Positions 1 through 64,000 of a stretch of 64,000 nucleotides of DNA are shown piece by piece. The position numbers and the translations under genes were made by a program. Under the pieces are notes generated by a model. The model was not told the origin of the DNA. It searched no databases and saw nothing but the letters and a program-made list of their open reading frames with translations. Each line of letters opens with the position of its first letter. The first letter of the stretch is position 1. Origin of the DNA: Haloprofundus salilacus. GTDB taxonomy: Archaea; Halobacteriota; Halobacteria; Halobacteriales; Haloferacaceae. Location: positions 3,100,001 through 3,164,000 of the forward strand of contig NZ_CP083723.1 of the NCBI RefSeq assembly GCF_020150815.1. Reading direction: 5' to 3'.

Positions 1-599
1 TGCAACCCCGCGCCCTGCGCGCCCGCGACGTCGTATCTCAGCGAGTTGCCGACGTACAGCGTCGACGCGGCGTCGATGTCGAACGCCTCGACCGCAGCGT
101 CGAACGGGTCGCGGTGCGGCTTTCGACGCGTCATGTCGCCCGCGTAGACGACGACGTCGAACGCGTCCGCGAGGCCGAGCGACGCCAGTTTGACCGACTG
201 GCGCTCCTCAGGACCGTTCGTCACGAGTCCGACGGGACCGACGTCGCGCGCTCGCTCCAGCGCCCCCCTCGCGCCGGGGTGCAGCGACACTTTCGAGTAG
301 TCGACCACGTCGAGAAAGCCCTGGGCCAGCGCGTCCGCGTCGACGGGGTCGGACGCTCCACGCTCGTCTTCCGAATTGTGGGCGTACTGCGCGGCGACTA
401 TTGTGAACCCGCGCGCCAGATAGCCCAGTTGGTCGTCGGGGTCGGGCGGCCCCTCCAGCGCCGTCCAGAGGTCGCTCGGTTCGCCGAACGGGTCGACGCC
501 CGCCCGCTCGAACGCGCCGTAGTAGATGGTCTCACCGTCTTGGTCTTGCCGACAGAGCGTCCCGTCGAGGTCGAACAATACGGCGTCGAGGGTGTTCAC
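1..599 (-). CDS. HAD-superfamily phosphatase, C-terminus cut by window edge
   Basis: The visible ~199 codons begin at a GTG (597-599, reverse strand) and carry the HAD motif I DLDGT near the N-terminus, motif II LVTNG around residue 125, a motif III-type Lys-Pro after MTRRKPH, and a motif IV region reading YVGNSLRYD. This is the phosphoglycolate phosphatase/HAD-IA layout with a helical cap between motifs I and II. The substrate cannot be read from the sequence. It is divergent from the RNA nuclease gene, with 153 nt between the starts. A second HAD gene of similar type lies at 29204-29800. Only the 3' end is missing, because the window starts there. Confidence 0.85.
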   Translation of the reverse strand, partial: MNTLDAVLFDLDGTLCRQDQDGETIYYGAFERAGVDPFGEPSDLWTALEGPPDPDDQLGYLARGFTIVAAQYAHNSEDERGASDPVDADALAQGFLDVVDYSKVSLHPGARGALERARDVGPVGLVTNGPEERQSVKLASLGLADAFDVVVYAGDMTRRKPHRDPFDAAVEAFDIDAASTLYVGNSLRYDVAGAQGAGL

Positions 600-752
600 G
601 CCCGTTCTACGCGCGAATCCGGCAAAACTCCCTCGTCGTCATGTGCCCCTCGTCGCCGCCTGAGGGTCTCGGGGATGATGCACCCGGATTCTCCTCTGGC
701 CGATTCGAACGGAACCGACGGACCCAAAGCGTCCTACCCGTTAGCGACGCCA

Positions 753-2027
753 ATGAGACTCCAGTTTCTCGGCGGCACGCGCGAGGTGGGCCGCAGCGCC
801 ATCCTCGTCAACGACCGCCTCCTCCTCGACTACGGGATGCTGACGGGTAACCCCCCGCAGTTCCCCGTCGGATCGGTCGACCCCGAGGCGGTCGTCGTCT
901 CCCACGGCCACCTCGACCACGTCGGCGCGATTCCCTCCCTCCTCTCCGGCGACGCCCGCCCGCCCATCCACTGGACCCCGCCGACGTACGAACTCGCGAT
1001 GACGCTCGCCCGCGACACGCTCAAACTTCACGGCGGCACCTACAACTGCCCGTTCACCGAAAACGACCTCAAGCGCGTCACCGAAGTCGCCGAGACCCAT
1101 GGCTACCGCGAGACGTTCGAGGCCGCAGGCCACGAGGTGACGTTCTACAACGCGGGCCACATCCCCGGTAGCGCCCACATCCTCGTCAGAGAGAAACGAA
1201 GTTTCTCTGGCAGCCGGACGCAGTCCGGCGACGACGGCGAAACGCGCCTGCTCTACACGGGCGACTTCCACACCGACAACCAGCGCTTGGTGTCCGGAAC
1301 GACCGCCCGGCCCGACGCGGACGTCGTCGTCTGCGAGAGCACGTACAGCGACGTCGAACACGAGACACGAGCCACGGTCGAAGAGCAGTTCGCACAGAGT
1401 GTCAAGATGACGCTCTGGGAGGGCGGCACGGTGGTCGTCCCGGCGTTCGCCATCGGCCGCACCCAGGAGCTGATGCTCGTCTGCGACGCCCACGACATCG
1501 ACTGCTACGTCGACGGGATGGGTCAGCGCGTCACCCGGATGCTCCGCACCTACCCGGAGTTCGTCCGTGACGCCGACGCGCTCCGCCGGGCGACGTCGAA
1601 CGCACGGTTCGTCACCGGTCGCGACGGCCAAAGAAAGCGCATCGCCCGCAAGAACACGGTCATCATCACCACCTCGGGGATGCTCTCGGGCGGCCCAGCG
1701 ATGACGTATATCCCCGAGATTCGTCGGAACCCGGTGAACAAGATAACCATGACCGGCTATCAGGTCGAGGGGACGCCCGGCCGGAGTCTGCTCGAAACCG
1801 GGAGTGCCGAAATCGACGGCCGCATCATGTCAGTCAGCGCGCGGACCGAGGCGTACGACTTCTCGGCGCACGCGGACCGAGACGGACTGCGGGCGTTCCT
1901 CGACGACTACCGGGACGTACCGGTGTTGGTCAACCACGGCGACCGCTGCGAGGCGTTCGCGGCCGAACTCCGCGACGACGGCTTCGAGTCCGCCGCGCCG
2001 GAACTCGGCGAGACGGTCCACGTCTGA
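753..2027 (+). CDS. aCPSF2-like beta-CASP metallo-beta-lactamase RNA nuclease
   Basis: A 424-residue protein opening with FLGGTREVGRS and carrying the Zn motif HGHLDHVG, a second His/Asp region YTGDFH, and beta-CASP features including VVVPAFAIGRTQE and the late SAHAD histidine. There is no N-terminal KH domain, which fits the short archaeal CPSF2-type enzymes (putative mRNA 3'-end processing/5'-3' RNA decay) better than aCPSF1. I start at ATG 753 because the first recognisable residues (MRLQFLGG) begin there; an open extension upstream has no family resemblance. Around residues 147-163 an unusual linker (EKRSFSGSRTQSGDDG) is encoded by two perfect hairpins (see separate entry). RNase J-type activity is an alternative. 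Confidence 0.88.
   Translation: MRLQFLGGTREVGRSAILVNDRLLLDYGMLTGNPPQFPVGSVDPEAVVVSHGHLDHVGAIPSLLSGDARPPIHWTPPTYELAMTLARDTLKLHGGTYNCPFTENDLKRVTEVAETHGYRETFEAAGHEVTFYNAGHIPGSAHILVREKRSFSGSRTQSGDDGETRLLYTGDFHTDNQRLVSGTTARPDADVVVCESTYSDVEHETRATVEEQFAQSVKMTLWEGGTVVVPAFAIGRTQELMLVCDAHDIDCYVDGMGQRVTRMLRTYPEFVRDADALRRATSNARFVTGRDGQRKRIARKNTVIITTSGMLSGGPAMTYIPEIRRNPVNKITMTGYQVEGTPGRSLLETGSAEIDGRIMSVSARTEAYDFSAHADRDGLRAFLDDYRDVPVLVNHGDRCEAFAAELRDDGFESAAPELGETVHV
1190..1229. repeat. Two adjacent perfect inverted repeats inside a coding gene
   Basis: AGAGAAAC-gaa-GTTTCTCT (1190-1208) is followed after four bases by GCCGGAC-gca-GTCCGGC (1213-1229). Both stems are perfect with 3-nt loops. They sit in frame in the nuclease gene and encode the Ser/Arg-rich linker between the second metal-site region and the preceding strand. 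The arrangement resembles a small palindromic element inserted without breaking the frame. Confidence 0.75.
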
Positions 2028-2057
2028 GTTACGCCGACCGGCGCAGTCCGCCGAAAC

Positions 2058-2687
2058 TTACAGTCCGCCCGCCCCGGAGTCGGCGTCGGGGAGGTTCACT
2101 TCTTCGGCGGGCAGACCGAGTTCCTCTAGCGCTTGCTTCAGGTGCTTGCCCTCGGCGTACTCCGCGCCCTCTTTGACGCGCTTCGCCTGCGCCAGCGCGA
2201 GCACCTCGCCGCGGCGCTCGTCGGGGATTTCGAACTTGTCGGTGGAGAGTTCGATGACGAACCCGTTGTGGTCGGTGGTGTACACCGAGTGAAAGATGCC
2301 GCGGTCGAACTCGTTGTAGTGGTGGCCTCGCTCCTCCAGCGCGTCCTTTATCTCCTCGATGCGCTCCGGTTCGAACTGGAAGGCGACGTGGTGGACGCCG
2401 CCAAGGGGCGTCCGCTGCGGACCACGGTTCGACTGCCGCCCTTCCTCGACGAAGAACGTCAGCATCCGGCCGTCGCCGGTATCGAAGAAGAGGTGCGTGA
2501 CGTGCGGCGCATCGAGGTTCGGCTGTTTCAACACCAGCGGCATGCCGAGAACGTCGCGGTAGAACGCGATGGTGTCCTCGACGTTGCTGCCGACGAAGGT
2601 GATGTGGTCGACGCCGGCGGTGTGAAACGGCGCGTCGGGGAGTTCGGCGGTGACTTCGACGTCGCTTGCGGACTGGTTGTCGCTCAT
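2058..2687 (-). CDS. VOC-family (glyoxalase/extradiol dioxygenase-like) protein
   Basis: A 209-residue acidic protein with one vicinal-oxygen-chelate unit: GVDHITFVGSNVEDTIAFY near residue 25, then VHHVAFQF and FVIELSTD, giving the His...His...Glu metal-ligand pattern of glyoxalase I and extradiol dioxygenases. A C-terminal tail (~residues 150-209) carries helices and ends in an acidic stretch. The substrate is unknown; haloarchaeal genomes hold many such proteins. I start at ATG 2685-2687 because a TATA-like box (2711-2720, reverse strand) lies about 28 nt upstream; the longer in-frame extension would contain that promoter. Confidence 0.82.
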   Translation of the reverse strand: MSDNQSASDVEVTAELPDAPFHTAGVDHITFVGSNVEDTIAFYRDVLGMPLVLKQPNLDAPHVTHLFFDTGDGRMLTFFVEEGRQSNRGPQRTPLGGVHHVAFQFEPERIEEIKDALEERGHHYNEFDRGIFHSVYTTDHNGFVIELSTDKFEIPDERRGEVLALAQAKRVKEGAEYAEGKHLKQALEELGLPAEEVNLPDADSGAGGL

Positions 2688-2831
2688 GCCCCTACCTAGT
2701 CGCCGATAACGGAAATACACTCGCTGACGCGAGCGTCACCCGGTTACGTGCGTGTCAGTACCGGCCGCCGGCGGTCCCGCGTCTCGTCGTCGAACAGTGC
2801 GGAGTTTCGCGTTCGAGTGCGTCTCAGTCTC

Positions 2832-3128
2832 TCACTGCGGTTCTCGATACGGCCACTCCGGATCCCGCTGGTCGCGCGTCGTCGGGTTTCGGAGCGTTTC
2901 GGGCCGCTGTCCGCGACGCGCCCAGCCGAAGCGTTGGACGTTCTCCCACGCGTCGACGAGCGCGTCGGGGTTTTCGCCGTGAGTTGCGTTCACCAAGTCG
3001 AACTGCTCGGGGTCGTCGGTCCACGCGCAGATTTCGCAGGCGTCGTACGTTCCGCGTTCGCCCCGGCTCAGCGTCCGGAACCCACAGCACGGACAGAACC
3101 CTCGCAGTCGAGAGTGCCGTCGAGCCAT
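2832..3128 (-). CDS. CPCC-family cysteine-rich zinc protein
   Basis: A 98-residue basic-start protein with FCPCCG at residues 11-16 and CEICAW at 31-36, which is the paired-cysteine signature of the CPCC family, followed by a conserved-looking segment (FDLVNATHGENPDALVDAW). It probably binds one zinc ion; no catalytic motif is visible. It is probably monocistronic: a good TATA box (gtatatcaat, 3149-3158) is centred 26 nt upstream of its ATG. The C-terminal 25 residues are Arg-rich and low in complexity. Confidence 0.8.
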   Translation of the reverse strand: MARRHSRLRGFCPCCGFRTLSRGERGTYDACEICAWTDDPEQFDLVNATHGENPDALVDAWENVQRFGWARRGQRPETLRNPTTRDQRDPEWPYREPQ

Positions 3129-3148
3129 ACCGATTAGTCCACGCCCGA

Positions 3149-3158
3149 GTATATCAAT
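3149..3158 (-). promoter_or_regulatory. TATA box of the CPCC gene
   Basis: The reverse strand reads ATTGATATAC, centred about 26 nt before the ATG at 3128, which places the transcription start at or next to the start codon. Confidence 0.6.
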
Positions 3159-3339
3159 CTTTCCCGAATGTCTGTGAGATAATCACGACTTCGAGACGAT
3201 ACGCCACGATACGCCACGGTAGAGAGTGGCGATTCGACGTGCGTTGTATCTTCGTAAAGCCGGACCCACGGTGTCGCCGACAGGCGATTCTGACAGCGTC
3301 GCCGGCGAGCGATTTCGACCGCATCGACGGGGCGGCAGT

Positions 3340-4299
3340 CTACTCGCTCGACTCGATCTCGGCGAGCGCCTCGAAGTCGTACTCGACGCCGGTCAGTTCC
3401 TCGGAGACGCTCCAGAGTCGCCCGGCGCTCACCTCGTCGTACGACCGGTCGCTCGACTCCTGCACCGCGGGATGGCCGCGCATGTTCATCAGGCCGTCGG
3501 GACCGACGTAGCTTCCGCCGTCGACGTCTTCGGTCGCCGCGTACAGCATCGGGAGTGCCCCCCACTCGGCGGACTGCGCGACGACGGCATTGGCGACGCG
3601 CATCATCACCTTCCGCGCCGTCGACCCCTTCGCTTCCGGTCCGCGGTGCTGGAGGTTCGTCGCCGCGTAGCCGGGGTGACAGCCGACGCTTCGGACGGTC
3701 TCGATGCCCGCGTCGTCCAGTCGTCGCTGGAGTTCGTAGGCGAAAAGCAGGTTCGCCAGTTTGCTCTGGGCGTACGCCCCCCACTCGTCGTAGGACTCCT
3801 CGCCCTGCAGGTCGTCGAACTCGATCTCGCCCGCCTCGTGCACGCCGCTGCTCTGCGTGACGATTCGCGCGTCGTCGCCGGTGAACTGGTCGAGCAGCAG
3901 GCCCGTGAGCGCGAAGTGGCCGAGGTGGTTGACGCCGAACTGCGTCTCGAAGCCGTCCTCGGTCTCGCTTCTCGGAATCGCCATCACGCCCGCGTTGTTA
4001 CAGAGGATATCGAGTCTGTCGTGGACGTCCTCGAACGTCTCGGCGAACGTCCGAACCGACCCCAGGTCGGCTAAGTCGAGTTTTTGGAGCTCGAGCGCGC
4101 CGCTCGGGCGGTTAGAGCCGAGTTCGGCTCGCGCCTTCTCGCCCCGCTCCAGGTCCCGACACGCCATGACGACGTGCGCGCCGCTGTGGGCGAACGCCCG
4201 CGTCGCGTGATAGCCGAGACCGCTGTTCGCGCCGGTGACGACCACCGTCTGTCCGTCGAGTCGAGGCATGTCCGCAGCCGTCCAGCCGTCTCTCGTCAT
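3340..4299 (-). CDS. Short-chain dehydrogenase/reductase (retinol dehydrogenase-like)
   Basis: A 319-residue Rossmann enzyme. TGANSGLGYHATRAFA (~residues 22-37) is the TGxxxGxG nucleotide-binding motif, an Arg follows the second strand (MACRDLERGEK) and suggests NADP(H) preference, NNAG sits near residue 101, and YAQSK supplies the catalytic Tyr and Lys. The length and the C-terminal region match the WW-oxidoreductase/retinol-dehydrogenase group of SDRs. The substrate is unknown. The start at 4299 is supported by a weak T-rich box about 27 nt upstream. No operon partner: neighbours on both sides have separate promoters. Confidence 0.88.
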   Translation of the reverse strand: MTRDGWTAADMPRLDGQTVVVTGANSGLGYHATRAFAHSGAHVVMACRDLERGEKARAELGSNRPSGALELQKLDLADLGSVRTFAETFEDVHDRLDILCNNAGVMAIPRSETEDGFETQFGVNHLGHFALTGLLLDQFTGDDARIVTQSSGVHEAGEIEFDDLQGEESYDEWGAYAQSKLANLLFAYELQRRLDDAGIETVRSVGCHPGYAATNLQHRGPEAKGSTARKVMMRVANAVVAQSAEWGALPMLYAATEDVDGGSYVGPDGLMNMRGHPAVQESSDRSYDEVSAGRLWSVSEELTGVEYDFEALAEIESSE

Positions 4300-4362
4300 G
4301 TCTGTACGTAGCGTCTCGACCGCAAAGAACGTTGTAGCGTGATTACAGTTCGCTGGACCGTC

Positions 4363-5433
4363 TCAGTCCTCCGATTCGTCCGCCTCGTCTGCGTAGTCCA
4401 CGCTGTCTGCTCCGGCCGCGTCGCCCGCCTCGTCGAGTTCGTCGAGTCCGAACTCGTCGATGGTTGTCTGCTCCGATTCTATCATCTCGTGGCCGCGGTA
4501 CTTCTTGTAGAGCCGCTTCAGCTTCGGGTAGCCCGCCTGCTGCTGGAGCGTCCACTCCGTCGCGAACGAGCCGTCGTCGATGCCGTCCATCTTCTCGCGC
4601 ATGAACTCGCGCAGCGGTTCGCGGTCGAACTCGTCGATGCCCGATAGCTGTCCGTACTGGCTCGTCATCGAGTGCAACGGCATCTGTTCGACGAGTCCCA
4701 TCGTCGCCGCCTTCCGGAAGATGTGGCTCAGTTCCTGCGAAAGGTACTGCTCCATCAGGATGGCCTCGGGCGGCGCGCCCGCCTCGCGCTCGACCTCCCA
4801 TTTGGCGATGAGCGCGTTGGCGATGACCGGAATCAGCCCCTGCTCGGTCAGCAGGTCGAGTTTCGTCTCCGTCTCAAAGTCTCCCTCGATGACGCCTGAG
4901 CGCGTCGCGCCGATGCCGTGGGCGATGGCGAGCGCCACGTCGAGCGCCTCTCCTGACGAATCGTGTTCGACGGCGAGAAACGCAGGCGCGCCGCGGCCGT
5001 CGACGTACAGTTCGCGGACCATCGCGCCGACCATCCGCGGGGCGACCATCACGACGTCCACGTCGTCGGGCGGCGAGATGTACTCGTAGGTGACGTTGTA
5101 ACCGGAAGCGAAGTTGAGCACGTCGCCCGCCTCCAGGTTCGGTTCGACGTGTTCTTCGTAGACGGCGGGGGCGACTTCGTCAGGGACGAGGAGGAAGACG
5201 ACGCTCGCGACGGAGACGGCCTTACTCGTCTCGTAGACGGGGAAGCCGTCCTCTTGGGCCTCGTCCCACGAGGCGTCCTTGCGGTTGCCGACGACGATGT
5301 CCTCGACGCCCGCGTCGCGGAGATTCTTCGCCTGCGCCTGCCCTTGGTTGCCGTAGCCGATGATGGCGACGGTGCGCCCGGCCAGCGCGTCGAGGTCGGC
5401 GTCCGATTCGTCATAGACGGTGGAGTCGGCCAT
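4363..5433 (-). CDS. ilvC: Ketol-acid reductoisomerase (IlvC)
   Basis: A 356-residue class I enzyme that isomerises and reduces acetolactate or acetohydroxybutyrate in valine/isoleucine synthesis. The N-terminal Rossmann motif reads GYGNQGQAQAKNLRDAG and the Mg-binding region includes DLLTEQ and a later E-rich helix. The C-terminal ~45 residues form an acidic haloarchaeal tail. I start at ATG 5431-5433 (MADSTVYD); a longer open extension lies in the intergenic region and looks non-coding. In many haloarchaea ilvC sits between ilvBN and leuCD; here none of those genes are adjacent, so this copy stands alone. Confidence 0.95.
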   Translation of the reverse strand: MADSTVYDESDADLDALAGRTVAIIGYGNQGQAQAKNLRDAGVEDIVVGNRKDASWDEAQEDGFPVYETSKAVSVASVVFLLVPDEVAPAVYEEHVEPNLEAGDVLNFASGYNVTYEYISPPDDVDVVMVAPRMVGAMVRELYVDGRGAPAFLAVEHDSSGEALDVALAIAHGIGATRSGVIEGDFETETKLDLLTEQGLIPVIANALIAKWEVEREAGAPPEAILMEQYLSQELSHIFRKAATMGLVEQMPLHSMTSQYGQLSGIDEFDREPLREFMREKMDGIDDGSFATEWTLQQQAGYPKLKRLYKKYRGHEMIESEQTTIDEFGLDELDEAGDAAGADSVDYADEADESED

Positions 5434-5551
5434 GTTCTCTCTGCGTACGACCTCCGGAAATAGCTTCGTGCCGACGCTGTCCGCGTTTTCGGACGTCGTC
5501 AGCGAATCACTACAGCCCAAGGACTTTGCCTCGTTTCGCTGTACATCCCGT

Positions 5552-5968
5552 ATGCCACACGCAGGCGACATCGACGAGGACATCTCGGAAGCGGAGCGGC
5601 AGGCGCTCCACGAGTTCCAAGTCGGCATCGAGTACGTGTACCGCGGCTACGGCGCGCTGCTCGACTTCCACCACCACCTCGGGCACGCGATGGACCGGAT
5701 GGCCAACGCCGAAGAACAGCTCCGGGCGGCGGGCCACGAGGAGTTAGCTAACGAACTCCGGGACCGACACCTCCCGTCGGGGGCGCTCGACGACCGATGG
5801 TCGTACGAGATCGTCAGCGACTTCCGGCGAAGTTTCCTGCAGGAGATAACCGACTACGAGGCGAACGTCCGCGACGAACTCGTCGACGGACTCGACCACG
5901 TAACCGAGCGACAGCAACAGTCGGAGTGGCGCGAACGCGCTGAGAGCGACGCATGGAAGTCGGAGTAA
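5552..5968 (+). CDS. Conserved haloarchaeal-type helical protein, function unknown
   Basis: A 138-residue soluble, mostly helical, highly acidic protein (MPHAGDIDEDISEAE...). The middle is rich in His and aromatic residues (YRGYGALLDFHHHLGHAMDRM), which could bind metal or nucleotide, but I do not recognise a named domain. The start is set by ATG 5552 with a T-rich box (gactttgcc, ~5521-5529) about 26 nt upstream. It is divergent from ilvC, with a 118-nt shared intergenic region. Confidence 0.72.
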   Translation: MPHAGDIDEDISEAERQALHEFQVGIEYVYRGYGALLDFHHHLGHAMDRMANAEEQLRAAGHEELANELRDRHLPSGALDDRWSYEIVSDFRRSFLQEITDYEANVRDELVDGLDHVTERQQQSEWRERAESDAWKSE

Positions 5969-5984
5969 GCGAAAAAGAACCCGT

Positions 5985-6331
5985 TCAGTCGTCGCTGCCG
6001 GCGTGTTCGATGGGTGCGGCGTCCAGACAACCTCCCCCTGGAACCAACCGTCGAACCCCGAGAGCGCGTCGATCACCTGTTCGCGCTGTAGAACCGCGAA
6101 GCCGAGGAGGTCGACGAACCCGAGACCGGTCGTCTCGGTCACCGTCTCGCCCAGTACGAGCCACCCGGTGAGCGTCGCCACCGTGTGGACAGCGTAAGCC
6201 GTCAGGTTCGCGCGAGTCGGCTCCGCCAGCTCGATGGGCAGGAAGTACGCGGCGTAGGCGACGCCGGTTCCGAGCACACCGACGTAGGCGACGGCGGCGA
6301 GCGCCTGCCTCGCTACACCCGACTGTAGCAT
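5985..6331 (-). pseudogene. EamA/DMT-family transporter remnant (C-terminal part only)
   Basis: The reverse strand encodes a C-terminal EamA segment: YVGVLGTGVAYAAYFLPIE, then a Thr/Ala-rich helix, then GWLVLGETVTETTGLGFVDL and an LQR end. This matches the last three to four helices of a ten-helix drug/metabolite transporter. The N-terminal two thirds are absent, the homology fades before 6050, and the frame then runs without a proper stop into the neighbouring gene's antisense strand. I read it as a deletion remnant, not a functional small transporter. Confidence 0.7.
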
Positions 6332-6472
6332 CGCGGGGGGTTGGTTCTACGTATGTCTAACGTACGCCCTCTCATCGTGACAATCGTGTACTGTACCTTG
6401 GGTCGTGCTCTCACAGTTCCTGTCGCTGTGGACGCTGGGGGACGTGTCCGCCAAACCGCAGACGACTCGGGG

Positions 6473-6760
6473 TTACTCGTCGTCGTTCGCCGCCTTGACG
6501 CGCCGGGCGTACTTCTCCAGTTCATCGGCGAGCGTTCGCGCTTGCTCGGCGGTGAGCGTCACGCGGTCGGCGTGCGGCGGAAGGTGCTCTAACTGGGTGT
6601 TGTCCAGTTCGAGTTCGAGCGTCACGGCGTCGGGGTTCTTCCGCGGCGCGGTGACGTTGAGGACGGCGAACGCCTCCTCTTCGAACTCATGGCCCGTCGC
6701 GGTGGCGTCGAGCATGTCGAACGTCGTGTAGGCGTTGACGCGGAGCAGTCGGTCTGGCAT
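6473..6760 (-). CDS. Small conserved haloarchaeal protein (DUF6360-like)
   Basis: A 95-residue acidic protein (MPDRLLRVNAYTTFD... ending KAANDDE) with a compact beta-rich half (AFAVLNVTAPRKNPDAVTL) and a C-terminal helix (LTAEQARTLADELEKYAR). I recall a haloarchaeal family, DUF6360, with this outline, but cannot confirm it. Start at ATG 6758-6760. Its own promoter is not obvious, and the sequence just upstream is a truncated methyltransferase, so a deletion may have changed how it is transcribed. Confidence 0.72.
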   Translation of the reverse strand: MPDRLLRVNAYTTFDMLDATATGHEFEEEAFAVLNVTAPRKNPDAVTLELELDNTQLEHLPPHADRVTLTAEQARTLADELEKYARRVKAANDDE

Positions 6761-6805
6761 GGTCGTTCTTGCGTCCGGTCGACAATGGGCGTGACGGGTC
6801 GTCGT

Positions 6806-6968
6806 GGATGCCGGCGGCCACGTCCAGAAATCGCATTGCTGGACGAAGATTAACTCGCGGAAGCACAGTCTCCGCGAAGGTGATAGTAAAAGGAGTGGCG
6901 TACTCGTCGAAACCGGCTGCAATCTCGTCCCAAGCGGCCTGTGTTTCTCGGGTATCCTTAGCGGTCAT
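6806..6968 (-). pseudogene. Class I SAM methyltransferase N-terminal remnant
   Basis: From ATG 6966-6968 the reverse strand encodes about 54 residues typical of UbiE/type-11 methyltransferase N-termini (AAWDEIAAGFDEYATPF, then MRFLDVAAG). Motif I should continue as a Gly-rich SAM loop, but the similarity stops right after VAAG near 6808 and the frame turns into unrelated sequence. The remaining ~180 residues of a normal enzyme are missing. It lies immediately upstream of the DUF6360-like gene on the same strand. Confidence 0.65.
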
Positions 6969-7149
6969 GGGTGTCCCTCGCTTTGTCAGACCGGCATACG
7001 GGACTGTGAAATCGCCCTTGAATGCCTCTACCTGTACTATCGTCTGCCGGGTTCACGTGTACTGTCATCGTCAGATCACTCCTAGAGACGCGATGAGAAA
7101 GCAAACTATTTATCACTAATATTCGTTATATAATTGGGGGCCTCATATA
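6969..7149. other. Intergenic spacer turning AT-rich
   Basis: No supported gene. From about 7083 the base composition changes abruptly to AT-rich (for example aaactatttatcactaata and gttatataatt), unlike the rest of the window, and contains TATA-like strings at 7109-7114 and 7126-7135. Confidence 0.5.
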
Positions 7150-7371
7150 ATGGAGGGGAATTCCCTTGAGATCCCATCTTTGCTGAATCAACCCTCTGCA
7201 TACAGCACATGGTTCCTATCAACGGTTGAGAATTTTGACAAAGCTGCAAACAACTATCTATACGCGAACGACCGAAGGGAGCGAGCGGGCCGAGGAGAGA
7301 ACGGAAGCCGCGAAGAAAGCTTTTGCCGAGGGCCGCTAAAGGCGGCCCGCAGCGCAAAAGGTCGGAGTTAG
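7150..7371 (+). CDS. Doubtful short ORF in AT-rich segment
   Basis: An open frame of 73 codons starts at ATG 7150, about 20 nt after the TATA-like gttatataatt. The first ~38 residues (MEGNSLEIPSLLNQPS..., FDKAANNYLYAN) have a low-GC, low-acid composition unlike haloarchaeal proteins; after about 7262 the frame enters ordinary GC-rich palindromic spacer and overlaps the end of the reductase gene. It may be the 5' stump of a transferred gene. I recognise no family. Confidence 0.25.
   Translation: MEGNSLEIPSLLNQPSAYSTWFLSTVENFDKAANNYLYANDRRERAGRGENGSREESFCRGPLKAARSAKGRS
7320..7360 (-). terminator. Nested stem-loop just past the reductase stop codon
   Basis: GGGCCGC-taaag-GCGGCCC (7330-7348) is enclosed by an outer arm pair CTTTTGC (7320-7326) and GCAAAAG (7354-7360). 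It starts 8 nt beyond the stop of the nitrite/sulfite reductase gene on the reverse strand. The position suggests a transcript 3' end or a stabilising hairpin. Confidence 0.55.
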
Positions 7372-9134
7372 TCGTCCGAGGTAATCGGCGTCCCGTCGGC
7401 GCGGGCGGGCGCGGGACTGTCGTCCATGTCGTCGTCCTCGGCGTACGGGTACCACGTCAGCTTCGTGTTGTGCATGTACGGGTCCTCGTAGTCGGTCTCC
7501 TCGGGTTCGATGAGGTCCGCGAGCGCCTCCTCGTCGGTGCGCTCGACGAACTCGCGGAACGTCTCGCTCCCCTCGCGCTGCGCTTCGAAGTTCGCGAGCA
7601 GGTTCGCGATAGCGCCCGGCACCTCGTCGGCGGGGATGCGCTGGCCGACCCAGTCGGCGAACTGCGGGTTCTCGCCGAGGCCGCCGCCGAGACCGATGTC
7701 GAGCGCTTCGACCGCCTCACCGTTCTTGCGCGTCTTCATCCCGCGGAGGCTCACGTCCGCGATCTGTGGCTGCGCGCAGGAGGCCGTGCACCCCGAGAGG
7801 TGGATGTGGAAATCCTCGACTCCTTCCGGAAGCTCCACGTTCTCCTTGAGCCAGCGTGCGTAGCGCACCTGCCGGTTCTTCGTCTCGACGATGGAGAGCG
7901 AGCAGAACTCCGTGCCGGTGCAGGCGATGGAACCGCGCATGAACGGGTGTGGGTCCGGTGAGTACGTGTCGAGAAGCTCCTCGGCGAGGAACTCGTCGAG
8001 GTTCTCCTCGGGCACGTCGGTGACGATGGCGTTCTGGCGCTGCGTGAGGCGGACTTCGCCGGAGGCGTACTCGTCGGCGAGATCGGCGAGTTCGAGCACG
8101 TCCGCCGCGCCCATTCGGCCGACCATGACGTTCAGCCCGACGTAGTAGTTACCGTCGTTCTGCTCGTGGACGCCGACGTGGTCGGAGTGACCGCCGTTCG
8201 CGTAGCCGGAGTTGTATGAGTACTCCTCGCGGAGGTCCTCGCCCGCGGTCGGCAGTTCCCAGTCGACGTACTCCTCCTGGAGGACGCGGCGGAACTTCTC
8301 GGCGCCCCACTCGTCGGCGAGGAACTTGACGCGGGCGTTGTAGCGGTTCTCGCGGTCGCCGTAGTCGCGGAACAAAGCTGAGATGGCGCCGCCGACTTCG
8401 CCGGCTTGCTCGGGCGTGACGAACACGTCGAGGTCGCGGGCCAGACGCGGTTCGTTGCGGGCGAGGCCGCCGCCGACGCGGACGTTGAACCCCTTCTCGC
8501 CGTCTTTGGTCGCGGGTTCGTACGCGAGGTCGTTGATGTCGCCCTGCCCGCAGCCCTCGCGGCAGCCGGTCACTGACACCTTCCACTTCCGCGGGAGGTT
8601 CGTGTGATCTTCGTGTCCTTTGTACGTCTCGTGGAGGTCCAAGGCGACGGGGAGCGCGTCGACGTGCTCGTGTTTGTCCTTACCGGCGACGGGACAGCCG
8701 ACGATGTTCCGCCAGGAGTCGCCGCAGGCCTGCTGCGTGGAGAGTCCGTTCTCGTCGAGTTTCTCAAAGATGGCCGGAATGTCTTCGAGGCGAATCCAGT
8801 GGAGTTGAATGGACTGGCGAGTAGTGTAGTCGGCGTACGCCGCGCCGAACTCGGGGTTGACCCCGGGACCGCGGGCGAACTCGTCGGCAATTTCGCCGAC
8901 GGCGCGTAGCTGTCCGGGTTCGAGCACGCCGTTCGGCGTCCCGATGCGCATCATGAAGTAGCTCTCCTGCCCGTTCCGCTGGTGGTACAGCCCCCACCAC
9001 TTGAAGCGCTCGAACCAGGCGTCGCGTTCGTCTTCGGGAATCGAGTCCCAGCCCGTCTCGGCGAACTCAAACAGATGCTCCCGGATCTCGTTGCCGTACA
9101 CCTCGTCCTTCCATCGCTCCACGTCGGTCGGCAT
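7368..9134 (-). CDS. nasD: Ferredoxin-dependent nitrite (or sulfite) reductase
   Basis: A 588-residue siroheme/[4Fe-4S] enzyme with two ferredoxin-like half domains and two siroheme-binding halves. The cluster ligands appear as CTGTEFC (~residues 404-410) and GCTASC (~residues 447-452), the C-x5-C...C-x3-C pattern of the family; the first half has the matching GCREGCGQ segment. It catalyses six-electron reduction of nitrite to ammonium, or sulfite to sulfide. Haloferax NasD is this type, hence the symbol, but no nitrate reductase or nitrate transporter gene is next to it, so the sulfite role stays open. The start at 9134 has a TATA-like box (reverse CTGGTTTAGG, ~9157-9166) about 27 nt upstream. 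The C-terminus is an acidic tail. Confidence 0.85.
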   Translation of the reverse strand: MPTDVERWKDEVYGNEIREHLFEFAETGWDSIPEDERDAWFERFKWWGLYHQRNGQESYFMMRIGTPNGVLEPGQLRAVGEIADEFARGPGVNPEFGAAYADYTTRQSIQLHWIRLEDIPAIFEKLDENGLSTQQACGDSWRNIVGCPVAGKDKHEHVDALPVALDLHETYKGHEDHTNLPRKWKVSVTGCREGCGQGDINDLAYEPATKDGEKGFNVRVGGGLARNEPRLARDLDVFVTPEQAGEVGGAISALFRDYGDRENRYNARVKFLADEWGAEKFRRVLQEEYVDWELPTAGEDLREEYSYNSGYANGGHSDHVGVHEQNDGNYYVGLNVMVGRMGAADVLELADLADEYASGEVRLTQRQNAIVTDVPEENLDEFLAEELLDTYSPDPHPFMRGSIACTGTEFCSLSIVETKNRQVRYARWLKENVELPEGVEDFHIHLSGCTASCAQPQIADVSLRGMKTRKNGEAVEALDIGLGGGLGENPQFADWVGQRIPADEVPGAIANLLANFEAQREGSETFREFVERTDEEALADLIEPEETDYEDPYMHNTKLTWYPYAEDDDMDDSPAPARADGTPITSDD

Positions 9135-9233
9135 TGGACTCCCTTATCGCCTGCATGCCTAAACCAGTCGCTGCCCCGTCAACCATCCCCGGTGCTCACC
9201 GAAAGAGGATGTTGTTGCCGGCTGCGGTCGCCG

Positions 9234-9602
9234 TTACGGTCGACGGCTCCCGTTCGGCAAGAGGAGGCCGTCGCGGTCGATATCTCGCCACTCGCCGTCG
9301 ACGACGCGGCCGACCGGCAGCCAGTCGGTCGTCGTTTTCTTCCCGCAGACGATGCACTGACAGACGGCCCGGAGTTCGACCGTGCGGCCGTTTACTCCGG
9401 GTTCGACGAGGTTCTCGACGACCGCGTCCGCGAAGTCGCAGTCGCAGAACGTCGGGTCGTAGAAGCGCCACAGTTCACCGACGCCGACGCGTCGCTGATC
9501 GTCGACCGAGAGCCACGCGCCGTCGTCCTGGATGCGGAGCGAGACGGTCACTGACCGGTTTTCGTTCCCCGTACACCTGTCTACGTCGGTCGATGCAAGC
9601 AT
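9234..9602 (-). CDS. Cysteine-rich haloarchaeal protein, function unknown
   Basis: A 122-residue frame with CDC (~residues 53-55) and CQCIVCG (~residues 81-87), spaced like a four-cysteine metal site within beta-rich sequence (FYDPTFCDCDFADAV, ELRAVCQCIVCGKKT). I recognise no named family. The regular acidic composition and a T-rich box (reverse GGTTTTTCGA, 9628-9637) about 30 nt upstream of the ATG support it as real. The last ~15 residues are less convincing. The first ~15 residues could be non-coding if translation starts at an internal GTG. Confidence 0.6.
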   Translation of the reverse strand: MLASTDVDRCTGNENRSVTVSLRIQDDGAWLSVDDQRRVGVGELWRFYDPTFCDCDFADAVVENLVEPGVNGRTVELRAVCQCIVCGKKTTTDWLPVGRVVDGEWRDIDRDGLLLPNGSRRP

Positions 9603-9736
9603 CCGGAACCTCTACGACGCCCGGTAGTCGAAAAACCGGACGACAGCGACCGAATTCGCTCGTTTCTACCGTCAGAAGTAGCGGCAATCCGTTCTCATAT
9701 CGGGGAGTGCTGGCACGCTTTACTACCGAAGACGCC

Positions 9737-9742
9737 CTTATT
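9737..9742 (+). promoter_or_regulatory. TATA-like box for the 9767/9855 gene pair
   Basis: CTTATT is centred 27-28 nt upstream of GTG 9767, which is the leaderless spacing used across this window. It supports the short first ORF as the first translated frame of the transcript. Confidence 0.5.
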
Positions 9743-9766
9743 CGGGCGCCGCCCTCAGAGGGAACT

Positions 9767-9862
9767 GTGACGCATCTCCACGCCGACGCGACCCACCGAG
9801 AACACGCGTCCGCCGACGTCGCCCCCGAACTGTACGAGGAGGTCGATGCAGCGGATGAGTGA
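9767..9862 (+). CDS. 31-residue leader ORF overlapping the next gene
   Basis: GTG 9767 opens a 31-codon frame (VTHLHADATHREHASADV...) ending at TGA 9860-9862. It is His- and Glu-rich and helical in character. A Shine-Dalgarno-like agaggg precedes it and a promoter box is correctly spaced. Its stop lies inside the start region of the next gene (ATG 9855), an 8-nt overlap that suggests translational coupling. No family recognised; it could be a leader peptide or a real small protein. Confidence 0.45.
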   Translation: MTHLHADATHREHASADVAPELYEEVDAADE

Positions 9863-10046
9863 CCCGGTGCAGCACGAGAAGACGACGGCCGCCGACGACC
9901 GACGGTCGCCCGACGAGACCGACGAGACCGACGACGACCACCTCTCGGACCTCGAAGACGGCGCCGGATGTACCGAAATCTGGGAACATCTCTCGGAACG
10001 TCGAGCCGAAGCAAACGCTCGCGCCGCCGAGACTGCCGAGGAGTAG
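9855..10046 (+). CDS. 63-residue acidic small protein
   Basis: MSDPVQHEKTTAADD... is a very acidic, disordered-looking protein with a conserved-looking C-terminal block (DLEDGAGCTEIWEHLSE) containing one cysteine and one tryptophan. The ATG at 9855 overlaps the preceding 31-codon ORF, and a second upstream in-frame ATG at 9846 is possible. Function unknown. Confidence 0.55.
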   Translation: MSDPVQHEKTTAADDRRSPDETDETDDDHLSDLEDGAGCTEIWEHLSERRAEANARAAETAEE

Positions 10047-10178
10047 CTGCTCTCTCCGACACGTGTCCGACATCTGCCCGCCGCTGCGGACCGCCGCCTC
10101 ACCGACGATGCATCGGTATCGCGCCCACCCGACCAGCGCACGGGACGTTTTTGACCGACCCCGCCTAACGGACCGTAG

Positions 10179-10865
10179 ATGAGAGACGACCCGACGCCGA
10201 ACGTCTCGCCGTCAGAGGCCGACCGTACGTCGCCGGTCGGCGAACCCGTCATCCGTTCAGACCCCGCGGTGACGGGAGATCGGGCGCACGAAGCCGTCGG
10301 TTTCGACCCCGACGACCCCGAGAGCGTCTCCCACGCCGCCGAGACGGTTCGGCAGTTCGCCGATTCGACGGTCGGGAGCGAGGACAATGTCTACATGCTC
10401 CGCGGCGCCGCGGCATGCGCGGCGCTCGTCCGCGGGGTCGGGTCGTACAAAGCGGCGGCCGAACGCGCCGGCGGCGACGTTTCGGTCGCGTTCATCCGCA
10501 AGTGGGCGCGGGTTCACGACCTCCCGCGCTCCATCCGGCGACACGTCGCGCTCGGCCACATCGCGCCCACCGCGGCGAAACACATCGCCCGCGTCTCCGG
10601 CGAAGCGCGGTTCGCGCTAGCGTGGGCGACGCTCGACGGCGACCTCACCGTCCGAGAGGTTCGACGCCTCGCAAGCGCGGTCAACGACGGCGAGAGCGTC
10701 GAGGAGGCGCTCCGAGAGCACGGCGTCGAACTCGGACGGGTCTCCGTTTCGCTCCCGCCGGAGGCGTACGTCGAACTCCGGCGACGGGCGTCGCTGTCGG
10801 ATCGAACGCCGGACGACGTGCTCGGCGAGGCGCTCTTGGCGTACCTGCGCGACGAGTCCGAGTGA
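10179..10865 (+). CDS. ParB/KorB-like helix-turn-helix protein (DUF7119-like)
   Basis: A 228-residue protein. After a disordered N-terminus, residues ~50-165 form helical sequence like the HTH part of ParB proteins (AAAERAGGDVSVAFIRKWARVHDLPRSI, then HVALGHIAPTAAKHIARVSG, then ALAWATLDGDLTVREVRRLASAV), without the N-terminal CTP-binding ParB domain. The last ~40 residues look like a ribbon-helix-helix tail (RVSVSLPPEAYVELRRRASLSDRTPDDVLGEAL). So it probably binds DNA. I recall the haloarchaeal label DUF7119, unverified. A T-run (10148-10152) is centred 29 nt before the ATG. Confidence 0.75.
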   Translation: MRDDPTPNVSPSEADRTSPVGEPVIRSDPAVTGDRAHEAVGFDPDDPESVSHAAETVRQFADSTVGSEDNVYMLRGAAACAALVRGVGSYKAAAERAGGDVSVAFIRKWARVHDLPRSIRRHVALGHIAPTAAKHIARVSGEARFALAWATLDGDLTVREVRRLASAVNDGESVEEALREHGVELGRVSVSLPPEAYVELRRRASLSDRTPDDVLGEALLAYLRDESE

Positions 10866-10888
10866 CGCTGACCTCTCACTCCGTCCGC

Positions 10889-10990
10889 TAATTCTCGGCG
10901 AGATACCGCCGCGTCGCCGCCGCAATCGTCTGCTGCGCCGTCTCCACGTTCGGCCAGTGAATCTTCTTGGTCGGTCCCGACAGCCGGTCG
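10889..10990 (-). pseudogene. C-terminal gene remnant of unknown family
   Basis: The reverse strand reads ...PTKKIHWPNVETAQQTIAAATRRYLAEN followed by a TAG at about 10889-10891. The acidic/amphipathic ending and clean stop look like the last ~30 residues of a protein, but no start and no upstream coding sequence exist beyond about 10990. I cannot name the family. Confidence 0.3.
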
Positions 10991-11147
10991 TGTCGAAGCG
11001 GAGAAAATCTCGGTGAAAGACCGGAGATTCATGCCCGCACTGACGACTCCACTCCGCCTACGCGTTCGCACGCCCGATGATTTCGCCGCGTCGTCGTGCG
11101 CCCGCCGATGTAAACACTTTTCAGCACTCTCGCGTAACTGAGTTCGA

Positions 11148-11221
<74 letters not shown>

Positions 11222-11240
11222 TTTCTGTCGCGAACAGCAC

Positions 11241-11263
11241 GACGAGCACCTCGTGTGCTCGTC
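11241..11263 (+). terminator. Hairpin 20 nt downstream of tRNA-Lys
   Basis: GACGAGCA-cctcgtg-TGCTCGTC forms a perfect 8-bp stem. It may mark the tRNA transcript end, though it lacks a clear T-run. Confidence 0.4.
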
Positions 11264-11291
11264 ACTTTGTGAGCGACGGAGAGGCTACAGA

Positions 11292-11342
11292 GGGAATTGA
11301 ACCAGGGAGCGAAGCGAGCGGGACGGCCGTGGTTCAACTCCC
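11292..11342. repeat. T-arm-like fragments in opposite orientations after tRNA-Lys
   Basis: GGTTCAACTCCC in the tRNA T-arm (11200-11211) recurs exactly at 11331-11342, and a near-exact reverse copy (gggaattgaacc, one mismatch) lies at 11292-11303. Between them is a palindromic gcgaagcgagcg spacer. The layout resembles leftover integration ends at a tRNA gene. The rest of 11222-11546 holds no gene I can support. Confidence 0.5.
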
Positions 11343-11546
11343 ATCGGTTCGCTTCGCTCACTGCTTCAATCACGTCGAAAACGGGTGTGCGACAGAGTCG
11401 CATACCACGAACCATGTCTTTCGGTGCCGCAGAAGACGGACGTGTGCCCGGCAGCCACAGCCAGCCAGCGTCTGATCGAACGAAGTCGGTCCGTCAGTCA
11501 GTGTCGCGACGAACGGAGACGAGGGGGGTGCCTCCGGACGCTCCGC

Positions 11547-11900
11547 TCAGTCCTGCGCACTGACGCTGATTCGTCCGTCGGTTCGGACCGCGACTTCGAA
11601 GCCTTCGTAGTCGAAGGCGATTTCGCCGCGGACGCTCCGCGAACGGTTCGAATCTGGGTCGAAGAGTGTCGTTTCGAGGGCGTCGATGTCGATACTGTGG
11701 TAAAGCGGGGTGAACTCGTTGTTCAACAGGTCCGTACCCGCCGCTTCTGCGACAGCACCGACGATTGTGACGCTCAAATCGAAGGAGTCACTCGGTTGAT
11801 ACCATGCCTCTGACGTTCCCGGTGCGTCGTTCGCGTGTTTGTCGGTGCTAACGCCGCGTTCCGCGCTCGAGTGTTCCGTCGATTCGACCTCCCCGACCAT
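11547..11900 (-). CDS. HalOD1 output-domain protein
   Basis: A 117-residue protein whose second half matches the HalOD1 output domain of haloarchaeal signalling proteins (SVTIVGAVAEAAGTDLLN, LYHSIDIDALETTLF, then EIAFDYEGFEVAVRTDG). It stands alone, without receiver or kinase domain, as is common in haloarchaea. It follows the Bat-type regulator on the same strand with a 53-nt gap that contains a TATA-like ATATAAAG (reverse of ~11951-11957), so it may have its own promoter and a leader of about 25 nt. Confidence 0.8.
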   Translation of the reverse strand: MVGEVESTEHSSAERGVSTDKHANDAPGTSEAWYQPSDSFDLSVTIVGAVAEAAGTDLLNNEFTPLYHSIDIDALETTLFDPDSNRSRSVRGEIAFDYEGFEVAVRTDGRISVSAQD

Positions 11901-11953
11901 ACCGTACCTCTACCGACCAGTGGTGTAGTGTCCCCGGTTGAGTGTTCAATCCT

Positions 11954-12649
11954 TTATATGTCGTCCGCCGAACGTGAACGTCTCCGCTGGCCCTTCTCCC
12001 CGTCGAGTCTACCGAGGGCGCTCTGGAGGAACGCTTTGTGCGCCCGTCGGAGCCGAACCGACGCCGCCTGCGCCGAGATACCCATTCCCTCCGCGAGTTC
12101 GCTGAGTGTCGTTCGCCGCGGAATCTCGAAGTAGCCCTCTTCGAGCGCTCGCGCGAGTATCTCCCGCTGGGGTCCCGTCAGCCCGAACGTCTCTCCGGGG
12201 AGTTCGTCGTCCTCGCTGTACACCGCCGTCAGGTGCCGCGCGACGTCCATCTCGAGGTCCTGCTTGTAATACGCCTGCAACGCCGCGCGGTCGGGAAAGC
12301 GCATCCGAATCTGCCAGGTGTCCTCCTCCCACCGCATGTCGATGTTCATCGCGCCGAGTTCGACTACCGCCGGATACGCCGAGAAGCTCTGACCGACCTC
12401 CGTGTATTCGAGGTGGTAGAGGCGTCTGTCGCTGACGTCGACCAGCGGGGTGAGGTTCGTCACCGTCGGGTCGTCGTCGACCGCCGCGGAGAACTCCTCG
12501 GTCGAGATACCCTCCACCCAGACGAATAGCTGTATCTGCCCGGACTCGTCCGTCTGAATATCTTCGACTTCGGCGACTACGCCCGGCTTCGAGGAGAGCG
12601 CCTTCTGGAGGATCGGCGTATCCAGAACGAACTCCCCAATAAGACTCAT
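11954..12649 (-). CDS. Bacterioopsin-activator-type HTH-10 regulator
   Basis: A 231-residue transcription regulator. Residues ~1-155 form the Bat N-terminal domain (FVLDTPILQKALSSKPG, VVELGAMNIDMRW, WQIRMRFPDRAALQAYY), and residues ~165-220 the HTH-10 domain (LTGPQREILARALEEGYFEIPR, then LSELAEGMGISAQAASVRLRRA). No PAS or GAF domain is present. It may regulate neighbours including the HalOD1 gene. A GAAAAG box (12676-12681) on the reverse strand lies about 29 nt before the start. Confidence 0.88.
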   Translation of the reverse strand: MSLIGEFVLDTPILQKALSSKPGVVAEVEDIQTDESGQIQLFVWVEGISTEEFSAAVDDDPTVTNLTPLVDVSDRRLYHLEYTEVGQSFSAYPAVVELGAMNIDMRWEEDTWQIRMRFPDRAALQAYYKQDLEMDVARHLTAVYSEDDELPGETFGLTGPQREILARALEEGYFEIPRRTTLSELAEGMGISAQAASVRLRRAHKAFLQSALGRLDGEKGQRRRSRSADDI

Positions 12650-12736
12650 CTAGGTCCTCTCTGGCCCCTCGCGGTGAAAAGGGTAACTCTCCGGTGAACG
12701 ATTGCCGCAGAAAGCGGGATTGCCCCCGCGTCTTCG

Positions 12737-13213
12737 TCACAGATTTTCGCCCTGGTAGCTCCCGTCGTACGTTCCGTCGTGGTCCGCCGCCGCGAGTACC
12801 AACTGGGCGATTCGTGCTCCGCGTTCTATCTCGATGTCCTGGTGAACTTCGAGAAGCCCCTCGCCTTTGCCTTCGTACCCCGCGTCCCACACCGCCGTGT
12901 TCAGCATACAGGAATTACGCAGCAGAGACGACCGGGGATAGATGAATCCGACGTGTCCATCGGGAATGTGGACCGTCTCCGCGTACCGGACGACGTAACC
13001 GCCCGGCGGGAGATAGTACGTCTCCACCTCGCCGTCGGTCTCCTCTCGTTCGACCGCCTGTCGGTCGCCGATCTCCTTTCCGCTGCGGTCTATGCGGCCG
13101 GGTTCGCGCTGTTCGAAGACCGTTTCGAGCGTCAGATCGACGCCGTTCGGTTGCAGTTGGTCGCCCGAGACGGGCGAGACGTGGTCGCCGACGAACGAAC
13201 CTGATCGGTACAT
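12737..13213 (-). CDS. dut: dUTPase / dCTP deaminase-family protein
   Basis: A 158-residue trimeric-dUTPase-fold protein. PRSSLLRN (~residues 92-99) is the phosphate-binding motif of the Dcd/Dut family, followed by NTAVWDAGYEGKGEG and ARIAQLVL. It hydrolyses dUTP to dUMP, or deaminates dCTP; the length (dCTP deaminases are usually ~190 residues) favours the dUTPase branch, without proving it. It keeps uracil out of DNA. The start at 13213 has a TATA-like box (reverse GTCTATCTAATG, 13232-13243) about 25 nt upstream. Confidence 0.85.
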   Translation of the reverse strand: MYRSGSFVGDHVSPVSGDQLQPNGVDLTLETVFEQREPGRIDRSGKEIGDRQAVEREETDGEVETYYLPPGGYVVRYAETVHIPDGHVGFIYPRSSLLRNSCMLNTAVWDAGYEGKGEGLLEVHQDIEIERGARIAQLVLAAADHDGTYDGSYQGENL

Positions 13214-13328
13214 ATCTCGCCATGCCGGTTCCCATTAGATAGACGTTCCCGTTCTCTGTGACGCCTCTGCGACCGCCCGCGCGTTCCGCGTAGCTCCTCC
13301 CGTCAGTGCCGTCGCCGTAGTGCTACCG

Positions 13329-13350
13329 CGACGGTGTCGCGACACCGTCG
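13329..13350. repeat. Perfect 22-bp palindrome upstream of aconitase
   Basis: CGACGGTGTCG followed directly by CGACACCGTCG, with no loop, then TTTAAACC. It lies 155 nt before the aconitase start and 116 nt beyond the dut start, in an otherwise featureless 291-nt intergenic region. It could be an operator for a dimeric regulator or a cruciform. Confidence 0.6.
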
Positions 13351-13471
13351 TTTAAACCGCTTCTCTGCTACCGTGGGTTTTACTCGAATACGAATTGTTT
13401 TCGACGAATCCGCGAAAATTGCCGGCGGGAAGCGTATTCCACACGGTTCTTCGGGTAGGAAACACGCGGGA

Positions 13472-13478
13472 TTTATAT
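13472..13478 (+). promoter_or_regulatory. TATA box of the aconitase gene
   Basis: TTTATAT is centred about 30 nt before ATG 13505, preceded by a purine-rich BRE-like stretch (ggaaacacgcggga). The mRNA is expected to be leaderless or to carry only a few 5' bases. Confidence 0.7.
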
Positions 13479-13504
13479 CCGCCCGGAGACGACCAACGGA
13501 CGTT

Positions 13505-15481
13505 ATGGGACAGACGGTAACTGAGAAAATTCTCGCCGACCACCTCGTCGAGGGTGAACTCACACCCGGCGAGGAGATCGGCATCGAGATCGATCAGGTT
13601 CTCACGCAGGACACGACAGGAACGATGGTTTGGCTCCAGTTCGAGGCGCTCGAACTGGACGAGGTCCAGACTGAATTGGCCGCGCAGTACTGCGACCACC
13701 AGACGTACCAGTTCGACTTCAAGAACACGGACGACCACCGCTTCCTCCGCTCTGCGGCCGGTACCTTCGGCGCGCATTTCTCCCGACCGGGCAACGGCAT
13801 CTGCCACAACGTCCACAAGGAGAACTTCGCCGCGCCCGGTAAGACCCTCCTGGGTTCGGACAGCCACACGCCGACACCCGGCGGTCTTGGCCAGCTCGCC
13901 ATCGGCGCGGGCGGCCTCGACATCGCCGTCGCGATGGGCGGCGGCCCGTACTACGTCGAAATGCCGGAAGTCGTCAACGTCCGTCTCGAAGGCGAACTGC
14001 CCGCGTGGTCGACGGCGAAGGACGTCATCCTCGAGATGCTCCGCCAGCTCTCGGTGAAAGGCGGCGTCGGCAAGGTGTTCGAGTACACCGGTCCCGGCGT
14101 GGAGACGCTTTCCGTACCGGAGCGGACGACCATCACGAACATGGGGACCGAGCTCGGCGCGACCTCCTCCATCTTCCCAACTGACGAGAAGACGAAGGAC
14201 TTCCTCCGCCGCGTCGGCCGCGAGGACGAGTACGTCGACCTCCAGCCCGACGACGACGCCGAGTACGTCGACGAGATCGTCATCGACCTCTCAGACCTCG
14301 AACCGCTCATCGCGACGCCGTCGATGCCGGACAACGTCGTGCCCGTCCGCGAGGTCGCGGGCGAGTCCGTCGACCAGGTCATCATCGGCTCCTGCACCAA
14401 CGGCGGCTACCCGGACATCCTCCCGTCCGCGAAGATGCTGAAGGGCCGCGAGATCAACAAGAAGACCGATATGATCGTCGCGCCCGGCTCGAAGCAGGCT
14501 TCCGAACTGCTGGCCCGTCAGGGCTGGACCGCGGAGATGATGGCTGCCGGCGTCAACTTCTCCGAGGCGACCTGCGGTGCGTGTATCGGCATCGGTCACG
14601 TGCCCGCTTCCGACTCAGTCTCGCTGCGCACGTTCAACCGCAACTTCGAGGGTCGCTCCGGCATTGAGGACGACTCCGTCTACCTCTGCTCACCGGAGGT
14701 CGCCACCGCGGCTGCGCTCAAGGGCGAAATCATCGACCCGCGCGACCTCGCCGAGGAACTCGGCGACCTCGAGGACCCAGGTCTCGAACTGCCCGATAAG
14801 TACAACGGCTCGAAGGCCGACCTCATCAGCCCCGACGAGGCCGTCGACGACGAACTCATCAAAGGCCCCAACATCGGCGACGTGCCGCTGAAGGACCCGC
14901 TGCAGTCGCACCTCGAAGGTGAGGCGCTCCTGAAGATGACCGACAACATCACGACGGACCACATCATCCCGGCGACGTCGGACATCCTCAAGTTCCGCTC
15001 GAACGTGCCGAAGCTCTCGGAGTTCACGCTCTCGCGGGTCGACGAGACGTTCGCGCAGCGCGCGCTCGACGCCGACGGCGGCTTCCTCGTCGCCGGCGAG
15101 AACTACGGTCAGGGTTCCTCGCGCGAACACGCGGCGCTCTGCCCGATGTACCTCGGCATCGAGGGCGTCCTCGCGCAGTCGTTCGCCCGAATCCACAAGG
15201 CGAACCTGTTCAACTTCGGCCTCGTCCCGCTGACCATCGACGAGGAGACCTACGAGAAGATCGAGCAGGGCGATAACATCGAGATCGTCGACGACGTCGG
15301 CGACGGCGTCCGCTCCGGCCAGGAGGAGTTCACGGTTCGCGTGAACGACGACTGGGAGGCGACCGCCCAACTCGACGCCTCCGAGCGCGAGCGCGAGATT
15401 CTCGCCGCCGGCGGCAAGCTCTCGTGGACGAAGCAGCAGTACGACGAAGGCCAGAGCGGCGCGACGCCTGCCGACGACTGA
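13505..15481 (+). CDS. acn: Aconitate hydratase
   Basis: A 658-residue TCA-cycle enzyme converting citrate to isocitrate. The three [4Fe-4S] cysteines are visible at C297 (GSCTNGG), C357 and C360 (ATCGACIGIGH). The substrate-binding segment GSDSHTPTPGGLG is near residue 120, and the swivel domain carries GENYGQGSSREHAAL. The order and length match the mitochondrial-type/AcnA-like monofunctional enzyme, not the split LeuCD type. I start at ATG 13505 (MGQTVTEKIL); a longer open extension would run through the promoter and the palindrome. It is monocistronic, with a T-rich end after the stop. Confidence 0.95.
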   Translation: MGQTVTEKILADHLVEGELTPGEEIGIEIDQVLTQDTTGTMVWLQFEALELDEVQTELAAQYCDHQTYQFDFKNTDDHRFLRSAAGTFGAHFSRPGNGICHNVHKENFAAPGKTLLGSDSHTPTPGGLGQLAIGAGGLDIAVAMGGGPYYVEMPEVVNVRLEGELPAWSTAKDVILEMLRQLSVKGGVGKVFEYTGPGVETLSVPERTTITNMGTELGATSSIFPTDEKTKDFLRRVGREDEYVDLQPDDDAEYVDEIVIDLSDLEPLIATPSMPDNVVPVREVAGESVDQVIIGSCTNGGYPDILPSAKMLKGREINKKTDMIVAPGSKQASELLARQGWTAEMMAAGVNFSEATCGACIGIGHVPASDSVSLRTFNRNFEGRSGIEDDSVYLCSPEVATAAALKGEIIDPRDLAEELGDLEDPGLELPDKYNGSKADLISPDEAVDDELIKGPNIGDVPLKDPLQSHLEGEALLKMTDNITTDHIIPATSDILKFRSNVPKLSEFTLSRVDETFAQRALDADGGFLVAGENYGQGSSREHAALCPMYLGIEGVLAQSFARIHKANLFNFGLVPLTIDEETYEKIEQGDNIEIVDDVGDGVRSGQEEFTVRVNDDWEATAQLDASEREREILAAGGKLSWTKQQYDEGQSGATPADD

Positions 15482-15500
15482 GCACAACGCACGGACCCTA

Positions 15501-15515
15501 CTTTCTCTCTATTTT
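15501..15515 (+). terminator. T-rich end after aconitase
   Basis: Pyrimidine-rich ctttctctctatttt begins about 20 nt beyond the stop codon, a typical archaeal oligo-T termination context. Confidence 0.5.
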
Positions 15516-15660
15516 GGCCGTCGAGCGGCCGCACCGTCGCCGGCGCACTGGCGAGTACCGGGGTCGACGCACCGGCAACATCACGGTCGGCGCACCGAAC
15601 ACCTACCGTTGCTGAACTGTTGCCAGCGCGCTTATTGTCTGTCGTCTCGAACGACCCTGC

Positions 15661-16200
15661 GTGACCACTGCCCCCGCCGACGCCGAGGGAACGACCGTTC
15701 GACGCGCCGAGCGGGCAGACCTCCTCGACGTGTTCCAGATCGAGAAAACCTGCTTCAAACAGCCGTGGCCGTTCGCGGCGTTCGAGCAGTTCCTCGGCGA
15801 ACCCGGTTTTCTCGTCGCCGTCGACGGCGTGTCGCAGTCGATGGGTCGGAGCGACGAAAGCGAGAGCGCAGAGCGCGTCGTCGGCTACGTCGTCGCCGAC
15901 GTGACGCCGAACTACGGCCGCGACATCGGCCACGTGAAGGATATCGCGGTTCACCCCGACGCTCGTGGGCGGGGACTCGGTCGGACGCTGCTCCAGCAGT
16001 CGCTCGTCTCGATGGCGCTCGGCGGCGCGAAGTTGGTGAAACTCGAAGTGCGCGAGGACAACGACCCGGCGAAAGCGCTGTACGAGAGCGAGGGCTTCGA
16101 ACCCCTGCGCCGCATCCCGCGCTACTACGAGGACGGTGAGGCGGCGCTCGTGATGGTCGTCGACGCCAACGAGTGGCAGCGCGGCGGCGACGATAGATAA
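15661..16200 (+). CDS. rimI: RimI-like GNAT N-acetyltransferase
   Basis: A 179-residue GNAT protein: VRRAERADLLDVFQIEKTCF at the N-terminus, VKDIAVHPDARGRGLGRTLL with the acetyl-CoA Q/RxxGxG/A loop (~residues 97-116), and LEVREDNDPAKALYESEGFE near the C-terminus, which is the RimI/Naa10 pattern. The likely job is N-terminal acetylation of ribosomal or other proteins. The GTG start at 15661 is supported by a cttattg box (15630-15637) about 27 nt upstream. An insert near residue 60 (SMGRSDESESAER) is typical of haloarchaeal copies. Confidence 0.85.
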   Translation: MTTAPADAEGTTVRRAERADLLDVFQIEKTCFKQPWPFAAFEQFLGEPGFLVAVDGVSQSMGRSDESESAERVVGYVVADVTPNYGRDIGHVKDIAVHPDARGRGLGRTLLQQSLVSMALGGAKLVKLEVREDNDPAKALYESEGFEPLRRIPRYYEDGEAALVMVVDANEWQRGGDDR

Positions 16201-16268
16201 CGACAGGCGGCAGTCAACGACCGCCGAGACAGTAACACGCTTTTTTCGCTCCGACGACAACCACGACC

Positions 16269-16778
16269 ATGGGATACGCCTGCCCCGTCTGCGACGTGCC
16301 GCAGCGCGACGCCGAACACCTCGCCAACCACCTCGCGTTCACGGCGATGCTTCGCCACGAGGAACACGAGGCGTGGCTAAACGAACACGTCCCGAACTGG
16401 AACAAACTGGGACCGGCGGAACTGGCCGACGTCGTCACCGACCACGCCGAGGAGACCGAGTACGACGAGGTGTTCGAGGATACGGTCGGCTCGACGCATA
16501 CGAGCCACGACCATCACCACGGCCACGGGCACGGCGGCGAAGCGGGCGGCTTCTTCGACCCGAATGCGGCCGCCCAACGCGGGTCGGCGTCGATGAGCGG
16601 GGAGGCCCAGCAGGTGTTGCAGGAGGCGCAGGAACTGACCCGGCAGATGCTCGAAGACGGCGAGACGGAGGGTACAGACCCGGAGGCAGGCGACGCAGAC
16701 GACCGCGAGAGCGCGGGCGATTCCGGCACCGACTCCGATTCCGATTCTCATTCCGGTTCCGACTCCGACGAGACGTAA
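16269..16778 (+). CDS. Zinc-finger, His-rich haloarchaeal protein (DUF5810-like)
   Basis: A 169-residue protein with CPVC (residues 5-8) and HLANHLAF (~residues 18-25), together a C2H2-type zinc finger, then a conserved EAWLNEHVPNW segment, a His-rich stretch (HDHHHGHGHGG, ~residues 79-89) that may bind metal, a short helix and a low-complexity Ser/Asp repeat tail. I recall this as DUF5810; the function is unknown. The T-run TTTTTT (16241-16246) is centred 25 nt before the ATG. It is followed by the DUF5809-like gene, which has its own promoter. Confidence 0.8.
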   Translation: MGYACPVCDVPQRDAEHLANHLAFTAMLRHEEHEAWLNEHVPNWNKLGPAELADVVTDHAEETEYDEVFEDTVGSTHTSHDHHHGHGHGGEAGGFFDPNAAAQRGSASMSGEAQQVLQEAQELTRQMLEDGETEGTDPEAGDADDRESAGDSGTDSDSDSHSGSDSDET

Positions 16779-16868
16779 CTCCTGAGTCGCCGGTGAGTCC
16801 AACACCGTCCCCCGACGTGCTCGGGGAGGACGGAAACGCGTTTACGGCGGCGCTCCGTCGCACGAACG

Positions 16869-17285
16869 ATGCAGACTGACGGCGCGTTCGCTCCCGACTC
16901 CGTCGACGAGGCCCGCGAGTTGTACGAATCGGTCGGTCCCGCCGCGCAGGTCGTCGTCCGCGAGACGGCCAAGGCCATGGAGTTCGACCGCAACGAGTAC
17001 CGCCAGCGAGTGACCGGCGAGGTGGTCGAGACGGCCCGCGACGCGCTGTTCGCGTCGCTGCTCGTCGTCCACGACGGGACGCGCGAGGAGTTCGAGGCGT
17101 GGTGCGACGAGCACCCCGACTACGAGGTGGAAGAACTCGGAAGCGAGAACGTCGACAACGTCGTCTGGCACGCGGTCCCTTTCGCGGGGCGGGTGCTCGC
17201 GGCGACGTACCAGAACGAACCGGAGGCGGCCGCCGGGACGCTCAGACGACAGGCGTTCGGCCGCGCGTATCGCAATCTGCTCTGA
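16869..17285 (+). CDS. Haloarchaeal DUF5809-like protein
   Basis: A 138-residue helical protein (FAPDSVDEARELYESVGPAA, VVRETAKAMEFDRNEYRQRV, then DNVVWHAVPFAGRVLAATYQNE) ending TLRRQAFGRAYRNLL. The conserved-looking Arg and Trp residues suggest a folded enzyme-like domain, but I know no function. I recall DUF5809 as its name and DUF5810 as its usual neighbour. A tttac box (16841-16845) is centred 26 nt upstream. Confidence 0.8.
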   Translation: MQTDGAFAPDSVDEARELYESVGPAAQVVVRETAKAMEFDRNEYRQRVTGEVVETARDALFASLLVVHDGTREEFEAWCDEHPDYEVEELGSENVDNVVWHAVPFAGRVLAATYQNEPEAAAGTLRRQAFGRAYRNLL

Positions 17286-17366
17286 GCCGTCGGCGGCAGT
17301 TTGCTCCGCCGCGTCCGATTCCCCCACGAGCGTAATCGGTTTACTCGCTCCCTCCGAACTACGGCC

Positions 17367-17750
17367 GTGCGACCGATTACGCGGCGCGTTCTGGCGCTCC
17401 TCGTCCTCCTCTCGCTCGGACTGCTGGCGCTAGGGGCGCTCCCGAGCTATCTTGGCACAGGCGACCCGTACTACCTCACCGTCGAGGAGACGAGCGCCTC
17501 CGGCCCTGCCGTCAACGTCACGGCGTTCTCCGCCCAGCAGTATCCGTACCTCTCGACGGCGCTCGAAGAGGGCCGTTCGGAGGGGTACCAGCGAGGGCAG
17601 TTCGGGCTGAAGGAGCCGTTTACCCACTCGCCGTTCGACGAGCGGGACGCGTTGGCGACGCGACGACCCGACGCCGAACGCGACGGACGGGTGTTGGTCG
17701 AGTACGACGGGACGCGCTACTGGGTCGCCGTGGAGCAGGAACAAGCATGA
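17367..17750 (+). CDS. Membrane-anchored haloarchaeal protein, unknown function
   Basis: A 127-residue protein with one N-terminal membrane segment (LALLVLLSLGLLALGALPSY, ~residues 9-28) and an extracellular soluble part of about 95 residues (YYLTVEETSASGPAVNVTAF..., ending WVAVEQEQA). There is no lipobox. The GTG start at 17367 is preceded by a gtttact box about 25 nt upstream. Its stop overlaps the Nudix start by 4 nt (ATGA), so the two are co-translated. Confidence 0.75.
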   Translation: MRPITRRVLALLVLLSLGLLALGALPSYLGTGDPYYLTVEETSASGPAVNVTAFSAQQYPYLSTALEEGRSEGYQRGQFGLKEPFTHSPFDERDALATRRPDAERDGRVLVEYDGTRYWVAVEQEQA

Positions 17751-18355
17751 CCGACGACACGCGCGACGATGGTGACGATAGCAAGACGAACCGGGCCGCA
17801 AACGGCGGGCGACGCGACGCGCTCGGCGACCCCGAGTGGCCCGTTCTCGACTCGCGGACCGAGTACGAGACGGGCTGGTTCACCGGCGGCTACGACCGCG
17901 TCCGCCAGCCCGACGGCACCGAGAAACAGTACTACTGGGCCGAACTCTCGACGGCCGTCGTCGTCGTCGCCGTCGCTGACGACCACGTCCTCTTCGTCGA
18001 ACAGTACCGCCCGACCGTCCGCGAGACGCAGTTGGAACTCCCGGCGGGCATCGTCGAGCGGGGGGAGTCGTTCACGCAGGCGGCCGAACGCGAACTCCAC
18101 GAGGAGACGGGGTTCGAGGCGTCGAGTCTCTCGCTGCTGCAGGACTTCTGGACCTGTACCGGTCTGCTCCGGCACCGCCGCGGCATCGTCTTCGCGGAGG
18201 GGTTGACCCCCGGCGAACGCGAACTCGACTCCAACGAGTTCCTCACGCCGAAAGCGGTGCCAATCGAGGACGCCGTCGATGTGGCGCGGATGCAACCGAC
18301 GAACGACGCGACTATCGAGGGACTGTTGCTGGCGAGAGATGACGGTCTGTTGTAA
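17747..18355 (+). CDS. Nudix hydrolase (ADP-ribose pyrophosphatase type)
   Basis: A 202-residue enzyme. The Nudix box is complete: G-x5-E-x7-REUxEExGU appears as GIVERGESFTQAAERELHEE with TGFE after it (~residues 102-125). The segment LFVEQYRPTVRETQLELPAG upstream is typical of ADP-ribose/NUDT5-type pyrophosphatases, and LRHRRGIVFAEGL follows. The likely substrate is ADP-ribose or a related sugar nucleotide. The ATGA overlap with the preceding membrane protein gene indicates an operon. The N-terminal ~35 residues are low in complexity. Confidence 0.9.
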   Translation: MTDDTRDDGDDSKTNRAANGGRRDALGDPEWPVLDSRTEYETGWFTGGYDRVRQPDGTEKQYYWAELSTAVVVVAVADDHVLFVEQYRPTVRETQLELPAGIVERGESFTQAAERELHEETGFEASSLSLLQDFWTCTGLLRHRRGIVFAEGLTPGERELDSNEFLTPKAVPIEDAVDVARMQPTNDATIEGLLLARDDGLL

Positions 18356-18367
18356 CCGACTCCGTCG

Positions 18368-19141
18368 CTACCCGTCGAGCGACTGCAGACCGACGACGAG
18401 ACGGTTGACCACCTCGTCGACCGTCGGCGACGGAATCGAGTCGGGTTTTCTCACGTCCGTCTCTCCGACGTCACTCACCGTCGCCTCGTAGTGGCCGGTC
18501 GAGACGTCGTTGCTCATCAGGTAGTGGCCCGCCGAAGCGTCGTTGGTCACGTTCATCGTTGCGCGGGTGACGATTTCTCGGTCACGGTCGACGTGGAGCG
18601 TCAACGTCCCGGTGCTGTTCTGACTCCACGGCCCGAAGTACATCGCTCTCGTCTCGTCACCCGTGAGGGCGGCGCGGAGAACGAGGGTTTCGTCGTCTGC
18701 CGACACCTGTTCGAACGTCACGTTTTCCACCCGTTGCGGTCTGAGAAGGTGAACGTCCGTGTACGATCTACTCGGTTTGGTCGTCCACGCACCCGGCGTT
18801 TCAGACGTGGTATTTCGCGTCCACGTCGTGTGTCGCGTCCGCATCGTTTCGTACTGGTGGTCTGCTATGTCTACGCTCCCGTGAGCGCGCTCGTTCCGCC
18901 CGTCGACGGAGTACGCGAACCGGTCGTGTGTCCCGCCCTCGAACTGAACGTCGAGCCTGTAACTGTAGTTCGTCGCTCGCAGATTCTCCATCGCCGTCGT
19001 CGCTTTCTCGGTCGGGGTGTCGTCGGCGGTGATGGCTCGATGCTCGGCGGTCGGCGAGAGTTGGAGGACTAGTACGCCTGCCGCTGAGACGACGAGGGCG
19101 AGGGCTACGAGGAGGGCTAGCCGTCGAGGGGACCGCTTCAT
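18368..19141 (-). CDS. Exported LolA-like haloarchaeal protein
   Basis: A 257-residue protein with an N-terminal signal/anchor (RLALLVALALVVSAAGVLVL, ~residues 7-26) and a beta-rich exported part with Asn-X-Ser/Thr sites (NYSYRLDVQFEGGTHDRF, VENVTFEQV, TATMNVTN-like strands). The strand pattern is like the LolA/LppX-type folds common among haloarchaeal surface proteins, but there is no lipobox cysteine. The reverse TATA GTTATTATT (19162-19170) is centred 25 nt before the start. It is convergent with the Nudix gene, 12 nt apart. Confidence 0.7.
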   Translation of the reverse strand: MKRSPRRLALLVALALVVSAAGVLVLQLSPTAEHRAITADDTPTEKATTAMENLRATNYSYRLDVQFEGGTHDRFAYSVDGRNERAHGSVDIADHQYETMRTRHTTWTRNTTSETPGAWTTKPSRSYTDVHLLRPQRVENVTFEQVSADDETLVLRAALTGDETRAMYFGPWSQNSTGTLTLHVDRDREIVTRATMNVTNDASAGHYLMSNDVSTGHYEATVSDVGETDVRKPDSIPSPTVDEVVNRLVVGLQSLDG

Positions 19142-19161
19142 ATCAGAACGTTACATAACAC

Positions 19162-19170
19162 AATAATAAC
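19162..19170 (-). promoter_or_regulatory. TATA box of the LolA-like gene
   Basis: AT-rich aataataac (reverse GTTATTATT), centred about 25 nt upstream of ATG 19141. A separate cttatc box at 19191-19196 serves the divergent rhodanese gene at 19221. Confidence 0.55.
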
Positions 19171-19220
19171 CGTTTCCCTGCGACCCGCGCCCTTATCCGT
19201 CTTCACCGGAATGTCGTGAT

Positions 19221-19577
19221 ATGGACGGCGAAATCACGCCCAAAGAAGTCGAGGAACTCCTCGGCGGCGAGAACCCGCCGCGAGTCGTCGATATCCGCTC
19301 GCCGGCGGCGTTCGACCGCGAGCACATCCCCGGCAGCGAGAACGTCCCGTTCGCCGAACTACCGAACCGCGTCGAGTCGCTCTCCGAGGCGGACCGAATC
19401 ATCACCGTCTGCCCGCACGGGCAGGCTAGCCGGCAGGCCGCCCGCCTCATCAAATCCTACGAGGGGACGAAAGATGCCCGCGTCGAGAGCATGGAGGGCG
19501 GTCTCACCGCGTGGTCCGGCGACGTCGACTCCGCACGGCCGACCGGCGGCGACGACGGTCCGCAGTCGCCGTTCTGA
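19221..19577 (+). CDS. Rhodanese-domain protein
   Basis: A 118-residue single rhodanese domain: VVDIRSPAAFDREHIPGSEN at ~residues 20-39 and the active-site loop CPHGQASRQA with catalytic Cys at residue 64. It probably transfers sulfane sulfur or acts as a sulfur carrier; the single-domain form is widespread. The start has a correctly spaced cttatc box about 27 nt upstream. Divergent from the LolA-like gene with a 79-nt shared region. Confidence 0.88.
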   Translation: MDGEITPKEVEELLGGENPPRVVDIRSPAAFDREHIPGSENVPFAELPNRVESLSEADRIITVCPHGQASRQAARLIKSYEGTKDARVESMEGGLTAWSGDVDSARPTGGDDGPQSPF

Positions 19578-19746
19578 GTCGTCCCGTCGGGAGCTGAGTC
19601 GTCCGTCGACAATCGAGTCTCTCGTCGACAGTCGAGTCGGCCGTGACAATTCGAGAGCTGGACGCGAGCAGCGGCTATCCGGATAATCGCTGCGGAGAAC
19701 GGGACTCGACGCGGGGCCGAGTCAGAGGACGGTCATGCGGGCGCGG

Positions 19747-20052
<306 letters not shown>

Positions 20053-20130
20053 CTACTCGATGGGGGTACAAAACAGTGTCGGGAACCGGCCCCTCGCGCG
20101 CTTTCGCGGCGGCCGTCGAAGCGGCGACGG

Positions 20131-22368
20131 CTACGACCGGAACCGGCCCAGAATCGGCGTCCCCTGTCGAACCAGCGAATTCACCGTCTCGATGGCTGAC
20201 TCGGCCTCCTCGCGGCTGACGCCGCCGCCGTACCGGGCGCGCTCGTACGCGTCGCCGACGCGGAGAGCCCGCTCGTCGAGCCCGAGTCGCGAGAGACTCC
20301 GCAGGTACCGCCGCGGCGTCTCCCCAGGTCGACGGGGTCGGTACCGCCGCGTCAACAGGTATTCGAGCCGTTCGAAGGCGCGCTCGGCGTCGTGCTCGGG
20401 CGTCCGGCGGCGGCCCTGGAACCGAACCCAGACGCTCCGGTACGCTCTCGCACCGACGCCGGTCCGACGTGCCCCGGCGGCTACTCCGACTAGCGCGGCA
20501 ATCCCGACGCCGATGGTCTCGATGTCGGGCAGTCCGCCGCCGTCGCCGTCAGCGCCGGTACCGGCGCCGGCTCCGCCGCTCGCGTTCGGGGGAGGCGCAG
20601 TCGTCTGGTTCTCGCCGAGTCCGCTCACCGCCCCGCCGGGGGCGCTGGCGTTTCCGCCGGACGGTTCGGCGTCCGGACCGTCCGCGTTCGGACTCGTCGT
20701 GGTGGTCGTCGTGTTCGCGTCGGCGTCGGCCGGGGTCTCGGTGGGAGTCGGCGTCCACTCGCCCTCCGAGGAGTTCTCGGTGTCGACGCCGCTCTCGTTG
20801 TTCTGCCGGGCGCTCTCAAGGCGGACGTTCTCGGCGGACTCGCGCGGGGAACTCGGCGTCGGGTCGAATTGCACCCACCCGACCTCCGGGAAGTACACTT
20901 CGACCCACGCGTGCGCGCTCATGCCGCGGACGACCCACTCGTTCTCGCCGACTTGCTGGCCGGGCGTGTAGCCCGTCGCCATCCGCGCCGGAATCCCCTC
21001 CGAGCGGAGCATCACGGCCATCGTCGACGCGTAGTAGGTGCAGTAGCCCGCGTCCATCTCGAAGAGGAACGCGTCGGCGACGTCGCCGGACGGTTCGTCG
21101 ACGGTCAGCGAGTACTCCTTCGTCGATTCCAGATGCTTTTCTATCGCCTGCGCCTTGTCGTAGGCGTTGTCCTCGTCCTCGGTGACGTTCGCGGTTTGCT
21201 CGCGGAGACGGTCGGAGGTGCTGTCGGGGAGTTGGAGATACCGTTCCTCCACCTCGTCGGGGTAGTCGTCGCCGGAGCGCCGCAACTGCTCGGGCGTGTA
21301 CTGCGGCGGTTCGCTGACGACGGTGTAGCTCTCGTTCTCGCGGACCGCACTCCCCGCGCGCAAAGTCCCCTCTTCGGTGACGAGCGCACCGTCGGCGGGT
21401 TCGCCGCGCAGTTCGACCGGCTCGGCGGCCGCGGGCATCGACTCGAGTCGCGTCTCCGCGGTGACACGCTGTACGAGTTCGCGGCGTTCGCCCGGTCCGC
21501 TCTCCAACCGGCCGTCGTACGGTCGCGTCTCGGACTCCGACCGGACCCAGCCGTCGCCGGTGTAGCGGTCGTAGACGGAGGTCCGCCAGTAGCGCGCCTC
21601 GGCGCTCTCGACGCTGAAGCGCACCTCCGGCGAGAGTCGGATGCTCCCTTCGATGTCGATTTCGTCGCTCGACTCCACAAGATTCTGCTCGCTCGTCGGC
21701 GCGCCCGTATCCGGGAGCAACGGCTGGGCCGCGCCTCCCGGAACCACCGACAGCGACGCCGAGGCGACGATCATCGCCGCGACGACGATGGCGAACGTGT
21801 CCAACTGCGCGGGGACGCCGCCGCGGGATTCGAGCGTCCCTAGGCCGACCGCTCCCGCGACGCCGACGACGCCGGCGAGCGTCGTCAGCGGGTCGGCGTC
21901 GCCCGTCAGCACCAGCAGTCCGAGCGTCGCGCCGCCCACCGTCGCGGCGCCGACGTACCGCCGCCGAACTGCCAAGTACCACGTGAAGAACACCGGCGCG
22001 GGCGTCGCGGCGAGCGCCCACACGTCCGCCTGCGCCAGTCGGAGCACCGACAGCCCCGTGAGCAGTGCGACGACGTCGGCGAGGATTCGGTCCACCGAGA
22101 ACGCCGCGCGCTGCGCGTCCGGCAGCGAGAAGAAGTACGCCGCGCAGCCGGCGACGAGGAACACCAGCGTCAACGCGAGCGCGACTCGCGGTCGAAGATA
22201 CCGCGAGAGAACCGTCGCGGCGAGCAGCGTCCCGCCGCCGACGATCAGATACGTCGTACTCTCGCCGACGCCGACCACGTCCGTAATGCGGTAGAGAACG
22301 CTCGTGATGGCGAACAGCAGCAACGCGACGCTCGCGAGCGCACCGCCGCGGAAGGTGCGACGACTCAT
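20131..22368 (-). CDS. Membrane transglutaminase-like protein with DUF4129 tail (TgpA type)
   Basis: A 745-residue membrane protein. Residues ~8-215 hold about six hydrophobic helices (DUF3488-type). An extracellular transglutaminase-like domain follows, with the triad Cys ~442 (AGYCTYYAST), His ~486 (SAHAWVEVYF) and Asp ~501 (VQFDPTP). Then comes a Thr/Asp-rich linker, one more helix (~635-655) and a cytoplasmic DUF4129 segment near the end. The catalytic residues are intact, so it may crosslink or cleave cell-surface proteins. It is the last gene of the MoxR-DUF58-TgpA operon and its start overlaps the DUF58 stop by 4 nt. Confidence 0.88.
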   Translation of the reverse strand: MSRRTFRGGALASVALLLFAITSVLYRITDVVGVGESTTYLIVGGGTLLAATVLSRYLRPRVALALTLVFLVAGCAAYFFSLPDAQRAAFSVDRILADVVALLTGLSVLRLAQADVWALAATPAPVFFTWYLAVRRRYVGAATVGGATLGLLVLTGDADPLTTLAGVVGVAGAVGLGTLESRGGVPAQLDTFAIVVAAMIVASASLSVVPGGAAQPLLPDTGAPTSEQNLVESSDEIDIEGSIRLSPEVRFSVESAEARYWRTSVYDRYTGDGWVRSESETRPYDGRLESGPGERRELVQRVTAETRLESMPAAAEPVELRGEPADGALVTEEGTLRAGSAVRENESYTVVSEPPQYTPEQLRRSGDDYPDEVEERYLQLPDSTSDRLREQTANVTEDEDNAYDKAQAIEKHLESTKEYSLTVDEPSGDVADAFLFEMDAGYCTYYASTMAVMLRSEGIPARMATGYTPGQQVGENEWVVRGMSAHAWVEVYFPEVGWVQFDPTPSSPRESAENVRLESARQNNESGVDTENSSEGEWTPTPTETPADADANTTTTTTSPNADGPDAEPSGGNASAPGGAVSGLGENQTTAPPPNASGGAGAGTGADGDGGGLPDIETIGVGIAALVGVAAGARRTGVGARAYRSVWVRFQGRRRTPEHDAERAFERLEYLLTRRYRPRRPGETPRRYLRSLSRLGLDERALRVGDAYERARYGGGVSREEAESAIETVNSLVRQGTPILGRFRS

Positions 22369-23456
22369 GCCGTCTCCCCCGGCGAACGCCGGCGAGACTG
22401 GGTCGGCGACGTTTGCTCCGGACGTTCGCCGCCGGTGGTCTCTCTGACGAGGCTTCGACTCCCGTCGGGCGTTCGTTCCTTCCCGGTCAGCGCCCCGAAC
22501 GTCGTCTCGCGCTCGTCGACGGCGACGCGAACCGCGTCGCGCTCGGCGCGAACGACCACGTCGGCCGTCGAGTCCGGCGGTTGCCCGCCGTCGGTCCGCG
22601 CGAGCAGCTCCAGCAACCGCCTCCGATCGCGGGCCGTCGGTTCGGCGACGACCCGGCCGCCGGGCACCGAGACGGTGACCGGCACGCTCGCGTCGAGCAG
22701 CGCGAAGGCGAGGCTGGCGACGGCTTCGGCCATCGCGTCGGCTCGGTTCGCCCGCCCGCCCGCGGTGAGCGTCACCGCGCGGCGCTCATCGTCGGCGCTG
22801 TACTCGGTTACGATGAGGTCGCCGCGTTTGGCGCTCGACCGCCAGTGGATGTCGCGCAGCGAGTCGCCGTGGCGGTATTCGCGGATGCTGCTGAACTCGT
22901 CGCGGTCCTCGGCGAATCCGACGCCGTGGACGCCCGACAGTTCCGCCCGCGCCCACCCCGGCACTCGGCGGACGTTCGGGTAGACGAGCAGGCGGTCGGT
23001 GGCCCCGCAGGTGAACTCCGTCTCCAGCAGGCCGAATACGTCGCGAGCGACGACGGTAACCGGGCCGAGCGTCCGTTCGCCGCGCCGCTCGTAGGTGACG
23101 CCGTAGCGTACCGCACCGCCGCCGACAGTCGTTTCGGCAACCGCCCGGTCCGCACCGTCGGGCGACTCGCGCGCCAGCCCCTCCCCGACCCGGTCGACGA
23201 CGTCGGCGATGTACGGCGCCCCGTCGGTCGTGAGTTCGAGCGTCACCTCGTGGCTCTCGCCGACGAAGCCGTCGTCGGGGACGGTACGGTCGACTGTCGG
23301 GCGGTCGAACGTTCGGAGTTGGAAGACAGCGGCGACGAGCGCGACGAACGCGGGGAGGACGACGGCGTTCAGCGAGCGAGAGCCGTACAGTTCAGCGGCG
23401 GCGAACCCGGCGACGCAGACACCGACGACGGCCACACCGCGTCGCGTGGGTCTCAT
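22365..23456 (-). CDS. DUF58-domain protein of the MoxR operon
   Basis: A 363-residue protein with two N-terminal membrane helices (~residues 6-48), a beta-sandwich region, and the DUF58 signature SSIREYRHGDSLRDIHWRSS (~residues 190-210) followed by a von Willebrand-like fold (LIVTEYSADDERRAVTLT). DUF58 proteins work with MoxR ATPases in envelope or complex maturation. I start at ATG 23454-23456 because it overlaps the MoxR stop (ATGA), giving tight operon coupling; a longer frame would run deep into the MoxR gene. Confidence 0.88.
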   Translation of the reverse strand: MRPTRRGVAVVGVCVAGFAAAELYGSRSLNAVVLPAFVALVAAVFQLRTFDRPTVDRTVPDDGFVGESHEVTLELTTDGAPYIADVVDRVGEGLARESPDGADRAVAETTVGGGAVRYGVTYERRGERTLGPVTVVARDVFGLLETEFTCGATDRLLVYPNVRRVPGWARAELSGVHGVGFAEDRDEFSSIREYRHGDSLRDIHWRSSAKRGDLIVTEYSADDERRAVTLTAGGRANRADAMAEAVASLAFALLDASVPVTVSVPGGRVVAEPTARDRRRLLELLARTDGGQPPDSTADVVVRAERDAVRVAVDERETTFGALTGKERTPDGSRSLVRETTGGERPEQTSPTQSRRRSPGETA

Positions 23457-24421
23457 TCTACCGCGACGTCCCCCAGCGCTGCCTGTACGATGCCCCGTCC
23501 GGTCTCGCTGCCCGTCTCCGGTCGGATGCGGTGCGCCCATACACTCGGCACCTCCGTCTGTACGTCGTCGGGGACGACGTAGTCGCGGCCGTCGAGGACC
23601 GCACGGGCCTGCGAGGCGCGGACGAGCGCGATACTGCCGCGGGGACTGACGCCCAACTCGGCGTGGTTTCGCGTGTACGTCGCCAGTTGCGAGACGTACG
23701 ACCGTATCGGCTCGGACACGGCGACGGCGCCGACGGTTTCGCGCGCCCGCAGCACGTCTTCGGTGCTCGCGACCGGTTCGAGCGTCTCGATCGGGTGGCG
23801 GTTCGCGACGCGATCCAGTAGCTCCGTTTCGTCGGCCTCGTCTGGATAGCCGAGGTGGAGTTTCTTCATGAACCGGTCGATCTCGGCGACCGGTAGTTCG
23901 TACGTCCGGCTGAGTTCCACGTCATTCTGCGTCGCGATGACAGTGAAGGGGTTCGGTAGCGGGTGCGTCGTCCCGTCGACGGTGACCTGCGACTCCTCCA
24001 TCGCCTCCAGCAGCGCGCTCTGGGTCTTCGGCGGCGCGCGGTTTATCTCGTCGCCGAGGACGACGTTGCCGAACACCGGACCCGGTTGGAACTCGAACTC
24101 CCGCGTCTTCTGGTTGAACACGTTCACGCCGGTGACGTCCGACGGGAGGAGGTCGGGGGTGAACTGGACGCGAGAGAACGAACAGTCGACCGACCGCGCG
24201 ATGGAGCGCGCGAGCATCGTCTTCCCCACACCCGGCACGTCTTCGAGCAACAGATGGCCTCTGGCGAGAAGCGCTATCACGATGTGTTCAATGGCGTCGC
24301 GTTGGCCGATGATGACGCGCTCGACGTTCTCGGTGATTCGCGCGACGAGGGTTCCGGTCTCTTCGACGGCTAAGGCTGTGCGTTCGCTCGCTCCGTGGGT
24401 CGTCGTCTCGGCGTCAGTCAT
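23453..24421 (-). CDS. MoxR-family AAA+ ATPase
   Basis: A 322-residue ATPase. Walker A is GVGKTMLARS (~residues 64-73), Walker B lies in LGDEINRAPPKTQSALLEAM (~residues 131-150), sensor-1 in FTVIATQNDVE, and a winged C-terminal helical domain contains VSPRGSIALVRASQARAVLDG. MoxR proteins act as chaperone-like ATPases that insert or remodel partner complexes. It leads the MoxR-DUF58-TgpA operon. A candidate TATA (ataatgg region, ~24520) lies about 100 nt upstream, so this transcript probably has a leader. Confidence 0.92.
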   Translation of the reverse strand: MTDAETTTHGASERTALAVEETGTLVARITENVERVIIGQRDAIEHIVIALLARGHLLLEDVPGVGKTMLARSIARSVDCSFSRVQFTPDLLPSDVTGVNVFNQKTREFEFQPGPVFGNVVLGDEINRAPPKTQSALLEAMEESQVTVDGTTHPLPNPFTVIATQNDVELSRTYELPVAEIDRFMKKLHLGYPDEADETELLDRVANRHPIETLEPVASTEDVLRARETVGAVAVSEPIRSYVSQLATYTRNHAELGVSPRGSIALVRASQARAVLDGRDYVVPDDVQTEVPSVWAHRIRPETGSETGRGIVQAALGDVAVE

Positions 24422-24615
24422 GTGGTATGAGGGGGAGACACGTTCGACACTGCTCGGGCGTCGCGTCGGTCAGGATACTCGACCGTGGGGCTACTTCGCA
24501 TACGTCTCTCGTTCGGTATAATGGTCGAATCAACCTAACTTTGCCGGGCGTGCGCACGTGGCACGACCAGTCGCTCTCGTGGCCGCCGCGGGTTTCCACT
24601 CCGCTGTCGTGTGTC

Positions 24616-24620
24616 TTTTA
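24616..24620 (+). promoter_or_regulatory. T-rich core promoter box of mutS
   Basis: CTTTTA is centred 27 nt before ATG 24645 and supports that start over an upstream in-frame ATG at 24558. Confidence 0.55.
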
Positions 24621-24644
24621 CCGCCTGCGCTCTCCTCTCTCGGT

Positions 24645-27425
24645 ATGACTGCGGTCACGGGACCTCCGGCGAAGATGCGGGCAAACCGCGAGGACCTGAC
24701 GCCGATGCTGAGCCAGTACTACGACCTCTGCGCGGCGTACGACGAGTTTCTGGTCCTCTTTCAGGTCGGCGACTTCTACGAGACGTTCTGCGAGGCGGCC
24801 GAGGAGACCGCCCGCGTCCTCGAACTGACGCTCACCCAGCGCGAGGACTCGACGGGCACCTACCCGATGACGGGCATCCCCATCGACAACGCCGCCTCCT
24901 ACGTCGAAAAACTGCTCGACGCGGGCTACCGCGTCGCCATCGCCGACCAGGTGGAGGACGCGTCCGAGGCTTCCGGGCTCGTCGACCGCGCCGTCACCCA
25001 GATCGTCACGCCCGGAACCGTCGTCGACGACGAACTGCTCTCGCCGGGGTCGACGAACTACGTCGCCTGCGTCGCGAGCGACGAGTCCGAAGATTCCGAC
25101 GACGACCCCGCCCACCACGCCGTCGCCGCCGTCGACGTCTCCACCGGCGAGTGTCTGGTGACGAGCGCCGATGCGCCCGAACGCGCGCTCGAAGAACTCC
25201 AGCGCGTCGCCCCCGCCGAGGTGGTCGTCGGTCCCGACGCCGTCGTCGACCCCGCCGACCTCGACGCCGACGCGATGCGGACCGAGTTCGACCCCGACGC
25301 CTTTAGTCTCGCTGCCGCCCGCGAGACGCTCGAAAAGTACGTCCCGCGCCCCGACGCGGTCGTCGGCAACGACGCCGAACTCCGCGCCGTCGGCGCGCTG
25401 CTCGCCTACGCCGAGTATACGCAGGGCGACGAGACGCTGGAGTACGTCTCCCGTATCCAGCGCTACGACCCGCGAGACGGGCTCCGCCTCGACGCGACTG
25501 CGCTGCGGAGCCTCGAACTGTTCGAGTCGCAGGGTCCCGCCGCGGGACCGACGCTGTTCGACGTGCTCGACGACACCGCCTGCGCGCTCGGTCGCCGTCG
25601 TCTCCGGCAGTGGCTCCGCCGCCCGCTCGTCGCCCGCGATCGCATCGACGCCCGACTCGACGCCGTCGCCGAACTCTCGTCTCGTTCCTTGATCCGCGAG
25701 GACCTCCACGACCACCTGCGCGACGTGTACGACGTGGAGCGATTGGTCGCCCGCGTTTCCCGCGGCCGGGCGAACGCCCGCGACCTCCGCTCTTTGAAGA
25801 CGACGCTCGACGTGGTGCCCGACGTGAAGGCGGCGCTCGACGACGCCGAGAGCGACCGCCTCCGCTCGCTTCGCGAGTCTTTGGACGAACTCGAAGACGT
25901 GCGTGACCTGATCGGCCGCGCCATCGCCACAGACCCGCCGATGGAGATTACGGAGGGCGGCGTCATCCGCGAGGGCTTCGACGACGAACTCGACGACCTC
26001 CGGGCGACCGAGCGCGAGGGTCGGCAGTGGGTCGCCGAACTCGAAGCGCGGGAGCGAGAACGGACCGGAATCGACTCGCTCTCCGTGGGACACAACCAGG
26101 TCCACGGCTACTACATCGAGGTGACGAACCCGAACCTCGACCGAGTGCCCGACGACTACACGCGGCGGCAGACGCTCAAAAACTCCGAGCGGTTCTACAC
26201 GCCCGAACTGAAGCGCCGAGAGGACGAGATTTTCGGCGCCTCCGAGCGCGCCGACGCGCTGGAGTACGAACTGTTCCGCGAGGTTCGCCGCGACGTCGGC
26301 GCGGAGAGCGAGCGCATCCAGTCGGTCGCCGACGCGCTCGCGACCATCGACGTACTGACGACCTTGGCGACGGTCGCCGTCGAGAACGACTATACTCGAC
26401 CGGAACTCGGCGCCGACGGAATCCGCATCGAGGGCGGGCGACACCCGGTCGTCGAACGCCAGCAGGAGTCGTTCGTCCCGAACCCGACCGACCTCACCGA
26501 CGAACGAATCGCGCTCGTCACTGGGCCGAACATGAGCGGCAAGTCGACGTACATGCGGCAGGTCGCGCTCGTCGTCGTCCTCGCGCAGATGGGGAGTTTC
26601 GTCCCCGCGAAGTCGGCTCGCCTCCCGGTCGTCGACCGCATGTTCACGCGCGTCGGCGCCTCCGACGACATCGCGGGCGGGCAGTCGACGTTCATGCGCG
26701 AGATGAGCGAACTGACGACGATTCTGCATCACGCGACCGAAGATTCGCTCGTCCTCCTCGACGAGGTCGGCCGCGGTACGAGCACCGCGGACGGCCTCGC
26801 CATCGCGCAGGCGACGACTGAGTTCCTCCACGACGAGGTGGGCGCAACGACGCTATTCGCGACCCACTACCACGAACTCACCGCCGTCGCCGACGAGTTG
26901 CCCGGCGTCCAGAACCTCCACTTCACCGTCGAACGCGACACGGGAGACGCGGAGACGGCCGAGAACGAGTCGACCGACGACGGCGAGGTGACGTTCCTCC
27001 ACCGCGTCGCCGAAGGGGCGTCCTCCTCGTCGTACGGCGTCGAAGTCGCGCGGATGGCCGGGGTTCCGAGTTCGGTCGTCGAGCGCTCCGAGCGGCTCGT
27101 CGCCGACGGACACCAGCGCCGTACGGCCGACGACGGCGCGGACGTGAGCGAAGACGACCACGGCGTCGAGTCGGTGTCAGCTAACGGGGCTGAAACGCCT
27201 CCTGCCCGCCCCGTCGACGCCTCGCTCGCGTCGTTCTCGGTCGACGGACAGTCCACCGACCGAACCGACGAAACCCCCATGTCCGCCGAGCGCCAATCGA
27301 TAGACGGCACCGATTGCCGCCTCCGCGAGGTGGCCGACACTCTCCGCGACGTCGACGTGGCGACGACGACGCCGCTGGAGGCGCTGACCCTGCTGAACGA
27401 CCTCCAACGCACGCTCGACGAGTAG
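24645..27425 (+). CDS. mutS: DNA mismatch repair protein MutS
   Basis: A 926-residue MutS1. The mismatch-reading F-x-E motif is intact (VGDFYETF, ~residues 42-49), connector, lever and clamp regions follow, and the ABC ATPase shows Walker [14 protein letters not shown] (~residues 627-639), Walker [17 protein letters not shown], and the [10 protein letters not shown] switch. The C-terminal part after ~residue 790 is a long acidic linker ending in a short helical tail, longer than bacterial forms. Start at ATG 24645 from the promoter spacing. It is directly followed by mutL, 7 nt later, in one operon. Confidence 0.97.
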
Positions 27426-27432
27426 AGATCCG

Positions 27433-29133
27433 ATGATACGACGATTAGACGACCCCACGATAGCGAAGATCGCCGCCGGCGAGGTGGTGACGCGCCCCGC
27501 CAGCGTCGTCACCGAACTGATAGAGAACAGCCTCGACGCGGGCGCGACCCGAATCGACGTGACCGTCGACGGCGACGGCACCGAGCGCATCCGCGTCGCC
27601 GACGACGGCGCGGGCATGAGCGAAGACGACGCCGCGCTAGCCGTCGAGCGACACACGACGAGCAAACTCGACGGTCCCGACGACGTCAACGCAGTCGATA
27701 CCCTCGGCTTCCGCGGCGAGGCGCTCCCGAGCATGGCCGCCGTCGCGACGCTCGACGTGACGACGAACGACGGCGGCCCGCGCGGCACCCGCGTCCGCGT
27801 CGAAGACGGCGAGAAGCGCGTCGACCCGGCGGGTCGCGCCGTCGGCACGACCGTCGAGGTCCGAGACCTCTTCTACAACCGTCCGGCCCGCCGCAAGAGC
27901 CTCGCCGCTGCACGAACGGAGTTCGGACGCATCAGCGACGTCGTCACGCGGTACGCGCTGGCGAACCCGTACACCCGATTCTCGCTCACCCACGACGGCC
28001 GCGAGACGTTCAAGACGACGGGAACGGGTTACACCGACGCCGTTCTGGGCGCATATGGTAGAGACGTGGCAGGCCAGAGCACCGAGTTCGACCACCGGAC
28101 GACCGTCGAGTTCGACGGGGGTGTCGTGAGTGGAGCGAACGACACCTCGTCGGACGAGTCCGACGGTAAGGAGTATCCGCTCGAAGTCGAAGGGCTGCTC
28201 GTCTACCCCTCTATCACCCGCGCCCAGCACAGCCACGTCCACACCGCCGTCAACGGCAGAGCGCTGCGCGACGAGGTGATTCGGAAGGCGACCGTCCGGG
28301 GGTACGGAAACTTACTGTCGAACGGTCGCTTCCCCGTCGCCGTCGTCGCCGTCTCCCTCCCTCCGGAACTGGTCGACTCGAACGTCCACCCGGCAAAGGA
28401 GCGCGTCGCGTTCCGCGCGGAGACCGCGATTTCGGAGGCCGTCGAGACGGCGGTCAACGACGCGCTCACGACCGCCGACCTCCGGCGGAGCGCCGCCGTC
28501 GCGATGGACCTCGACTCCTCGCTCGCCTCGGTCTCGCGCGACTCCGACTTCGACGACGTGAGCGTCATCGGGCAGTTTCGCGACCTGTACCTGCTCTGCG
28601 AGGCCGACGACGACCTGCTCGTCGTCGACCAGCACGCCGCCCACGAGCGCGTCAACTACGAGCGCCTCCGAGCGGCGCTCGACGGCGAGGCGGTCGAATC
28701 GGTCGACGTAGACCCGGCGCAGACGCTCTCGCTGTCGCCGCCCGAGGCGGCGGCCGTCGAGAGCCACCGCGAGGCGCTGTCGAAACTCGGCTTCGACCTC
28801 GACCCGTTCGGCGGGTCGGCGTTCCGTCTCACCGCGGTGCCCGCGCCGCTCGGACGCGTGCTCGACGCCGACGCGCTCCGCGACACGCTCGACACGCTCC
28901 GCGCGGGGGCGAAACCCGAAGAACTCCGCGACGAGTTGCTGAAGGACCTCGCCTGCCACCCGTCGCTGAAGGCGGGCGATACGCTCGCAGGCGAGGACGC
29001 GACGGCGCTGCTGCGCCGCCTCGGCGAGTGCGACCAGCCGTACGCCTGCCCGCACGGGCGGCCGACGGTGCTCTCCATTGACGAGTCGGCGCTGGTCCGC
29101 GGCTTCCAGCGCGGGCACCGCAACCTCGCTTGA
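27433..29133 (+). CDS. mutL: DNA mismatch repair protein MutL
   Basis: A 566-residue protein. The GHKL ATPase motifs are ELIENSLDAGATRI, RVADDGAGM and TLGFRGEALPSMAAV in the first ~110 residues. The C-terminal domain carries the complete endonuclease motif DQHAAHERVNYE (~residues 399-410), plus ACHPSLKAGD and CPHGRPT, as in nicking-competent MutL proteins. So strand discrimination may be by MutL incision, as in organisms without MutH. Co-transcribed with mutS. Confidence 0.97.
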   Translation: MIRRLDDPTIAKIAAGEVVTRPASVVTELIENSLDAGATRIDVTVDGDGTERIRVADDGAGMSEDDAALAVERHTTSKLDGPDDVNAVDTLGFRGEALPSMAAVATLDVTTNDGGPRGTRVRVEDGEKRVDPAGRAVGTTVEVRDLFYNRPARRKSLAAARTEFGRISDVVTRYALANPYTRFSLTHDGRETFKTTGTGYTDAVLGAYGRDVAGQSTEFDHRTTVEFDGGVVSGANDTSSDESDGKEYPLEVEGLLVYPSITRAQHSHVHTAVNGRALRDEVIRKATVRGYGNLLSNGRFPVAVVAVSLPPELVDSNVHPAKERVAFRAETAISEAVETAVNDALTTADLRRSAAVAMDLDSSLASVSRDSDFDDVSVIGQFRDLYLLCEADDDLLVVDQHAAHERVNYERLRAALDGEAVESVDVDPAQTLSLSPPEAAAVESHREALSKLGFDLDPFGGSAFRLTAVPAPLGRVLDADALRDTLDTLRAGAKPEELRDELLKDLACHPSLKAGDTLAGEDATALLRRLGECDQPYACPHGRPTVLSIDESALVRGFQRGHRNLA

Positions 29134-29203
29134 GCGTCAGCGGTCTCACGGTCTCGTTCGGACTGTTCGCTTCGCCGTTAGCTCGCTCTGCTCGCTCCTC
29201 GAC

Positions 29204-29800
29204 CTACTCCCACTCCAGCACGGCCGGGAGGTCGCCAAACCCCTCGTCGTCGTAGCGATGGGGCACCCACCCGACCGCGCTGGCCCCGTCGATATCGGCG
29301 TCGGCGTCGCCCACCATCGCGTACTCCTCCGCCGGGAGGCGCACCTCGGCGAGGCGGAACGGGGCGACGTCGGGCTTGTGCGCGCCGGCTTCGTAGGAGG
29401 CGACGAAGACGTCGAAGTAGTCGTCGAGGCCGTGCGCGCGGAGCTTCGCGCGCTGCCACTTGGGCACGCCGTTCGTGAGGACGCCGAGCGCGTACTCCTC
29501 GGCCAGCCGCGAGAGGTCCTCGTGGGCGCGCTCCGGCGGCCGACACGTCGCAATCTCCGACTCGAGGAGCGCGTCGACGAGCGCGTCCGCCTCGGCGGTC
29601 GTCTCGCACGACGCGAACGCCCGCCGAACCGGGTCCGGTTCGCACCGTTCGAAAGCCTCGTAGAACGTCTCGTCGTAGCGCTCGACCGCGCCGTCGGGCA
29701 CCTCGCCCGCCGCGTCGGCAAACGCGTCGCGGAGCACCTCCCGGTAATCCCGCGTGAAGTGGAGTAGCGTCCCGTCGAGGTCGAAGAAGATGGCGCGCAT
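29204..29800 (-). CDS. HAD-family hydrolase
   Basis: A 198-residue HAD-IA enzyme: FFDLDGTLLHF (residues 5-15), motif II VLTNGVPKWQRAKL (~residues 111-124), motif III Lys in AGAHKPDVAPF, and motif IV MVGDADADIDGA. All four catalytic motifs are intact. The small helical cap suggests a phosphatase for a small metabolite; the substrate is not identifiable. A T-box (reverse CTTTTTCTG) is centred 27 nt upstream. Convergent with mutL. Confidence 0.87.
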   Translation of the reverse strand: MRAIFFDLDGTLLHFTRDYREVLRDAFADAAGEVPDGAVERYDETFYEAFERCEPDPVRRAFASCETTAEADALVDALLESEIATCRPPERAHEDLSRLAEEYALGVLTNGVPKWQRAKLRAHGLDDYFDVFVASYEAGAHKPDVAPFRLAEVRLPAEEYAMVGDADADIDGASAVGWVPHRYDDEGFGDLPAVLEWE

Positions 29801-29902
29801 ACGGCTCGCTGTGGAGCGATTCAGAAAAAGCCTGTCGGCGAACGGGCCCGGTTCTGCGGGGGTTCGATCCGATTCGCGACGTGTCGCCGGAGCAGCCCCC
29901 GT

Positions 29903-30172
29903 TCACCACGGTTTACAGTCGATACAGACGAACTCGCCGGTCTCCTCGTCGTGCCAGCGCCGCTGGACCGTCTCGCTGCAGGAGTCGCAGGTCGCCCCTG
30001 TCGGCGACCAGCGGAACGTGGCGACCGCCGGCGTCACTTGTTCGGCGCCGGCGTCGTTCGCCGATTCGGTCTCGTCGGCGTCGTCGTCGCGGAGTTCTTC
30101 CGACGGGTCGCCGCCGGCGTTCTCCGACTCCGACTGTCCGAAAAACTCGTCCAGCGAGCGGTCGTCTCCCAT
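29903..30172 (-). CDS. Small haloarchaeal zinc-ribbon protein
   Basis: An 89-residue protein with an acidic disordered first half starting MGDDRSLDEFFGQSES and a C-terminal zinc ribbon: CDSCSETVQRRW then FVCIDCKPW, a CxxC...CxxC pair. It belongs to the many small zinc proteins of haloarchaea; I recall DUF7573 for this shape, unverified. The promoter box CGTTTAAG (reverse, 30196-30203) is centred about 28 nt before the ATG. Confidence 0.75.
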   Translation of the reverse strand: MGDDRSLDEFFGQSESENAGGDPSEELRDDDADETESANDAGAEQVTPAVATFRWSPTGATCDSCSETVQRRWHDEETGEFVCIDCKPW

Positions 30173-30214
30173 GCCCGTTCTCGTCGGCGGCGACGCTTAA
30201 ACGGTTCCGTCGAC

Positions 30215-31726
30215 TCACGCCGCGCGTTGGCCGCCGTCCTCGTCGTCCTCGCCGACGAGCAGCCAGACGAGACCGCCGAGGGCGGCGAGCGTCGCGAAGA
30301 GGGCGACGACGGCGGTCCGCTTGCCGCCGGGGACGCTCGCCGGACCGACTCCGTACAGCGCCAGCGTCGCCAACGCGACACCGACACCGCCGACGAGTGC
30401 GCTCCCCGTGAGGTGAACGAGTTCAGCCCGTCGGCTCTCCGCCGCCCGGCCCACTTCGCGCCCAAGTCGCGTCGCGTAGTCACCCGCGTCCCAGACGAAC
30501 AGCGAGGCCGTCACGCCTGAGACGACGACGAGCGGGTGGGCGTCGCCTTCGGCAGCGGCGACGGTTCCGACGAACAGCAACCCGCCGGCGGCGGCGAAAC
30601 CAACGCCGCGGTCGGGGAGTAGCGGCGAAAACGGGCGCCATCCGGTCGTGACGACGAAGCGCTCGGCGAGGTACGCGCCGACGAGGACCAGCAGAACGGC
30701 GAGCAGCACTACCGTTGCGGCTCCGAGTTCGACCCACGGCCGACCGCCGAACGCCGTCCTCACCCGGGTGGCCACCGGCGGGACGGCGAGGGCGACCGAG
30801 ACGACGAGGACGGCGACGACGCCCCCGGCGGCGTAGCCGAGCGTCTTCGGCGGGTAGTGGCCGCCCCACACGACGACGCCGCGTCGGAGGAACTCCGCGA
30901 CGAGAACGCCGGCGGCGGCGACGGCGAACGCCGCCAGCGGGAGGTGCAGCACGCCGGAGCCGAGGACGACCCGAATCGCCGTCCCGAGCACCGACAGCAG
31001 GTCGAGGAACTGGTCGAACAGCGCGGGATTGGTAAGGAGGAACAGCAGCTGTGCGCCCAGGAGCGCCCAGTACGTCCGCGGCACGTCCTCCGGATCGATG
31101 CCGACGCGCTCGAGGAAGCCGAATCCCTCGGTCGTGGCGTCGCCCGGCAGCCACTCGTTGAGCGTCGCCAGCGCCCGCGGCAGCAACAGCGCGACGACGA
31201 GCGCCAGCGCCTGCAGCGAGACGAACTGGGCGAGCGTCCCGGACGAGTGGACGCCGACCGCCACCTCGGCGACGACGAGGAGGGCCAGTCCCGCGAGGTT
31301 CAGGTGGAACGCGGCCGCCGCGAACGCGCCGAGGCCGACCAAGAACGTCGAGTGAACGAGCGCGCTCTCGGCGGGCTCGACCGACTCCCGGTCCATCTCG
31401 ACGCACGCGTTCATCGCCGCGGCCAGGACCGCCCCGGCGACGAGCGGAACCGTCACACCTCCGGCGCCGCTTCGCGTCGCCAGGATGACGCCAGCGACGA
31501 AACAGAAGACCGACGCGACGAGAGCGACGCTGCCGGTCGCTCGCGCCACGTTCGTCTCGCCCTCGAGCCGTTCGACGGCCCGCGTCGCACCGAGCGCGCC
31601 CGCGACGGCCAACACTCCCGCAAGCGCCGCACCCGCCGCCGCGCAGACCGCGAGTGCGGCGACGAGAAGGATGGCGACGGCGACCCGCGAGGCGAAGCGC
31701 GTCGGCCGCCGGTCGAGTTCGGTCAT
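30215..31726 (-). CDS. Polytopic membrane protein of the second DUF58 operon (DUF7519-like)
   Basis: A 503-residue protein of about a dozen hydrophobic helices (for example VAVAILLVAALAVCAAAGAA and LGAFAAAAFHLNLAGLALLV) with few charged loops, ending in a short acidic tail. I recall haloarchaeal DUF7519 proteins in this position. Function unknown; a channel or scaffold for the DUF58 partner is possible. Start at ATG 31724-31726, overlapping the DUF58 stop by 4 nt. It is the last gene of its operon. Confidence 0.72.
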   Translation of the reverse strand: MTELDRRPTRFASRVAVAILLVAALAVCAAAGAALAGVLAVAGALGATRAVERLEGETNVARATGSVALVASVFCFVAGVILATRSGAGGVTVPLVAGAVLAAAMNACVEMDRESVEPAESALVHSTFLVGLGAFAAAAFHLNLAGLALLVVAEVAVGVHSSGTLAQFVSLQALALVVALLLPRALATLNEWLPGDATTEGFGFLERVGIDPEDVPRTYWALLGAQLLFLLTNPALFDQFLDLLSVLGTAIRVVLGSGVLHLPLAAFAVAAAGVLVAEFLRRGVVVWGGHYPPKTLGYAAGGVVAVLVVSVALAVPPVATRVRTAFGGRPWVELGAATVVLLAVLLVLVGAYLAERFVVTTGWRPFSPLLPDRGVGFAAAGGLLFVGTVAAAEGDAHPLVVVSGVTASLFVWDAGDYATRLGREVGRAAESRRAELVHLTGSALVGGVGVALATLALYGVGPASVPGGKRTAVVALFATLAALGGLVWLLVGEDDEDGGQRAA

Positions 31727-32979
31727 CGTGCCCACCCCTTCGACCCGCGTTCGACCGCGACGTGCAGCGGTTCGTCCGGCGACCACTCGGCGACGCGGAC
31801 GCCGCGACTGCGCAGGTCGCGCAGTCGCTCCTCACGGTCGAGGCGCGCGAGCGTGCCGCCCGGCGTCTCGGGCGTCACGTCGGGTGCGAGAACCGTGGTT
31901 CGGTGGCCGTACGCCTCGAACCGCCGGGCGAACTCGACCGCTTCGTCGTCGGCCAACGGCGAGAAGAAGATCACCTGCGCGTCGCGCGGGAACCGCTCGC
32001 GGATCGACGCGAGGCGGTGTCTGCCGGTGCCGCGAACGACGGTTCCGTCCGGGAGCGCGGCCGGCCCGTCGACGAGGAATCGCCCGACTCGAACGGTCTG
32101 CGTCCGCCCCGTAGCGGGGGCGACGTAGCCGCCCGTCCCGCCGAGACGGGCGACGCCGACGCGGTTGCTCTTTCCGAGCAACACCCCCGCGACGCGTTCG
32201 GCGGCGTACTCGCTGAGACTCACTGCGTCGAGCGCACCGTCGTGGTCGGCGACGTGCGACTCCTGTCGGCCGTCGACAACGAGCACCACCGTCGCGGCGC
32301 GCGTCTCGCGGAACTCGACGGTCGAGAGTTCGCCAGTTCGGGCGTAGCGCCGCCAGTCGATGCGCTTGCTCGGGTCGTTTCTGGTGTACTGCCGGATGGA
32401 GTGGAACTCGACGCCCTCCCCGCCGGAGTCCGTCTCGACGCGTCCCGCGTACGGAATCGTCTGTTCGGCCAGCGGCAGGTCTTCGACCCCCGACTCGCAG
32501 GAGACGAGCGACTCGACGGGTTTCGTCTCGCTGCGCTCGACGCTTGCGCTAATGTTGCGCGCAGCGACGTGTGTCACCTTGAACGCGTGGTCGCCGCGCG
32601 TCGCCGGGACGGTGTAGGAGAACGACTCCGACTCGCCGGGGCGGAGACTCGTCGCGTGGCGGGGCGTCCCGGCGACGACTTCGAGGCTCTCGGGGACGCC
32701 GTCGACGATGCGGAGGTCCGACAGCGGCTCTTCGCCCTCGTTCGTCACGGTCACCGTAACGTCGACAGTCGACCCGGGTCTCGGCGACGCGTCGCTCAGG
32801 GTCCGCTCGACACCGACGACGAGTTCCGGCGGACGCGTCACGCTGCCGTAGACAGCGAAGCTGAATCCGACGACGGCGCCGAGAAACACTGCCGTGTTCC
32901 CGAGTGCGATTCCGGCGGACGCGCAGAGCAGCGCGACAGCCAGTCCGACGTTCCAGCGGGGAATCTCGCGTTCGCTCAC
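31723..32979 (-). CDS. DUF58-domain protein of the second module
   Basis: A 418-residue protein with two N-terminal membrane helices (~residues 8-45), an Ig-like beta region (VGVERTLSDASPRPGSTVDV), the DUF58 core (HSIRQYTRNDPSKRIDWRRYA, ~residues 205-225) and a vWA-like part (VVLVVDGRQESHVADHDG). It is longer and clearly divergent from the DUF58 protein at 22365-23456, so not a recent duplicate. It overlaps both neighbours by 4 nt in the operon 34837-30215. Confidence 0.86.
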   Translation of the reverse strand: MSEREIPRWNVGLAVALLCASAGIALGNTAVFLGAVVGFSFAVYGSVTRPPELVVGVERTLSDASPRPGSTVDVTVTVTNEGEEPLSDLRIVDGVPESLEVVAGTPRHATSLRPGESESFSYTVPATRGDHAFKVTHVAARNISASVERSETKPVESLVSCESGVEDLPLAEQTIPYAGRVETDSGGEGVEFHSIRQYTRNDPSKRIDWRRYARTGELSTVEFRETRAATVVLVVDGRQESHVADHDGALDAVSLSEYAAERVAGVLLGKSNRVGVARLGGTGGYVAPATGRTQTVRVGRFLVDGPAALPDGTVVRGTGRHRLASIRERFPRDAQVIFFSPLADDEAVEFARRFEAYGHRTTVLAPDVTPETPGGTLARLDREERLRDLRSRGVRVAEWSPDEPLHVAVERGSKGWAR

Positions 32980-33695
32980 GCCGACTCGCCCTCCGGAACC
33001 GTTTCGATGCGCGCATCGCTGCGCTCCTCGCTCGCGTCGACGAGTTCCTCGGCGGCGGCCTCCAACTCCACGAGCTCGGGCCAGTCGTCGGCCGACGTCT
33101 CGTCACCGGGTTCGCCGCCGTCATACGCCGCCAGTTCGGCCACCGTCTCCTCGACGGCCCGCTCGAAGCGCCGCCCGGCGGCCCAGTCGCGGATTCGGCT
33201 ACGCAACGGGAGCGAGGCGGCGTCGTCGCCGCCGAGGAACGACGCCGCGCGGGCGTTCGTCGTCCACGTCCCCGACTCGATACGCCGGGCAGCCTCCAGT
33301 TCCGAGCAGTCGCCTCGTGCGGCGACTGTCGTAACCGCGGCGTCGTGTACCGCCCGTTCTATCGTCCTCCTCTCGCGTTTTCGCTTCCATCCCGACTGAT
33401 GTTCGAGCTCCGATAGCGCGTCGTCGAACTTTCCGCCCGCGCTCTCGCGTGTCCCGTCGTGCGTCTGCTCGGGATCGTTCTCGGGCGTCCAACGGGCGCG
33501 GTCCTCGCCGACTCCCGAGAGGATGACGAGCGCGAACAGCCCCGCACCGCCGGCGAGCAGGAAAACGAAGACGCGGCTGAACACCGCCAGCGACGCACTC
33601 AGTGCGACCGGCACGAAGACCGTTCCGACGGCCAGCGCGAGCGCGCCGACTGCCAACGCCAGAACACTGAGACGCCGGCCGAGAGGCCAGTTCAT
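32976..33695 (-). CDS. Two-helix membrane protein of the second module (DUF7269-like)
   Basis: A 239-residue protein with two N-terminal membrane helices (~residues 8-60) and a cytoplasmic, charged, helical part (WKRKRERRTIERAVHDAA, FERAVEETVAELAAYDG). I recall the label DUF7269 for this gene in haloarchaeal DUF58 operons, not verified. It overlaps the stop of the DUF4129 gene and the start of DUF58 by 4 nt each, so its product is probably made together with them. Confidence 0.7.
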   Translation of the reverse strand: MNWPLGRRLSVLALAVGALALAVGTVFVPVALSASLAVFSRVFVFLLAGGAGLFALVILSGVGEDRARWTPENDPEQTHDGTRESAGGKFDDALSELEHQSGWKRKRERRTIERAVHDAAVTTVAARGDCSELEAARRIESGTWTTNARAASFLGGDDAASLPLRSRIRDWAAGRRFERAVEETVAELAAYDGGEPGDETSADDWPELVELEAAAEELVDASEERSDARIETVPEGESA

Positions 33696-34837
33696 CGTCC
33701 GTCACCGCCGTCTTCGCTGTCCTCGTCGCCTTCACGGTGGTCGTCGATGCTCGACAGGGCCGCGCGGGCCGCGGCGGTCAGCGCCGCCGACCGCCGGGCG
33801 CTCCCGTAGCGGACGCCCTCGAAGATGCGCGTCAACCGGCGTACCGACTCGACGGGGAGACCGCTCGCGACCGCCGCCCGCGCGTACTCGCCGGGCGTCG
33901 ACGCCCGGCGGTTGCGGAGGCGGATTCCTTCGGCCATCGACGCCCACGCCTCCTCGATGGTCGGCGGAATCTCGGGCGCTGGCTCCTCCTCGACATCCTC
34001 AGTCGTCACGCTCGGCGATCGGCCGCGTCGACGAGAGCGGCGGTCGCGGCCGCGGCGGAACGAGACGCCGCTTCCCACGTCGCCGAGTGCGCGCGGCAGT
34101 CCCGACAGCGCGGTTCCGGCGCCGCTCGACAACGTGAACAGTCCGCCGCCGAACGCCCGCGGGAGCGCGACGGCGGCGGTTCCTACCGCTCGCGCCAACT
34201 CGCCGAAAGCGTCGCCGAGACCGCCGAGGAACCCGGCGGCCACCCGTCCGAGACGGTCGAAAAACGTCGGTCCGGACTCGCTGAGTCCGACGACGAACGC
34301 CGTGGTCAACTGCGGGATGCGCTGGAGCGCGGTCCGCAGACGTGGGAACGGCACGTCTACGTCCACGTCGACGTCCCGTCGTTGGCGTCCGCTGGCGACA
34401 CCGACGAAGAGGACGCTGAACGCCGCGAGCGCGGCGAACAGGAACACGAGTAAGCCGCTGCCGCCGACGCTCTCGCTCGCGTTCGACGGTGCCGTCGTCT
34501 CGGTCGGTGTCGGCGTCGCTGTCGCCGTGGTCGTCTCGTCGGTTCCGTCGGTGCCGCCCGACGCCGTCCCCTCGTCTTCGTTCGGGTCAGCGGGCGTCGT
34601 CGTCGACGCTGCGCCGTCGGTGCCGGTGCCGCTACTATCGCTCGGCGTCGTCTCGGTCGTCGCGTCTGTCGCGCTAGTTCCCGATCCCGTCGCCGGGCCG
34701 TCGCCGCCGCCTCCGCCGACGCCGGCCGGGTAGCTTCCGAACCCGGTGGCGGGGAACAGCGAGGCGGCGACGACGACCGCGAGCGCGCACAGAGAGAGGA
34801 GGGCTGCGCGGCGGAGGTCGTATGCCACTGTTACCAC
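33692..34837 (-). CDS. DUF4129 membrane protein, first gene of the second DUF58 operon
   Basis: A 381-residue protein with an N-terminal membrane segment (~residues 10-28), a Ser/Thr/Gly-rich extracellular stretch (~30-120), a second helix (LLVFLFAALAAFSVLFVGVA) and a cytoplasmic C-terminal DUF4129-like domain (STPGEYARAAVASGLPVESV, then RLTRIFEGVRYGSARRSA). This is the same C-terminal unit found at the end of the transglutaminase protein at 20131-22368, here without the enzyme. Start is GTG at 34835-34837 (a second GTG lies three codons later); an ACATATTA box sits about 25 nt upstream. Confidence 0.8.
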   Translation of the reverse strand: MVTVAYDLRRAALLSLCALAVVVAASLFPATGFGSYPAGVGGGGGDGPATGSGTSATDATTETTPSDSSGTGTDGAASTTTPADPNEDEGTASGGTDGTDETTTATATPTPTETTAPSNASESVGGSGLLVFLFAALAAFSVLFVGVASGRQRRDVDVDVDVPFPRLRTALQRIPQLTTAFVVGLSESGPTFFDRLGRVAAGFLGGLGDAFGELARAVGTAAVALPRAFGGGLFTLSSGAGTALSGLPRALGDVGSGVSFRRGRDRRSRRRGRSPSVTTEDVEEEPAPEIPPTIEEAWASMAEGIRLRNRRASTPGEYARAAVASGLPVESVRRLTRIFEGVRYGSARRSAALTAAARAALSSIDDHREGDEDSEDGGDGR

Positions 34838-35003
34838 TGGTTACTTATCTGTCTGATAATATGTTTTCCTATATGCGAACCGCCGTGAATGTCCCTCCCC
34901 TCCGCCGCCGTCTGCCGCATCGCCGCCTTCTCCACTGTCGTCTGCCGTATCGCTGCTCTCCCAGCGTCGACTCGCCGTCTCCGGTACCGAACGGAGGGCC
35001 GCG
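34838..35003. promoter_or_regulatory. Divergent promoter region between DUF4129 and HtpX genes, with repeat
   Basis: AT-rich core (tctgataatatgttttcctatatgc region, 34851-34876) serves the reverse operon. Downstream toward HtpX a 24-bp unit, cgtctgccgcatcgccgcct at 34909-34928, recurs with few changes at 34939-34962, a 30-bp period. No clear T-rich box is spaced for the HtpX start. Confidence 0.45.
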
Positions 35004-36095
35004 ATGACGGCGCGCGCGCCGCTGGCGACCAGGGACGCCGCGCTCACGCGTCGAATCCTCATGACGCTGGCCCTCGTCGTCGCGCTCGACGCGGCGTTCG
35101 TAGCCGTGGTCGGCTTCCTGCTCGCACCGTGGCTGGCACCGCTAGGTGCGACAGCCGCCGCACTCCTCGGCGTTCGGTCGGTGCCGCCGCTCGTCCGCGC
35201 TGTCGTCGTCGCCGTGCCGGTCGTGGCGCTGTTTCTCTGGCTGCAACTGCGGTACACGCGGCGACAGACGCTCGCGGCCGCCAACGCCCGCGTCGTCGAC
35301 GAGGAGGAGTACACCGACCTGCGCGGCCGAGTGACCCGTCTCTGTTCGCAAGCGAATCTACCGCCGCCGACGCTGGCCGTCGCGGAGACTCCCGTGCCGA
35401 ACAGTTTCACCGTCGGCGGTCTCCGCGAGTCCGTGCTCGTCGTCTCGACCGGGTTGCTGGAATCACTGTCGGAGGAGGAACTCGACGCCGTGATAGCCCA
35501 CGAACTTGCGCACGTGAAGAACCGCGACGCGACGGTGATGACGCTCGCGACGTTCCTCCCGGCGGTGACCAGCGGCGAGTTCTCGCTACTAGAGGGCCTC
35601 ACACCGCGCGGTTGGAGTCGCGGCGCGACGTTCGCAGCGCTCGCCGTCGTCGCCGCCATCCTCTTCGGCCTCTCGACGGCGGACGTCGGCAGCCTCGGTT
35701 CCCTCTCGGGCCTCGTGCTCGTCGCGCTGTTCTCGCTTTTGTTCGGCGGTATTGTTCTCGGCGCGCTCACCGCGCCGGTCGTCTCCTTGGCGGGCCGTCT
35801 CTCCCGCTCGCGGGAGTTCGCCGCCGACGGTGCGGCGGCGCTGCTCACCGGGAACCCGGCGGCGGTGGCGGCGGCGATTCGACGACTGAATTCGGCGGTC
35901 CCCGTCGCTCCCGACCGAGACCTGCGGCGCTCGGCGGGCATCCGCGGCCTCTGTTTCCTCCCGCACGGTTTCGAGACGGGCGACGACGACGGCGGTTCGG
36001 AGGGGTTCTCGCTCACCGTCGAGACGCATCCGGCGGCGACCGAGCGCGTCGCGCGCCTTCGGAAGTTGGCGCGCGAACTGGAAGAACAGAACTGA
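35004..36095 (+). CDS. htpX: HtpX-like M48 membrane metalloprotease
   Basis: A 363-residue M48 protease with two N-terminal helices (~residues 12-75), the zinc motif HELAH (~residues 166-170, in DAVIAHELAHVKNRDAT), two further helices (~residues 185-265) and the downstream ligand region REFAADGAAALLTGNPAAVA. HtpX degrades damaged membrane proteins. Its position, divergent from the DUF4129-DUF58 operon, suggests a role in quality control of the same envelope, by inference only. The following 84-residue gene is separately promoted. Confidence 0.9.
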   Translation: MTARAPLATRDAALTRRILMTLALVVALDAAFVAVVGFLLAPWLAPLGATAAALLGVRSVPPLVRAVVVAVPVVALFLWLQLRYTRRQTLAAANARVVDEEEYTDLRGRVTRLCSQANLPPPTLAVAETPVPNSFTVGGLRESVLVVSTGLLESLSEEELDAVIAHELAHVKNRDATVMTLATFLPAVTSGEFSLLEGLTPRGWSRGATFAALAVVAAILFGLSTADVGSLGSLSGLVLVALFSLLFGGIVLGALTAPVVSLAGRLSRSREFAADGAAALLTGNPAAVAAAIRRLNSAVPVAPDRDLRRSAGIRGLCFLPHGFETGDDDGGSEGFSLTVETHPAATERVARLRKLARELEEQN

Positions 36096-36122
36096 ATCGC
36101 GGACGCTAACCACCAACAACCA

Positions 36123-36127
36123 TATAT
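36123..36127 (+). promoter_or_regulatory. TATA box of the 84-residue membrane protein gene
   Basis: TATAT within accatatatgggc, centred 24 nt before ATG 36149. Confidence 0.6.
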
Positions 36128-36148
36128 GGGCGGTTCCAACGCCCCTGC

Positions 36149-36403
36149 ATGGTTACGATACTCGAATTCGTCAGTCAGCTCATCGTGAGCACGTTCCGAC
36201 TCATCGGGCTGTTCATCACCGACGTGCTGCTCTCGGGAACCGACGTCATCTCCATCGCTTTCCGCGCGGTTTCGATGCTCGCCGGCGGCGCGATGGTCGT
36301 CGGTGCGTCGCTCGCGCTGCTCTACCTCGCCGTCGGCGCGCTGATTCGCGAGTTCGGCGTCAATCTCGCGTCGCCCGGTCGTACGCGCGCCCGGCGAGAC
36401 TGA
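36149..36403 (+). CDS. Small two-helix membrane protein, unknown function
   Basis: An 84-residue protein with two membrane segments (LIVSTFRLIGLFITDVLLSG, then MVVGASLALLYLAVGALI) and a basic C-terminus (SPGRTRARRD). No family recognised. It has its own TATA box. Its last 44 nt overlap the 3' end of the convergent flavin/F420 oxidoreductase gene. Confidence 0.72.
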   Translation: MVTILEFVSQLIVSTFRLIGLFITDVLLSGTDVISIAFRAVSMLAGGAMVVGASLALLYLAVGALIREFGVNLASPGRTRARRD

Positions 36404-37343
36404 CCGCCGATTCGAGCTCCGGACCGAGCGGCGACCCGACGACCACGCTGTCGGCGTGCCGCAACACCTTCTCCATCCGCGCCGTCACCTCGCCGACGGT
36501 GCCGGCCATGCAGAACGCGTCCACCATCGCGGGCGTGACGAGGTCGAACGCCTCCGAGAACTCGCCCGCGCTTATCCTCTCGCCGATGTCTCCGGCTCGC
36601 TTGCGGTCGATACCGTGTCGCTTGAGCACCGGCGGGGCCGCCCCCGCGGCGATGAACGCCACGGGCGGCCGCGCGGCCTCGCGCGCGGACTCTCTGCCCT
36701 TGGCGACGCTTACTGACGCATATGCCGCGAGATCGAACTCGCCGCGGTCGTCCGGACGGTCGGCGAGTCCGTCTTCGACCTGTTCGCGCGCCCACGCGAG
36801 GTCGTCGGGGTGCGAGCCGTTGAACAGCAGGCCGTCGGCGTGCTTGGCGGCCATCTGGCACATGTGCGGCCCCTCGCCGCCGACGTACACCGGGATCTCG
36901 CCCGGCGGGTCGTAGTTCAGGCCGGCGTCGCGCGCCTCGAACGTCCCGTCGTGGTCGACGCGCTCGCCGCCCCAGAGCTTCTGGGCGACTTTGAACGCCT
37001 CGAGTACGGGGCGGAGACCGCGTTCGTCTTCGAGACCCAAGTTCCGCAACGTCGAGGGGTCGCCCGGCCCGATGCCGAACGTCGCGCGGCCGTGGCTAGC
37101 CTCCGCGAGCGTCGCCACCTTCGAGGCGAGCGTGACGGGGTGCGTCTCGAACGGGTTGGCGACGCCTGGACCCAGTCGGACCGACTCGGTCGCGGCGGCC
37201 AGTTGCGAGAGGACGGCGAACGCGTCGCGGTTGTTGTAGTGCGCGGAGACGAACACTGAGTCGAACCCGGTCTCCTCGGCGGCGACGCCGAGGTCGACGA
37301 GTTCCGAGATCGGGTGTTCGGGCGTCAGTTCGATGCCGAGCAT
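36360..37343 (-). CDS. Luciferase-like F420/flavin-dependent oxidoreductase (Mer-like)
   Basis: A 327-residue TIM-barrel enzyme of the luciferase-like family: ELVDLGVAAEETGFDSVFVS, LGPGVANPFETHPVTLASK, FGIGPGDPSTLRNLG, VYVGGEGPHMCQMAAKHADG. It resembles methylenetetrahydromethanopterin reductase (Mer), and haloarchaeal copies are often so labelled, but with no methanogenic pathway the substrate is unclear; F420 is the likely coenzyme. Start at ATG 37341-37343 (MLGIELTPEHP); the long open extension upstream overlaps the divergent gene's promoter. It lies near cofE, supporting F420 use. Confidence 0.85.
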   Translation of the reverse strand: MLGIELTPEHPISELVDLGVAAEETGFDSVFVSAHYNNRDAFAVLSQLAAATESVRLGPGVANPFETHPVTLASKVATLAEASHGRATFGIGPGDPSTLRNLGLEDERGLRPVLEAFKVAQKLWGGERVDHDGTFEARDAGLNYDPPGEIPVYVGGEGPHMCQMAAKHADGLLFNGSHPDDLAWAREQVEDGLADRPDDRGEFDLAAYASVSVAKGRESAREAARPPVAFIAAGAAPPVLKRHGIDRKRAGDIGERISAGEFSEAFDLVTPAMVDAFCMAGTVGEVTARMEKVLRHADSVVVGSPLGPELESAVSLAGRAYDRATRD

Positions 37344-37523
37344 CTCCCTCCTCCTCGTCTCGCTCGTCGCCGTCGATAACAGCGGCGCTTGCGGGGTGTC
37401 GTCATTCGTGTGCGCCGAGGGAGTGCGCGAGTAAAAAGACAGGCCTCCCGTCACGACCTGCCTCGGTCTCCGTTTTTGGGTTCTTCATCCCATCGTCCAG
37501 CGCGAAGCGCCGCCACGCGAACG

Positions 37524-37528
37524 TTTTT
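37524..37528 (+). promoter_or_regulatory. T-run core promoter of the aminotransferase gene
   Basis: CGAACGTTTTTGC, with the T-run centred 27 nt before ATG 37553. The same string recurs at 52417-52428 before the MBL hydrolase gene. Confidence 0.55.
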
Positions 37529-37552
37529 GCTGCGGTGGTCGTTCTGGCGACT

Positions 37553-38707
37553 ATGAGAGGACCAACCGAGCGCGTCCGGTCCGTCGACCGCTCGAGCATC
37601 CGCGTGATGTTCGACCTTGCGGAGGCGACCGACCGCGACCTCGTCCGCCTCGAAGTGGGCGAACCCGACTTCGACACGCCCGAACACGTCGTCGACGCCG
37701 CCGCCGAGGCCGCCCACGCGGGGGAGACGCACTACACATCGAACGCCGGGATGCCGGCACTCCGCGAGGCCGTCGGCGAGACAATGGCCGACCGCTACGA
37801 CGTTCAAGTCGCCTCCGACGACGTGGTCGTCACCAACGGCGGGATGGAGGCACTCTTGCTCGCCGTGCTCTCGACCGTCGGTCCCGGCGAGGAACTGCTC
37901 ATCCCTTCGCCGGGGTGGCCGAACTACTGGGCGCAGGCACGACTCGCCGACGGCATCCCCGTCGAGGTGCCGATGCCCGCCGACGAGGGGTATCCGCTCG
38001 ACGTCGACCGCGTCCGCGACGCGCTGAACGAGAACACCGCGGCGGTGATGCTCTGTTCGCCCTCGAACCCCACGGGCAGAATCTACGACGAGGACGCCGT
38101 CCGCGAGGTCGTCGCCGCCGCCGCCGAGCACGACGCGTACGTCATCGCCGACGAGGTGTACGGCGCGCTCTCGTACGACCGCGACCTGACGGGCATCGCG
38201 GCGCTCACCGGTCACCCCGACCACGTGCTGACGGTGAACTCGTGTTCGAAGACGTACGCGATGACCGGGTGGCGCGTCGGGTGGCTCTGCGGGCCGACCG
38301 AGATAATCGACGAGGTGACCAAGGTTCACGAGAGCACGACCTCCTGTGCCTCTAGCGTCGCCCAGCACGCCGCGCTCGCGGCGCTCACCGGGCCCCAAGA
38401 GCCCGTCGAGGCGATGCACGACGCGTTCCGCGAGCGCCGCAACTACGTCGTCGACCGCGTCGCCGACATCGACGGCCTCTCCTGCCCGCGACCGCAGGGG
38501 GCGTTCTACGCCTTCCTCGACATCGACCTCCCTGGTTCGAGCCTCGACATCGCCAAGGAACTGCTGACGGAGTACGGCGTCGTCCTCGCGCCCGGCGACG
38601 GCTTCGGCGACGCGGGCGCGGGGAAGCTACGGCTCAGTTTCGCGAACAACGTCAACCGACTCGAAACCGGTTTCGATCGTCTCGAGCGCGCGCTCGAGGA
38701 GAGTTGA
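37553..38707 (+). CDS. PLP-dependent class I aminotransferase
   Basis: A 384-residue fold type I aminotransferase. The PLP lysine lies in NSCSKTYAMTGWRVGWLCG (~residue 233), the substrate carboxylate and cofactor regions in LCSPSNPTGRIYDEDAV and ADEVYGALSYDR, and the C-terminal Arg region in KLRLSFANN. This is the aspartate/aromatic (AspC/AspB-like) group; the amino donor cannot be deduced. Start at ATG 37553 from the promoter spacing. It is flanked by convergent cofE. Confidence 0.9.
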   Translation: MRGPTERVRSVDRSSIRVMFDLAEATDRDLVRLEVGEPDFDTPEHVVDAAAEAAHAGETHYTSNAGMPALREAVGETMADRYDVQVASDDVVVTNGGMEALLLAVLSTVGPGEELLIPSPGWPNYWAQARLADGIPVEVPMPADEGYPLDVDRVRDALNENTAAVMLCSPSNPTGRIYDEDAVREVVAAAAEHDAYVIADEVYGALSYDRDLTGIAALTGHPDHVLTVNSCSKTYAMTGWRVGWLCGPTEIIDEVTKVHESTTSCASSVAQHAALAALTGPQEPVEAMHDAFRERRNYVVDRVADIDGLSCPRPQGAFYAFLDIDLPGSSLDIAKELLTEYGVVLAPGDGFGDAGAGKLRLSFANNVNRLETGFDRLERALEES

Positions 38708-38737
38708 GTCGTTCCCGTCGTCAGTCACGCTACCCCC

Positions 38738-39496
38738 TTATTTCGACTCGAACTCCCACTCTCTGAGCGCTTGCCGGACGAAGTCACTTTCCACGTCGCG
38801 GAAGTGGGCGTCCGAGCCTGCGTGGTCGCCGAACTCGAACCCGCGGATGACGACGACGGGCGTCCCACCGTCGCCTTCGCCCGCGACGAGGTTCGCCGCC
38901 GCCGCGAGTTCGTCGACGACGTTCTGCACCGTGACGCCGAGTTCGCGGCCGTCGCGGTCGGACTCGCCGCGCCAATCCCGAGATGCGTGCATCCCCGCCC
39001 ACCCGATGGCGACGCCGCGCTGGCCGTGGCGGAACGGTCGCCCGCACGTATCGGTGACGACGACCTGTTTCGCCGGGAGGCCCTCGCGGATGCGCGCCGC
39101 GCTCTCGGAGGGCCGCTTCGGCAAGAGCAGCAGGTCCGCGCCCGCAACGTTCGAGCGGTCGATGCCCGCGTTGACCCCGACATGGCCGAACCGCGACTCG
39201 GTCAAAAGAAACGGCGCTTCCATGATGATCTCGGTGCTCTCCTCCAGCACGGCCTGCGCGAACCGGGGGTCTTTCTCGTCGCCGGAGAGCTCGGCGAGGC
39301 GTGCGGCAATCTCTTTAGCGCGTGGACCCGCCGGAAACTCCGAGAGGTCGGCGAGGCGGCCCTCGGCTTTCGAAACGACGGTGCTGGCGACGCAGACGAC
39401 ATCGTCGGCGTCGAGGTCGACTCGCTCGCGAATCAGCGCCGCGAGGTCGTCGCCCGGCCGAATCTCCGGGAGGTCGGGGACGGCGAACAGTTCCAT
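38738..39496 (-). CDS. cofE: Coenzyme F420-0:L-glutamate ligase
   Basis: A 252-residue CofE: VVCVASTVVSKAEGRLADL, then ILMEAPF-type metal/substrate loop seen as STEIIMEAPFLLTESRFGHV, VNAGIDRSNVAGADLLLLP, and VVVTDTCGRPFRHGQRGVAIG. It adds glutamates to F420-0 with GTP, the last step of F420 synthesis. A box of five A's at 39520-39524 (T-run on the reverse strand) is centred 26 nt before the ATG. The rest of the F420 pathway is not in this window. Confidence 0.93.
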   Translation of the reverse strand: MELFAVPDLPEIRPGDDLAALIRERVDLDADDVVCVASTVVSKAEGRLADLSEFPAGPRAKEIAARLAELSGDEKDPRFAQAVLEESTEIIMEAPFLLTESRFGHVGVNAGIDRSNVAGADLLLLPKRPSESAARIREGLPAKQVVVTDTCGRPFRHGQRGVAIGWAGMHASRDWRGESDRDGRELGVTVQNVVDELAAAANLVAGEGDGGTPVVVIRGFEFGDHAGSDAHFRDVESDFVRQALREWEFESK

Positions 39497-39539
39497 AGCC
39501 AGACGTTGCGGACTGGCGTAAAAAGCGCCGCGCTGCCGG

Positions 39540-40067
39540 TTAATCGAACGCGTACTCCCCGTCGGGGAGGTGCACCGTCTCGTACTCGCCGTCTTCGACT
39601 TCGACGAGGAACATCGTCGGGTGCGAGGCGGGGTCCGCGCCCGTCGCGCTTCCGGGGTTTAGAAGATGGATGCCGTCGATCTCCTCGTCCATCGGTTCGT
39701 GGCTGTGGCCGACGACGCCGACGGCGTCGGCGCCGCCGCGTTCTCGTACTACGTCGGTCACCTCCGCCCTCTCCGCCTCGGCGTCGCCGGTGCTCCCGAC
39801 CGCGTCGCCGTGCGTGACGACGAACGTGACGCCCCCCAACTCCGCGGTGTCGACTTCGGGGAGGTCGAGTTCCGGCGGGTCGGCGTTGCCCGCGACGGCG
39901 GTCACCATCCCGTCCGTGAGCGCGAGGACGGTGTCGTACGCTTCGGTGGAGTCGAAATCACCCGTGTGAAGGGTGTAGTCGGCCGCGACGAGACAGTCTT
40001 GGACCCATTGCGGGAGTTCGCTCGCTCTCGACGGGATGTGCGTGTCGCCGAGTATCGCGACCTGCAT
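39540..40067 (-). CDS. Metallophosphoesterase (YfcE/MJ0936 type)
   Basis: A 175-residue calcineurin-like phosphoesterase with all metal motifs: GDTH (residues 7-10), HTGDFD, GNAD (~residues 60-63), THGDAVG and GHSH (~residues 120-123), then NPGSATG. Phosphodiesterase activity is expected on an unknown substrate. The reverse-strand box ACTTTTGC (40090-40097) is centred 26 nt upstream. It is divergent from the Nudix-IF2B gene with only 58 nt between the starts. Confidence 0.9.
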   Translation of the reverse strand: MQVAILGDTHIPSRASELPQWVQDCLVAADYTLHTGDFDSTEAYDTVLALTDGMVTAVAGNADPPELDLPEVDTAELGGVTFVVTHGDAVGSTGDAEAERAEVTDVVRERGGADAVGVVGHSHEPMDEEIDGIHLLNPGSATGADPASHPTMFLVEVEDGEYETVHLPDGEYAFD

Positions 40068-40125
40068 GGATACGAACCCGACGCCGACCGCAAAAGTCGT
40101 TGTGGCGGTTAGTCAAAGGGAGGGT

Positions 40126-41427
40126 ATGAGCCACGTCGTCACCGTGTTTCTCCGTGAGGGGGCGGAGGTGCTGTTGATTCGCCGCAGCGACGCCGTCGGC
40201 ACCTACTCGGGACTGTGGGGCAGCGTCTCGGGCTACGTCGAAGATGCGCCCGAAGACGCGCTCGCCGACGCTCGGCGAGAACTCCGCGAGGAGACCGGCG
40301 TCGACGACGCGACGTTCGTCCGCGCAGGCGACCCACTCGACGTGGTCGACGGCGAGAACGACCGCGAGTGGACCGTCCACCCCTTCCTCTTCGAGACCGA
40401 CTCACGCGAGGTGACGCCGAACGAGGAACTCGCCGACTGGGAGTGGGTCCAGCCGCCCGCGATGCTCGACCGGCCGACCGTTCCGAACCTGTGGGAGGTG
40501 TACCGCGGCGTCGCGCCCACCGTCGACACCGTTCGCGACGACGAGATCCATGGCGCGGCGTACCTCTCGATTCGTGCGCTCGAAGTGCTGCGCGACAAAG
40601 CAGCGAACGCCGTCCGCGAACGCGGCGGCGAGAGCGACGAATCCGGGGATTGGGACCGCGTCGTCGCCGTCGCCCGCGGTCTCCGCGACGCCCGGCCAGG
40701 GATGGCCGTCGTCCGGAACCGTGTCAATCGAACGATGTTCGAAGCCAACGAGGCGGGCGAGAGCGTCCGCGAGACGGCGGAGTCGGTGATTCGAGACGCG
40801 CTCAACGCGGACGACGAGGCGGCGTCGCACGCGGCGTCGCTGCTCTCGGCGCACGACGCGGACAACGGCGACAGCGGGATCGAGGGCGACGGCCCCGTGG
40901 CGACGCTATCGCGGTCGGGCACCGCGACGGCTGCGCTTTCTGCGGCCGGACGCCCACTGCTCGTCGCCGAGTCGCAACCCGGCGGCGAGGGCGTCGACGC
41001 CGCCGAGGCGTTCGCCGAGGCGGGACTGGACGTGACGCTCACGACCGACGCGGCGCTCGCGCACGTCGCCGCCGAGCGAGACGTTTCGGCCGCGCTGGTC
41101 GGCGCGGACGCGGTGTTCCCCGACGGGAGCGTCGCCAACAAGGCCGGAACGCGGATGGTGGCGCTCGTCGCCAAACAGGAAAAATTCCCGCTGTACGTCG
41201 TCACCGCCGCCGACAAGGTGAGCCCGGACGACGACTTCTCGCCCGAATTGCGGCCCGAGTCGGAACTGTACGACGGGGACGTGTCGCTTTCGGTCGAGAA
41301 TCCGCTGTTCGACCGGACGCCCGCCGACCTCGTCTCGGGCATCGTCACAGAGTCGAGCGTCGTCGACGCCGACGAGGTGGCGAAGCTGGCGGCGGAGCGA
41401 CGCGAGTGGCAGGGGTGGAGCGGGTGA
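40126..41427 (+). CDS. Fusion of Nudix hydrolase and IF2B-like domain
   Basis: A 433-residue two-domain protein. Residues ~1-140 form a Nudix hydrolase with the box GYVEDAPEDALADARRELRE then ETGV (~residues 37-60). Residues ~150-433 match the IF2B/ribose-1,5-bisphosphate isomerase family (AYLSIRALEVLRDKA, LVGADAVFPDGSVANKAGTRM, FPLYVVTAADKVSPD and VSLSVENPLFDRTPADLVSG). The second part may act on a sugar phosphate, so the fusion may couple nucleotide hydrolysis to sugar-phosphate isomerisation. Start at ATG 40126, preceded by the Shine-Dalgarno aagggaggg; a longer frame overlaps the divergent promoter. Confidence 0.9.
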   Translation: MSHVVTVFLREGAEVLLIRRSDAVGTYSGLWGSVSGYVEDAPEDALADARRELREETGVDDATFVRAGDPLDVVDGENDREWTVHPFLFETDSREVTPNEELADWEWVQPPAMLDRPTVPNLWEVYRGVAPTVDTVRDDEIHGAAYLSIRALEVLRDKAANAVRERGGESDESGDWDRVVAVARGLRDARPGMAVVRNRVNRTMFEANEAGESVRETAESVIRDALNADDEAASHAASLLSAHDADNGDSGIEGDGPVATLSRSGTATAALSAAGRPLLVAESQPGGEGVDAAEAFAEAGLDVTLTTDAALAHVAAERDVSAALVGADAVFPDGSVANKAGTRMVALVAKQEKFPLYVVTAADKVSPDDDFSPELRPESELYDGDVSLSVENPLFDRTPADLVSGIVTESSVVDADEVAKLAAERREWQGWSG

Positions 41428-41587
41428 GGGTTCCGGACGAGCGAGGACCGACGGCGCGACGAGGGCGGACCGTGACGGTCAAAACCCCGCCCGGCGTAGC
41501 GTCAACAGGCGACAGTGACGAGGGTTACCCCCACCGAGCCCCTTGTGACGATACCCTCACTCCGAGTCGCCCTCCTTCGATCTGTGA

Positions 41588-42577
<990 letters not shown>

Positions 42578-42606
42578 GCGGCCTTCGCGGCGGAGACGAC
42601 GCGGCG

Positions 42607-42837
42607 TCAGAAGTAGCTGGAGTGACGACCGACCCGCGTCTGCGGGTGGAGTCGTTCCTCTGTCTCAGTCACATCGGTTTCGCCGGCGGTCTCGTACTGT
42701 TCGACGTACGTTCCGACGATGTCGGCGAGGAGGTCCTCGACGGAGCGTCCCTCGCGAGCGGCGATGTTCGCGACTTTCGCGTACTGTTCGTTCGTGAGGT
42801 GCTTCGAGAGCACCGCCTCTGTCTGTGTGGTGGCCAT
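42607..42837 (-). CDS. Ribbon-helix-helix-like small protein
   Basis: A 76-residue protein starting MATTQTEAVLSKHLTNEQYA and continuing with helix KVANIAAREGRSVEDLLADI, the CopG/Arc layout of a possible DNA-binding antitoxin or regulator. The last ~25 residues are an acidic then basic tail. No toxin gene is adjacent. An AT-rich box (reverse GAATTTATG, 42873-42881) lies ~40 nt upstream; an alternative start further upstream is not favoured. Confidence 0.68.
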   Translation of the reverse strand: MATTQTEAVLSKHLTNEQYAKVANIAAREGRSVEDLLADIVGTYVEQYETAGETDVTETEERLHPQTRVGRHSSYF

Positions 42838-42991
42838 GATTCTTACCGGCGCAGTGAGGACAGCACGGAGGAACATAAATTCTGTACGGGTATTTTCCGC
42901 TATATAGAAAGAGTTCCTGCGACGTCTATGGAGTGAGACGGCTCTGTGCCGGCGGCGCAGCGCGCGCGCCGACGTTTCGCTTTCGCAACCG

Positions 42992-43618
42992 CTACTTCAC
43001 GAACTTCAGCAGGTCGTCCCGCTTCGCCTCGTGGAAGTGGAACCGAAGCGCCTCCTTGAGCGGTTCGATGCTACCGCGCTTGGCGCTGATGGGCGCGATG
43101 ACCTCGCCTTCCCACTGCTTCCACGGCGGAAAGAGGCCGAGGCGGTCGCAGAGTTCGTTCAGCCGCTCGTCCCCGTCGTCGACTTTGTCCATCTTGTTCA
43201 CCGCGACGACGACGGGGACGTCGAGTTCGTCGAGAAAGTAGAACATCTCCACGTCGTGCGGAATCTCGTCGTCACTCGTGTGCCGGTCGATGATGTCGAC
43301 GACGCTCTTGCCGTCGACGACGAGGACGGCCGCGAGAATCGAGTCGGCATTCTCCTCGATGTAGCGGACAATGTCCGTCTTTATCTGCTCGCGACGGTCC
43401 TCCTCAACGCCGGACATGAAGCCGAATCCCGGCAGGTCGGTGAACATGAAGCTCTCGGCGGCCCAGTCGAAGTGGTTCGGTTTGCGGGTGACACCGGGCT
43501 TCTTCCCCGTCGAAAAGCCGGTGTGGCCGGTCAACTCGCGCATCAACGTCGACTTCCCGACGTTCGACCGTCCGACGAACACCACCTCGGCGTCGCGGTT
43601 CGGTCGGTTCTCGAACAT
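42992..43618 (-). CDS. engB: Ribosome-biogenesis GTPase EngB
   Basis: A 208-residue GTPase. G1 [12 protein letters not shown] (~residues 15-26), G2 region with [12 protein letters not shown]3 DLPGFGFM, G4 NKMDK (~residues 135-139), and G5 [11 protein letters not shown]. EngB/YihA GTPases act in large-subunit assembly. I start at ATG 43616-43618 (MFENRPNRD), 27 codons inside a longer frame, because a TATA-like ataaac (43643-43648) lies about 27 nt upstream. Confidence 0.92.
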
Positions 43619-43642
43619 ACCTTCGATACTTCGCTCGGGCGG

Positions 43643-43648
43643 ATAAAC
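43643..43648 (-). promoter_or_regulatory. TATA-like box of engB
   Basis: Reverse strand GTTTAT, centred about 27 nt before ATG 43618; it decides the start. Confidence 0.55.
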
Positions 43649-43746
43649 GCCGCGGGACACGTCTCGTCGCGGATTCGTCTCTGTTCGTTGCGAATTCATC
43701 TCACTCTCGTCGTCTCCGCGTCTGCAGACCGACGGAAGACGGAACG

Positions 43747-43750
43747 TTTT
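43747..43750 (+). promoter_or_regulatory. T-run core promoter of the cyclo-ligase gene
   Basis: GGAACGTTTTGGC with the T-run centred 28 nt before ATG 43777; same form as at 37524 and 52422. Confidence 0.5.
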
Positions 43751-43776
43751 GGCACCGCCGTGCCAACCGTTCGCCG

Positions 43777-44487
43777 ATGGAGAAACAGGAGCTCCGCGAA
43801 CGCGTCTGGACTACCCTCGAAGCCCAGGGCGTCAACCGGTTTCCGTACCCGCCCGAAGGGAGAATCACGAACTTCGCCGGGGCGAGAGACGCCGCCGAGC
43901 GCCTCGCCGACACCGACGAGTGGCGGGCGGCGCAGACGGTGAAAGCCAACCCCGACGCGCCGCAACTGCCCGTCCGGCGGCGGGCGCTCCGCGACGGGAA
44001 AACCGTGTATATGGCCGTACCGCGACTCCGCGACGAGCGACCGTTTCTGAAACTCGACCCGGCGGAGATAGACGACGTCGACGCCGCGACGACCATCTCC
44101 GGATCGGCGAAGTACGGCGTTCCCGTCGCTCCCGACGAGGTTCCCCGCGTCGACTTCATCGTCGCCGGGAGCGTCGCCGTCACCGAAAGCGGTGCGCGCG
44201 TCGGGAAAGGAGAAGGGTACAGCGACCTCGAATTCGCGGTGCTTCGGGAACTCGGCGCCGTCGACGACGAGACGACGGTGGCGACGACGGTCCACGAGTT
44301 GCAGGTCGTCGACGACGCCGAGGTGACGCCCGACGCTCACGACGTGCCGCTGGACCTTGTGGTGACACCCGAGCGGGCCGTCCGGACGGAGACGGCGTGC
44401 GACCGGCCCGCCGGCGTCGACTGGGACGCGCTCGACGCGGAGAAGCTGGCCGAAATTCCGGTGTTGCAGCATCTACACCCGAACTGA
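43777..44487 (+). CDS. 5-formyltetrahydrofolate cyclo-ligase
   Basis: A 236-residue enzyme of the FTHFS/methenyl-THF synthetase family: [60 protein letters not shown], then [20 protein letters not shown] with the ATP-binding Gly/Lys motif, and [20 protein letters not shown]. It turns 5-formyl-THF into 5,10-methenyl-THF with ATP in folate metabolism. Confidence 0.87.
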
Positions 44488-44551
44488 ACGCGTCGTCTCG
44501 ACGCACGGTTCATCCCTCAGGATATTTCCCCTCTCGCCGTGACAGCTACAT

Positions 44552-45946
44552 GTGCGACTCGTTCAGGTGATGGTTCCGGCCGGCAAGCGCGAGGCGATTC
44601 TGTCGCTCCTCGACGACGAAGGGATCGATTACGCGCTCTCCGACGAGACGAGCGGTCGAGAGTACATCGCTATCGTCTCGATTCCGTTGCCGACGAACGC
44701 CGTCGAACCGGTGCTGGAGAAACTCCGCGACGCGGGTATCGAGCGCGAGGCGTACACGGTCGTTCTCGACGCCGAGACGGTCATCTCCCAGCGGTTCGAC
44801 AGTCTCCAAGAGAAGTACGAGAAAGAAGAATCGAACGGCGACCGAATCGCTCGCGAGGAACTCGTCGCATCGGCGCAGCAACTCGCACCGGAGATGCCGG
44901 TTTTCGTGATAATGACTATCATCAGCGCCGTCGTCGCGACGGCGGGCCTGCTGCTCAACGACGCTGCGGTAATCGTCGGGTCGATGGTCATCGCGCCGCT
45001 GGTCGGTCCCGCGATGGCGACGAGCGTCGGCAGTGTCGTCGACGACCGCGAATTGTTCCTGAAAGGGGTCAGACAACAGGTCGCAGGCGGCGTGCTCGCT
45101 ATCGTGAGCGCTGCGGCTTTCGCATTCGTCTTCCGACTGACCGGCGTCGTCCCATTCGGCACACAGGAAGTGTTTCAGATAGAGCAGGTCCGTCTTCGTC
45201 TCGCACCCGACGTGCTCTCGCTGGCGGTAGCGCTCGGTGCGGGCGTCGCGGGCGCGTTAAGCATCTCCTCAGGCGTCTCGGCAGCGCTCGTCGGGGTGAT
45301 GATTGCTGCCGCGCTCGTCCCGCCCATCGCCGTCGTCGGCATCGGCATCGCGTGGGGGAGTCCGGCGACTGTTCTGGGGTCGTTCGTGCTCGTCTTGGTC
45401 AACTTCCTCTCGATAAACTTCACTGCGCTCGGAGTGCTCTGGTACATGGGCTACCGTCCGGCCAACCTGTTCCAACGCCCGAGCGCCGAGGACGCAACGT
45501 TCAAACGCATCGGGGCGCTCGGACTGGCAATCCTCGTTCTCTCGGCGTTTCTCGGCGGCGTCACGTACGCGAGTTTCCGGACGAGTAGCTTCGAGGAGAC
45601 CGCCCGAACGTCCGTCGATTCGGCTCTCAGCCAGCACGACGAACTGACACGACTCGGCATGGACGTCCAGTACGACGACGAGATTCCGTTCCGGCAACCG
45701 CGGCAGGTCGTCGTCACCGTCGGCCATCCCGTCGGGGTCGATCCGCCGCCGGTCGCAGACGACATCCTGAGCCGAATCCAAGCCAACGCGAACGCGCCGT
45801 TCGGCATCGTTAGCTCCGAGCGCGTCACAGTCGTCGTCAGGTACGTCGAAATCGACCGTTCGACGGGCGAAACCGCCGCATCGAGTCAGCCCGCGAACTC
45901 GCAGCAGACGCGTTCGGCGGTATGTAAAACGGCTCTTTGTGCTTAG
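44552..45946 (+). CDS. DUF389/TIGR00341 membrane protein
   Basis: A 464-residue protein. Residues ~1-85 form a ferredoxin-like N-terminal domain, followed by 7-9 hydrophobic helices (MTIISAVVATAGLLLNDAAV, GSMVIAPLVGPAMATSVGSV, SGVSAALVGVMIAAALVPPI) with conserved small-residue loops, and an extracellular C-terminus (~residues 345-464). The family is thought to be a transporter of unknown substrate. Start is GTG 44552; an out-of-frame ATG overlaps it at 44550. A gatattt box is about 30 nt upstream. Confidence 0.85.
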   Translation: MRLVQVMVPAGKREAILSLLDDEGIDYALSDETSGREYIAIVSIPLPTNAVEPVLEKLRDAGIEREAYTVVLDAETVISQRFDSLQEKYEKEESNGDRIAREELVASAQQLAPEMPVFVIMTIISAVVATAGLLLNDAAVIVGSMVIAPLVGPAMATSVGSVVDDRELFLKGVRQQVAGGVLAIVSAAAFAFVFRLTGVVPFGTQEVFQIEQVRLRLAPDVLSLAVALGAGVAGALSISSGVSAALVGVMIAAALVPPIAVVGIGIAWGSPATVLGSFVLVLVNFLSINFTALGVLWYMGYRPANLFQRPSAEDATFKRIGALGLAILVLSAFLGGVTYASFRTSSFEETARTSVDSALSQHDELTRLGMDVQYDDEIPFRQPRQVVVTVGHPVGVDPPPVADDILSRIQANANAPFGIVSSERVTVVVRYVEIDRSTGETAASSQPANSQQTRSAVCKTALCA

Positions 45947-45981
45947 CGCGGCTTGATAGTTTCACCCGACTATCTACTGGC

Positions 45982-46698
45982 ATGCGCCTCCGGATACCCG
46001 CAGTCGTGTTGGCCGTCGCGTTGCTGACGGCCGGCTGTCTCGCACCGTTACAGACCTCGTCGTCGCCCAGCGCGGACGACGGACAGCACATCTCCGTCTC
46101 CGGCACGGGCGAGGCCACCGCCGACCCGGACCTCGCGGTGCTCTCGGTCACCGTGGAGGCGCGTGCCGACAGCGCCGCCGAGGCGCGTGATATCGTCGCA
46201 AACCGTTCAGATACGCTCGTCTCGGCGCTCGTCGACGCTGGCGTCGCCGAAGACGGTATCACGACCCAGTACTACGCCGTCCAACCCGAGTACGACCACC
46301 GCGGCGAGGAACCGCGGGTCGTGGGCTACACCGCCCGCCACGCGTACCGCGTTGAGACGACGCCCGACCGCGCCGGCGAACTCATCGACGTCGCCGTCGA
46401 CAACGGCGCCTCTCGCGTCGACGGCGTCCAGTTCACGCTGAGCGACGAGAAGCGCGCCGAACTCCGCGAGGAAGCCATCGACGCCGCCGTCGCTGACGCC
46501 GAAGGCGAGGCGTCGAGTCTCGCCGCGGCCGCCGGTCTCGAACTCGGCGAAGTCCGAACGCTCTCAACGACCGGCGCGAGCGACCCGTACTCGCCTCGAT
46601 ACGAGATGGCCAGCGACGCCGGGGGCGCGTCGACCAGCGTCCGCCCCGGTCCGGTCTCCGTCACGGTGACGGTGCAGGCGACGTACACAGCCAATTGA
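45982..46698 (+). CDS. SIMPL-domain (DUF541) lipoprotein
   Basis: A 238-residue exported protein with a lipobox LTAGC (~residues 15-19) after a hydrophobic leader, so a surface lipoprotein. The SIMPL/DUF541 part follows: ISVSGTGEATADPDLAVLSV, VALVDAGVAEDGITTQYYAV-like segment and the C-terminal LGEVRTLSTTGAS. DUF541 proteins are oligomeric periplasmic/surface proteins with roles in stress. The start at 45982 is chosen from the signal sequence. The next 263 nt contain repeats, listed separately. Confidence 0.88.
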   Translation: MRLRIPAVVLAVALLTAGCLAPLQTSSSPSADDGQHISVSGTGEATADPDLAVLSVTVEARADSAAEARDIVANRSDTLVSALVDAGVAEDGITTQYYAVQPEYDHRGEEPRVVGYTARHAYRVETTPDRAGELIDVAVDNGASRVDGVQFTLSDEKRAELREEAIDAAVADAEGEASSLAAAAGLELGEVRTLSTTGASDPYSPRYEMASDAGGASTSVRPGPVSVTVTVQATYTAN

Positions 46699-46716
46699 GC
46701 ATCAAACCGGATTGAC

Positions 46717-46823
46717 GGTCCCCGCTGACGCCGTTCCCCTCCCCATTCGCCTGCGGTTCCCACGCTGACGCTGTTCCCCTCCGTCCGACCCGCGCCGATG
46801 CGGTCCCACGCTGACGCTCCTCC
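46717..46823. repeat. Three imperfect direct repeats in intergenic spacer
   Basis: Units at 46717-46742, 46755-46782 and 46802-46823 share ggt(t)cccacgctgacgc followed by a pyrimidine-rich (gttcccctcc) end. They are 38-47 nt apart. The spacing is uneven and the copies differ, so this is not a CRISPR. Confidence 0.55.
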
Positions 46824-46932
46824 TACTCGCTCCAGTCGGCTGTTTTTCCGTACCGTCTCTCACTCCTCGCGGTGCCCATGTCACCGACGTTCGTATCATC
46901 GCGAGCGAGCTGTCGGTTCCCGTGACCGGCGA

Positions 46933-46937
46933 TTTAA
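46933..46937 (+). promoter_or_regulatory. TATA-like box of the 46962 ORF
   Basis: GATTTAACC, centred 27 nt before GTG 46962, supports expression of the following ORF. Confidence 0.5.
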
Positions 46938-46961
46938 CCGCGCGAGACTGACGTTCCAGCC

Positions 46962-47261
46962 GTGTCAGAGAACCCTATTGGAACGGTGGCGGACCGGGAC
47001 CGACTCGTCGAACTCCGCGCCGAGGAGACGGCCGACGGGCGGGCGTTCTTCGTCGACGTGACGGACCCCGCGCTCAACGCCGACGCGACGACCGTCGACG
47101 CCGCTCGTCGGGTCCACCGACGGCAGGCCGAACGATTGCTTCGGGCGGGTGAAGTCGAGGCGGTCGGGGAAACTGGGGAGGCCGAGGCAGTCGACGAGAC
47201 CGGCGACGAAGCGCTCGAACCGTCGTCCTCCGGCGAGAAATCGACTGAAAATCAGCTACTC
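46962..47261 (+). CDS. Acidic haloarchaeal protein, C-terminus uncertain (no stop before the antisense gene)
   Basis: From GTG 46962 (VSENPIGTVADRDRL...) about 85 residues look like a real haloarchaeal protein: EETADGRAFFVDVTDPALNA, AARRVHRRQAERLLRAGE. After that come low-complexity Glu/Gly residues, and the frame has no stop until 47816, running 550 nt antisense to the NOG-type GTPase gene. The stated end is my guess at the end of sensible coding sequence (approximate). A TGA in another frame at 47246-47248 suggests a frameshift, but the frame itself reads naturally there. Confidence 0.45.
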
Positions 47262-48272
47262 GCGCCGCGACGGCGGAATGTCAGGCTCGAAGCCGACGGC
47301 GTCGACGGCCATGTCGAGCACGTTGTCGACGCCGTCGTTCTCCGTGATACTCATGTACGCGTCGGCCTCGACGTCCGTCGAGCGGTCGCTCTTGTTACAG
47401 ATGGTGAGCACGGGTACGTCGAAGCGACGCTGCATCTCGTCGCGGAGTTCGAGTTGCGCGTCGAGCGGGTAGCCGCAGTCGCCGCTGGCGTCGACGACGA
47501 ACAGCACGGCGTCGGCGAGATGTTCGAGCGCGCTTACCGCCTGCCGCTCGATGTCGTTGCGCTCGGCTTCGGGCCGGTCCAACAGGCCCGGCGTGTCGAT
47601 GATCTGGTAGCGGATGCGATTGCGCTCGAAGTGACCGAGTTGGACGGCTTTCGTCGTGAACGGGTAGGAGGCGATCTCGTTGCTCGCGCGGGTGACCGCG
47701 TTGACGAACGACGACTTACCGACGTTCGGGTAGCCCGCGACGACGATAGCCGGTTCGTCCGGGCGCACGTCGGGGAGATTCTTCAGTGCGTCGCGCGCCT
47801 CGCTGACGCGGAGTAGGTCGTCTTCGACCTGTTCGATTATGTCGGCCATCCGCGCGAACGCCTGCTTGCGGTGCTTTCGCGCCGTGTCGGTGTCGCTACG
47901 GCGGAGCTTCGAGACGTACTCGCGGTGCAGTTCCTTGATCTGCCGACCGGCCCACGTGAGGTTCGCGAGGCTCTGGCGGAGCGTGTCGACGCCGCCGTCG
48001 CCTTCGAGTTCGTCGCTCTCGGCGGCGAACGTCCCCTGTCGGCGGAGCACGGCGTCGGCGAGTTCGTAGTAGAACGGGTCGACCGTCTCGAAGTCCGGCC
48101 ACGCCGTTACGACGTTCTGGACGTTGTCCGAGAGGATGTTCGCCGCCGTCTGGAGCATCGACTCCTGCGCCTCTAATCCCGTCTTGGCCCGTCCCGCCCG
48201 CGCCGCTCGCGAGAACGCCTTGTCGATGAGCTCCTCCGACCGGGGCGTCGTCGGAAGATTCTCGAAAATCAT
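47256..48272 (-). CDS. NOG1/Obg-type GTPase
   Basis: A 338-residue protein with an N-terminal helical domain (~residues 1-150, as in NOG1) and a TRAFAC GTPase domain: G1 VAGYPNVGKSSFVNAV (~residues 178-193), G2 SYPFTTKAVQLG, G3 DTPGLLDRP, G4 NKSD (~residues 292-295). The end is a short basic tail. NOG1 homologues act in large-subunit ribosome assembly. A reverse CTTTAGTA box (48296-48303) is centred 27 nt upstream. Confidence 0.9.
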   Translation of the reverse strand: MIFENLPTTPRSEELIDKAFSRAARAGRAKTGLEAQESMLQTAANILSDNVQNVVTAWPDFETVDPFYYELADAVLRRQGTFAAESDELEGDGGVDTLRQSLANLTWAGRQIKELHREYVSKLRRSDTDTARKHRKQAFARMADIIEQVEDDLLRVSEARDALKNLPDVRPDEPAIVVAGYPNVGKSSFVNAVTRASNEIASYPFTTKAVQLGHFERNRIRYQIIDTPGLLDRPEAERNDIERQAVSALEHLADAVLFVVDASGDCGYPLDAQLELRDEMQRRFDVPVLTICNKSDRSTDVEADAYMSITENDGVDNVLDMAVDAVGFEPDIPPSRRE

Positions 48273-48432
48273 GCTGGCACCTTGACGACGGGCGTACTAA
48301 AGGGCGTCCGTTTGTGCGGCCCGTGCGTCGTCGTTTCACGCGAGCGCCCTGACGCACCACGCGGAGACGGCGCTCGGACGGCAGCCCCGCTTCGACACGA
48401 CGCTTTTGGCCGTGGACGGCGTACCATCGGCT

Positions 48433-48795
48433 ATGACTGACTGGCGCGCAGTCGGTGTCGGCTTCGTCGTCCTCCTCGTCGTCGGCGCCGTCGGCCTCTC
48501 GATACCGATAGTCGGACAGGTCGGCGCAGGGCTCATCGGCGGCTTCGCAGCGGGCTACCTCGCGGGCGGCACGCTCGGCCGCGGCGCGTGGCATGGCCTC
48601 GTCGCGGGGTCGATTTCGGGCATCGTCCTGACCGTCTTCGTCGCACTGCTCGGCGGCCTTCTCGGCTTCGCCGGTGGCCCGCTCGGGGGCCTCGTCGCCG
48701 GCGGCGGCATCCTCGTCGTCGGCGCGATGATAACGCTCCTGTTCGCCGTCGACAGCGCGCTCGCCGGTGCGGTCGGCGCGTGGGCGAAGAACTAA
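48433..48795 (+). CDS. DUF5518-like four-helix membrane protein, first copy
   Basis: A 120-residue protein of 3-4 glycine-rich hydrophobic helices (GVGFVVLLVVGAVGLSIPIV, GLIGGFAAGYLAGGTLGRGA, LTVFVALLGGLLGFAGGPLG). It resembles the small haloarchaeal DUF5518 family; function unknown. Start at ATG 48433 with a T-run (48404-48407) 27 nt upstream. A paralogue follows immediately. Confidence 0.78.
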   Translation: MTDWRAVGVGFVVLLVVGAVGLSIPIVGQVGAGLIGGFAAGYLAGGTLGRGAWHGLVAGSISGIVLTVFVALLGGLLGFAGGPLGGLVAGGGILVVGAMITLLFAVDSALAGAVGAWAKN

Positions 48796-48884
48796 GAGCC
48801 GATAGCTCCGTCTCACCGATTTTCGGAGTGTCCGCAGAATCGTCAGACGAGTTCAATATTCTGCAAAGCGTCTCTTCTCCTGCT

Positions 48885-49289
48885 ATGGCAGAGTTGAACT
48901 GGCGCGCAATCGCCATCGGATTCGTCGTGACGTTGGTACTTGGGCTACTCAGCGGGAACGCGATTCCGCTGACCGACCTCACGCTCCCCGTCATCGGCTG
49001 GGGACTGACGGGCGTCGTCGGCGGACTCGCGGCCGGCTACGTCGCGGGGCACGGAATGGGTAACGGAGCCGTCAACGGTATCGTCGCGACCACCATCGGC
49101 GCGGTACTCGTGTACGCGGTGTTGGCGCTACTGGGGACGGTGCTCCTCGGCTTCGTCGGACTCTCGTTCGCCCTCGTCGGCCTCCTGTTCCTCGGCCTCT
49201 ACGCCGTGCCCGGCGCGGTCGGTGGGGCAGTCGGCGCGATGCTGAAGCGCCCGTCGCCCGCAGAACAGGGCCAACCAGCCAGTCGTTGA
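48885..49289 (+). CDS. DUF5518-like membrane protein, second copy
   Basis: A 134-residue paralogue of the preceding gene (MAELNWRAIAIGFVVTLVLG..., GVVGGLAAGYVAGHGMGNGA, VPGAVGGAVGAMLKRP), longer at the C-terminus, with the same four-helix glycine-rich pattern. A ttcaatattc box sits about 29 nt upstream. T-rich sequence after the stop (49305-49328) separates it from the convergent tsr3 gene. Confidence 0.78.
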   Translation: MAELNWRAIAIGFVVTLVLGLLSGNAIPLTDLTLPVIGWGLTGVVGGLAAGYVAGHGMGNGAVNGIVATTIGAVLVYAVLALLGTVLLGFVGLSFALVGLLFLGLYAVPGAVGGAVGAMLKRPSPAEQGQPASR

Positions 49290-49304
49290 CAACCGCAGAG
49301 ACGA

Positions 49305-49328
49305 CTTTCCTATCCTTTTTCGAGTTTT
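49305..49328 (+). terminator. T-rich termination region after the DUF5518 gene
   Basis: Three T-tracts (ctttcc, cctttttcg, gtttta) in 24 nt begin 16 nt after the stop, between convergent genes. Confidence 0.5.
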
Positions 49329-49355
49329 ACCGTTCTCCTCGTTTTCGGTGGCCGC

Positions 49356-49859
49356 TTACTCCCGGTCGAGGTACTCGCCCTGTACCTCGACGACTTCGGT
49401 CGAATCCGCACAGTCGGCGTAGCGTCGCAGCGGTTCCTCGTTCAGTTCCAGAAACGTGTGCCCCCACGTGAACTTCGAGAGAATCTCCTCGGCGTAGTCG
49501 TCGTAGCCGAAGATACAGAGCGCCGCCGCCAGCGCTTCGACCGTCGTGAGTTCCATCGGCCGGCCGAAGTTCACGGGGTTGCCCGCGACGAGAAACGGCA
49601 GCGCGCGGTGGATGCCGCCGAGCGTAAACATCGCCCGTTCGGCGGACTCCCACGAGCAGTCGAGCGCGACGAGACCCCGGTCGGCCGCCCGCGGTTCGTC
49701 CGCCGGCGAGAGCGCCTGGTCGGCGTGCGGGTTGAGTACCACGCCGCGGGGTGCGGCCCGGTCGGTACGGTGTAACTCCGCGAGGTCGAATCGGGCGAGT
49801 TTCCTTGCCGTGCATTTGGTCGGGTCGTCGTCGCCCTCGTACCGGACGTGAAGCTCCAC
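49356..49859 (-). CDS. tsr3: Tsr3-type rRNA aminocarboxypropyltransferase
   Basis: A 167-residue protein: [35 protein letters not shown], and [20 protein letters not shown], the Tsr3/DUF367 signature with the SAM-binding LDCSWE and NPVNFG segments. In eukaryotes and archaea it makes the acp modification of a small-subunit rRNA nucleotide. A reverse T-run (49884-49888 as A's) is centred 27 nt upstream of its ATG. The 248 nt to the next gene have no gene I can see. Confidence 0.92.
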
Positions 49860-50107
49860 ACCGGAGATGGACGACCGTAGAAGAAAAACGCCTCGTTCGC
49901 CGGCCGAGCGACACGACGTTCGTCGTCCCGTGACGAGAGTTTATGAGCGATGACGGAACCACCTCGCCTCGTGACCTGACGACTCGACGCGCGCCGGTCG
50001 AGGCGGGAGCGCGAGCACCCGGCGCGCGATACCGGTCGTTCCGACACCCGACGAGGCTCGCCTGCTCGCCAAAACCATCATACGGCACCACCACGGAGTG
50101 AGAGTAC

Positions 50108-50446
50108 ATGGACCACGTCGCCGCCGTCCGGGCGTACTACTCGGCGCTCGACGAGCACGACTACTCAGCGCTCTCTGACCTCCTCGCTCCCACGTTCGTC
50201 CACGACCGCCCCGACAGAACGCTCGACGGCCGCGAGGCGTTCGTCTCGTTCATGCGCGACGACCGGCCGAACAAGCGGACGAGCCACGAACTCGACGAAC
50301 TGTACGAGAACGACGATGGCTCGGAACTCGTCGTCCGCGGCCGCCTCCTCGACGCCGACGGCGAGCGACTGTTCCACTTCGTCGACGTCCACCGGTTCGA
50401 AGACGGTGTCGTCGTCGAACTTCGGACGTTCGCGAGAAGAGAGTAA
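50108..50446 (+). CDS. SnoaL-like/NTF2-fold protein
   Basis: A 112-residue protein with the NTF2-like pattern: AAVRAYYSALDEHDYSALSD, LLAPTFVHDRPDRTLDGREA, FVSFMRDDRPN and VRGRLLDADGERLFHFVDVH. It is probably an enzyme or small-molecule binding protein of unknown substrate. Start at ATG 50108, with a weak catcatacgg box about 26 nt upstream. Confidence 0.8.
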   Translation: MDHVAAVRAYYSALDEHDYSALSDLLAPTFVHDRPDRTLDGREAFVSFMRDDRPNKRTSHELDELYENDDGSELVVRGRLLDADGERLFHFVDVHRFEDGVVVELRTFARRE

Positions 50447-50461
50447 GGCGTTCGGTCGTCA

Positions 50462-50818
50462 CTACGTCTCCGATTCGAGACGCTGTCGGCGCGTCTCGTA
50501 CTCCTCGTCGGTCAGTTCGCCACAGGCGTAGGCGAATCTGAGCTCTTCGAGTGTTCGGTCGTCGTGACTGTCGTCGTCGAACGCGCGGAACAGCAGATAC
50601 CCGCCGCCCAGTACGGCGAGAAGCGGGACGAGCATCCAGACGAACATGAAGGCGAAGGTCCCCCAGTCGCCGCCCCACGCGTCACCGACCATGTGACCGC
50701 CCATCCACGGTCCCATCGTCGGTCCGCCGACTAACACCATGGTCAGTAGCGGCAGTACGACCAGCATCGCTAGCGCGACGAGTCCGATTCGCACGACTCT
50801 GGTAGCTTTCTCGGTCAT
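50462..50818 (-). CDS. SHOCT-domain membrane protein
   Basis: A 118-residue protein with two hydrophobic helices (VRIGLVALAMLVVLPLLTMV, FAFMFVWMLVPLLAVLGGGY), Gly/Trp/Met-rich sequence between, and a C-terminal SHOCT domain (LEELRFAYACGELTDEEYET). SHOCT is a small oligomerisation domain. Start at ATG 50816-50818; an open extension upstream lacks support. Confidence 0.82.
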   Translation of the reverse strand: MTEKATRVVRIGLVALAMLVVLPLLTMVLVGGPTMGPWMGGHMVGDAWGGDWGTFAFMFVWMLVPLLAVLGGGYLLFRAFDDDSHDDRTLEELRFAYACGELTDEEYETRRQRLESET

Positions 50819-50893
50819 GAGAGAGTGTAGACGTTGGAGGATGAACACGACATCGACGATTCCCAGAAACGTGGAATCGTTCGGGGACGACGT

Positions 50894-52276
50894 TCAGTCC
50901 TTCTTCCCCGCACCGACGGCGCTCTCGCCGACCGGTTCGTGGCCCTCGATGACCTCGCGGCCGCCCATGTACGGGCGGAGCGCCTCGGGTACCGTGACGG
51001 TGCCGTCGTCGTTCTGGTAGTACTCCAGCAGCGCGACCATAATTCGGCCGACGGCCGTCCCCGAGGCGTTGAGCGTGTGGAGGTACTCCGCCGACTCGTG
51101 GCGCTCGGGGCGGTAGCGCAATCCGGCGCGGCGCGCTTGGAACTCCTCGAAGTTCGACGCCGACGACACCTCGAGCCAGCGGCCGCCGCGCTCGGGTCCG
51201 TCGTCGCTCTCGGTGCCGGGCGCCCAGACTTCGATGTCGTACGTCTTCGCCGAGGCGAACGTGAGGTCACCGGTGCAGAGCGTCAGCACCCGGTACGGGA
51301 GACCGAGTCGCTTCAGCACTTCCTCGGCCTCCTCGACCAGCGCTTCGAGACGGTCGTAGCTCTCGTCGGGTTCGACGAAGTTGACCAGTTCGACCTTGTT
51401 GAACTGATGGACGCGGACGATTCCTCGGGTCTCGGTACCGTGCTCGCCCGCCTCGCGCCGGAAGTTCGGCGTGTACGCCTGATGTTTCATCGGGAGGTCC
51501 TCCTTCAGCAGAATCTCGTCGGCGTACATGTTCGTCACCGGTACTTCTGCAGTTGGACAGAGCCACAGGTCGTCGTCGTCGTAGTTCTCGGTTTCGCTTC
51601 CGCCGATGCGGTAGGCGTCCTCGGCGAATTTGGGGAGCTGCCCCGTGCCGACCATCGACGTGCTCTTGACCGGAATCGGCGGGAACAGGTCAACGTACCC
51701 CTGTTCGCGGTGGACGTCAAGGAAGAACTGGATGAGCGCGTGTTCGAGCATCGCGCCCTCTCCTTTCAGGAAGTAAAACCCCGAACCGGTGGTCTTCGCG
51801 GCGCGCTGCTCGTCAATGATGTCGAGTTCCTCGCCGAGTTCGTAGTGCGGCGTCACCTCGTCGGGCAACTCACGCAGGTCGTCGAAGCCCCAGCGCCGGT
51901 CCTCAACGTTGTCGCTCTCGTCGTCGCCGACGGGCACGTCCTCGTGCGGAACGTTCGGCAGTTCGAGCAGCGCCTCCTGCAGTTCGGTTTCGAGTTCGTC
52001 GGCGCGCTGCTCGACCGCCTGAAGCTCCTCTTTGAGTTCCTGCGAGCGGGCGATGGCCTCGTCGGCCTCGTCGTCTTTGCCCTCAGCTTTCAGTTGGCCG
52101 ATTTTACTTGACACCTGATTCCGATTGTGCCGCAGGTCGTCGCCCTCGCTCTTGAGCGAGCGCCACTCCTCGTCGACGGCCAGAATTCGGTCGAGGTCCA
52201 CGTCGTCCATCCCTCGCTGGTCGAGCGCGGCCCGAACCTCCTCGGCGTGTTCCCGGAGGTACTGTCTGCTGAGCAT
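50894..52276 (-). CDS. serS: Seryl-tRNA synthetase
   Basis: A 460-residue class II synthetase. The N-terminal coiled-coil arm is visible (VDEEWRSLKSEGDDLRHNRN, EELQAVEQRADELETELQEA, ~residues 30-110). Motif 2 is FRREAGEHGTETRGIVRVHQ (~residues 273-292), and motif 3 GTAVGRIMVALLEYYQNDDG near residue 420. The standard (non-methanogenic) SerRS type. Start at ATG 52274-52276 (MLSRQYLREHAEEV); a far longer open frame upstream runs through the divergent gene. Reverse T-run at 52303-52306, centred 28 nt upstream. Confidence 0.96.
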   Translation of the reverse strand: MLSRQYLREHAEEVRAALDQRGMDDVDLDRILAVDEEWRSLKSEGDDLRHNRNQVSSKIGQLKAEGKDDEADEAIARSQELKEELQAVEQRADELETELQEALLELPNVPHEDVPVGDDESDNVEDRRWGFDDLRELPDEVTPHYELGEELDIIDEQRAAKTTGSGFYFLKGEGAMLEHALIQFFLDVHREQGYVDLFPPIPVKSTSMVGTGQLPKFAEDAYRIGGSETENYDDDDLWLCPTAEVPVTNMYADEILLKEDLPMKHQAYTPNFRREAGEHGTETRGIVRVHQFNKVELVNFVEPDESYDRLEALVEEAEEVLKRLGLPYRVLTLCTGDLTFASAKTYDIEVWAPGTESDDGPERGGRWLEVSSASNFEEFQARRAGLRYRPERHESAEYLHTLNASGTAVGRIMVALLEYYQNDDGTVTVPEALRPYMGGREVIEGHEPVGESAVGAGKKD

Positions 52277-52421
52277 TTGTGCGAGATTCAGGCGGCCCGG
52301 GCAAAACCGTGTCGCATCCGTGTGCCGTCGTCTCATCGTGCTAGCTCTCTCCGTTTCGTCTCGCTTTCGTTCGCTTCGTCGCTCTTTCTGTCTCTCTTCG
52401 CCCTCTTCCGCCGTCCGAACG

Positions 52422-52426
52422 TTTTT
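52422..52426 (+). promoter_or_regulatory. T-run core promoter of the MBL hydrolase gene
   Basis: CGAACGTTTTTGC with the T-run centred 27 nt before ATG 52451, identical to the box at 37516-37530. Confidence 0.55.
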
Positions 52427-52450
52427 GCTCGCCGCGGACGCCAACGGTGC

Positions 52451-53368
52451 ATGGCAATCGCCGACGTCGCTCCAGTTCCCGGCACCGAGGACACCTACTA
52501 CGTCGACACCGGCATGTACGCCACCGAGGCGTACGGGTCGGTCTTCCTCGTCGACGCCGACAGACCCGTGATTATCGACACCGGCATCGGCACCCACTAC
52601 GAGTACATCCTCGACGCGATAGACGATGTGGGGATCGACCCCGAGGCGGTGGCGTACATCCTTCCGACGCACGTCCACCTCGACCACGCGGGCGGCGCGG
52701 GCTTTCTCGCCGAGGCGTGCCCGAACGCGACAGTACTCTGCCACGACATCGGCGTCCGCCACCTCATCGACCCCTCCCGACTCGTCGAGGGGACGAAAGC
52801 CGCCGTTGAGGACCAGTGGGAGTTCTACGTCGAACCGAAACCCGTCCCCGAGGACCGCATCGACGGACTCGAAGACGGCGACGAGATCGACCTCGGCGAC
52901 CGGACGCTCGACGTGATTCACGCGCCGGGCCACGCGCCCCATCAGGTGATGTTCCACGACCGCGCGACGGACGCGCTCTACACGGGCGACGCCGCCGGTA
53001 TCTGGATTCCGAGCGAGAACGCGATACGCCAGACGTCGCCGCCGTCGCAGTTCGATCTCGAACGGTGTCTCGAAGATGTCAACACCATCGTCGAGCGCGA
53101 CCCCGAGACGCTCTGCTTCGGTCACTTCGGTTCCCGCGAGTTCAGCGAGGAGCTGATGAGCGAGTACAAGCGCGTGCTCGTCGAGTGGGTCGAAGCGGTC
53201 CGACGACGACGAGAGGAACTCGACGGCGACGAGGCGGTCATCGACCACTTCGTCGAACACACCGAGATGGTCGACACGTGGGGCAAGCGCAAAGCGACCG
53301 CCGAGGAACGATTGAACGTCCGCGGCGTCTTGGGGTATCTCGACTACCGCGACGGCCAGCGCGAGTAA
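52451..53368 (+). CDS. MBL-fold metallo-hydrolase
   Basis: A 305-residue metallo-beta-lactamase fold: VFLVDADRPVIIDTGIGTHY, the Zn motif THVHLDHAGG (~residues 73-82), LCHDIGVRH, HAPGHAPHQVMF (His ligand), ALYTGDAAGIW and CFGHFG. The two metal ligands sets are intact. The C-terminal ~60 residues form an added helical region (VLVEWVEAVRRRREELDGDE). The substrate is not identifiable; it could be a glyoxalase II-like or lactonase-like hydrolase. Divergent from serS. Confidence 0.88.
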   Translation: MAIADVAPVPGTEDTYYVDTGMYATEAYGSVFLVDADRPVIIDTGIGTHYEYILDAIDDVGIDPEAVAYILPTHVHLDHAGGAGFLAEACPNATVLCHDIGVRHLIDPSRLVEGTKAAVEDQWEFYVEPKPVPEDRIDGLEDGDEIDLGDRTLDVIHAPGHAPHQVMFHDRATDALYTGDAAGIWIPSENAIRQTSPPSQFDLERCLEDVNTIVERDPETLCFGHFGSREFSEELMSEYKRVLVEWVEAVRRRREELDGDEAVIDHFVEHTEMVDTWGKRKATAEERLNVRGVLGYLDYRDGQRE

Positions 53369-53457
53369 CACCCGCCGTCGACGACTTTCTGCTGCGTCCG
53401 ATTCAGTTCAATCCCGTACAACGCCCGCCGCGTTTCGGTGTTCGCAAATGTACATTC

Positions 53458-53465
53458 TTTTAAAT
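53458..53465 (+). promoter_or_regulatory. TATA box of the acyl-CoA synthetase gene
   Basis: TTTTAAAT, centred 27-28 nt before ATG 53489; it selects this start over an upstream in-frame ATG at 53438. Confidence 0.6.
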
Positions 53466-53488
53466 GTGGGAAACCGTATCTGTGTGGT

Positions 53489-55453
53489 ATGGAATGGCGG
53501 GACGCGGAAGCGACATACGAGAGCGAGGTCGTCGGTCAAACGACGCTCCCCGTGATGTTCGAGGAGAGTGCCGAACGCAACGCCAACCGCATCGCACAGC
53601 GGTACAAGGGTGGTCTCTACGACCGGTCGCTCGCCCCCGACGTAGTGTCGGCGGCAGCGGCCGACGAGTACGGACAGGTCAGTTACGCGGAGATGCGCGA
53701 CATCGTCCGCAACCTCGCCGCCGGCTTTCGCGAACTCGGTCTCGAAACCGGCGACCGGGTCGGCATCCTCTCGCACACCCGGATGGAGTGGGCGCAGACC
53801 GACTTCGCCGTGCTCGCCGCCGGCGGCGTCGTCACCACCGTCTACACCTCGTCCTCCGAGCAACAAGTGACGTATCTGCTCGGCGACCCCGACGCCTCGG
53901 GCGTCGTCGTCGAGAACGCCGAGTTGCTCCGGAAAGTGCTCGCGGTCGAGGACGAACTCGATCTCGATTTCATCGTCGTCGTCGACGATCTGGCCGACGG
54001 CACTGGGATGGGCGGGGCGCTCCGCGATCGCGACGACATCCTCACGCTCGGCGATCTCCACGACCGGGGTGCGGCGGCGTTCGATGAGAGGACGTACGAA
54101 TCGTGGCTCGACGAGCGCGGTCCCGACGACCTAGCGAGTCTCATCTACACCTCCGGGACGACCGGGCGACCGAAGGGCGTCAGACTCACCCACCGGAACT
54201 TCCGCTCGAACGTCAACCAGTGTTACCGGCGCTTCGGTTCCCGCCACGACAAAGGTGACCTCCCGGTCATCGACACGCAGTCGACGACGCTCTCGTTCCT
54301 GCCGCTCGCGCACGTGTTCGAGCGCCTCGCCGGTCATTTCCTGATGTTCGCGGCGGGAGCGACCGTCGCCTACGCCGAGAGTCCTGACACGCTCCGCGAG
54401 GACTTCCAACTCGTTCGGCCGACCGTCGGTACGAGCGTCCCCCGGGTGTACGAGAAGCTGTACGGCGCGATTCGGACGCAGGCCTCCGAATCGCCCGTCA
54501 AAAAACGCATCTTCGAGTGGGCGTCCGGCGTCGGCCGCGAGTACCACACGGCGGAGAGTCCGGGGACGTTCCTGACGGCGAAACACCGTCTCGCCGACAG
54601 ACTCGTTTTCGAACAGGTCCGCGAGGCGCTCGGCGGGCGAATCGACTTCTTCATCAGCGGCGGCGGCAGCCTCTCGCCGGAGCTCTGCGCGCTGTACCAC
54701 GGGATGGGACTCCCCATCTTGGAGGGGTACGGACTGACTGAAACGTCGCCCGTCGTCGCCGTCAATCCGCCGGAGAACCCCCAAACCGGCACTATCGGCC
54801 CGCCCGTCCACGACGTTGAGGTCCGCGTCGACGACAGCGTCGTCGGCCAGAAGACCCGGGAGTCGGCGGCGGGCGAGGTGGGCGAACTGCTCGTGAAGGG
54901 ACCGAACGTCACCCAGGGGTACTGGAACCGCCCCGAGGAGACCGAGCAGGCGTTCACGACTGACGGATGGTTCCGCACCGGCGACATCGTCGAGATTCGC
55001 CCCGACGACTACATCGCCTTCCGCGAGCGCGCGAAACAGATTCTCGTCCTCTCGACGGGCAAGAACGTCGCTCCCGGTCCAATTGAGGACGCGTTCGCGT
55101 CCAGCGCGCTCGTCGAGCAGTGCATGGTGCTCGGCGACGGCCGCAAGTTCGTCAGCGCGCTCGTCGTCCCCAACTTCGAGGGCGTCCGTGAGTGGGCCGA
55201 ACACGAGGGCATCGACCTGCCCGACGACCCGAAGGCTATCTGCCGGAACGACCGCGTCTACGAGCGTATCGAAGCCGAAATTGAAGCCGCCAACGCGAAC
55301 TTCGAGTCGTACGAGCGAATCAAACAGTTCCGCCTCGTGCCCGAGGAGTTCACCGAGGACAACGACCTGATGACGCCGACGATGAAGAAGAAACGCCGCA
55401 ACATCCTTGACAGCTACGCCGACCAGGTCGACCTGCTCTACGAAGGGCGCTGA
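53489..55453 (+). CDS. Long-chain acyl-CoA synthetase (AMP-forming)
   Basis: A 654-residue adenylating enzyme: the AMP motif YTSGTTGRPKGVRLTHRN (~residues 219-236), the GYGLTETSP motif (~residues 414-422), the hinge WFRTGDIVEI (~residues 494-503) and FRERAKQILVLSTGKNVAPG with the catalytic Lys near 525. It resembles FadD/ACSBG-type fatty-acyl-CoA ligases, with a characteristic long N-terminal domain and insertion. Fatty acids are likely substrates; haloarchaea can degrade fatty acids. A thiolase is encoded 6 kb away. Monocistronic. Confidence 0.92.
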   Translation: MEWRDAEATYESEVVGQTTLPVMFEESAERNANRIAQRYKGGLYDRSLAPDVVSAAAADEYGQVSYAEMRDIVRNLAAGFRELGLETGDRVGILSHTRMEWAQTDFAVLAAGGVVTTVYTSSSEQQVTYLLGDPDASGVVVENAELLRKVLAVEDELDLDFIVVVDDLADGTGMGGALRDRDDILTLGDLHDRGAAAFDERTYESWLDERGPDDLASLIYTSGTTGRPKGVRLTHRNFRSNVNQCYRRFGSRHDKGDLPVIDTQSTTLSFLPLAHVFERLAGHFLMFAAGATVAYAESPDTLREDFQLVRPTVGTSVPRVYEKLYGAIRTQASESPVKKRIFEWASGVGREYHTAESPGTFLTAKHRLADRLVFEQVREALGGRIDFFISGGGSLSPELCALYHGMGLPILEGYGLTETSPVVAVNPPENPQTGTIGPPVHDVEVRVDDSVVGQKTRESAAGEVGELLVKGPNVTQGYWNRPEETEQAFTTDGWFRTGDIVEIRPDDYIAFRERAKQILVLSTGKNVAPGPIEDAFASSALVEQCMVLGDGRKFVSALVVPNFEGVREWAEHEGIDLPDDPKAICRNDRVYERIEAEIEAANANFESYERIKQFRLVPEEFTEDNDLMTPTMKKKRRNILDSYADQVDLLYEGR

Positions 55454-55533
55454 TTCGAACGCCCCGCGACCCGGGCACGGCGGCCGAATCGACGATGTCG
55501 TTCCACCACACGGAACGCATCCGAGACGCCGGG

Positions 55534-55543
55534 ACTTATAACC
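55534..55543 (+). promoter_or_regulatory. TATA box of the antiporter transcript
   Basis: ACTTATAACC, centred 29 nt before the small ORF start at 55567 and about 43 nt before the antiporter ATG. So the transcript should begin at or next to the mini-ORF. Confidence 0.6.
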
Positions 55544-55566
55544 GAAGCTCACCTCGGAGTACACCT

Positions 55567-55581
55567 ATGGAGGAGCGCTAA
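55567..55581 (+). CDS. Four-codon mini-ORF overlapping the antiporter start
   Basis: ATG GAG GAG CGC TAA, whose stop shares its last A with the antiporter ATG (TAATG). The GGAGGAG inside it doubles as a Shine-Dalgarno sequence for the next start. With the TATA box placed 29 nt before it, the mini-ORF lies at the leaderless position, a possible translational switch. Only four residues, so it could be chance. Confidence 0.35.
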   Translation: MEER

Positions 55582-57449
55582 TGGCGAACGCGGGCGGGAA
55601 CCTCATCCCTCTCGTCGCCGCCATCATCGGCATCGGCGTCGTCGCGCAGGTGCTCTCCGACAGATACCGGGTCCCGAGCGTCGTCTTCCTCATCGCCGCA
55701 GGCATCGTGATGGGACCGGAGGTGCTCGGCCTCCTGCAACCGGATGCCTTCGGCAACGCGCTCTCGGCCATCGTCGGCCTCTCGGTCGCCATCATCGTCT
55801 TCGAGGGTGCGTTCCACCTCCGCGTCGACAAACTTCGACAGGCCCCGGCAGCGACGGTTCGCCTCGTCACGGTCGGCGCGCTCATCGCGCTCGTCGGGAC
55901 GTCGCTCACTGTCCACTACGTCCTCGGGTCGACGTGGTCCGTCGCCTTTCTCATCGGCGCGCTGCTGATCGCGACCGGACCGACGGTCATCACGCCGATT
56001 CTCGAAGTCGTCCCGACGCGGGACCGTGTCCGGGCCGTACTGGAGACGGAGGGCATCGTCAACGACGTGACGGCCGCGATACTCGCCATTGTCGTCTTCG
56101 AGACCATCCACTCCGGGGTCTCCGCCCCGAGCGCACTGCTCCAGATTTTTGCCCAGCGCCTCGGCGTCGGGGTCCTCGTGGGGACGGCCGTCGCCGGCGT
56201 GCTCTACTACGTCCTCCGGTACGTCGACCTCTCGCCGTCGAGCGCCCCGCGGAACGCCCGCCTGCTCGTCCTCGCGGGCGCACTCGTTGCTTACGGAACC
56301 GCCGACACCATCGCCACCGAGGCCGGCGTCGCCGCCGCGGCGACGGCGGGCGTCCTTCTCGGCAACGCCGACATCCCTTACGAGGAGGACGTGACCGACT
56401 TCAAGGGCGACATCACACTGCTCGTCCTCTCGTTCGTCTTCATCACCCTCGCCGCGCTGTTGGAGTTCGACGAACTCCGGCAACTCGGCGTAGGAGGGCT
56501 GGTCGTCGTCGCCGTCGTCGCGCTCGTCCTGCGGCCGTTTCTGGTGTTCGTCTCGACCGCTGGCGACCGGTTCACCCGAAACGAGAAACTGTTCATGAGC
56601 TTCGTCGGCCCGCGCGGCATCATCCCCGCGTCGGTCGCGACGCTGTTCGCCATCGAACTCCGGGCGATGGGGATGACGCAAGCGGCGCACACTCTCGTCG
56701 GCACCGTCTTCCTCGTCATCCTCACGACCGTCGTCTTCGAGGGCGGCTTCGCCCGCCGAATCGCGGAATATCTCGATGTGATACCTATGCGCATACTCGT
56801 CATCGGAGGCGGTAAGGTGGGTCGGATGCTCGCCGAACGCCTCGAAACCCGCGGAGAGAACGTCGTACTGATAGAGAACGACCCCGATATCGTCGAACTC
56901 GCCCGCAACCAGGGGTTCACCGTCCACGCAGGCGACGCCACCGATTCGGGGGTGCTCGCCGCCGCCGGGGCGGCGAACGCCAAAGTGGTCGTCGCGGCCA
57001 CCGGCGACGACGACGTGAACCTGCTCGTCACCCAGCTCGCGGAGTCGAAGTTCGACCCCGAGACCATCATCGCCCGCGCGAACAACCCCGACAACGCCCG
57101 TGCGTTCAGAGATCTCGGGGTGGAGACCATCTCCTCGACAGTCGCGACAGCACAGGCCATCGACAACCACATCGAGCGGCCGACGCTGTCGAACTGGATG
57201 GACGAACTCGGCGAGAGCGGCGACGTCCAGGAGATTGCGGTGACTGCCGCCGACCTCGTCGGGAAGAAGATTCGCGATATCGGCGAGGACCTCCCCGACG
57301 GCTGTCTCATCGCGCTCGTCTCCCGCGACGGCGGGTCGGAGGTGCCGTCGGCGGACTACACGCTGAGCGAAGGCGACAAAATCACCATTCTCGGTCGGCG
57401 CGAGGCGGTTCGCGAGGCGATGGCGTACGTCCACCCGGAGGAAGGGTAG
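55581..57449 (+). CDS. NhaP-type Na+/H+ antiporter fused to TrkA domains
   Basis: A 622-residue protein. Residues ~8-395 hold about 12 membrane helices of the CPA1/NhaP type, with the helix 5-6 LETEGIVNDVTAAI motif carrying the conserved Asn-Asp. Residues ~400-525 are a TrkA-N domain (ILVIGGGKVGRMLAERLETR, then NDPDIVELARNQGFTVHAGDA) that may bind NAD(H), and ~540-620 a TrkA-C domain. It exports Na+ or K+ in exchange for protons under nucleotide control, fitting a high-salt life. Preceded by a mini-ORF. Confidence 0.93.
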   Translation: MANAGGNLIPLVAAIIGIGVVAQVLSDRYRVPSVVFLIAAGIVMGPEVLGLLQPDAFGNALSAIVGLSVAIIVFEGAFHLRVDKLRQAPAATVRLVTVGALIALVGTSLTVHYVLGSTWSVAFLIGALLIATGPTVITPILEVVPTRDRVRAVLETEGIVNDVTAAILAIVVFETIHSGVSAPSALLQIFAQRLGVGVLVGTAVAGVLYYVLRYVDLSPSSAPRNARLLVLAGALVAYGTADTIATEAGVAAAATAGVLLGNADIPYEEDVTDFKGDITLLVLSFVFITLAALLEFDELRQLGVGGLVVVAVVALVLRPFLVFVSTAGDRFTRNEKLFMSFVGPRGIIPASVATLFAIELRAMGMTQAAHTLVGTVFLVILTTVVFEGGFARRIAEYLDVIPMRILVIGGGKVGRMLAERLETRGENVVLIENDPDIVELARNQGFTVHAGDATDSGVLAAAGAANAKVVVAATGDDDVNLLVTQLAESKFDPETIIARANNPDNARAFRDLGVETISSTVATAQAIDNHIERPTLSNWMDELGESGDVQEIAVTAADLVGKKIRDIGEDLPDGCLIALVSRDGGSEVPSADYTLSEGDKITILGRREAVREAMAYVHPEEG

Positions 57450-57548
57450 ACAGGTCGTCGCCCGCGTTATCGGTGCCGTTGAGTTCCGGACCGTTACGAG
57501 GAACCGAGTTCACGACGATTCTTGAGCGTCGCCGCTGAATCGGCGGGT

Positions 57549-58199
57549 ATGCAAGACCTCTCGCACCCGCTCTCCGCGGAGACGCCCGTCTACCCCGGCG
57601 ACCCGCTGGTTCGACTCGACCCCCACGCGACGCACGCCGCCGACGGCTACCGCGTCACCGACATCAGAGTCGGAAGCCACGCGGGAACTCACGTCGACGC
57701 GCCGTCGCACGTCCTCGAAGACGGCGACCCGCTCTCGGCGTTTCCGGTCTCCCGATTCCGCCTCGACGCGCGACTCGTCGACCTCCGTCCGCTCGACGCC
57801 GAGGCGAGCATCTCCGCGGCTACGCTCTCGGCGGCGGCCCCGGACGACGCCGGCGACGGTTCCGATACCGACGCCGACTACGATGCGCTCGTCCTCCGAA
57901 CCGGCTGGGACGCCCACTGGGGAACCGACCGGTACCACGAACACCCATCACTCTCGCCCGAAGCGGCTGCGTGGTGCGCCGACCGGGGCTATGACGTGGC
58001 GCTCGACTGCGCCAGCCCCGACCCGTTCGGTAGCACTGAACTCCCGGCACACCGGCAACTGCTGGGCGCGGATCGACTGGTCTTCGAGAACCTGCGTCTC
58101 GCGGACGCCGACCTCCCCGAACGATTCCGCCTCCAGGTGTATCCGCTGTCATTCGTCGGCGTCGACGGCTCTCCCGTGCGCGCCATCGCGGACCGATAA
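57549..58199 (+). CDS. Cyclase-family metal hydrolase (kynurenine formamidase-like)
   Basis: A 216-residue protein with the family signature HAGTHVDAPSH (~residues 42-52, H-x-G-T-H-x-D-x-P-x-H), which binds a metal ion. QDLSHPLSAETPVYPGDP at the start and NLRLADADLPERFRLQVYPL later fit the same family. It hydrolyses an amide or lactone; kynurenine formamidase is only the best known member. Start at ATG 57549; an in-frame ATG at 57522 is not favoured. Confidence 0.87.
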   Translation: MQDLSHPLSAETPVYPGDPLVRLDPHATHAADGYRVTDIRVGSHAGTHVDAPSHVLEDGDPLSAFPVSRFRLDARLVDLRPLDAEASISAATLSAAAPDDAGDGSDTDADYDALVLRTGWDAHWGTDRYHEHPSLSPEAAAWCADRGYDVALDCASPDPFGSTELPAHRQLLGADRLVFENLRLADADLPERFRLQVYPLSFVGVDGSPVRAIADR

Positions 58200-58234
58200 C
58201 GTCGCAGACTCGGACGCCGCCGACACCGATCGAT

Positions 58235-58250
58235 AACGTTCACGAACGTT
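58235..58250. promoter_or_regulatory. Inverted repeat over the AOR promoter (possible operator)
   Basis: AACGTTC-ac-GAACGTT, a perfect 7-2-7 inverted repeat. It directly abuts or overlaps the BRE/TATA region (gtttatc, 58248-58254), which is centred 28 nt before the AOR start. Confidence 0.5.
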
Positions 58251-58254
58251 TATC
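58248..58254 (+). promoter_or_regulatory. TATA-like box of the AOR gene
   Basis: GTTTATC, centred 28 nt before ATG 58279. Confidence 0.6.
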
Positions 58255-58278
58255 TGAGAGTCGGTAAAACCGCCAGGT

Positions 58279-59952
58279 ATGCACCACGCACAGGGTCCGC
58301 TGCTCTCTATCGACGTCGGCGACCGACGCGCCGAGCGCGTCGACGTGGACGAAGTTCTCGAAACGTTCGTCGGGGGCCGCGGCGTCTGCACGAAGCTCGC
58401 GGCCGACCGCGTTCCGACCGACGCCGACCCGTTCGGTCCCGAGAACAGCGTCTTTTTCGCGACCGGCCCGCTGCAGCACTCGCAGATGAGCTTCACCGGT
58501 CGGATGAGCGCGACGGGACTCTCGCCGTTGACCGGCGGCCTGCTCTCCTCGAACGCCGGGGGCTTCCTCTCGCGAAACTTCGTCTCGACGGGGTACGCCG
58601 CCGTCGAGGTGACGGGCACGAGCGACGACCTGCTCGCTGTCCACGTCACCGACGAGGGCGTCGAGTTCGAGGACGTCCCCGAGCTCGCGGAAGCGACAAC
58701 CTCCGAAGTCACCGAGTACGTCGAGGAGTCGCGCGGATTCGGTCCGGACCACGTGCTCTGCGTCGGTCCGGCCGGGGAGAACCGCGTCCGCTTCGCCTCC
58801 ATCATGACCTCCGAGAGCCGGGCGTTCGGCCGCGGCGGTCTCGGCGCGGTTCTCGGCGCCAAGGGAGTGAAACTCGTCACGTTCGACGGCGACGCCGCGC
58901 CGACCGTCGACCTCGCGGACGTGACCGCGGAGATTCACCGCGAGGCGGCCACCGCCGACCACCCGATGAAGCAGTCGGGGACCGCCGGGATGACCGAGTA
59001 CGCGGATCAGGTCGGCGCGCTGCCGACACGCTACTTCTCGGAGCTCTCCTTCGAGGGGGCCGAAGCTATCGGCGGCGACGCCGTCGCCGAGAAGAAGTAC
59101 AAACGCGGCACCTGTTCGGCCTGCGCGTTCGCCTGTAAACTCCCGACACGAGACGAGGAGACCGGACTCGAAACCGAAGGTCCCGAGTACGAGACGGTGA
59201 TGGCGTTCGGCGCGAACGCGGGCGTCTCGGACCTCGTCGCCGTGATGAAGTCGAACCATTTGTGCGACGAACTCGGGATGGACACCATCTCCTGCGGCGA
59301 CACCGTCTCGGCGTACCTCGCGAGCGAAGACGCGTTCGGCGACATCGAACTGGTCCACGAACTCGTCGAGAAGATCGCCTACCGCGAGGGCGTCGGCGAC
59401 ACGCTGGCCGAGGGCGTCGCCCGCTGCCACGAGGAACTGGGCGTCAAGAACTGGAGCGTGAAGGGGATGGAGTTCCCCGCCCACGACGGCCGCCACCTGA
59501 ACGGGCAGGGACTCGCGTTCGCCACGTCGAACCGCGGCGCGGACCACATGTACGCCGAGTTCTACGCCAAGGAGTACCCGCTCGTCCCCCGCGACCAGGC
59601 GGTCAACCCCGAGGGACTCGACGGGAAAGCGCCGCTGGTCGTCGAAAAGGAGAACCACAACGCGGTGCTCGACAGTGCCGTCGCCTGCAAGTTCTCCCGG
59701 GACTTCCTCTCGCCCGAACGGCTCTCGACGCTGTTGGACGCGTCGTACGACGACCTTCAAGAGATCGGCGCGCGCGTCGTCGAACTCGAACGCGCGTTCA
59801 ACAACGCCCGCGGTTTCGACCGCGACGACGACGTGGTACCGTACGACCTGCCGTCGTTCGACGCGGCACTCGACGACTACTACGAGGCCCGCGGTTGGAA
59901 CGCTGACGGGACGGTCCCCGACGCCACGGACGCCGCCCCCGCCGACGACTAA
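58279..59952 (+). CDS. Aldehyde:ferredoxin oxidoreductase (tungsten/molybdopterin)
   Basis: A 557-residue AOR-family enzyme. N-terminal region ETFVGGRGVCTKLAAD and TGPLQHSQMSFTGRMSATGL; the cluster ligands CSACAFAC (~residues 279-286, C-x2-C-x3-C) and a later Cys in HLCDELGMDTISCGD complete the [4Fe-4S] site; pterin regions lie around GRGGLGAVLGAKGVK and later. It oxidises aldehydes to acids with ferredoxin as acceptor. AORs depend on tungsto-pterin cofactor. The C-terminus is an acidic tail. A possible operator overlaps its promoter. Confidence 0.93.
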   Translation: MHHAQGPLLSIDVGDRRAERVDVDEVLETFVGGRGVCTKLAADRVPTDADPFGPENSVFFATGPLQHSQMSFTGRMSATGLSPLTGGLLSSNAGGFLSRNFVSTGYAAVEVTGTSDDLLAVHVTDEGVEFEDVPELAEATTSEVTEYVEESRGFGPDHVLCVGPAGENRVRFASIMTSESRAFGRGGLGAVLGAKGVKLVTFDGDAAPTVDLADVTAEIHREAATADHPMKQSGTAGMTEYADQVGALPTRYFSELSFEGAEAIGGDAVAEKKYKRGTCSACAFACKLPTRDEETGLETEGPEYETVMAFGANAGVSDLVAVMKSNHLCDELGMDTISCGDTVSAYLASEDAFGDIELVHELVEKIAYREGVGDTLAEGVARCHEELGVKNWSVKGMEFPAHDGRHLNGQGLAFATSNRGADHMYAEFYAKEYPLVPRDQAVNPEGLDGKAPLVVEKENHNAVLDSAVACKFSRDFLSPERLSTLLDASYDDLQEIGARVVELERAFNNARGFDRDDDVVPYDLPSFDAALDDYYEARGWNADGTVPDATDAAPADD

Positions 59953-59964
59953 CCGTCCCGTCCG

Positions 59965-60630
59965 CTACCTGCCGCGGGACCGTCGACCGACCAGATACAG
60001 CACCGCGGCGAGACCGGTAAAACCGGCCAGCGCCCCGACGCCGGAAGCCGCCGTTCGAACGGTTTCGAGCGCCGCATCCGGACCGGTCGCTTCGTTCGTC
60101 GCCGCGGAGCCGCTCCGGCTCGCACTGAGTCGTTCGAGCGTCAGGTGCGCGTACTCGGCGTCGCACCGTCGCTGGTCGGTGACGAGACAGAGTGCACCGA
60201 CGCCGATATCCGGATGCCCGGCGACGACGAGGTCGGTGCTGGCGGTCCACGCCCCGCTCTCGTCGACGAACGTGGCCTCGTACGTTTCGAGCGTCTCCCC
60301 GCGAGCGCCCGGTCGGCAGCGTTCGACGCCGTGGGCGTCTCCATCTTCGGCGTCTACGCCGTCGGCGCTTTCGACGAGGTGAACCAACAGACCGGTGTAC
60401 CCCTCGCGTCCGAACGCCGTCGCGTCCGTGCGTACCGTCGCTCGCGTGGTACTCGCCCCGTCGCGACGTCTGCCCACCCCGACGCGTCGTCTACCCTCCT
60501 CGTCGCGTCGTCCGCTCGCCGTCTCCACGAACGCTGGGCCGACCGTCGCCGTTCCCGACCCCGATACCGCGGCGCGAAACAGTTGCCGTCGAGTCACGCC
60601 CTCCGCCGCGGTCTCGTGTGCCTCCGACAT
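59965..60630 (-). CDS. TAT-exported protein with C-terminal anchor, paralogue of the next gene
   Basis: A 221-residue protein with a TAT-type leader (VTRRQLFRAAVSGSGTATVG, ~residues 12-31), an extracellular domain (GYTGLLVHLVESADGVDAED, TLETYEATFVDESGAW, VGALCLVTDQRRCDAEY) and a C-terminal membrane helix with Arg tail (GVGALAGFTGLAAVLYLVGR). The last part resembles a PGF-CTERM signal that has lost its PGF. It shares an opening motif (YTGL+VH) with the gene at 60755. Function unknown. Confidence 0.7.
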   Translation of the reverse strand: MSEAHETAAEGVTRRQLFRAAVSGSGTATVGPAFVETASGRRDEEGRRRVGVGRRRDGASTTRATVRTDATAFGREGYTGLLVHLVESADGVDAEDGDAHGVERCRPGARGETLETYEATFVDESGAWTASTDLVVAGHPDIGVGALCLVTDQRRCDAEYAHLTLERLSASRSGSAATNEATGPDAALETVRTAASGVGALAGFTGLAAVLYLVGRRSRGR

Positions 60631-60754
60631 ACTGGTACGTCGAGAGAGCGGTGCCACCACAATAAGGGATAGTACGTCTCTCACTGCGAGCGAACGCCGC
60701 CGAACCGGCGCCGAACCGGCGCCGACCACCGACGACTCGGGACGTGAGCGACCC

Positions 60755-61372
60755 CTACTCGTCTCGTCCGCTCAGACGCCGCAGCAACAGCGCGGCGCCG
60801 CCGAACCCTACCGCGCCCGCGAGCGGACCGAACCCTGGGGTGGTCGTCTCGGTCGTCTCGGCGGCCGGTTCGTCGTCGGCCGCCGTCTCAGTCGTCTCGT
60901 TCGAGACGGTGATCGGGCTGCCGCCGACGGACTCCAGCGACAGTTGAACCAGCGGTCCGTCGCAGGACTCCTGGCTGTTCACGACGTAGAGGTTGCCGAT
61001 GTCGATGTCGTCGTTTCCCTCGACGGCGTAGAGCAGCGTCTCCTCGCTCGGGTGATTTTCGGCGGTGCGGTCGATGAGGCGGGCGATGTAGACGATAGCC
61101 TCGTCGTCGCCGCCGAAGAACGGGCAGCTGCCGAGTCTGTCGACGGTCTGGTCGTTCGAGACGCTTCGTACGTGGACGAACAACCCCGTGTAGTCGTTCT
61201 CGTCGCTGAACGAGGGGGCGTCGTCGGAGATCGCCGCGGTCGTCGTCACCTGTGCCGACGTGACCGAGGCGGACGCCGCCGTCGCTCCGACGCTGACGGC
61301 ACCGATTCCCACGGCGCGCAACACTCCCCGACGCGTCGTCTCCACGCTCGCTGTCGTGTCGCTTCGAGCCAT
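60755..61372 (-). CDS. TAT-exported PGF-CTERM surface protein
   Basis: A 205-residue protein with a TAT-type leader (TTRRGVLRAVGIGAVSVGAT, ~residues 12-31), extracellular domain with YTGLFVHVRSVSNDQTVDRL, LGSCPFFGGDDEAIVYIARL and a pair of cysteines, a Thr/Glu linker, and the C-terminal sorting signal PGFGPLAGAVGFGGAALLLR followed by basic residues. This is the PGF-CTERM motif recognised by archaeosortase A. Start at ATG 61370-61372; the reverse ACTTTTACAA box is 28 nt upstream. Paralogue of the gene at 59965. Confidence 0.82.
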   Translation of the reverse strand: MARSDTTASVETTRRGVLRAVGIGAVSVGATAASASVTSAQVTTTAAISDDAPSFSDENDYTGLFVHVRSVSNDQTVDRLGSCPFFGGDDEAIVYIARLIDRTAENHPSEETLLYAVEGNDDIDIGNLYVVNSQESCDGPLVQLSLESVGGSPITVSNETTETAADDEPAAETTETTTPGFGPLAGAVGFGGAALLLRRLSGRDE

Positions 61373-61446
61373 CGTCTCGGAGGGCAACGCCCAGTTGTAA
61401 AAGTCGAGGGGCGAAAGCGACCGGCGTTCGTCCCGTCTCCCGCGGT

Positions 61447-62580
61447 CTACCGGGAGAACTCGATGGCCGCGCCCTGGCCGAAGCCGACGCAGAGCGTCGC
61501 TAATCCTCGATTGACGTCGCGTCGAATCATCTCGTGGACGAGCGCCACGGGGAGGCGAGCGCCGCTGGCACCGAGCGGGTGACCGACCGCGATTGCGCCG
61601 CCGTTGACGTTGTACTTCTCCTCGTCGATGCCGAGTTCGCCGCGGGCGTAGACGGCCTGCGAGGCGAACGCTTCGTTCAGTTCTACGAGGTCGTAGTCGT
61701 CGATGGAGCGGCCGTTGCGTTCGAGGAGGTTCCGCGTCGCCGGGACCGGCCCGATACCCATCACCGTCGGGTCGACGCCCGCGACGGCGTTGGTGCCGAT
61801 TTCGGCCAACACGTCGAGACCGTGGTCCTCGGCGAACTCGCGGCTGGTGACGAGCGTCGCCGCCGCGCCGTCGGAAATCTGCGAGGAGTTGCCCGCCGTT
61901 ACGGTGCCGTCGCCGGTGAACGCGGGCGACAGTCCGGCGAGCGTCTCCAGCGACGTGTCTCGGCGGATGCCCTCGTCCTCCTCGACCAGTCCGTCCCCCG
62001 TCTCGATGGGGACGATCTGGTCGTCGAAGTAGCCCTCGTCGGTGGCCGCCGCGGCGCGCTCGTGACTGCGAAGCGCGTACTCGTCCTGCTCCTCTCTGCT
62101 GACGCCGTACTCCTCGGCGACTTTCTCGGCGGTCATCCCCATCTGGAGTTGGAAGATGTTGTACCGCTCGGAGAGCTCCGGGTGGAGGTGCTGGTAGGAG
62201 TCGCCGTCCATCGGCACGCGCGACATGTTCTCGACGCCGCCCGCGATAATGGCGTCGCGGTTGCCCGCGGCGACGGCGTCGCTCGCACTGATGATGGCCT
62301 GCATCGAGGAGGCGCACCAGCGGTTGATGCTCGTCGCCGGCGTCCCCTCGCCGAGTTCCGAGAGCAACGCGATGACGCGCGCGACGTTGTTGTCCTGCTC
62401 GCCGCGCTGCTGGGCGACGCCCCACATCAGGTCGTCGATGTCGTCGCCGGAGAGCCCCGTCTCGTCGAGAATCGTGTCGATGAGTGGAATCGAGAGGTCC
62501 TCGCTGCGGACGTCCTCGAAGACGCCGCCGCCCTTTCCTTGTGGGGTTCTGTACGCGGCCGCGATGACTGGTGTTGGCAT
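61447..62580 (-). CDS. Thiolase-family acetyl-CoA acetyltransferase
   Basis: A 377-residue thiolase. The active-site Cys (~residue 89) sits in INRWCASSMQAIISASDA, the second-domain His in NVNGGAIAVGHPLGASGARL (~residue 337), and the catalytic Cys in ATLCVGFGQGAAIE (~residue 367). It forms or cleaves acetoacetyl-CoA or a longer beta-ketoacyl-CoA. TATA gataaa (62605-62610, reverse TTTATC) is centred 27 nt before the start. It could serve fatty-acid degradation with the acyl-CoA synthetase at 53489, or isoprenoid synthesis. Confidence 0.92.
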   Translation of the reverse strand: MPTPVIAAAYRTPQGKGGGVFEDVRSEDLSIPLIDTILDETGLSGDDIDDLMWGVAQQRGEQDNNVARVIALLSELGEGTPATSINRWCASSMQAIISASDAVAAGNRDAIIAGGVENMSRVPMDGDSYQHLHPELSERYNIFQLQMGMTAEKVAEEYGVSREEQDEYALRSHERAAAATDEGYFDDQIVPIETGDGLVEEDEGIRRDTSLETLAGLSPAFTGDGTVTAGNSSQISDGAAATLVTSREFAEDHGLDVLAEIGTNAVAGVDPTVMGIGPVPATRNLLERNGRSIDDYDLVELNEAFASQAVYARGELGIDEEKYNVNGGAIAVGHPLGASGARLPVALVHEMIRRDVNRGLATLCVGFGQGAAIEFSR

Positions 62581-62604
62581 ACCTTACCCTCCGGGACCGA
62601 TCCT

Positions 62605-62610
62605 GATAAA
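62605..62610 (-). promoter_or_regulatory. TATA-like box of the thiolase gene
   Basis: Reverse TTTATC centred 27 nt before ATG 62580. Confidence 0.55.
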
Positions 62611-62770
62611 CGTGGGAGAACCGGGTGCCACCGGAGCGGAGTTTATCGTCGCCTCGTCCGCGACCCGTTCCAACGGACCGGGCGTCGTGCGGTGCCCGCC
62701 GTCGAGCGATGTCGCACGCCGCGGTGCCGAAGGCGTCGGTTTCGACCCCCGCGGTCCGTTCTTCGACGGT

Positions 62771-62778
62771 CTTAAGAT
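62771..62778 (+). promoter_or_regulatory. TATA-like box of the AAA ATPase gene
   Basis: CTTAAGAT centred 28 nt before ATG 62802. Confidence 0.55.
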
Positions 62779-62801
62779 TCTGTGGCGGCAAGGTTGCGCG
62801 G

Positions 62802-64000
62802 ATGAGTAGCCCGGCTCTCGAAGTCGTCGAATTCCTTCTCACGGCCCACATCTACACGGAAAACCGGGAGTTGGACGAGAACGACCTCCCGCCACGCTAC
62901 CGACGCGTGTTCTGGGCCGAGCGCGACAGCGACGCACCCGACTCCGCCTCCGGCGAGGTGGAACCGCTCGGGGGCGTCGAACGTCCGCTCTCGGTGACCG
63001 AGACCGACGCTCGGACAGCGACCGGCGTCGAACACCCGTGGGAGGCTATCTCGGACCTGTTGTTTACCGACCGGACGGAGTTCTCCGGGACGCTCTCGTT
63101 TACGCAACCGGAGATGGCGCTGGAGTGGTTCCTCGCTCGCGCGGACCGCGACCGCCTCGTGACGAACCCGACTATCGCCTTCGCCGCCGAGGACCGCGAC
63201 GACGTCGATGTCACGCACGAGGAAGCCAGAGAACAGAACCGACCGATCCACGCCGATCGCGTCTGGATAGACAGCCTGCTCAAAGCGTACTTCGACGACG
63301 ACGAGGACGGCGACGCCGAGATGCTCGACCTCGTCCACGTCCGCGCGCCCGAGGAGATCGAGATGACGCTCGAGGATCTCGTGCTCACCGCCGACCAGGA
63401 GGGCGAAATCGCCAAGATCGTCAAAGCGATCGAACACCGCGACTATCTAGCCGAAATCGGCCTGCGCGAGATCGGCAAACTGCTGTTCGTCGGTCCACCG
63501 GGGACCGGTAAAACGACCATCTCGCGCGCGCTCGCACACGAACTCGGTCTCCCGTTCGTCGAGGTCAAACTCTCGATGATCACCTCGCAGTATCTCGGCG
63601 AGACCGCCAAGAACGTCGAGAAGACGTTCGAGGTGGCGAAGCGACTCTCACCGTGTATCCTCTTCATCGACGAGTTCGACTCGGTGGCGAAAACCCGCCG
63701 TAGCGACGAGCACGCGGCGCTGAAGCGCGCGGTCAACACGCTGCTGAAGAGCATCGACGATATCTCGCTCATCCGCGACGACGTGTTGCTCATCGGGGCG
63801 ACAAACCACCCCGACCAACTCGACGCGGCGGCGTGGCGGCGTTTCGACGAGATCGTCAACTTCCCGAAGCCCGACCGCCAGATGCGTGCGGACATCCTGC
63901 GCGTCATCACCCAGCGGATGGAGATCGCCGAGTTCGACCCCGAGTCGGTCGCTGACCGGACCGAAGGGCTCACTGGCAGCGACCTCCGGATGGTGCTCCG
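62802..64000 (+). CDS. AAA+ ATPase of the Cdc48-like type, C-terminus cut by window edge
   Basis: The visible ~399 codons include an N-terminal domain of ~200 residues (ALEVVEFLLTAHIYTENREL, WEAISDLLFTDRTEFSG), then an AAA domain with Walker A GPPGTGKTTISRALAH (~residues 231-246), Walker B ILFIDEFDSVAKTRRS (~residues 286-301), sensor-1 LLIGATNHPDQLDAAAWRRF and a start of the small domain. Haloarchaea have many such AAA proteins; the substrate is unknown. The gene continues past 64000. Confidence 0.85.
   Translation, partial: MSSPALEVVEFLLTAHIYTENRELDENDLPPRYRRVFWAERDSDAPDSASGEVEPLGGVERPLSVTETDARTATGVEHPWEAISDLLFTDRTEFSGTLSFTQPEMALEWFLARADRDRLVTNPTIAFAAEDRDDVDVTHEEAREQNRPIHADRVWIDSLLKAYFDDDEDGDAEMLDLVHVRAPEEIEMTLEDLVLTADQEGEIAKIVKAIEHRDYLAEIGLREIGKLLFVGPPGTGKTTISRALAHELGLPFVEVKLSMITSQYLGETAKNVEKTFEVAKRLSPCILFIDEFDSVAKTRRSDEHAALKRAVNTLLKSIDDISLIRDDVLLIGATNHPDQLDAAAWRRFDEIVNFPKPDRQMRADILRVITQRMEIAEFDPESVADRTEGLTGSDLRMVL

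Follow-up and report, generated by a model that had tools for sequence, protein, structure and literature searches.

A short, putatively leaderless open reading frame overlapping the start of a haloarchaeal Na+/H+ exchanger gene: a candidate ribosome entry site kept in many genera

Haloarchaeal mRNAs are mostly leaderless, and leaderless initiation is the main route of translation initiation in these organisms. Several systems, cited here from excerpts of the respective reports, bear on a gene whose start codon is overlapped by a very short open reading frame (ORF). The nearest prior description in these excerpts is that of coupled leaderless small ORFs in mycobacteria (PMC4633059). In Haloferax, 9 of 9 overlapping gene pairs were strictly coupled, and 6 of 7 pairs reinitiated less, to a varying degree, once the Shine-Dalgarno (SD) motif had been removed (PMC6728339); in E. 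coli, the final 15 nt of the upstream gene are reported to suffice (PMC10666635). In addition, the SD motif of the Haloferax sod 5′-UTR, the single SD-bearing 5′-UTR tested in that genus, was removable without loss (PMC3986360), and about 60 cases of 5′-UTRs 6-20 nt in length were termed unexpected (PMC4983044). A 2025 review treats delivery of the ribosome by a short upstream ORF as a proposed alternative form of initiation (PMC12548453). Our own literature search, by titles and abstract openings, found no description of leaderless minicistrons that end at haloarchaeal gene starts.

The locus studied here lies in a window of 64,000 nucleotides from a haloarchaeal chromosome, by which we mean the whole stretch of DNA analyzed. 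It encodes a Na+/H+ exchanger of the NhaP/TrkA type (55581..57449, + strand, 622 aa), with Pfam matches to Na_H_Exchanger (2e-42), TrkA_N (1.8e-32) and TrkA_C (1.7e-12). Immediately upstream is a putative leaderless mini-ORF, ATG GAG GAG CGC TAA (MEER; 55567..55581, + strand), which spans 15 nt including its stop. Its ATG occupies 55567-55569 and its TAA 55579-55581 (+ strand), and the final A of this stop is the first base of the antiporter ATG (55581-55583), so that the two form a TAATG overlap (55579..55583, + strand) with a spacing of -1 nt. The SD core GGAGG (55569..55573, + strand) is contained in the mini-ORF, 7 nt 5′ of the antiporter ATG, and pairs with the tail of the 16S rRNA, whose 3′ end in this genome is GGATCACCTCCT. 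Both the ending of the mini-ORF on the antiporter ATG and the SD inside it had been proposed in an earlier reading of the window (hereafter the original prediction), and both were found at these positions. The upstream neighbor, a 671-codon ORF (53438-55453, + strand) that we take to resemble an AMP-forming acyl-CoA synthetase, ends 113 nt 5′ of the mini-ORF.

A TATA box, TTATAA, is present at 55536..55541 (+ strand). The original prediction had credited the leader with a good TATA box at 29 nt; the box is confirmed, and the distance depends on the base counted, being 31 nt from its first T to the mini-ORF ATG. In an 800-kb portion of this genome, a simple codon score yielded 652 genes; among them, a TTWT peak lies 28-30 nt 5′ of the start codon, and the TATA box of leaderless Haloferax starts is reported at -29 to -25 in the text excerpted (PMC3986360). 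The spacing of TTATAA is compatible with transcription starting at 55567 or 1-3 nt earlier, unlike at 55581. Compared with the TTWT peak, the promoter thus appears to aim at the mini-ORF (about 0-3 nt before its ATG) and not at the antiporter start, and a transcription start at or just before the mini-ORF ATG is predicted from the TATA box.

Within this one genome, the exact 17-mer occurs once. A looser pattern, ATGGAGGN{3,7}TRATG, occurs 4 times compared to 2 for a reversed-pattern control, and its in-frame form once. The bare pattern count fails to separate the site from chance, and orthologues were therefore examined. Among the 57 genes called in the window, the arrangement is unique to the antiporter, the other 56 being without it. 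A DNA similarity search in plasmids gave no match.

A search with the antiporter protein yielded matches at 1e-100 in 162 of 170 genomes of the family, and matches in 360 of 392 genomes of the order, with 80 loci kept in the named collection. The reading frame was assessed in a set of 160 loci (134 distinct leaders), in which 3 leaders lacked a start codon and 18 an SD-like core; the core was thus present in 113 of the 131 leaders having a start codon. The trinucleotide ending on this core was ATG in 91 of these 113 leaders, ACG in 5, GTG in 4 and others in 13. For the 91 ATG rows, a stop codon that precedes or overlaps the gene start was in frame with the ATG in 61; frame +1 had one in 15 rows and frame +2 in none; 30 rows had no in-frame stop close to the gene start. 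The same counts for the 18 core-containing rows with neither ATG nor GTG were 1, 1 and 6.

A wider scan was based on 180 leaders, read chiefly from the closest matches and reduced to 153 distinct ones. To qualify, a leader needed an ATG or GTG lying 26-34 nt downstream of a TATA-like motif and 8-60 nt before the gene start, with a stop in the same frame whose end fell -4 to +1 nt from that start. Both the spacing window and the TATA window were chosen after inspection of some rows, and the length range was widened after the Halobacterium cases had been seen by eye. By this rule, 90 of 153 leaders qualified, against 10 in each of the two shifted registers (77, with 6 and 5, when only ATG was allowed). 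After exclusion of 17 leaders (Halorubrum and second or distant copies, 4 of which fitted the definition), 86 of 136 qualified, with 9 and 10 in the shifted registers; the rows counted are related, so that all these counts represent non-independent trials. At least one qualifying leader was found for 26 of 49 genus labels in the 136-leader set, and in the window's family for 15 of 19 genus labels, where 68 of 86 leaders qualified. An overlapping or very close stop and start, as sought in termination-reinitiation coupling, was observed both at the window locus (-1 nt) and in the 86 of 136 leaders (-4 to +1). Lack of conservation of the ATG...TAATG pattern had been named beforehand as a refuting outcome in the original prediction; the pattern was kept, and the frame was held where length or overlap type differs. 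As judged from the sequences, this conservation raises the mini-ORF above chance, and by the frame and register counts the leader appears to be translated.

Qualifying leaders vary in length, phase and sequence, and the genus names given for some of the variants are in part our presumption. Four-codon mini-ORFs account for 65 of the 86 qualifying leaders, with spacings to the gene of -1 in 39, 0 in 24 and +1 in 2, and in these the distance from ATG to stop is constant while the gene start shifts. All three spacings are present in Haloplanus, where the overlaps are TGATG, TGAATG, TGAGTG and TGAAGTG. In Haloferax, a TAA or TAG precedes GTG, and Halobellus and Halogeometricum have mainly TAGTG. 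Longer forms precede the antiporter in Halobacterium (4 of 4, 8-9 codons, closing with ATGA or GTGA), Halolamina (5 of 5, GTG start, 12 codons, with TAG adjoining the gene ATG; one of these leaders can also be read as a 5-codon ATG ORF), Natrinema (5 of 5) and Haloterrigena (1 of 1), the last two genera having 19 codons and ATGA (leaders L127, L130, L132, L134, L135 and L139). The peptides differ among lineages and are conserved neither in sequence nor in length. The linkage is kept while the peptide varies, which is a feature of the mycobacterial type, and replacement of the mini-ORF by others of different length is expected if the linkage, and not the peptide, is under selection.

Conservation of single bases was examined in 103 rows of the family, of which 95 were alignable (no more than 3 mismatches to ATGGAGG, a criterion that itself favors conservation). 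In these 95 rows, the A of the mini-ORF ATG was kept in 82, the T in 87 and the G in 90, and no base exceeded 51 rows in any of the 12 columns before the ATG. The T preceding GGAGG is not the base that would pair with the 16S tail, which would call for A. In one Halogranum lineage the core is broken (GGTGG), with ATG and TAATG intact.

Several lineages depart from the arrangement. Leaders without a stop at the gene start that keep ATGGAGG at the equivalent place were found in Halobaculum (9 of 10), Haloarcula (3 of 4), Halorientalis and several single genera; in these and others, the frame of the mini-ORF closes about 11-28 nt inside the gene. In the Halobaculum leaders L103, L120, L165 and L180-L185, which have no such stop, the retained ATGGAGG lies near the predicted transcription start. 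None of the 6 Halorussus leaders qualified, the SD being retained and the ATG missing in most, and the arrangement was seen in 0 of 8 Halorubrum copies. Since Halorussus and Halorubrum lack it, the arrangement is not essential to the antiporter gene across the whole order. In these lineages, either longer overlaps are tolerated by the coupling, or a 5′ AUG is useful without termination, or a different mode has been adopted.

The arrangement is not limited to the antiporter. Of the 652 genes called in the same genome, 13 were preceded by a TATA-placed mini-ORF that began with ATG and closed at the gene start, compared to 19 in the +1 register and 2 in the +2 register. We disregarded the +1 control, since it also takes in upstream ATGs that share the frame of the gene and so are true alternative starts. 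Other trinucleotides in place of ATG gave 0-13 genes, TGA (13) being equal to ATG (13). An 800-kb stretch of a congener contained orthologues of 520 genes; of these, 13 qualified (control 1), and for 9 both genomes showed the arrangement at identical spacing (control 0); other trinucleotides were conserved in 0-6 genes (GAC 6, ATA 4). We surmise that these non-negligible trinucleotide controls are in part one- or two-base shadows of ATGA. Among the 9 conserved genes, gene 246, presumably phytoene synthase, probably reflects a wrong choice of start and was set aside, leaving 8 of 520. The conserved cases include an acyl-CoA carboxylase subunit (pccB type, Carboxyl_trans domain), a CetZ tubulin, an SNF-family symporter and an FAD/amine oxidoreductase.

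Two of these genes were followed in 30 genomes each, with the gene start fixed at the aligned first codon. The pccB mini-ORF of the same genome (C1:698937-698960; leader L278, relatives L279-L307) is TATA-placed, has 7 codons and ends in ATGA. In 28 of 30 genomes, an ORF starting with ATG closes in ATGA or GTGA (26 of 30 under the strict TATA rule); both other registers gave 0. These mini-ORFs have 6-11 codons and are variable in length and peptide, and the leaders often contain a GGTGGTCC-like stretch capable of pairing with the 16S tail. The cetZ mini-ORF (C1:304668-304691, - strand; leader L248, relatives L249-L277) also has 7 codons and ends in ATGA; such ORFs were detected in 18 of 30 genomes, with register controls of 0 and 2. 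The +1 control for cetZ was initially 13, and fell to 0 after the start was fixed at codon 1. Several other cetZ genes have a short SD-like leader from which the ATG is absent.

Other short leaders with an SD numbered 9 among the 652 genes, too few for statistics. In gene 237 of the same genome, ATGGTGATAGTTAGCAATG follows a TATA box, and an ATG is joined to an SD-like GGTGAT; an in-frame stop at the gene was not found in this leader. The sod genes provide a contrast. Inspected by eye in 12 genomes, they have short SD-bearing leaders, in which no TATA-placed ATG ORF ending at the gene was found within the spacing rule; leader L368 has an in-frame ATG. One sod leader of the Halogeometricum type (L357) contains a 7-codon ATG ORF whose TGA lies over the sod start, with its ATG 23 nt from a TATA-like motif and hence outside the spacing rule used. 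Because the sod leaders do without such an ATG, neither the promoter nor the SD requires an ATG at that place.

Anatomy, in-frame conservation, a frame that persists through changes of length and overlap, and the presence of the arrangement at other genes were all observed directly, and they support the interpretation, already offered in the original prediction, that translation of the antiporter may be coupled to initiation on the mini-ORF. From sequence comparison we infer translation of the mini-ORF and its coupling to the gene by initiation there and then reinitiation, and the mini-ORF is probably a translated leaderless minicistron that serves as a ribosome entry site. Transcription would begin at or shortly before the mini-ORF ATG, and ribosomes would initiate there by the leaderless route, translate four codons and terminate at TAA. 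The GGAGG carried by the mini-ORF would hold the terminating ribosomes, which would then reinitiate at the overlapping antiporter ATG. This scheme agrees with the Haloferax reporter results cited above. The peptide would be irrelevant, and the start, the frame, the stop and the stop-start spacing would matter.

The leader could also be an ordinary 5′-UTR of about 14 nt with an SD, the ATG at its 5′ end being incidental or kept for transcription initiation. The Halorussus leaders, with the SD at the same place and no ATG, are consistent with this reading, as are the 30 of 91 ATG rows with no nearby in-frame stop, and an SD was reported to enhance translation from leaders of Halobacterium (Sartorius-Neef and Pfeifer 2004, cited in excerpts of PMC7531240). 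However, it predicts neither an in-frame stop at codon 5 that stays constant under one-base shifts of the gene start, nor the longer coupled ORFs seen in Halobacterium, Halolamina and Natrinema. The sod leaders demonstrate that a short SD leader can go without an ATG, and the sod SD is itself dispensable in Haloferax according to the excerpted report (PMC3986360). We regard an ordinary SD leader as unlikely.

A different possibility is that a 5′-terminal AUG recruits the ribosome and the SD moves it directly to the real start, with no translation and termination on the mini-ORF. Halobaculum, Haloarcula and Halorientalis, which keep ATGGAGG where the nearby stop is absent, would fit such a shift, and so would gene 237, where an ATG with SD-like GGTGAT lacks an in-frame stop. 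However, the frame is kept in most antiporter leaders and in nearly all pccB leaders, over 6-11 codons from start to stop in the latter. We regard a direct shift as quite improbable.

The position upstream of a Na+/H+ exchanger might suggest an upstream ORF with a regulatory role, in which the peptide or the codons respond to salt, initiator or amino-acid supply and thereby adjust transporter expression. Short upstream ORFs are known regulators of genes in other systems. Stalling in the ribosome tunnel needs more than four codons, however, and the mini-ORF would be insufficient for it; the peptides are conserved neither in sequence nor in length, and unrelated genes use the same form. A regulatory role of this kind is therefore very improbable. 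The original prediction had pointed to a salt-homeostasis transporter, and no special tie to salt homeostasis was evident: the same arrangement precedes pccB, cetZ and a few other genes, so that nothing in it is specific to this function. Chance, for which one could cite only a bare pattern that barely exceeds its control in a single genome (4 compared to 2), is disfavored by the conservation and register controls to the point of being negligible.

If the mini-ORF is indeed a leaderless minicistron, it need not stand alone. On balance we favor the existence of a class of haloarchaeal genes in which a leaderless minicistron, 4-19 codons long, opens the mRNA and serves only to load the ribosome and hand it over, which would represent a separate initiation route. 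The size of this class would be of the order of 1-2% of genes (8 of 520), or perhaps some 50 per genome. Such a class would explain why SD motifs near 5′ ends persist though unused for de novo initiation, some short "5′-UTRs" of 6-20 nt would in fact be translated, and gene-start annotation would be overlooking functional four-codon ORFs. In addition, a leaderless minicistron bearing a reinitiation SD would reconcile leaderless mRNAs, the dispensable sod SD and the unexpected 5′-UTRs of 6-20 nt.

As far as the excerpted reports describe these systems, the Haloferax sod leader (PMC3986360) resembles the leader studied here in being short and having an SD near the start codon, whereas the sod leaders that we examined are without a TATA-placed ATG plus a stop at the gene start. 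The upstream ORFs of Haloferax volcanii (PMC4983044) are likewise small ORFs upstream of haloarchaeal genes, but they have 15-31 residues in leaders of 150-250 nt, and overlap with the gene start is not described in the excerpt. Termination-reinitiation at Haloferax volcanii gene pairs (PMC6728339; PMC10666635) shares with our locus the stop-start overlap, the SD in the upstream ORF and haloarchaeal ribosomes; those pairs, as excerpted, consist of full genes, whereas the upstream cistron here has 4-19 codons and seemingly only brings ribosomes. In a Corynebacterium leaderless bicistronic design (PMC10367133), a leaderless fore-cistron with an SD drives the downstream gene, and mutation of its start codon or SD lowered output; unlike our locus, the excerpted design is synthetic and bacterial.

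The mycobacterial coupled leaderless small ORFs (PMC4633059), as presented in the excerpt, have a stop that overlaps the annotated gene start, as here; their placement and linkage are conserved and their peptide is not, and delivery of ribosomes by reinitiation was proposed. They are bacterial and defined by an RTGA tetramer (-4), whereas the window locus has TAATG (-1); an ATGA or GTGA overlap is present in the antiporter leaders of Halobacterium and Natrinema and in pccB. Compared to the mycobacterial type, the arrangement described here is archaeal and TATA-driven, has spacings of -1, 0 and +1 besides -4, goes down to four codons, carries its SD inside the ORF and is kept in many genera. 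If our reading is correct, the mycobacterial arrangement extends to archaea.
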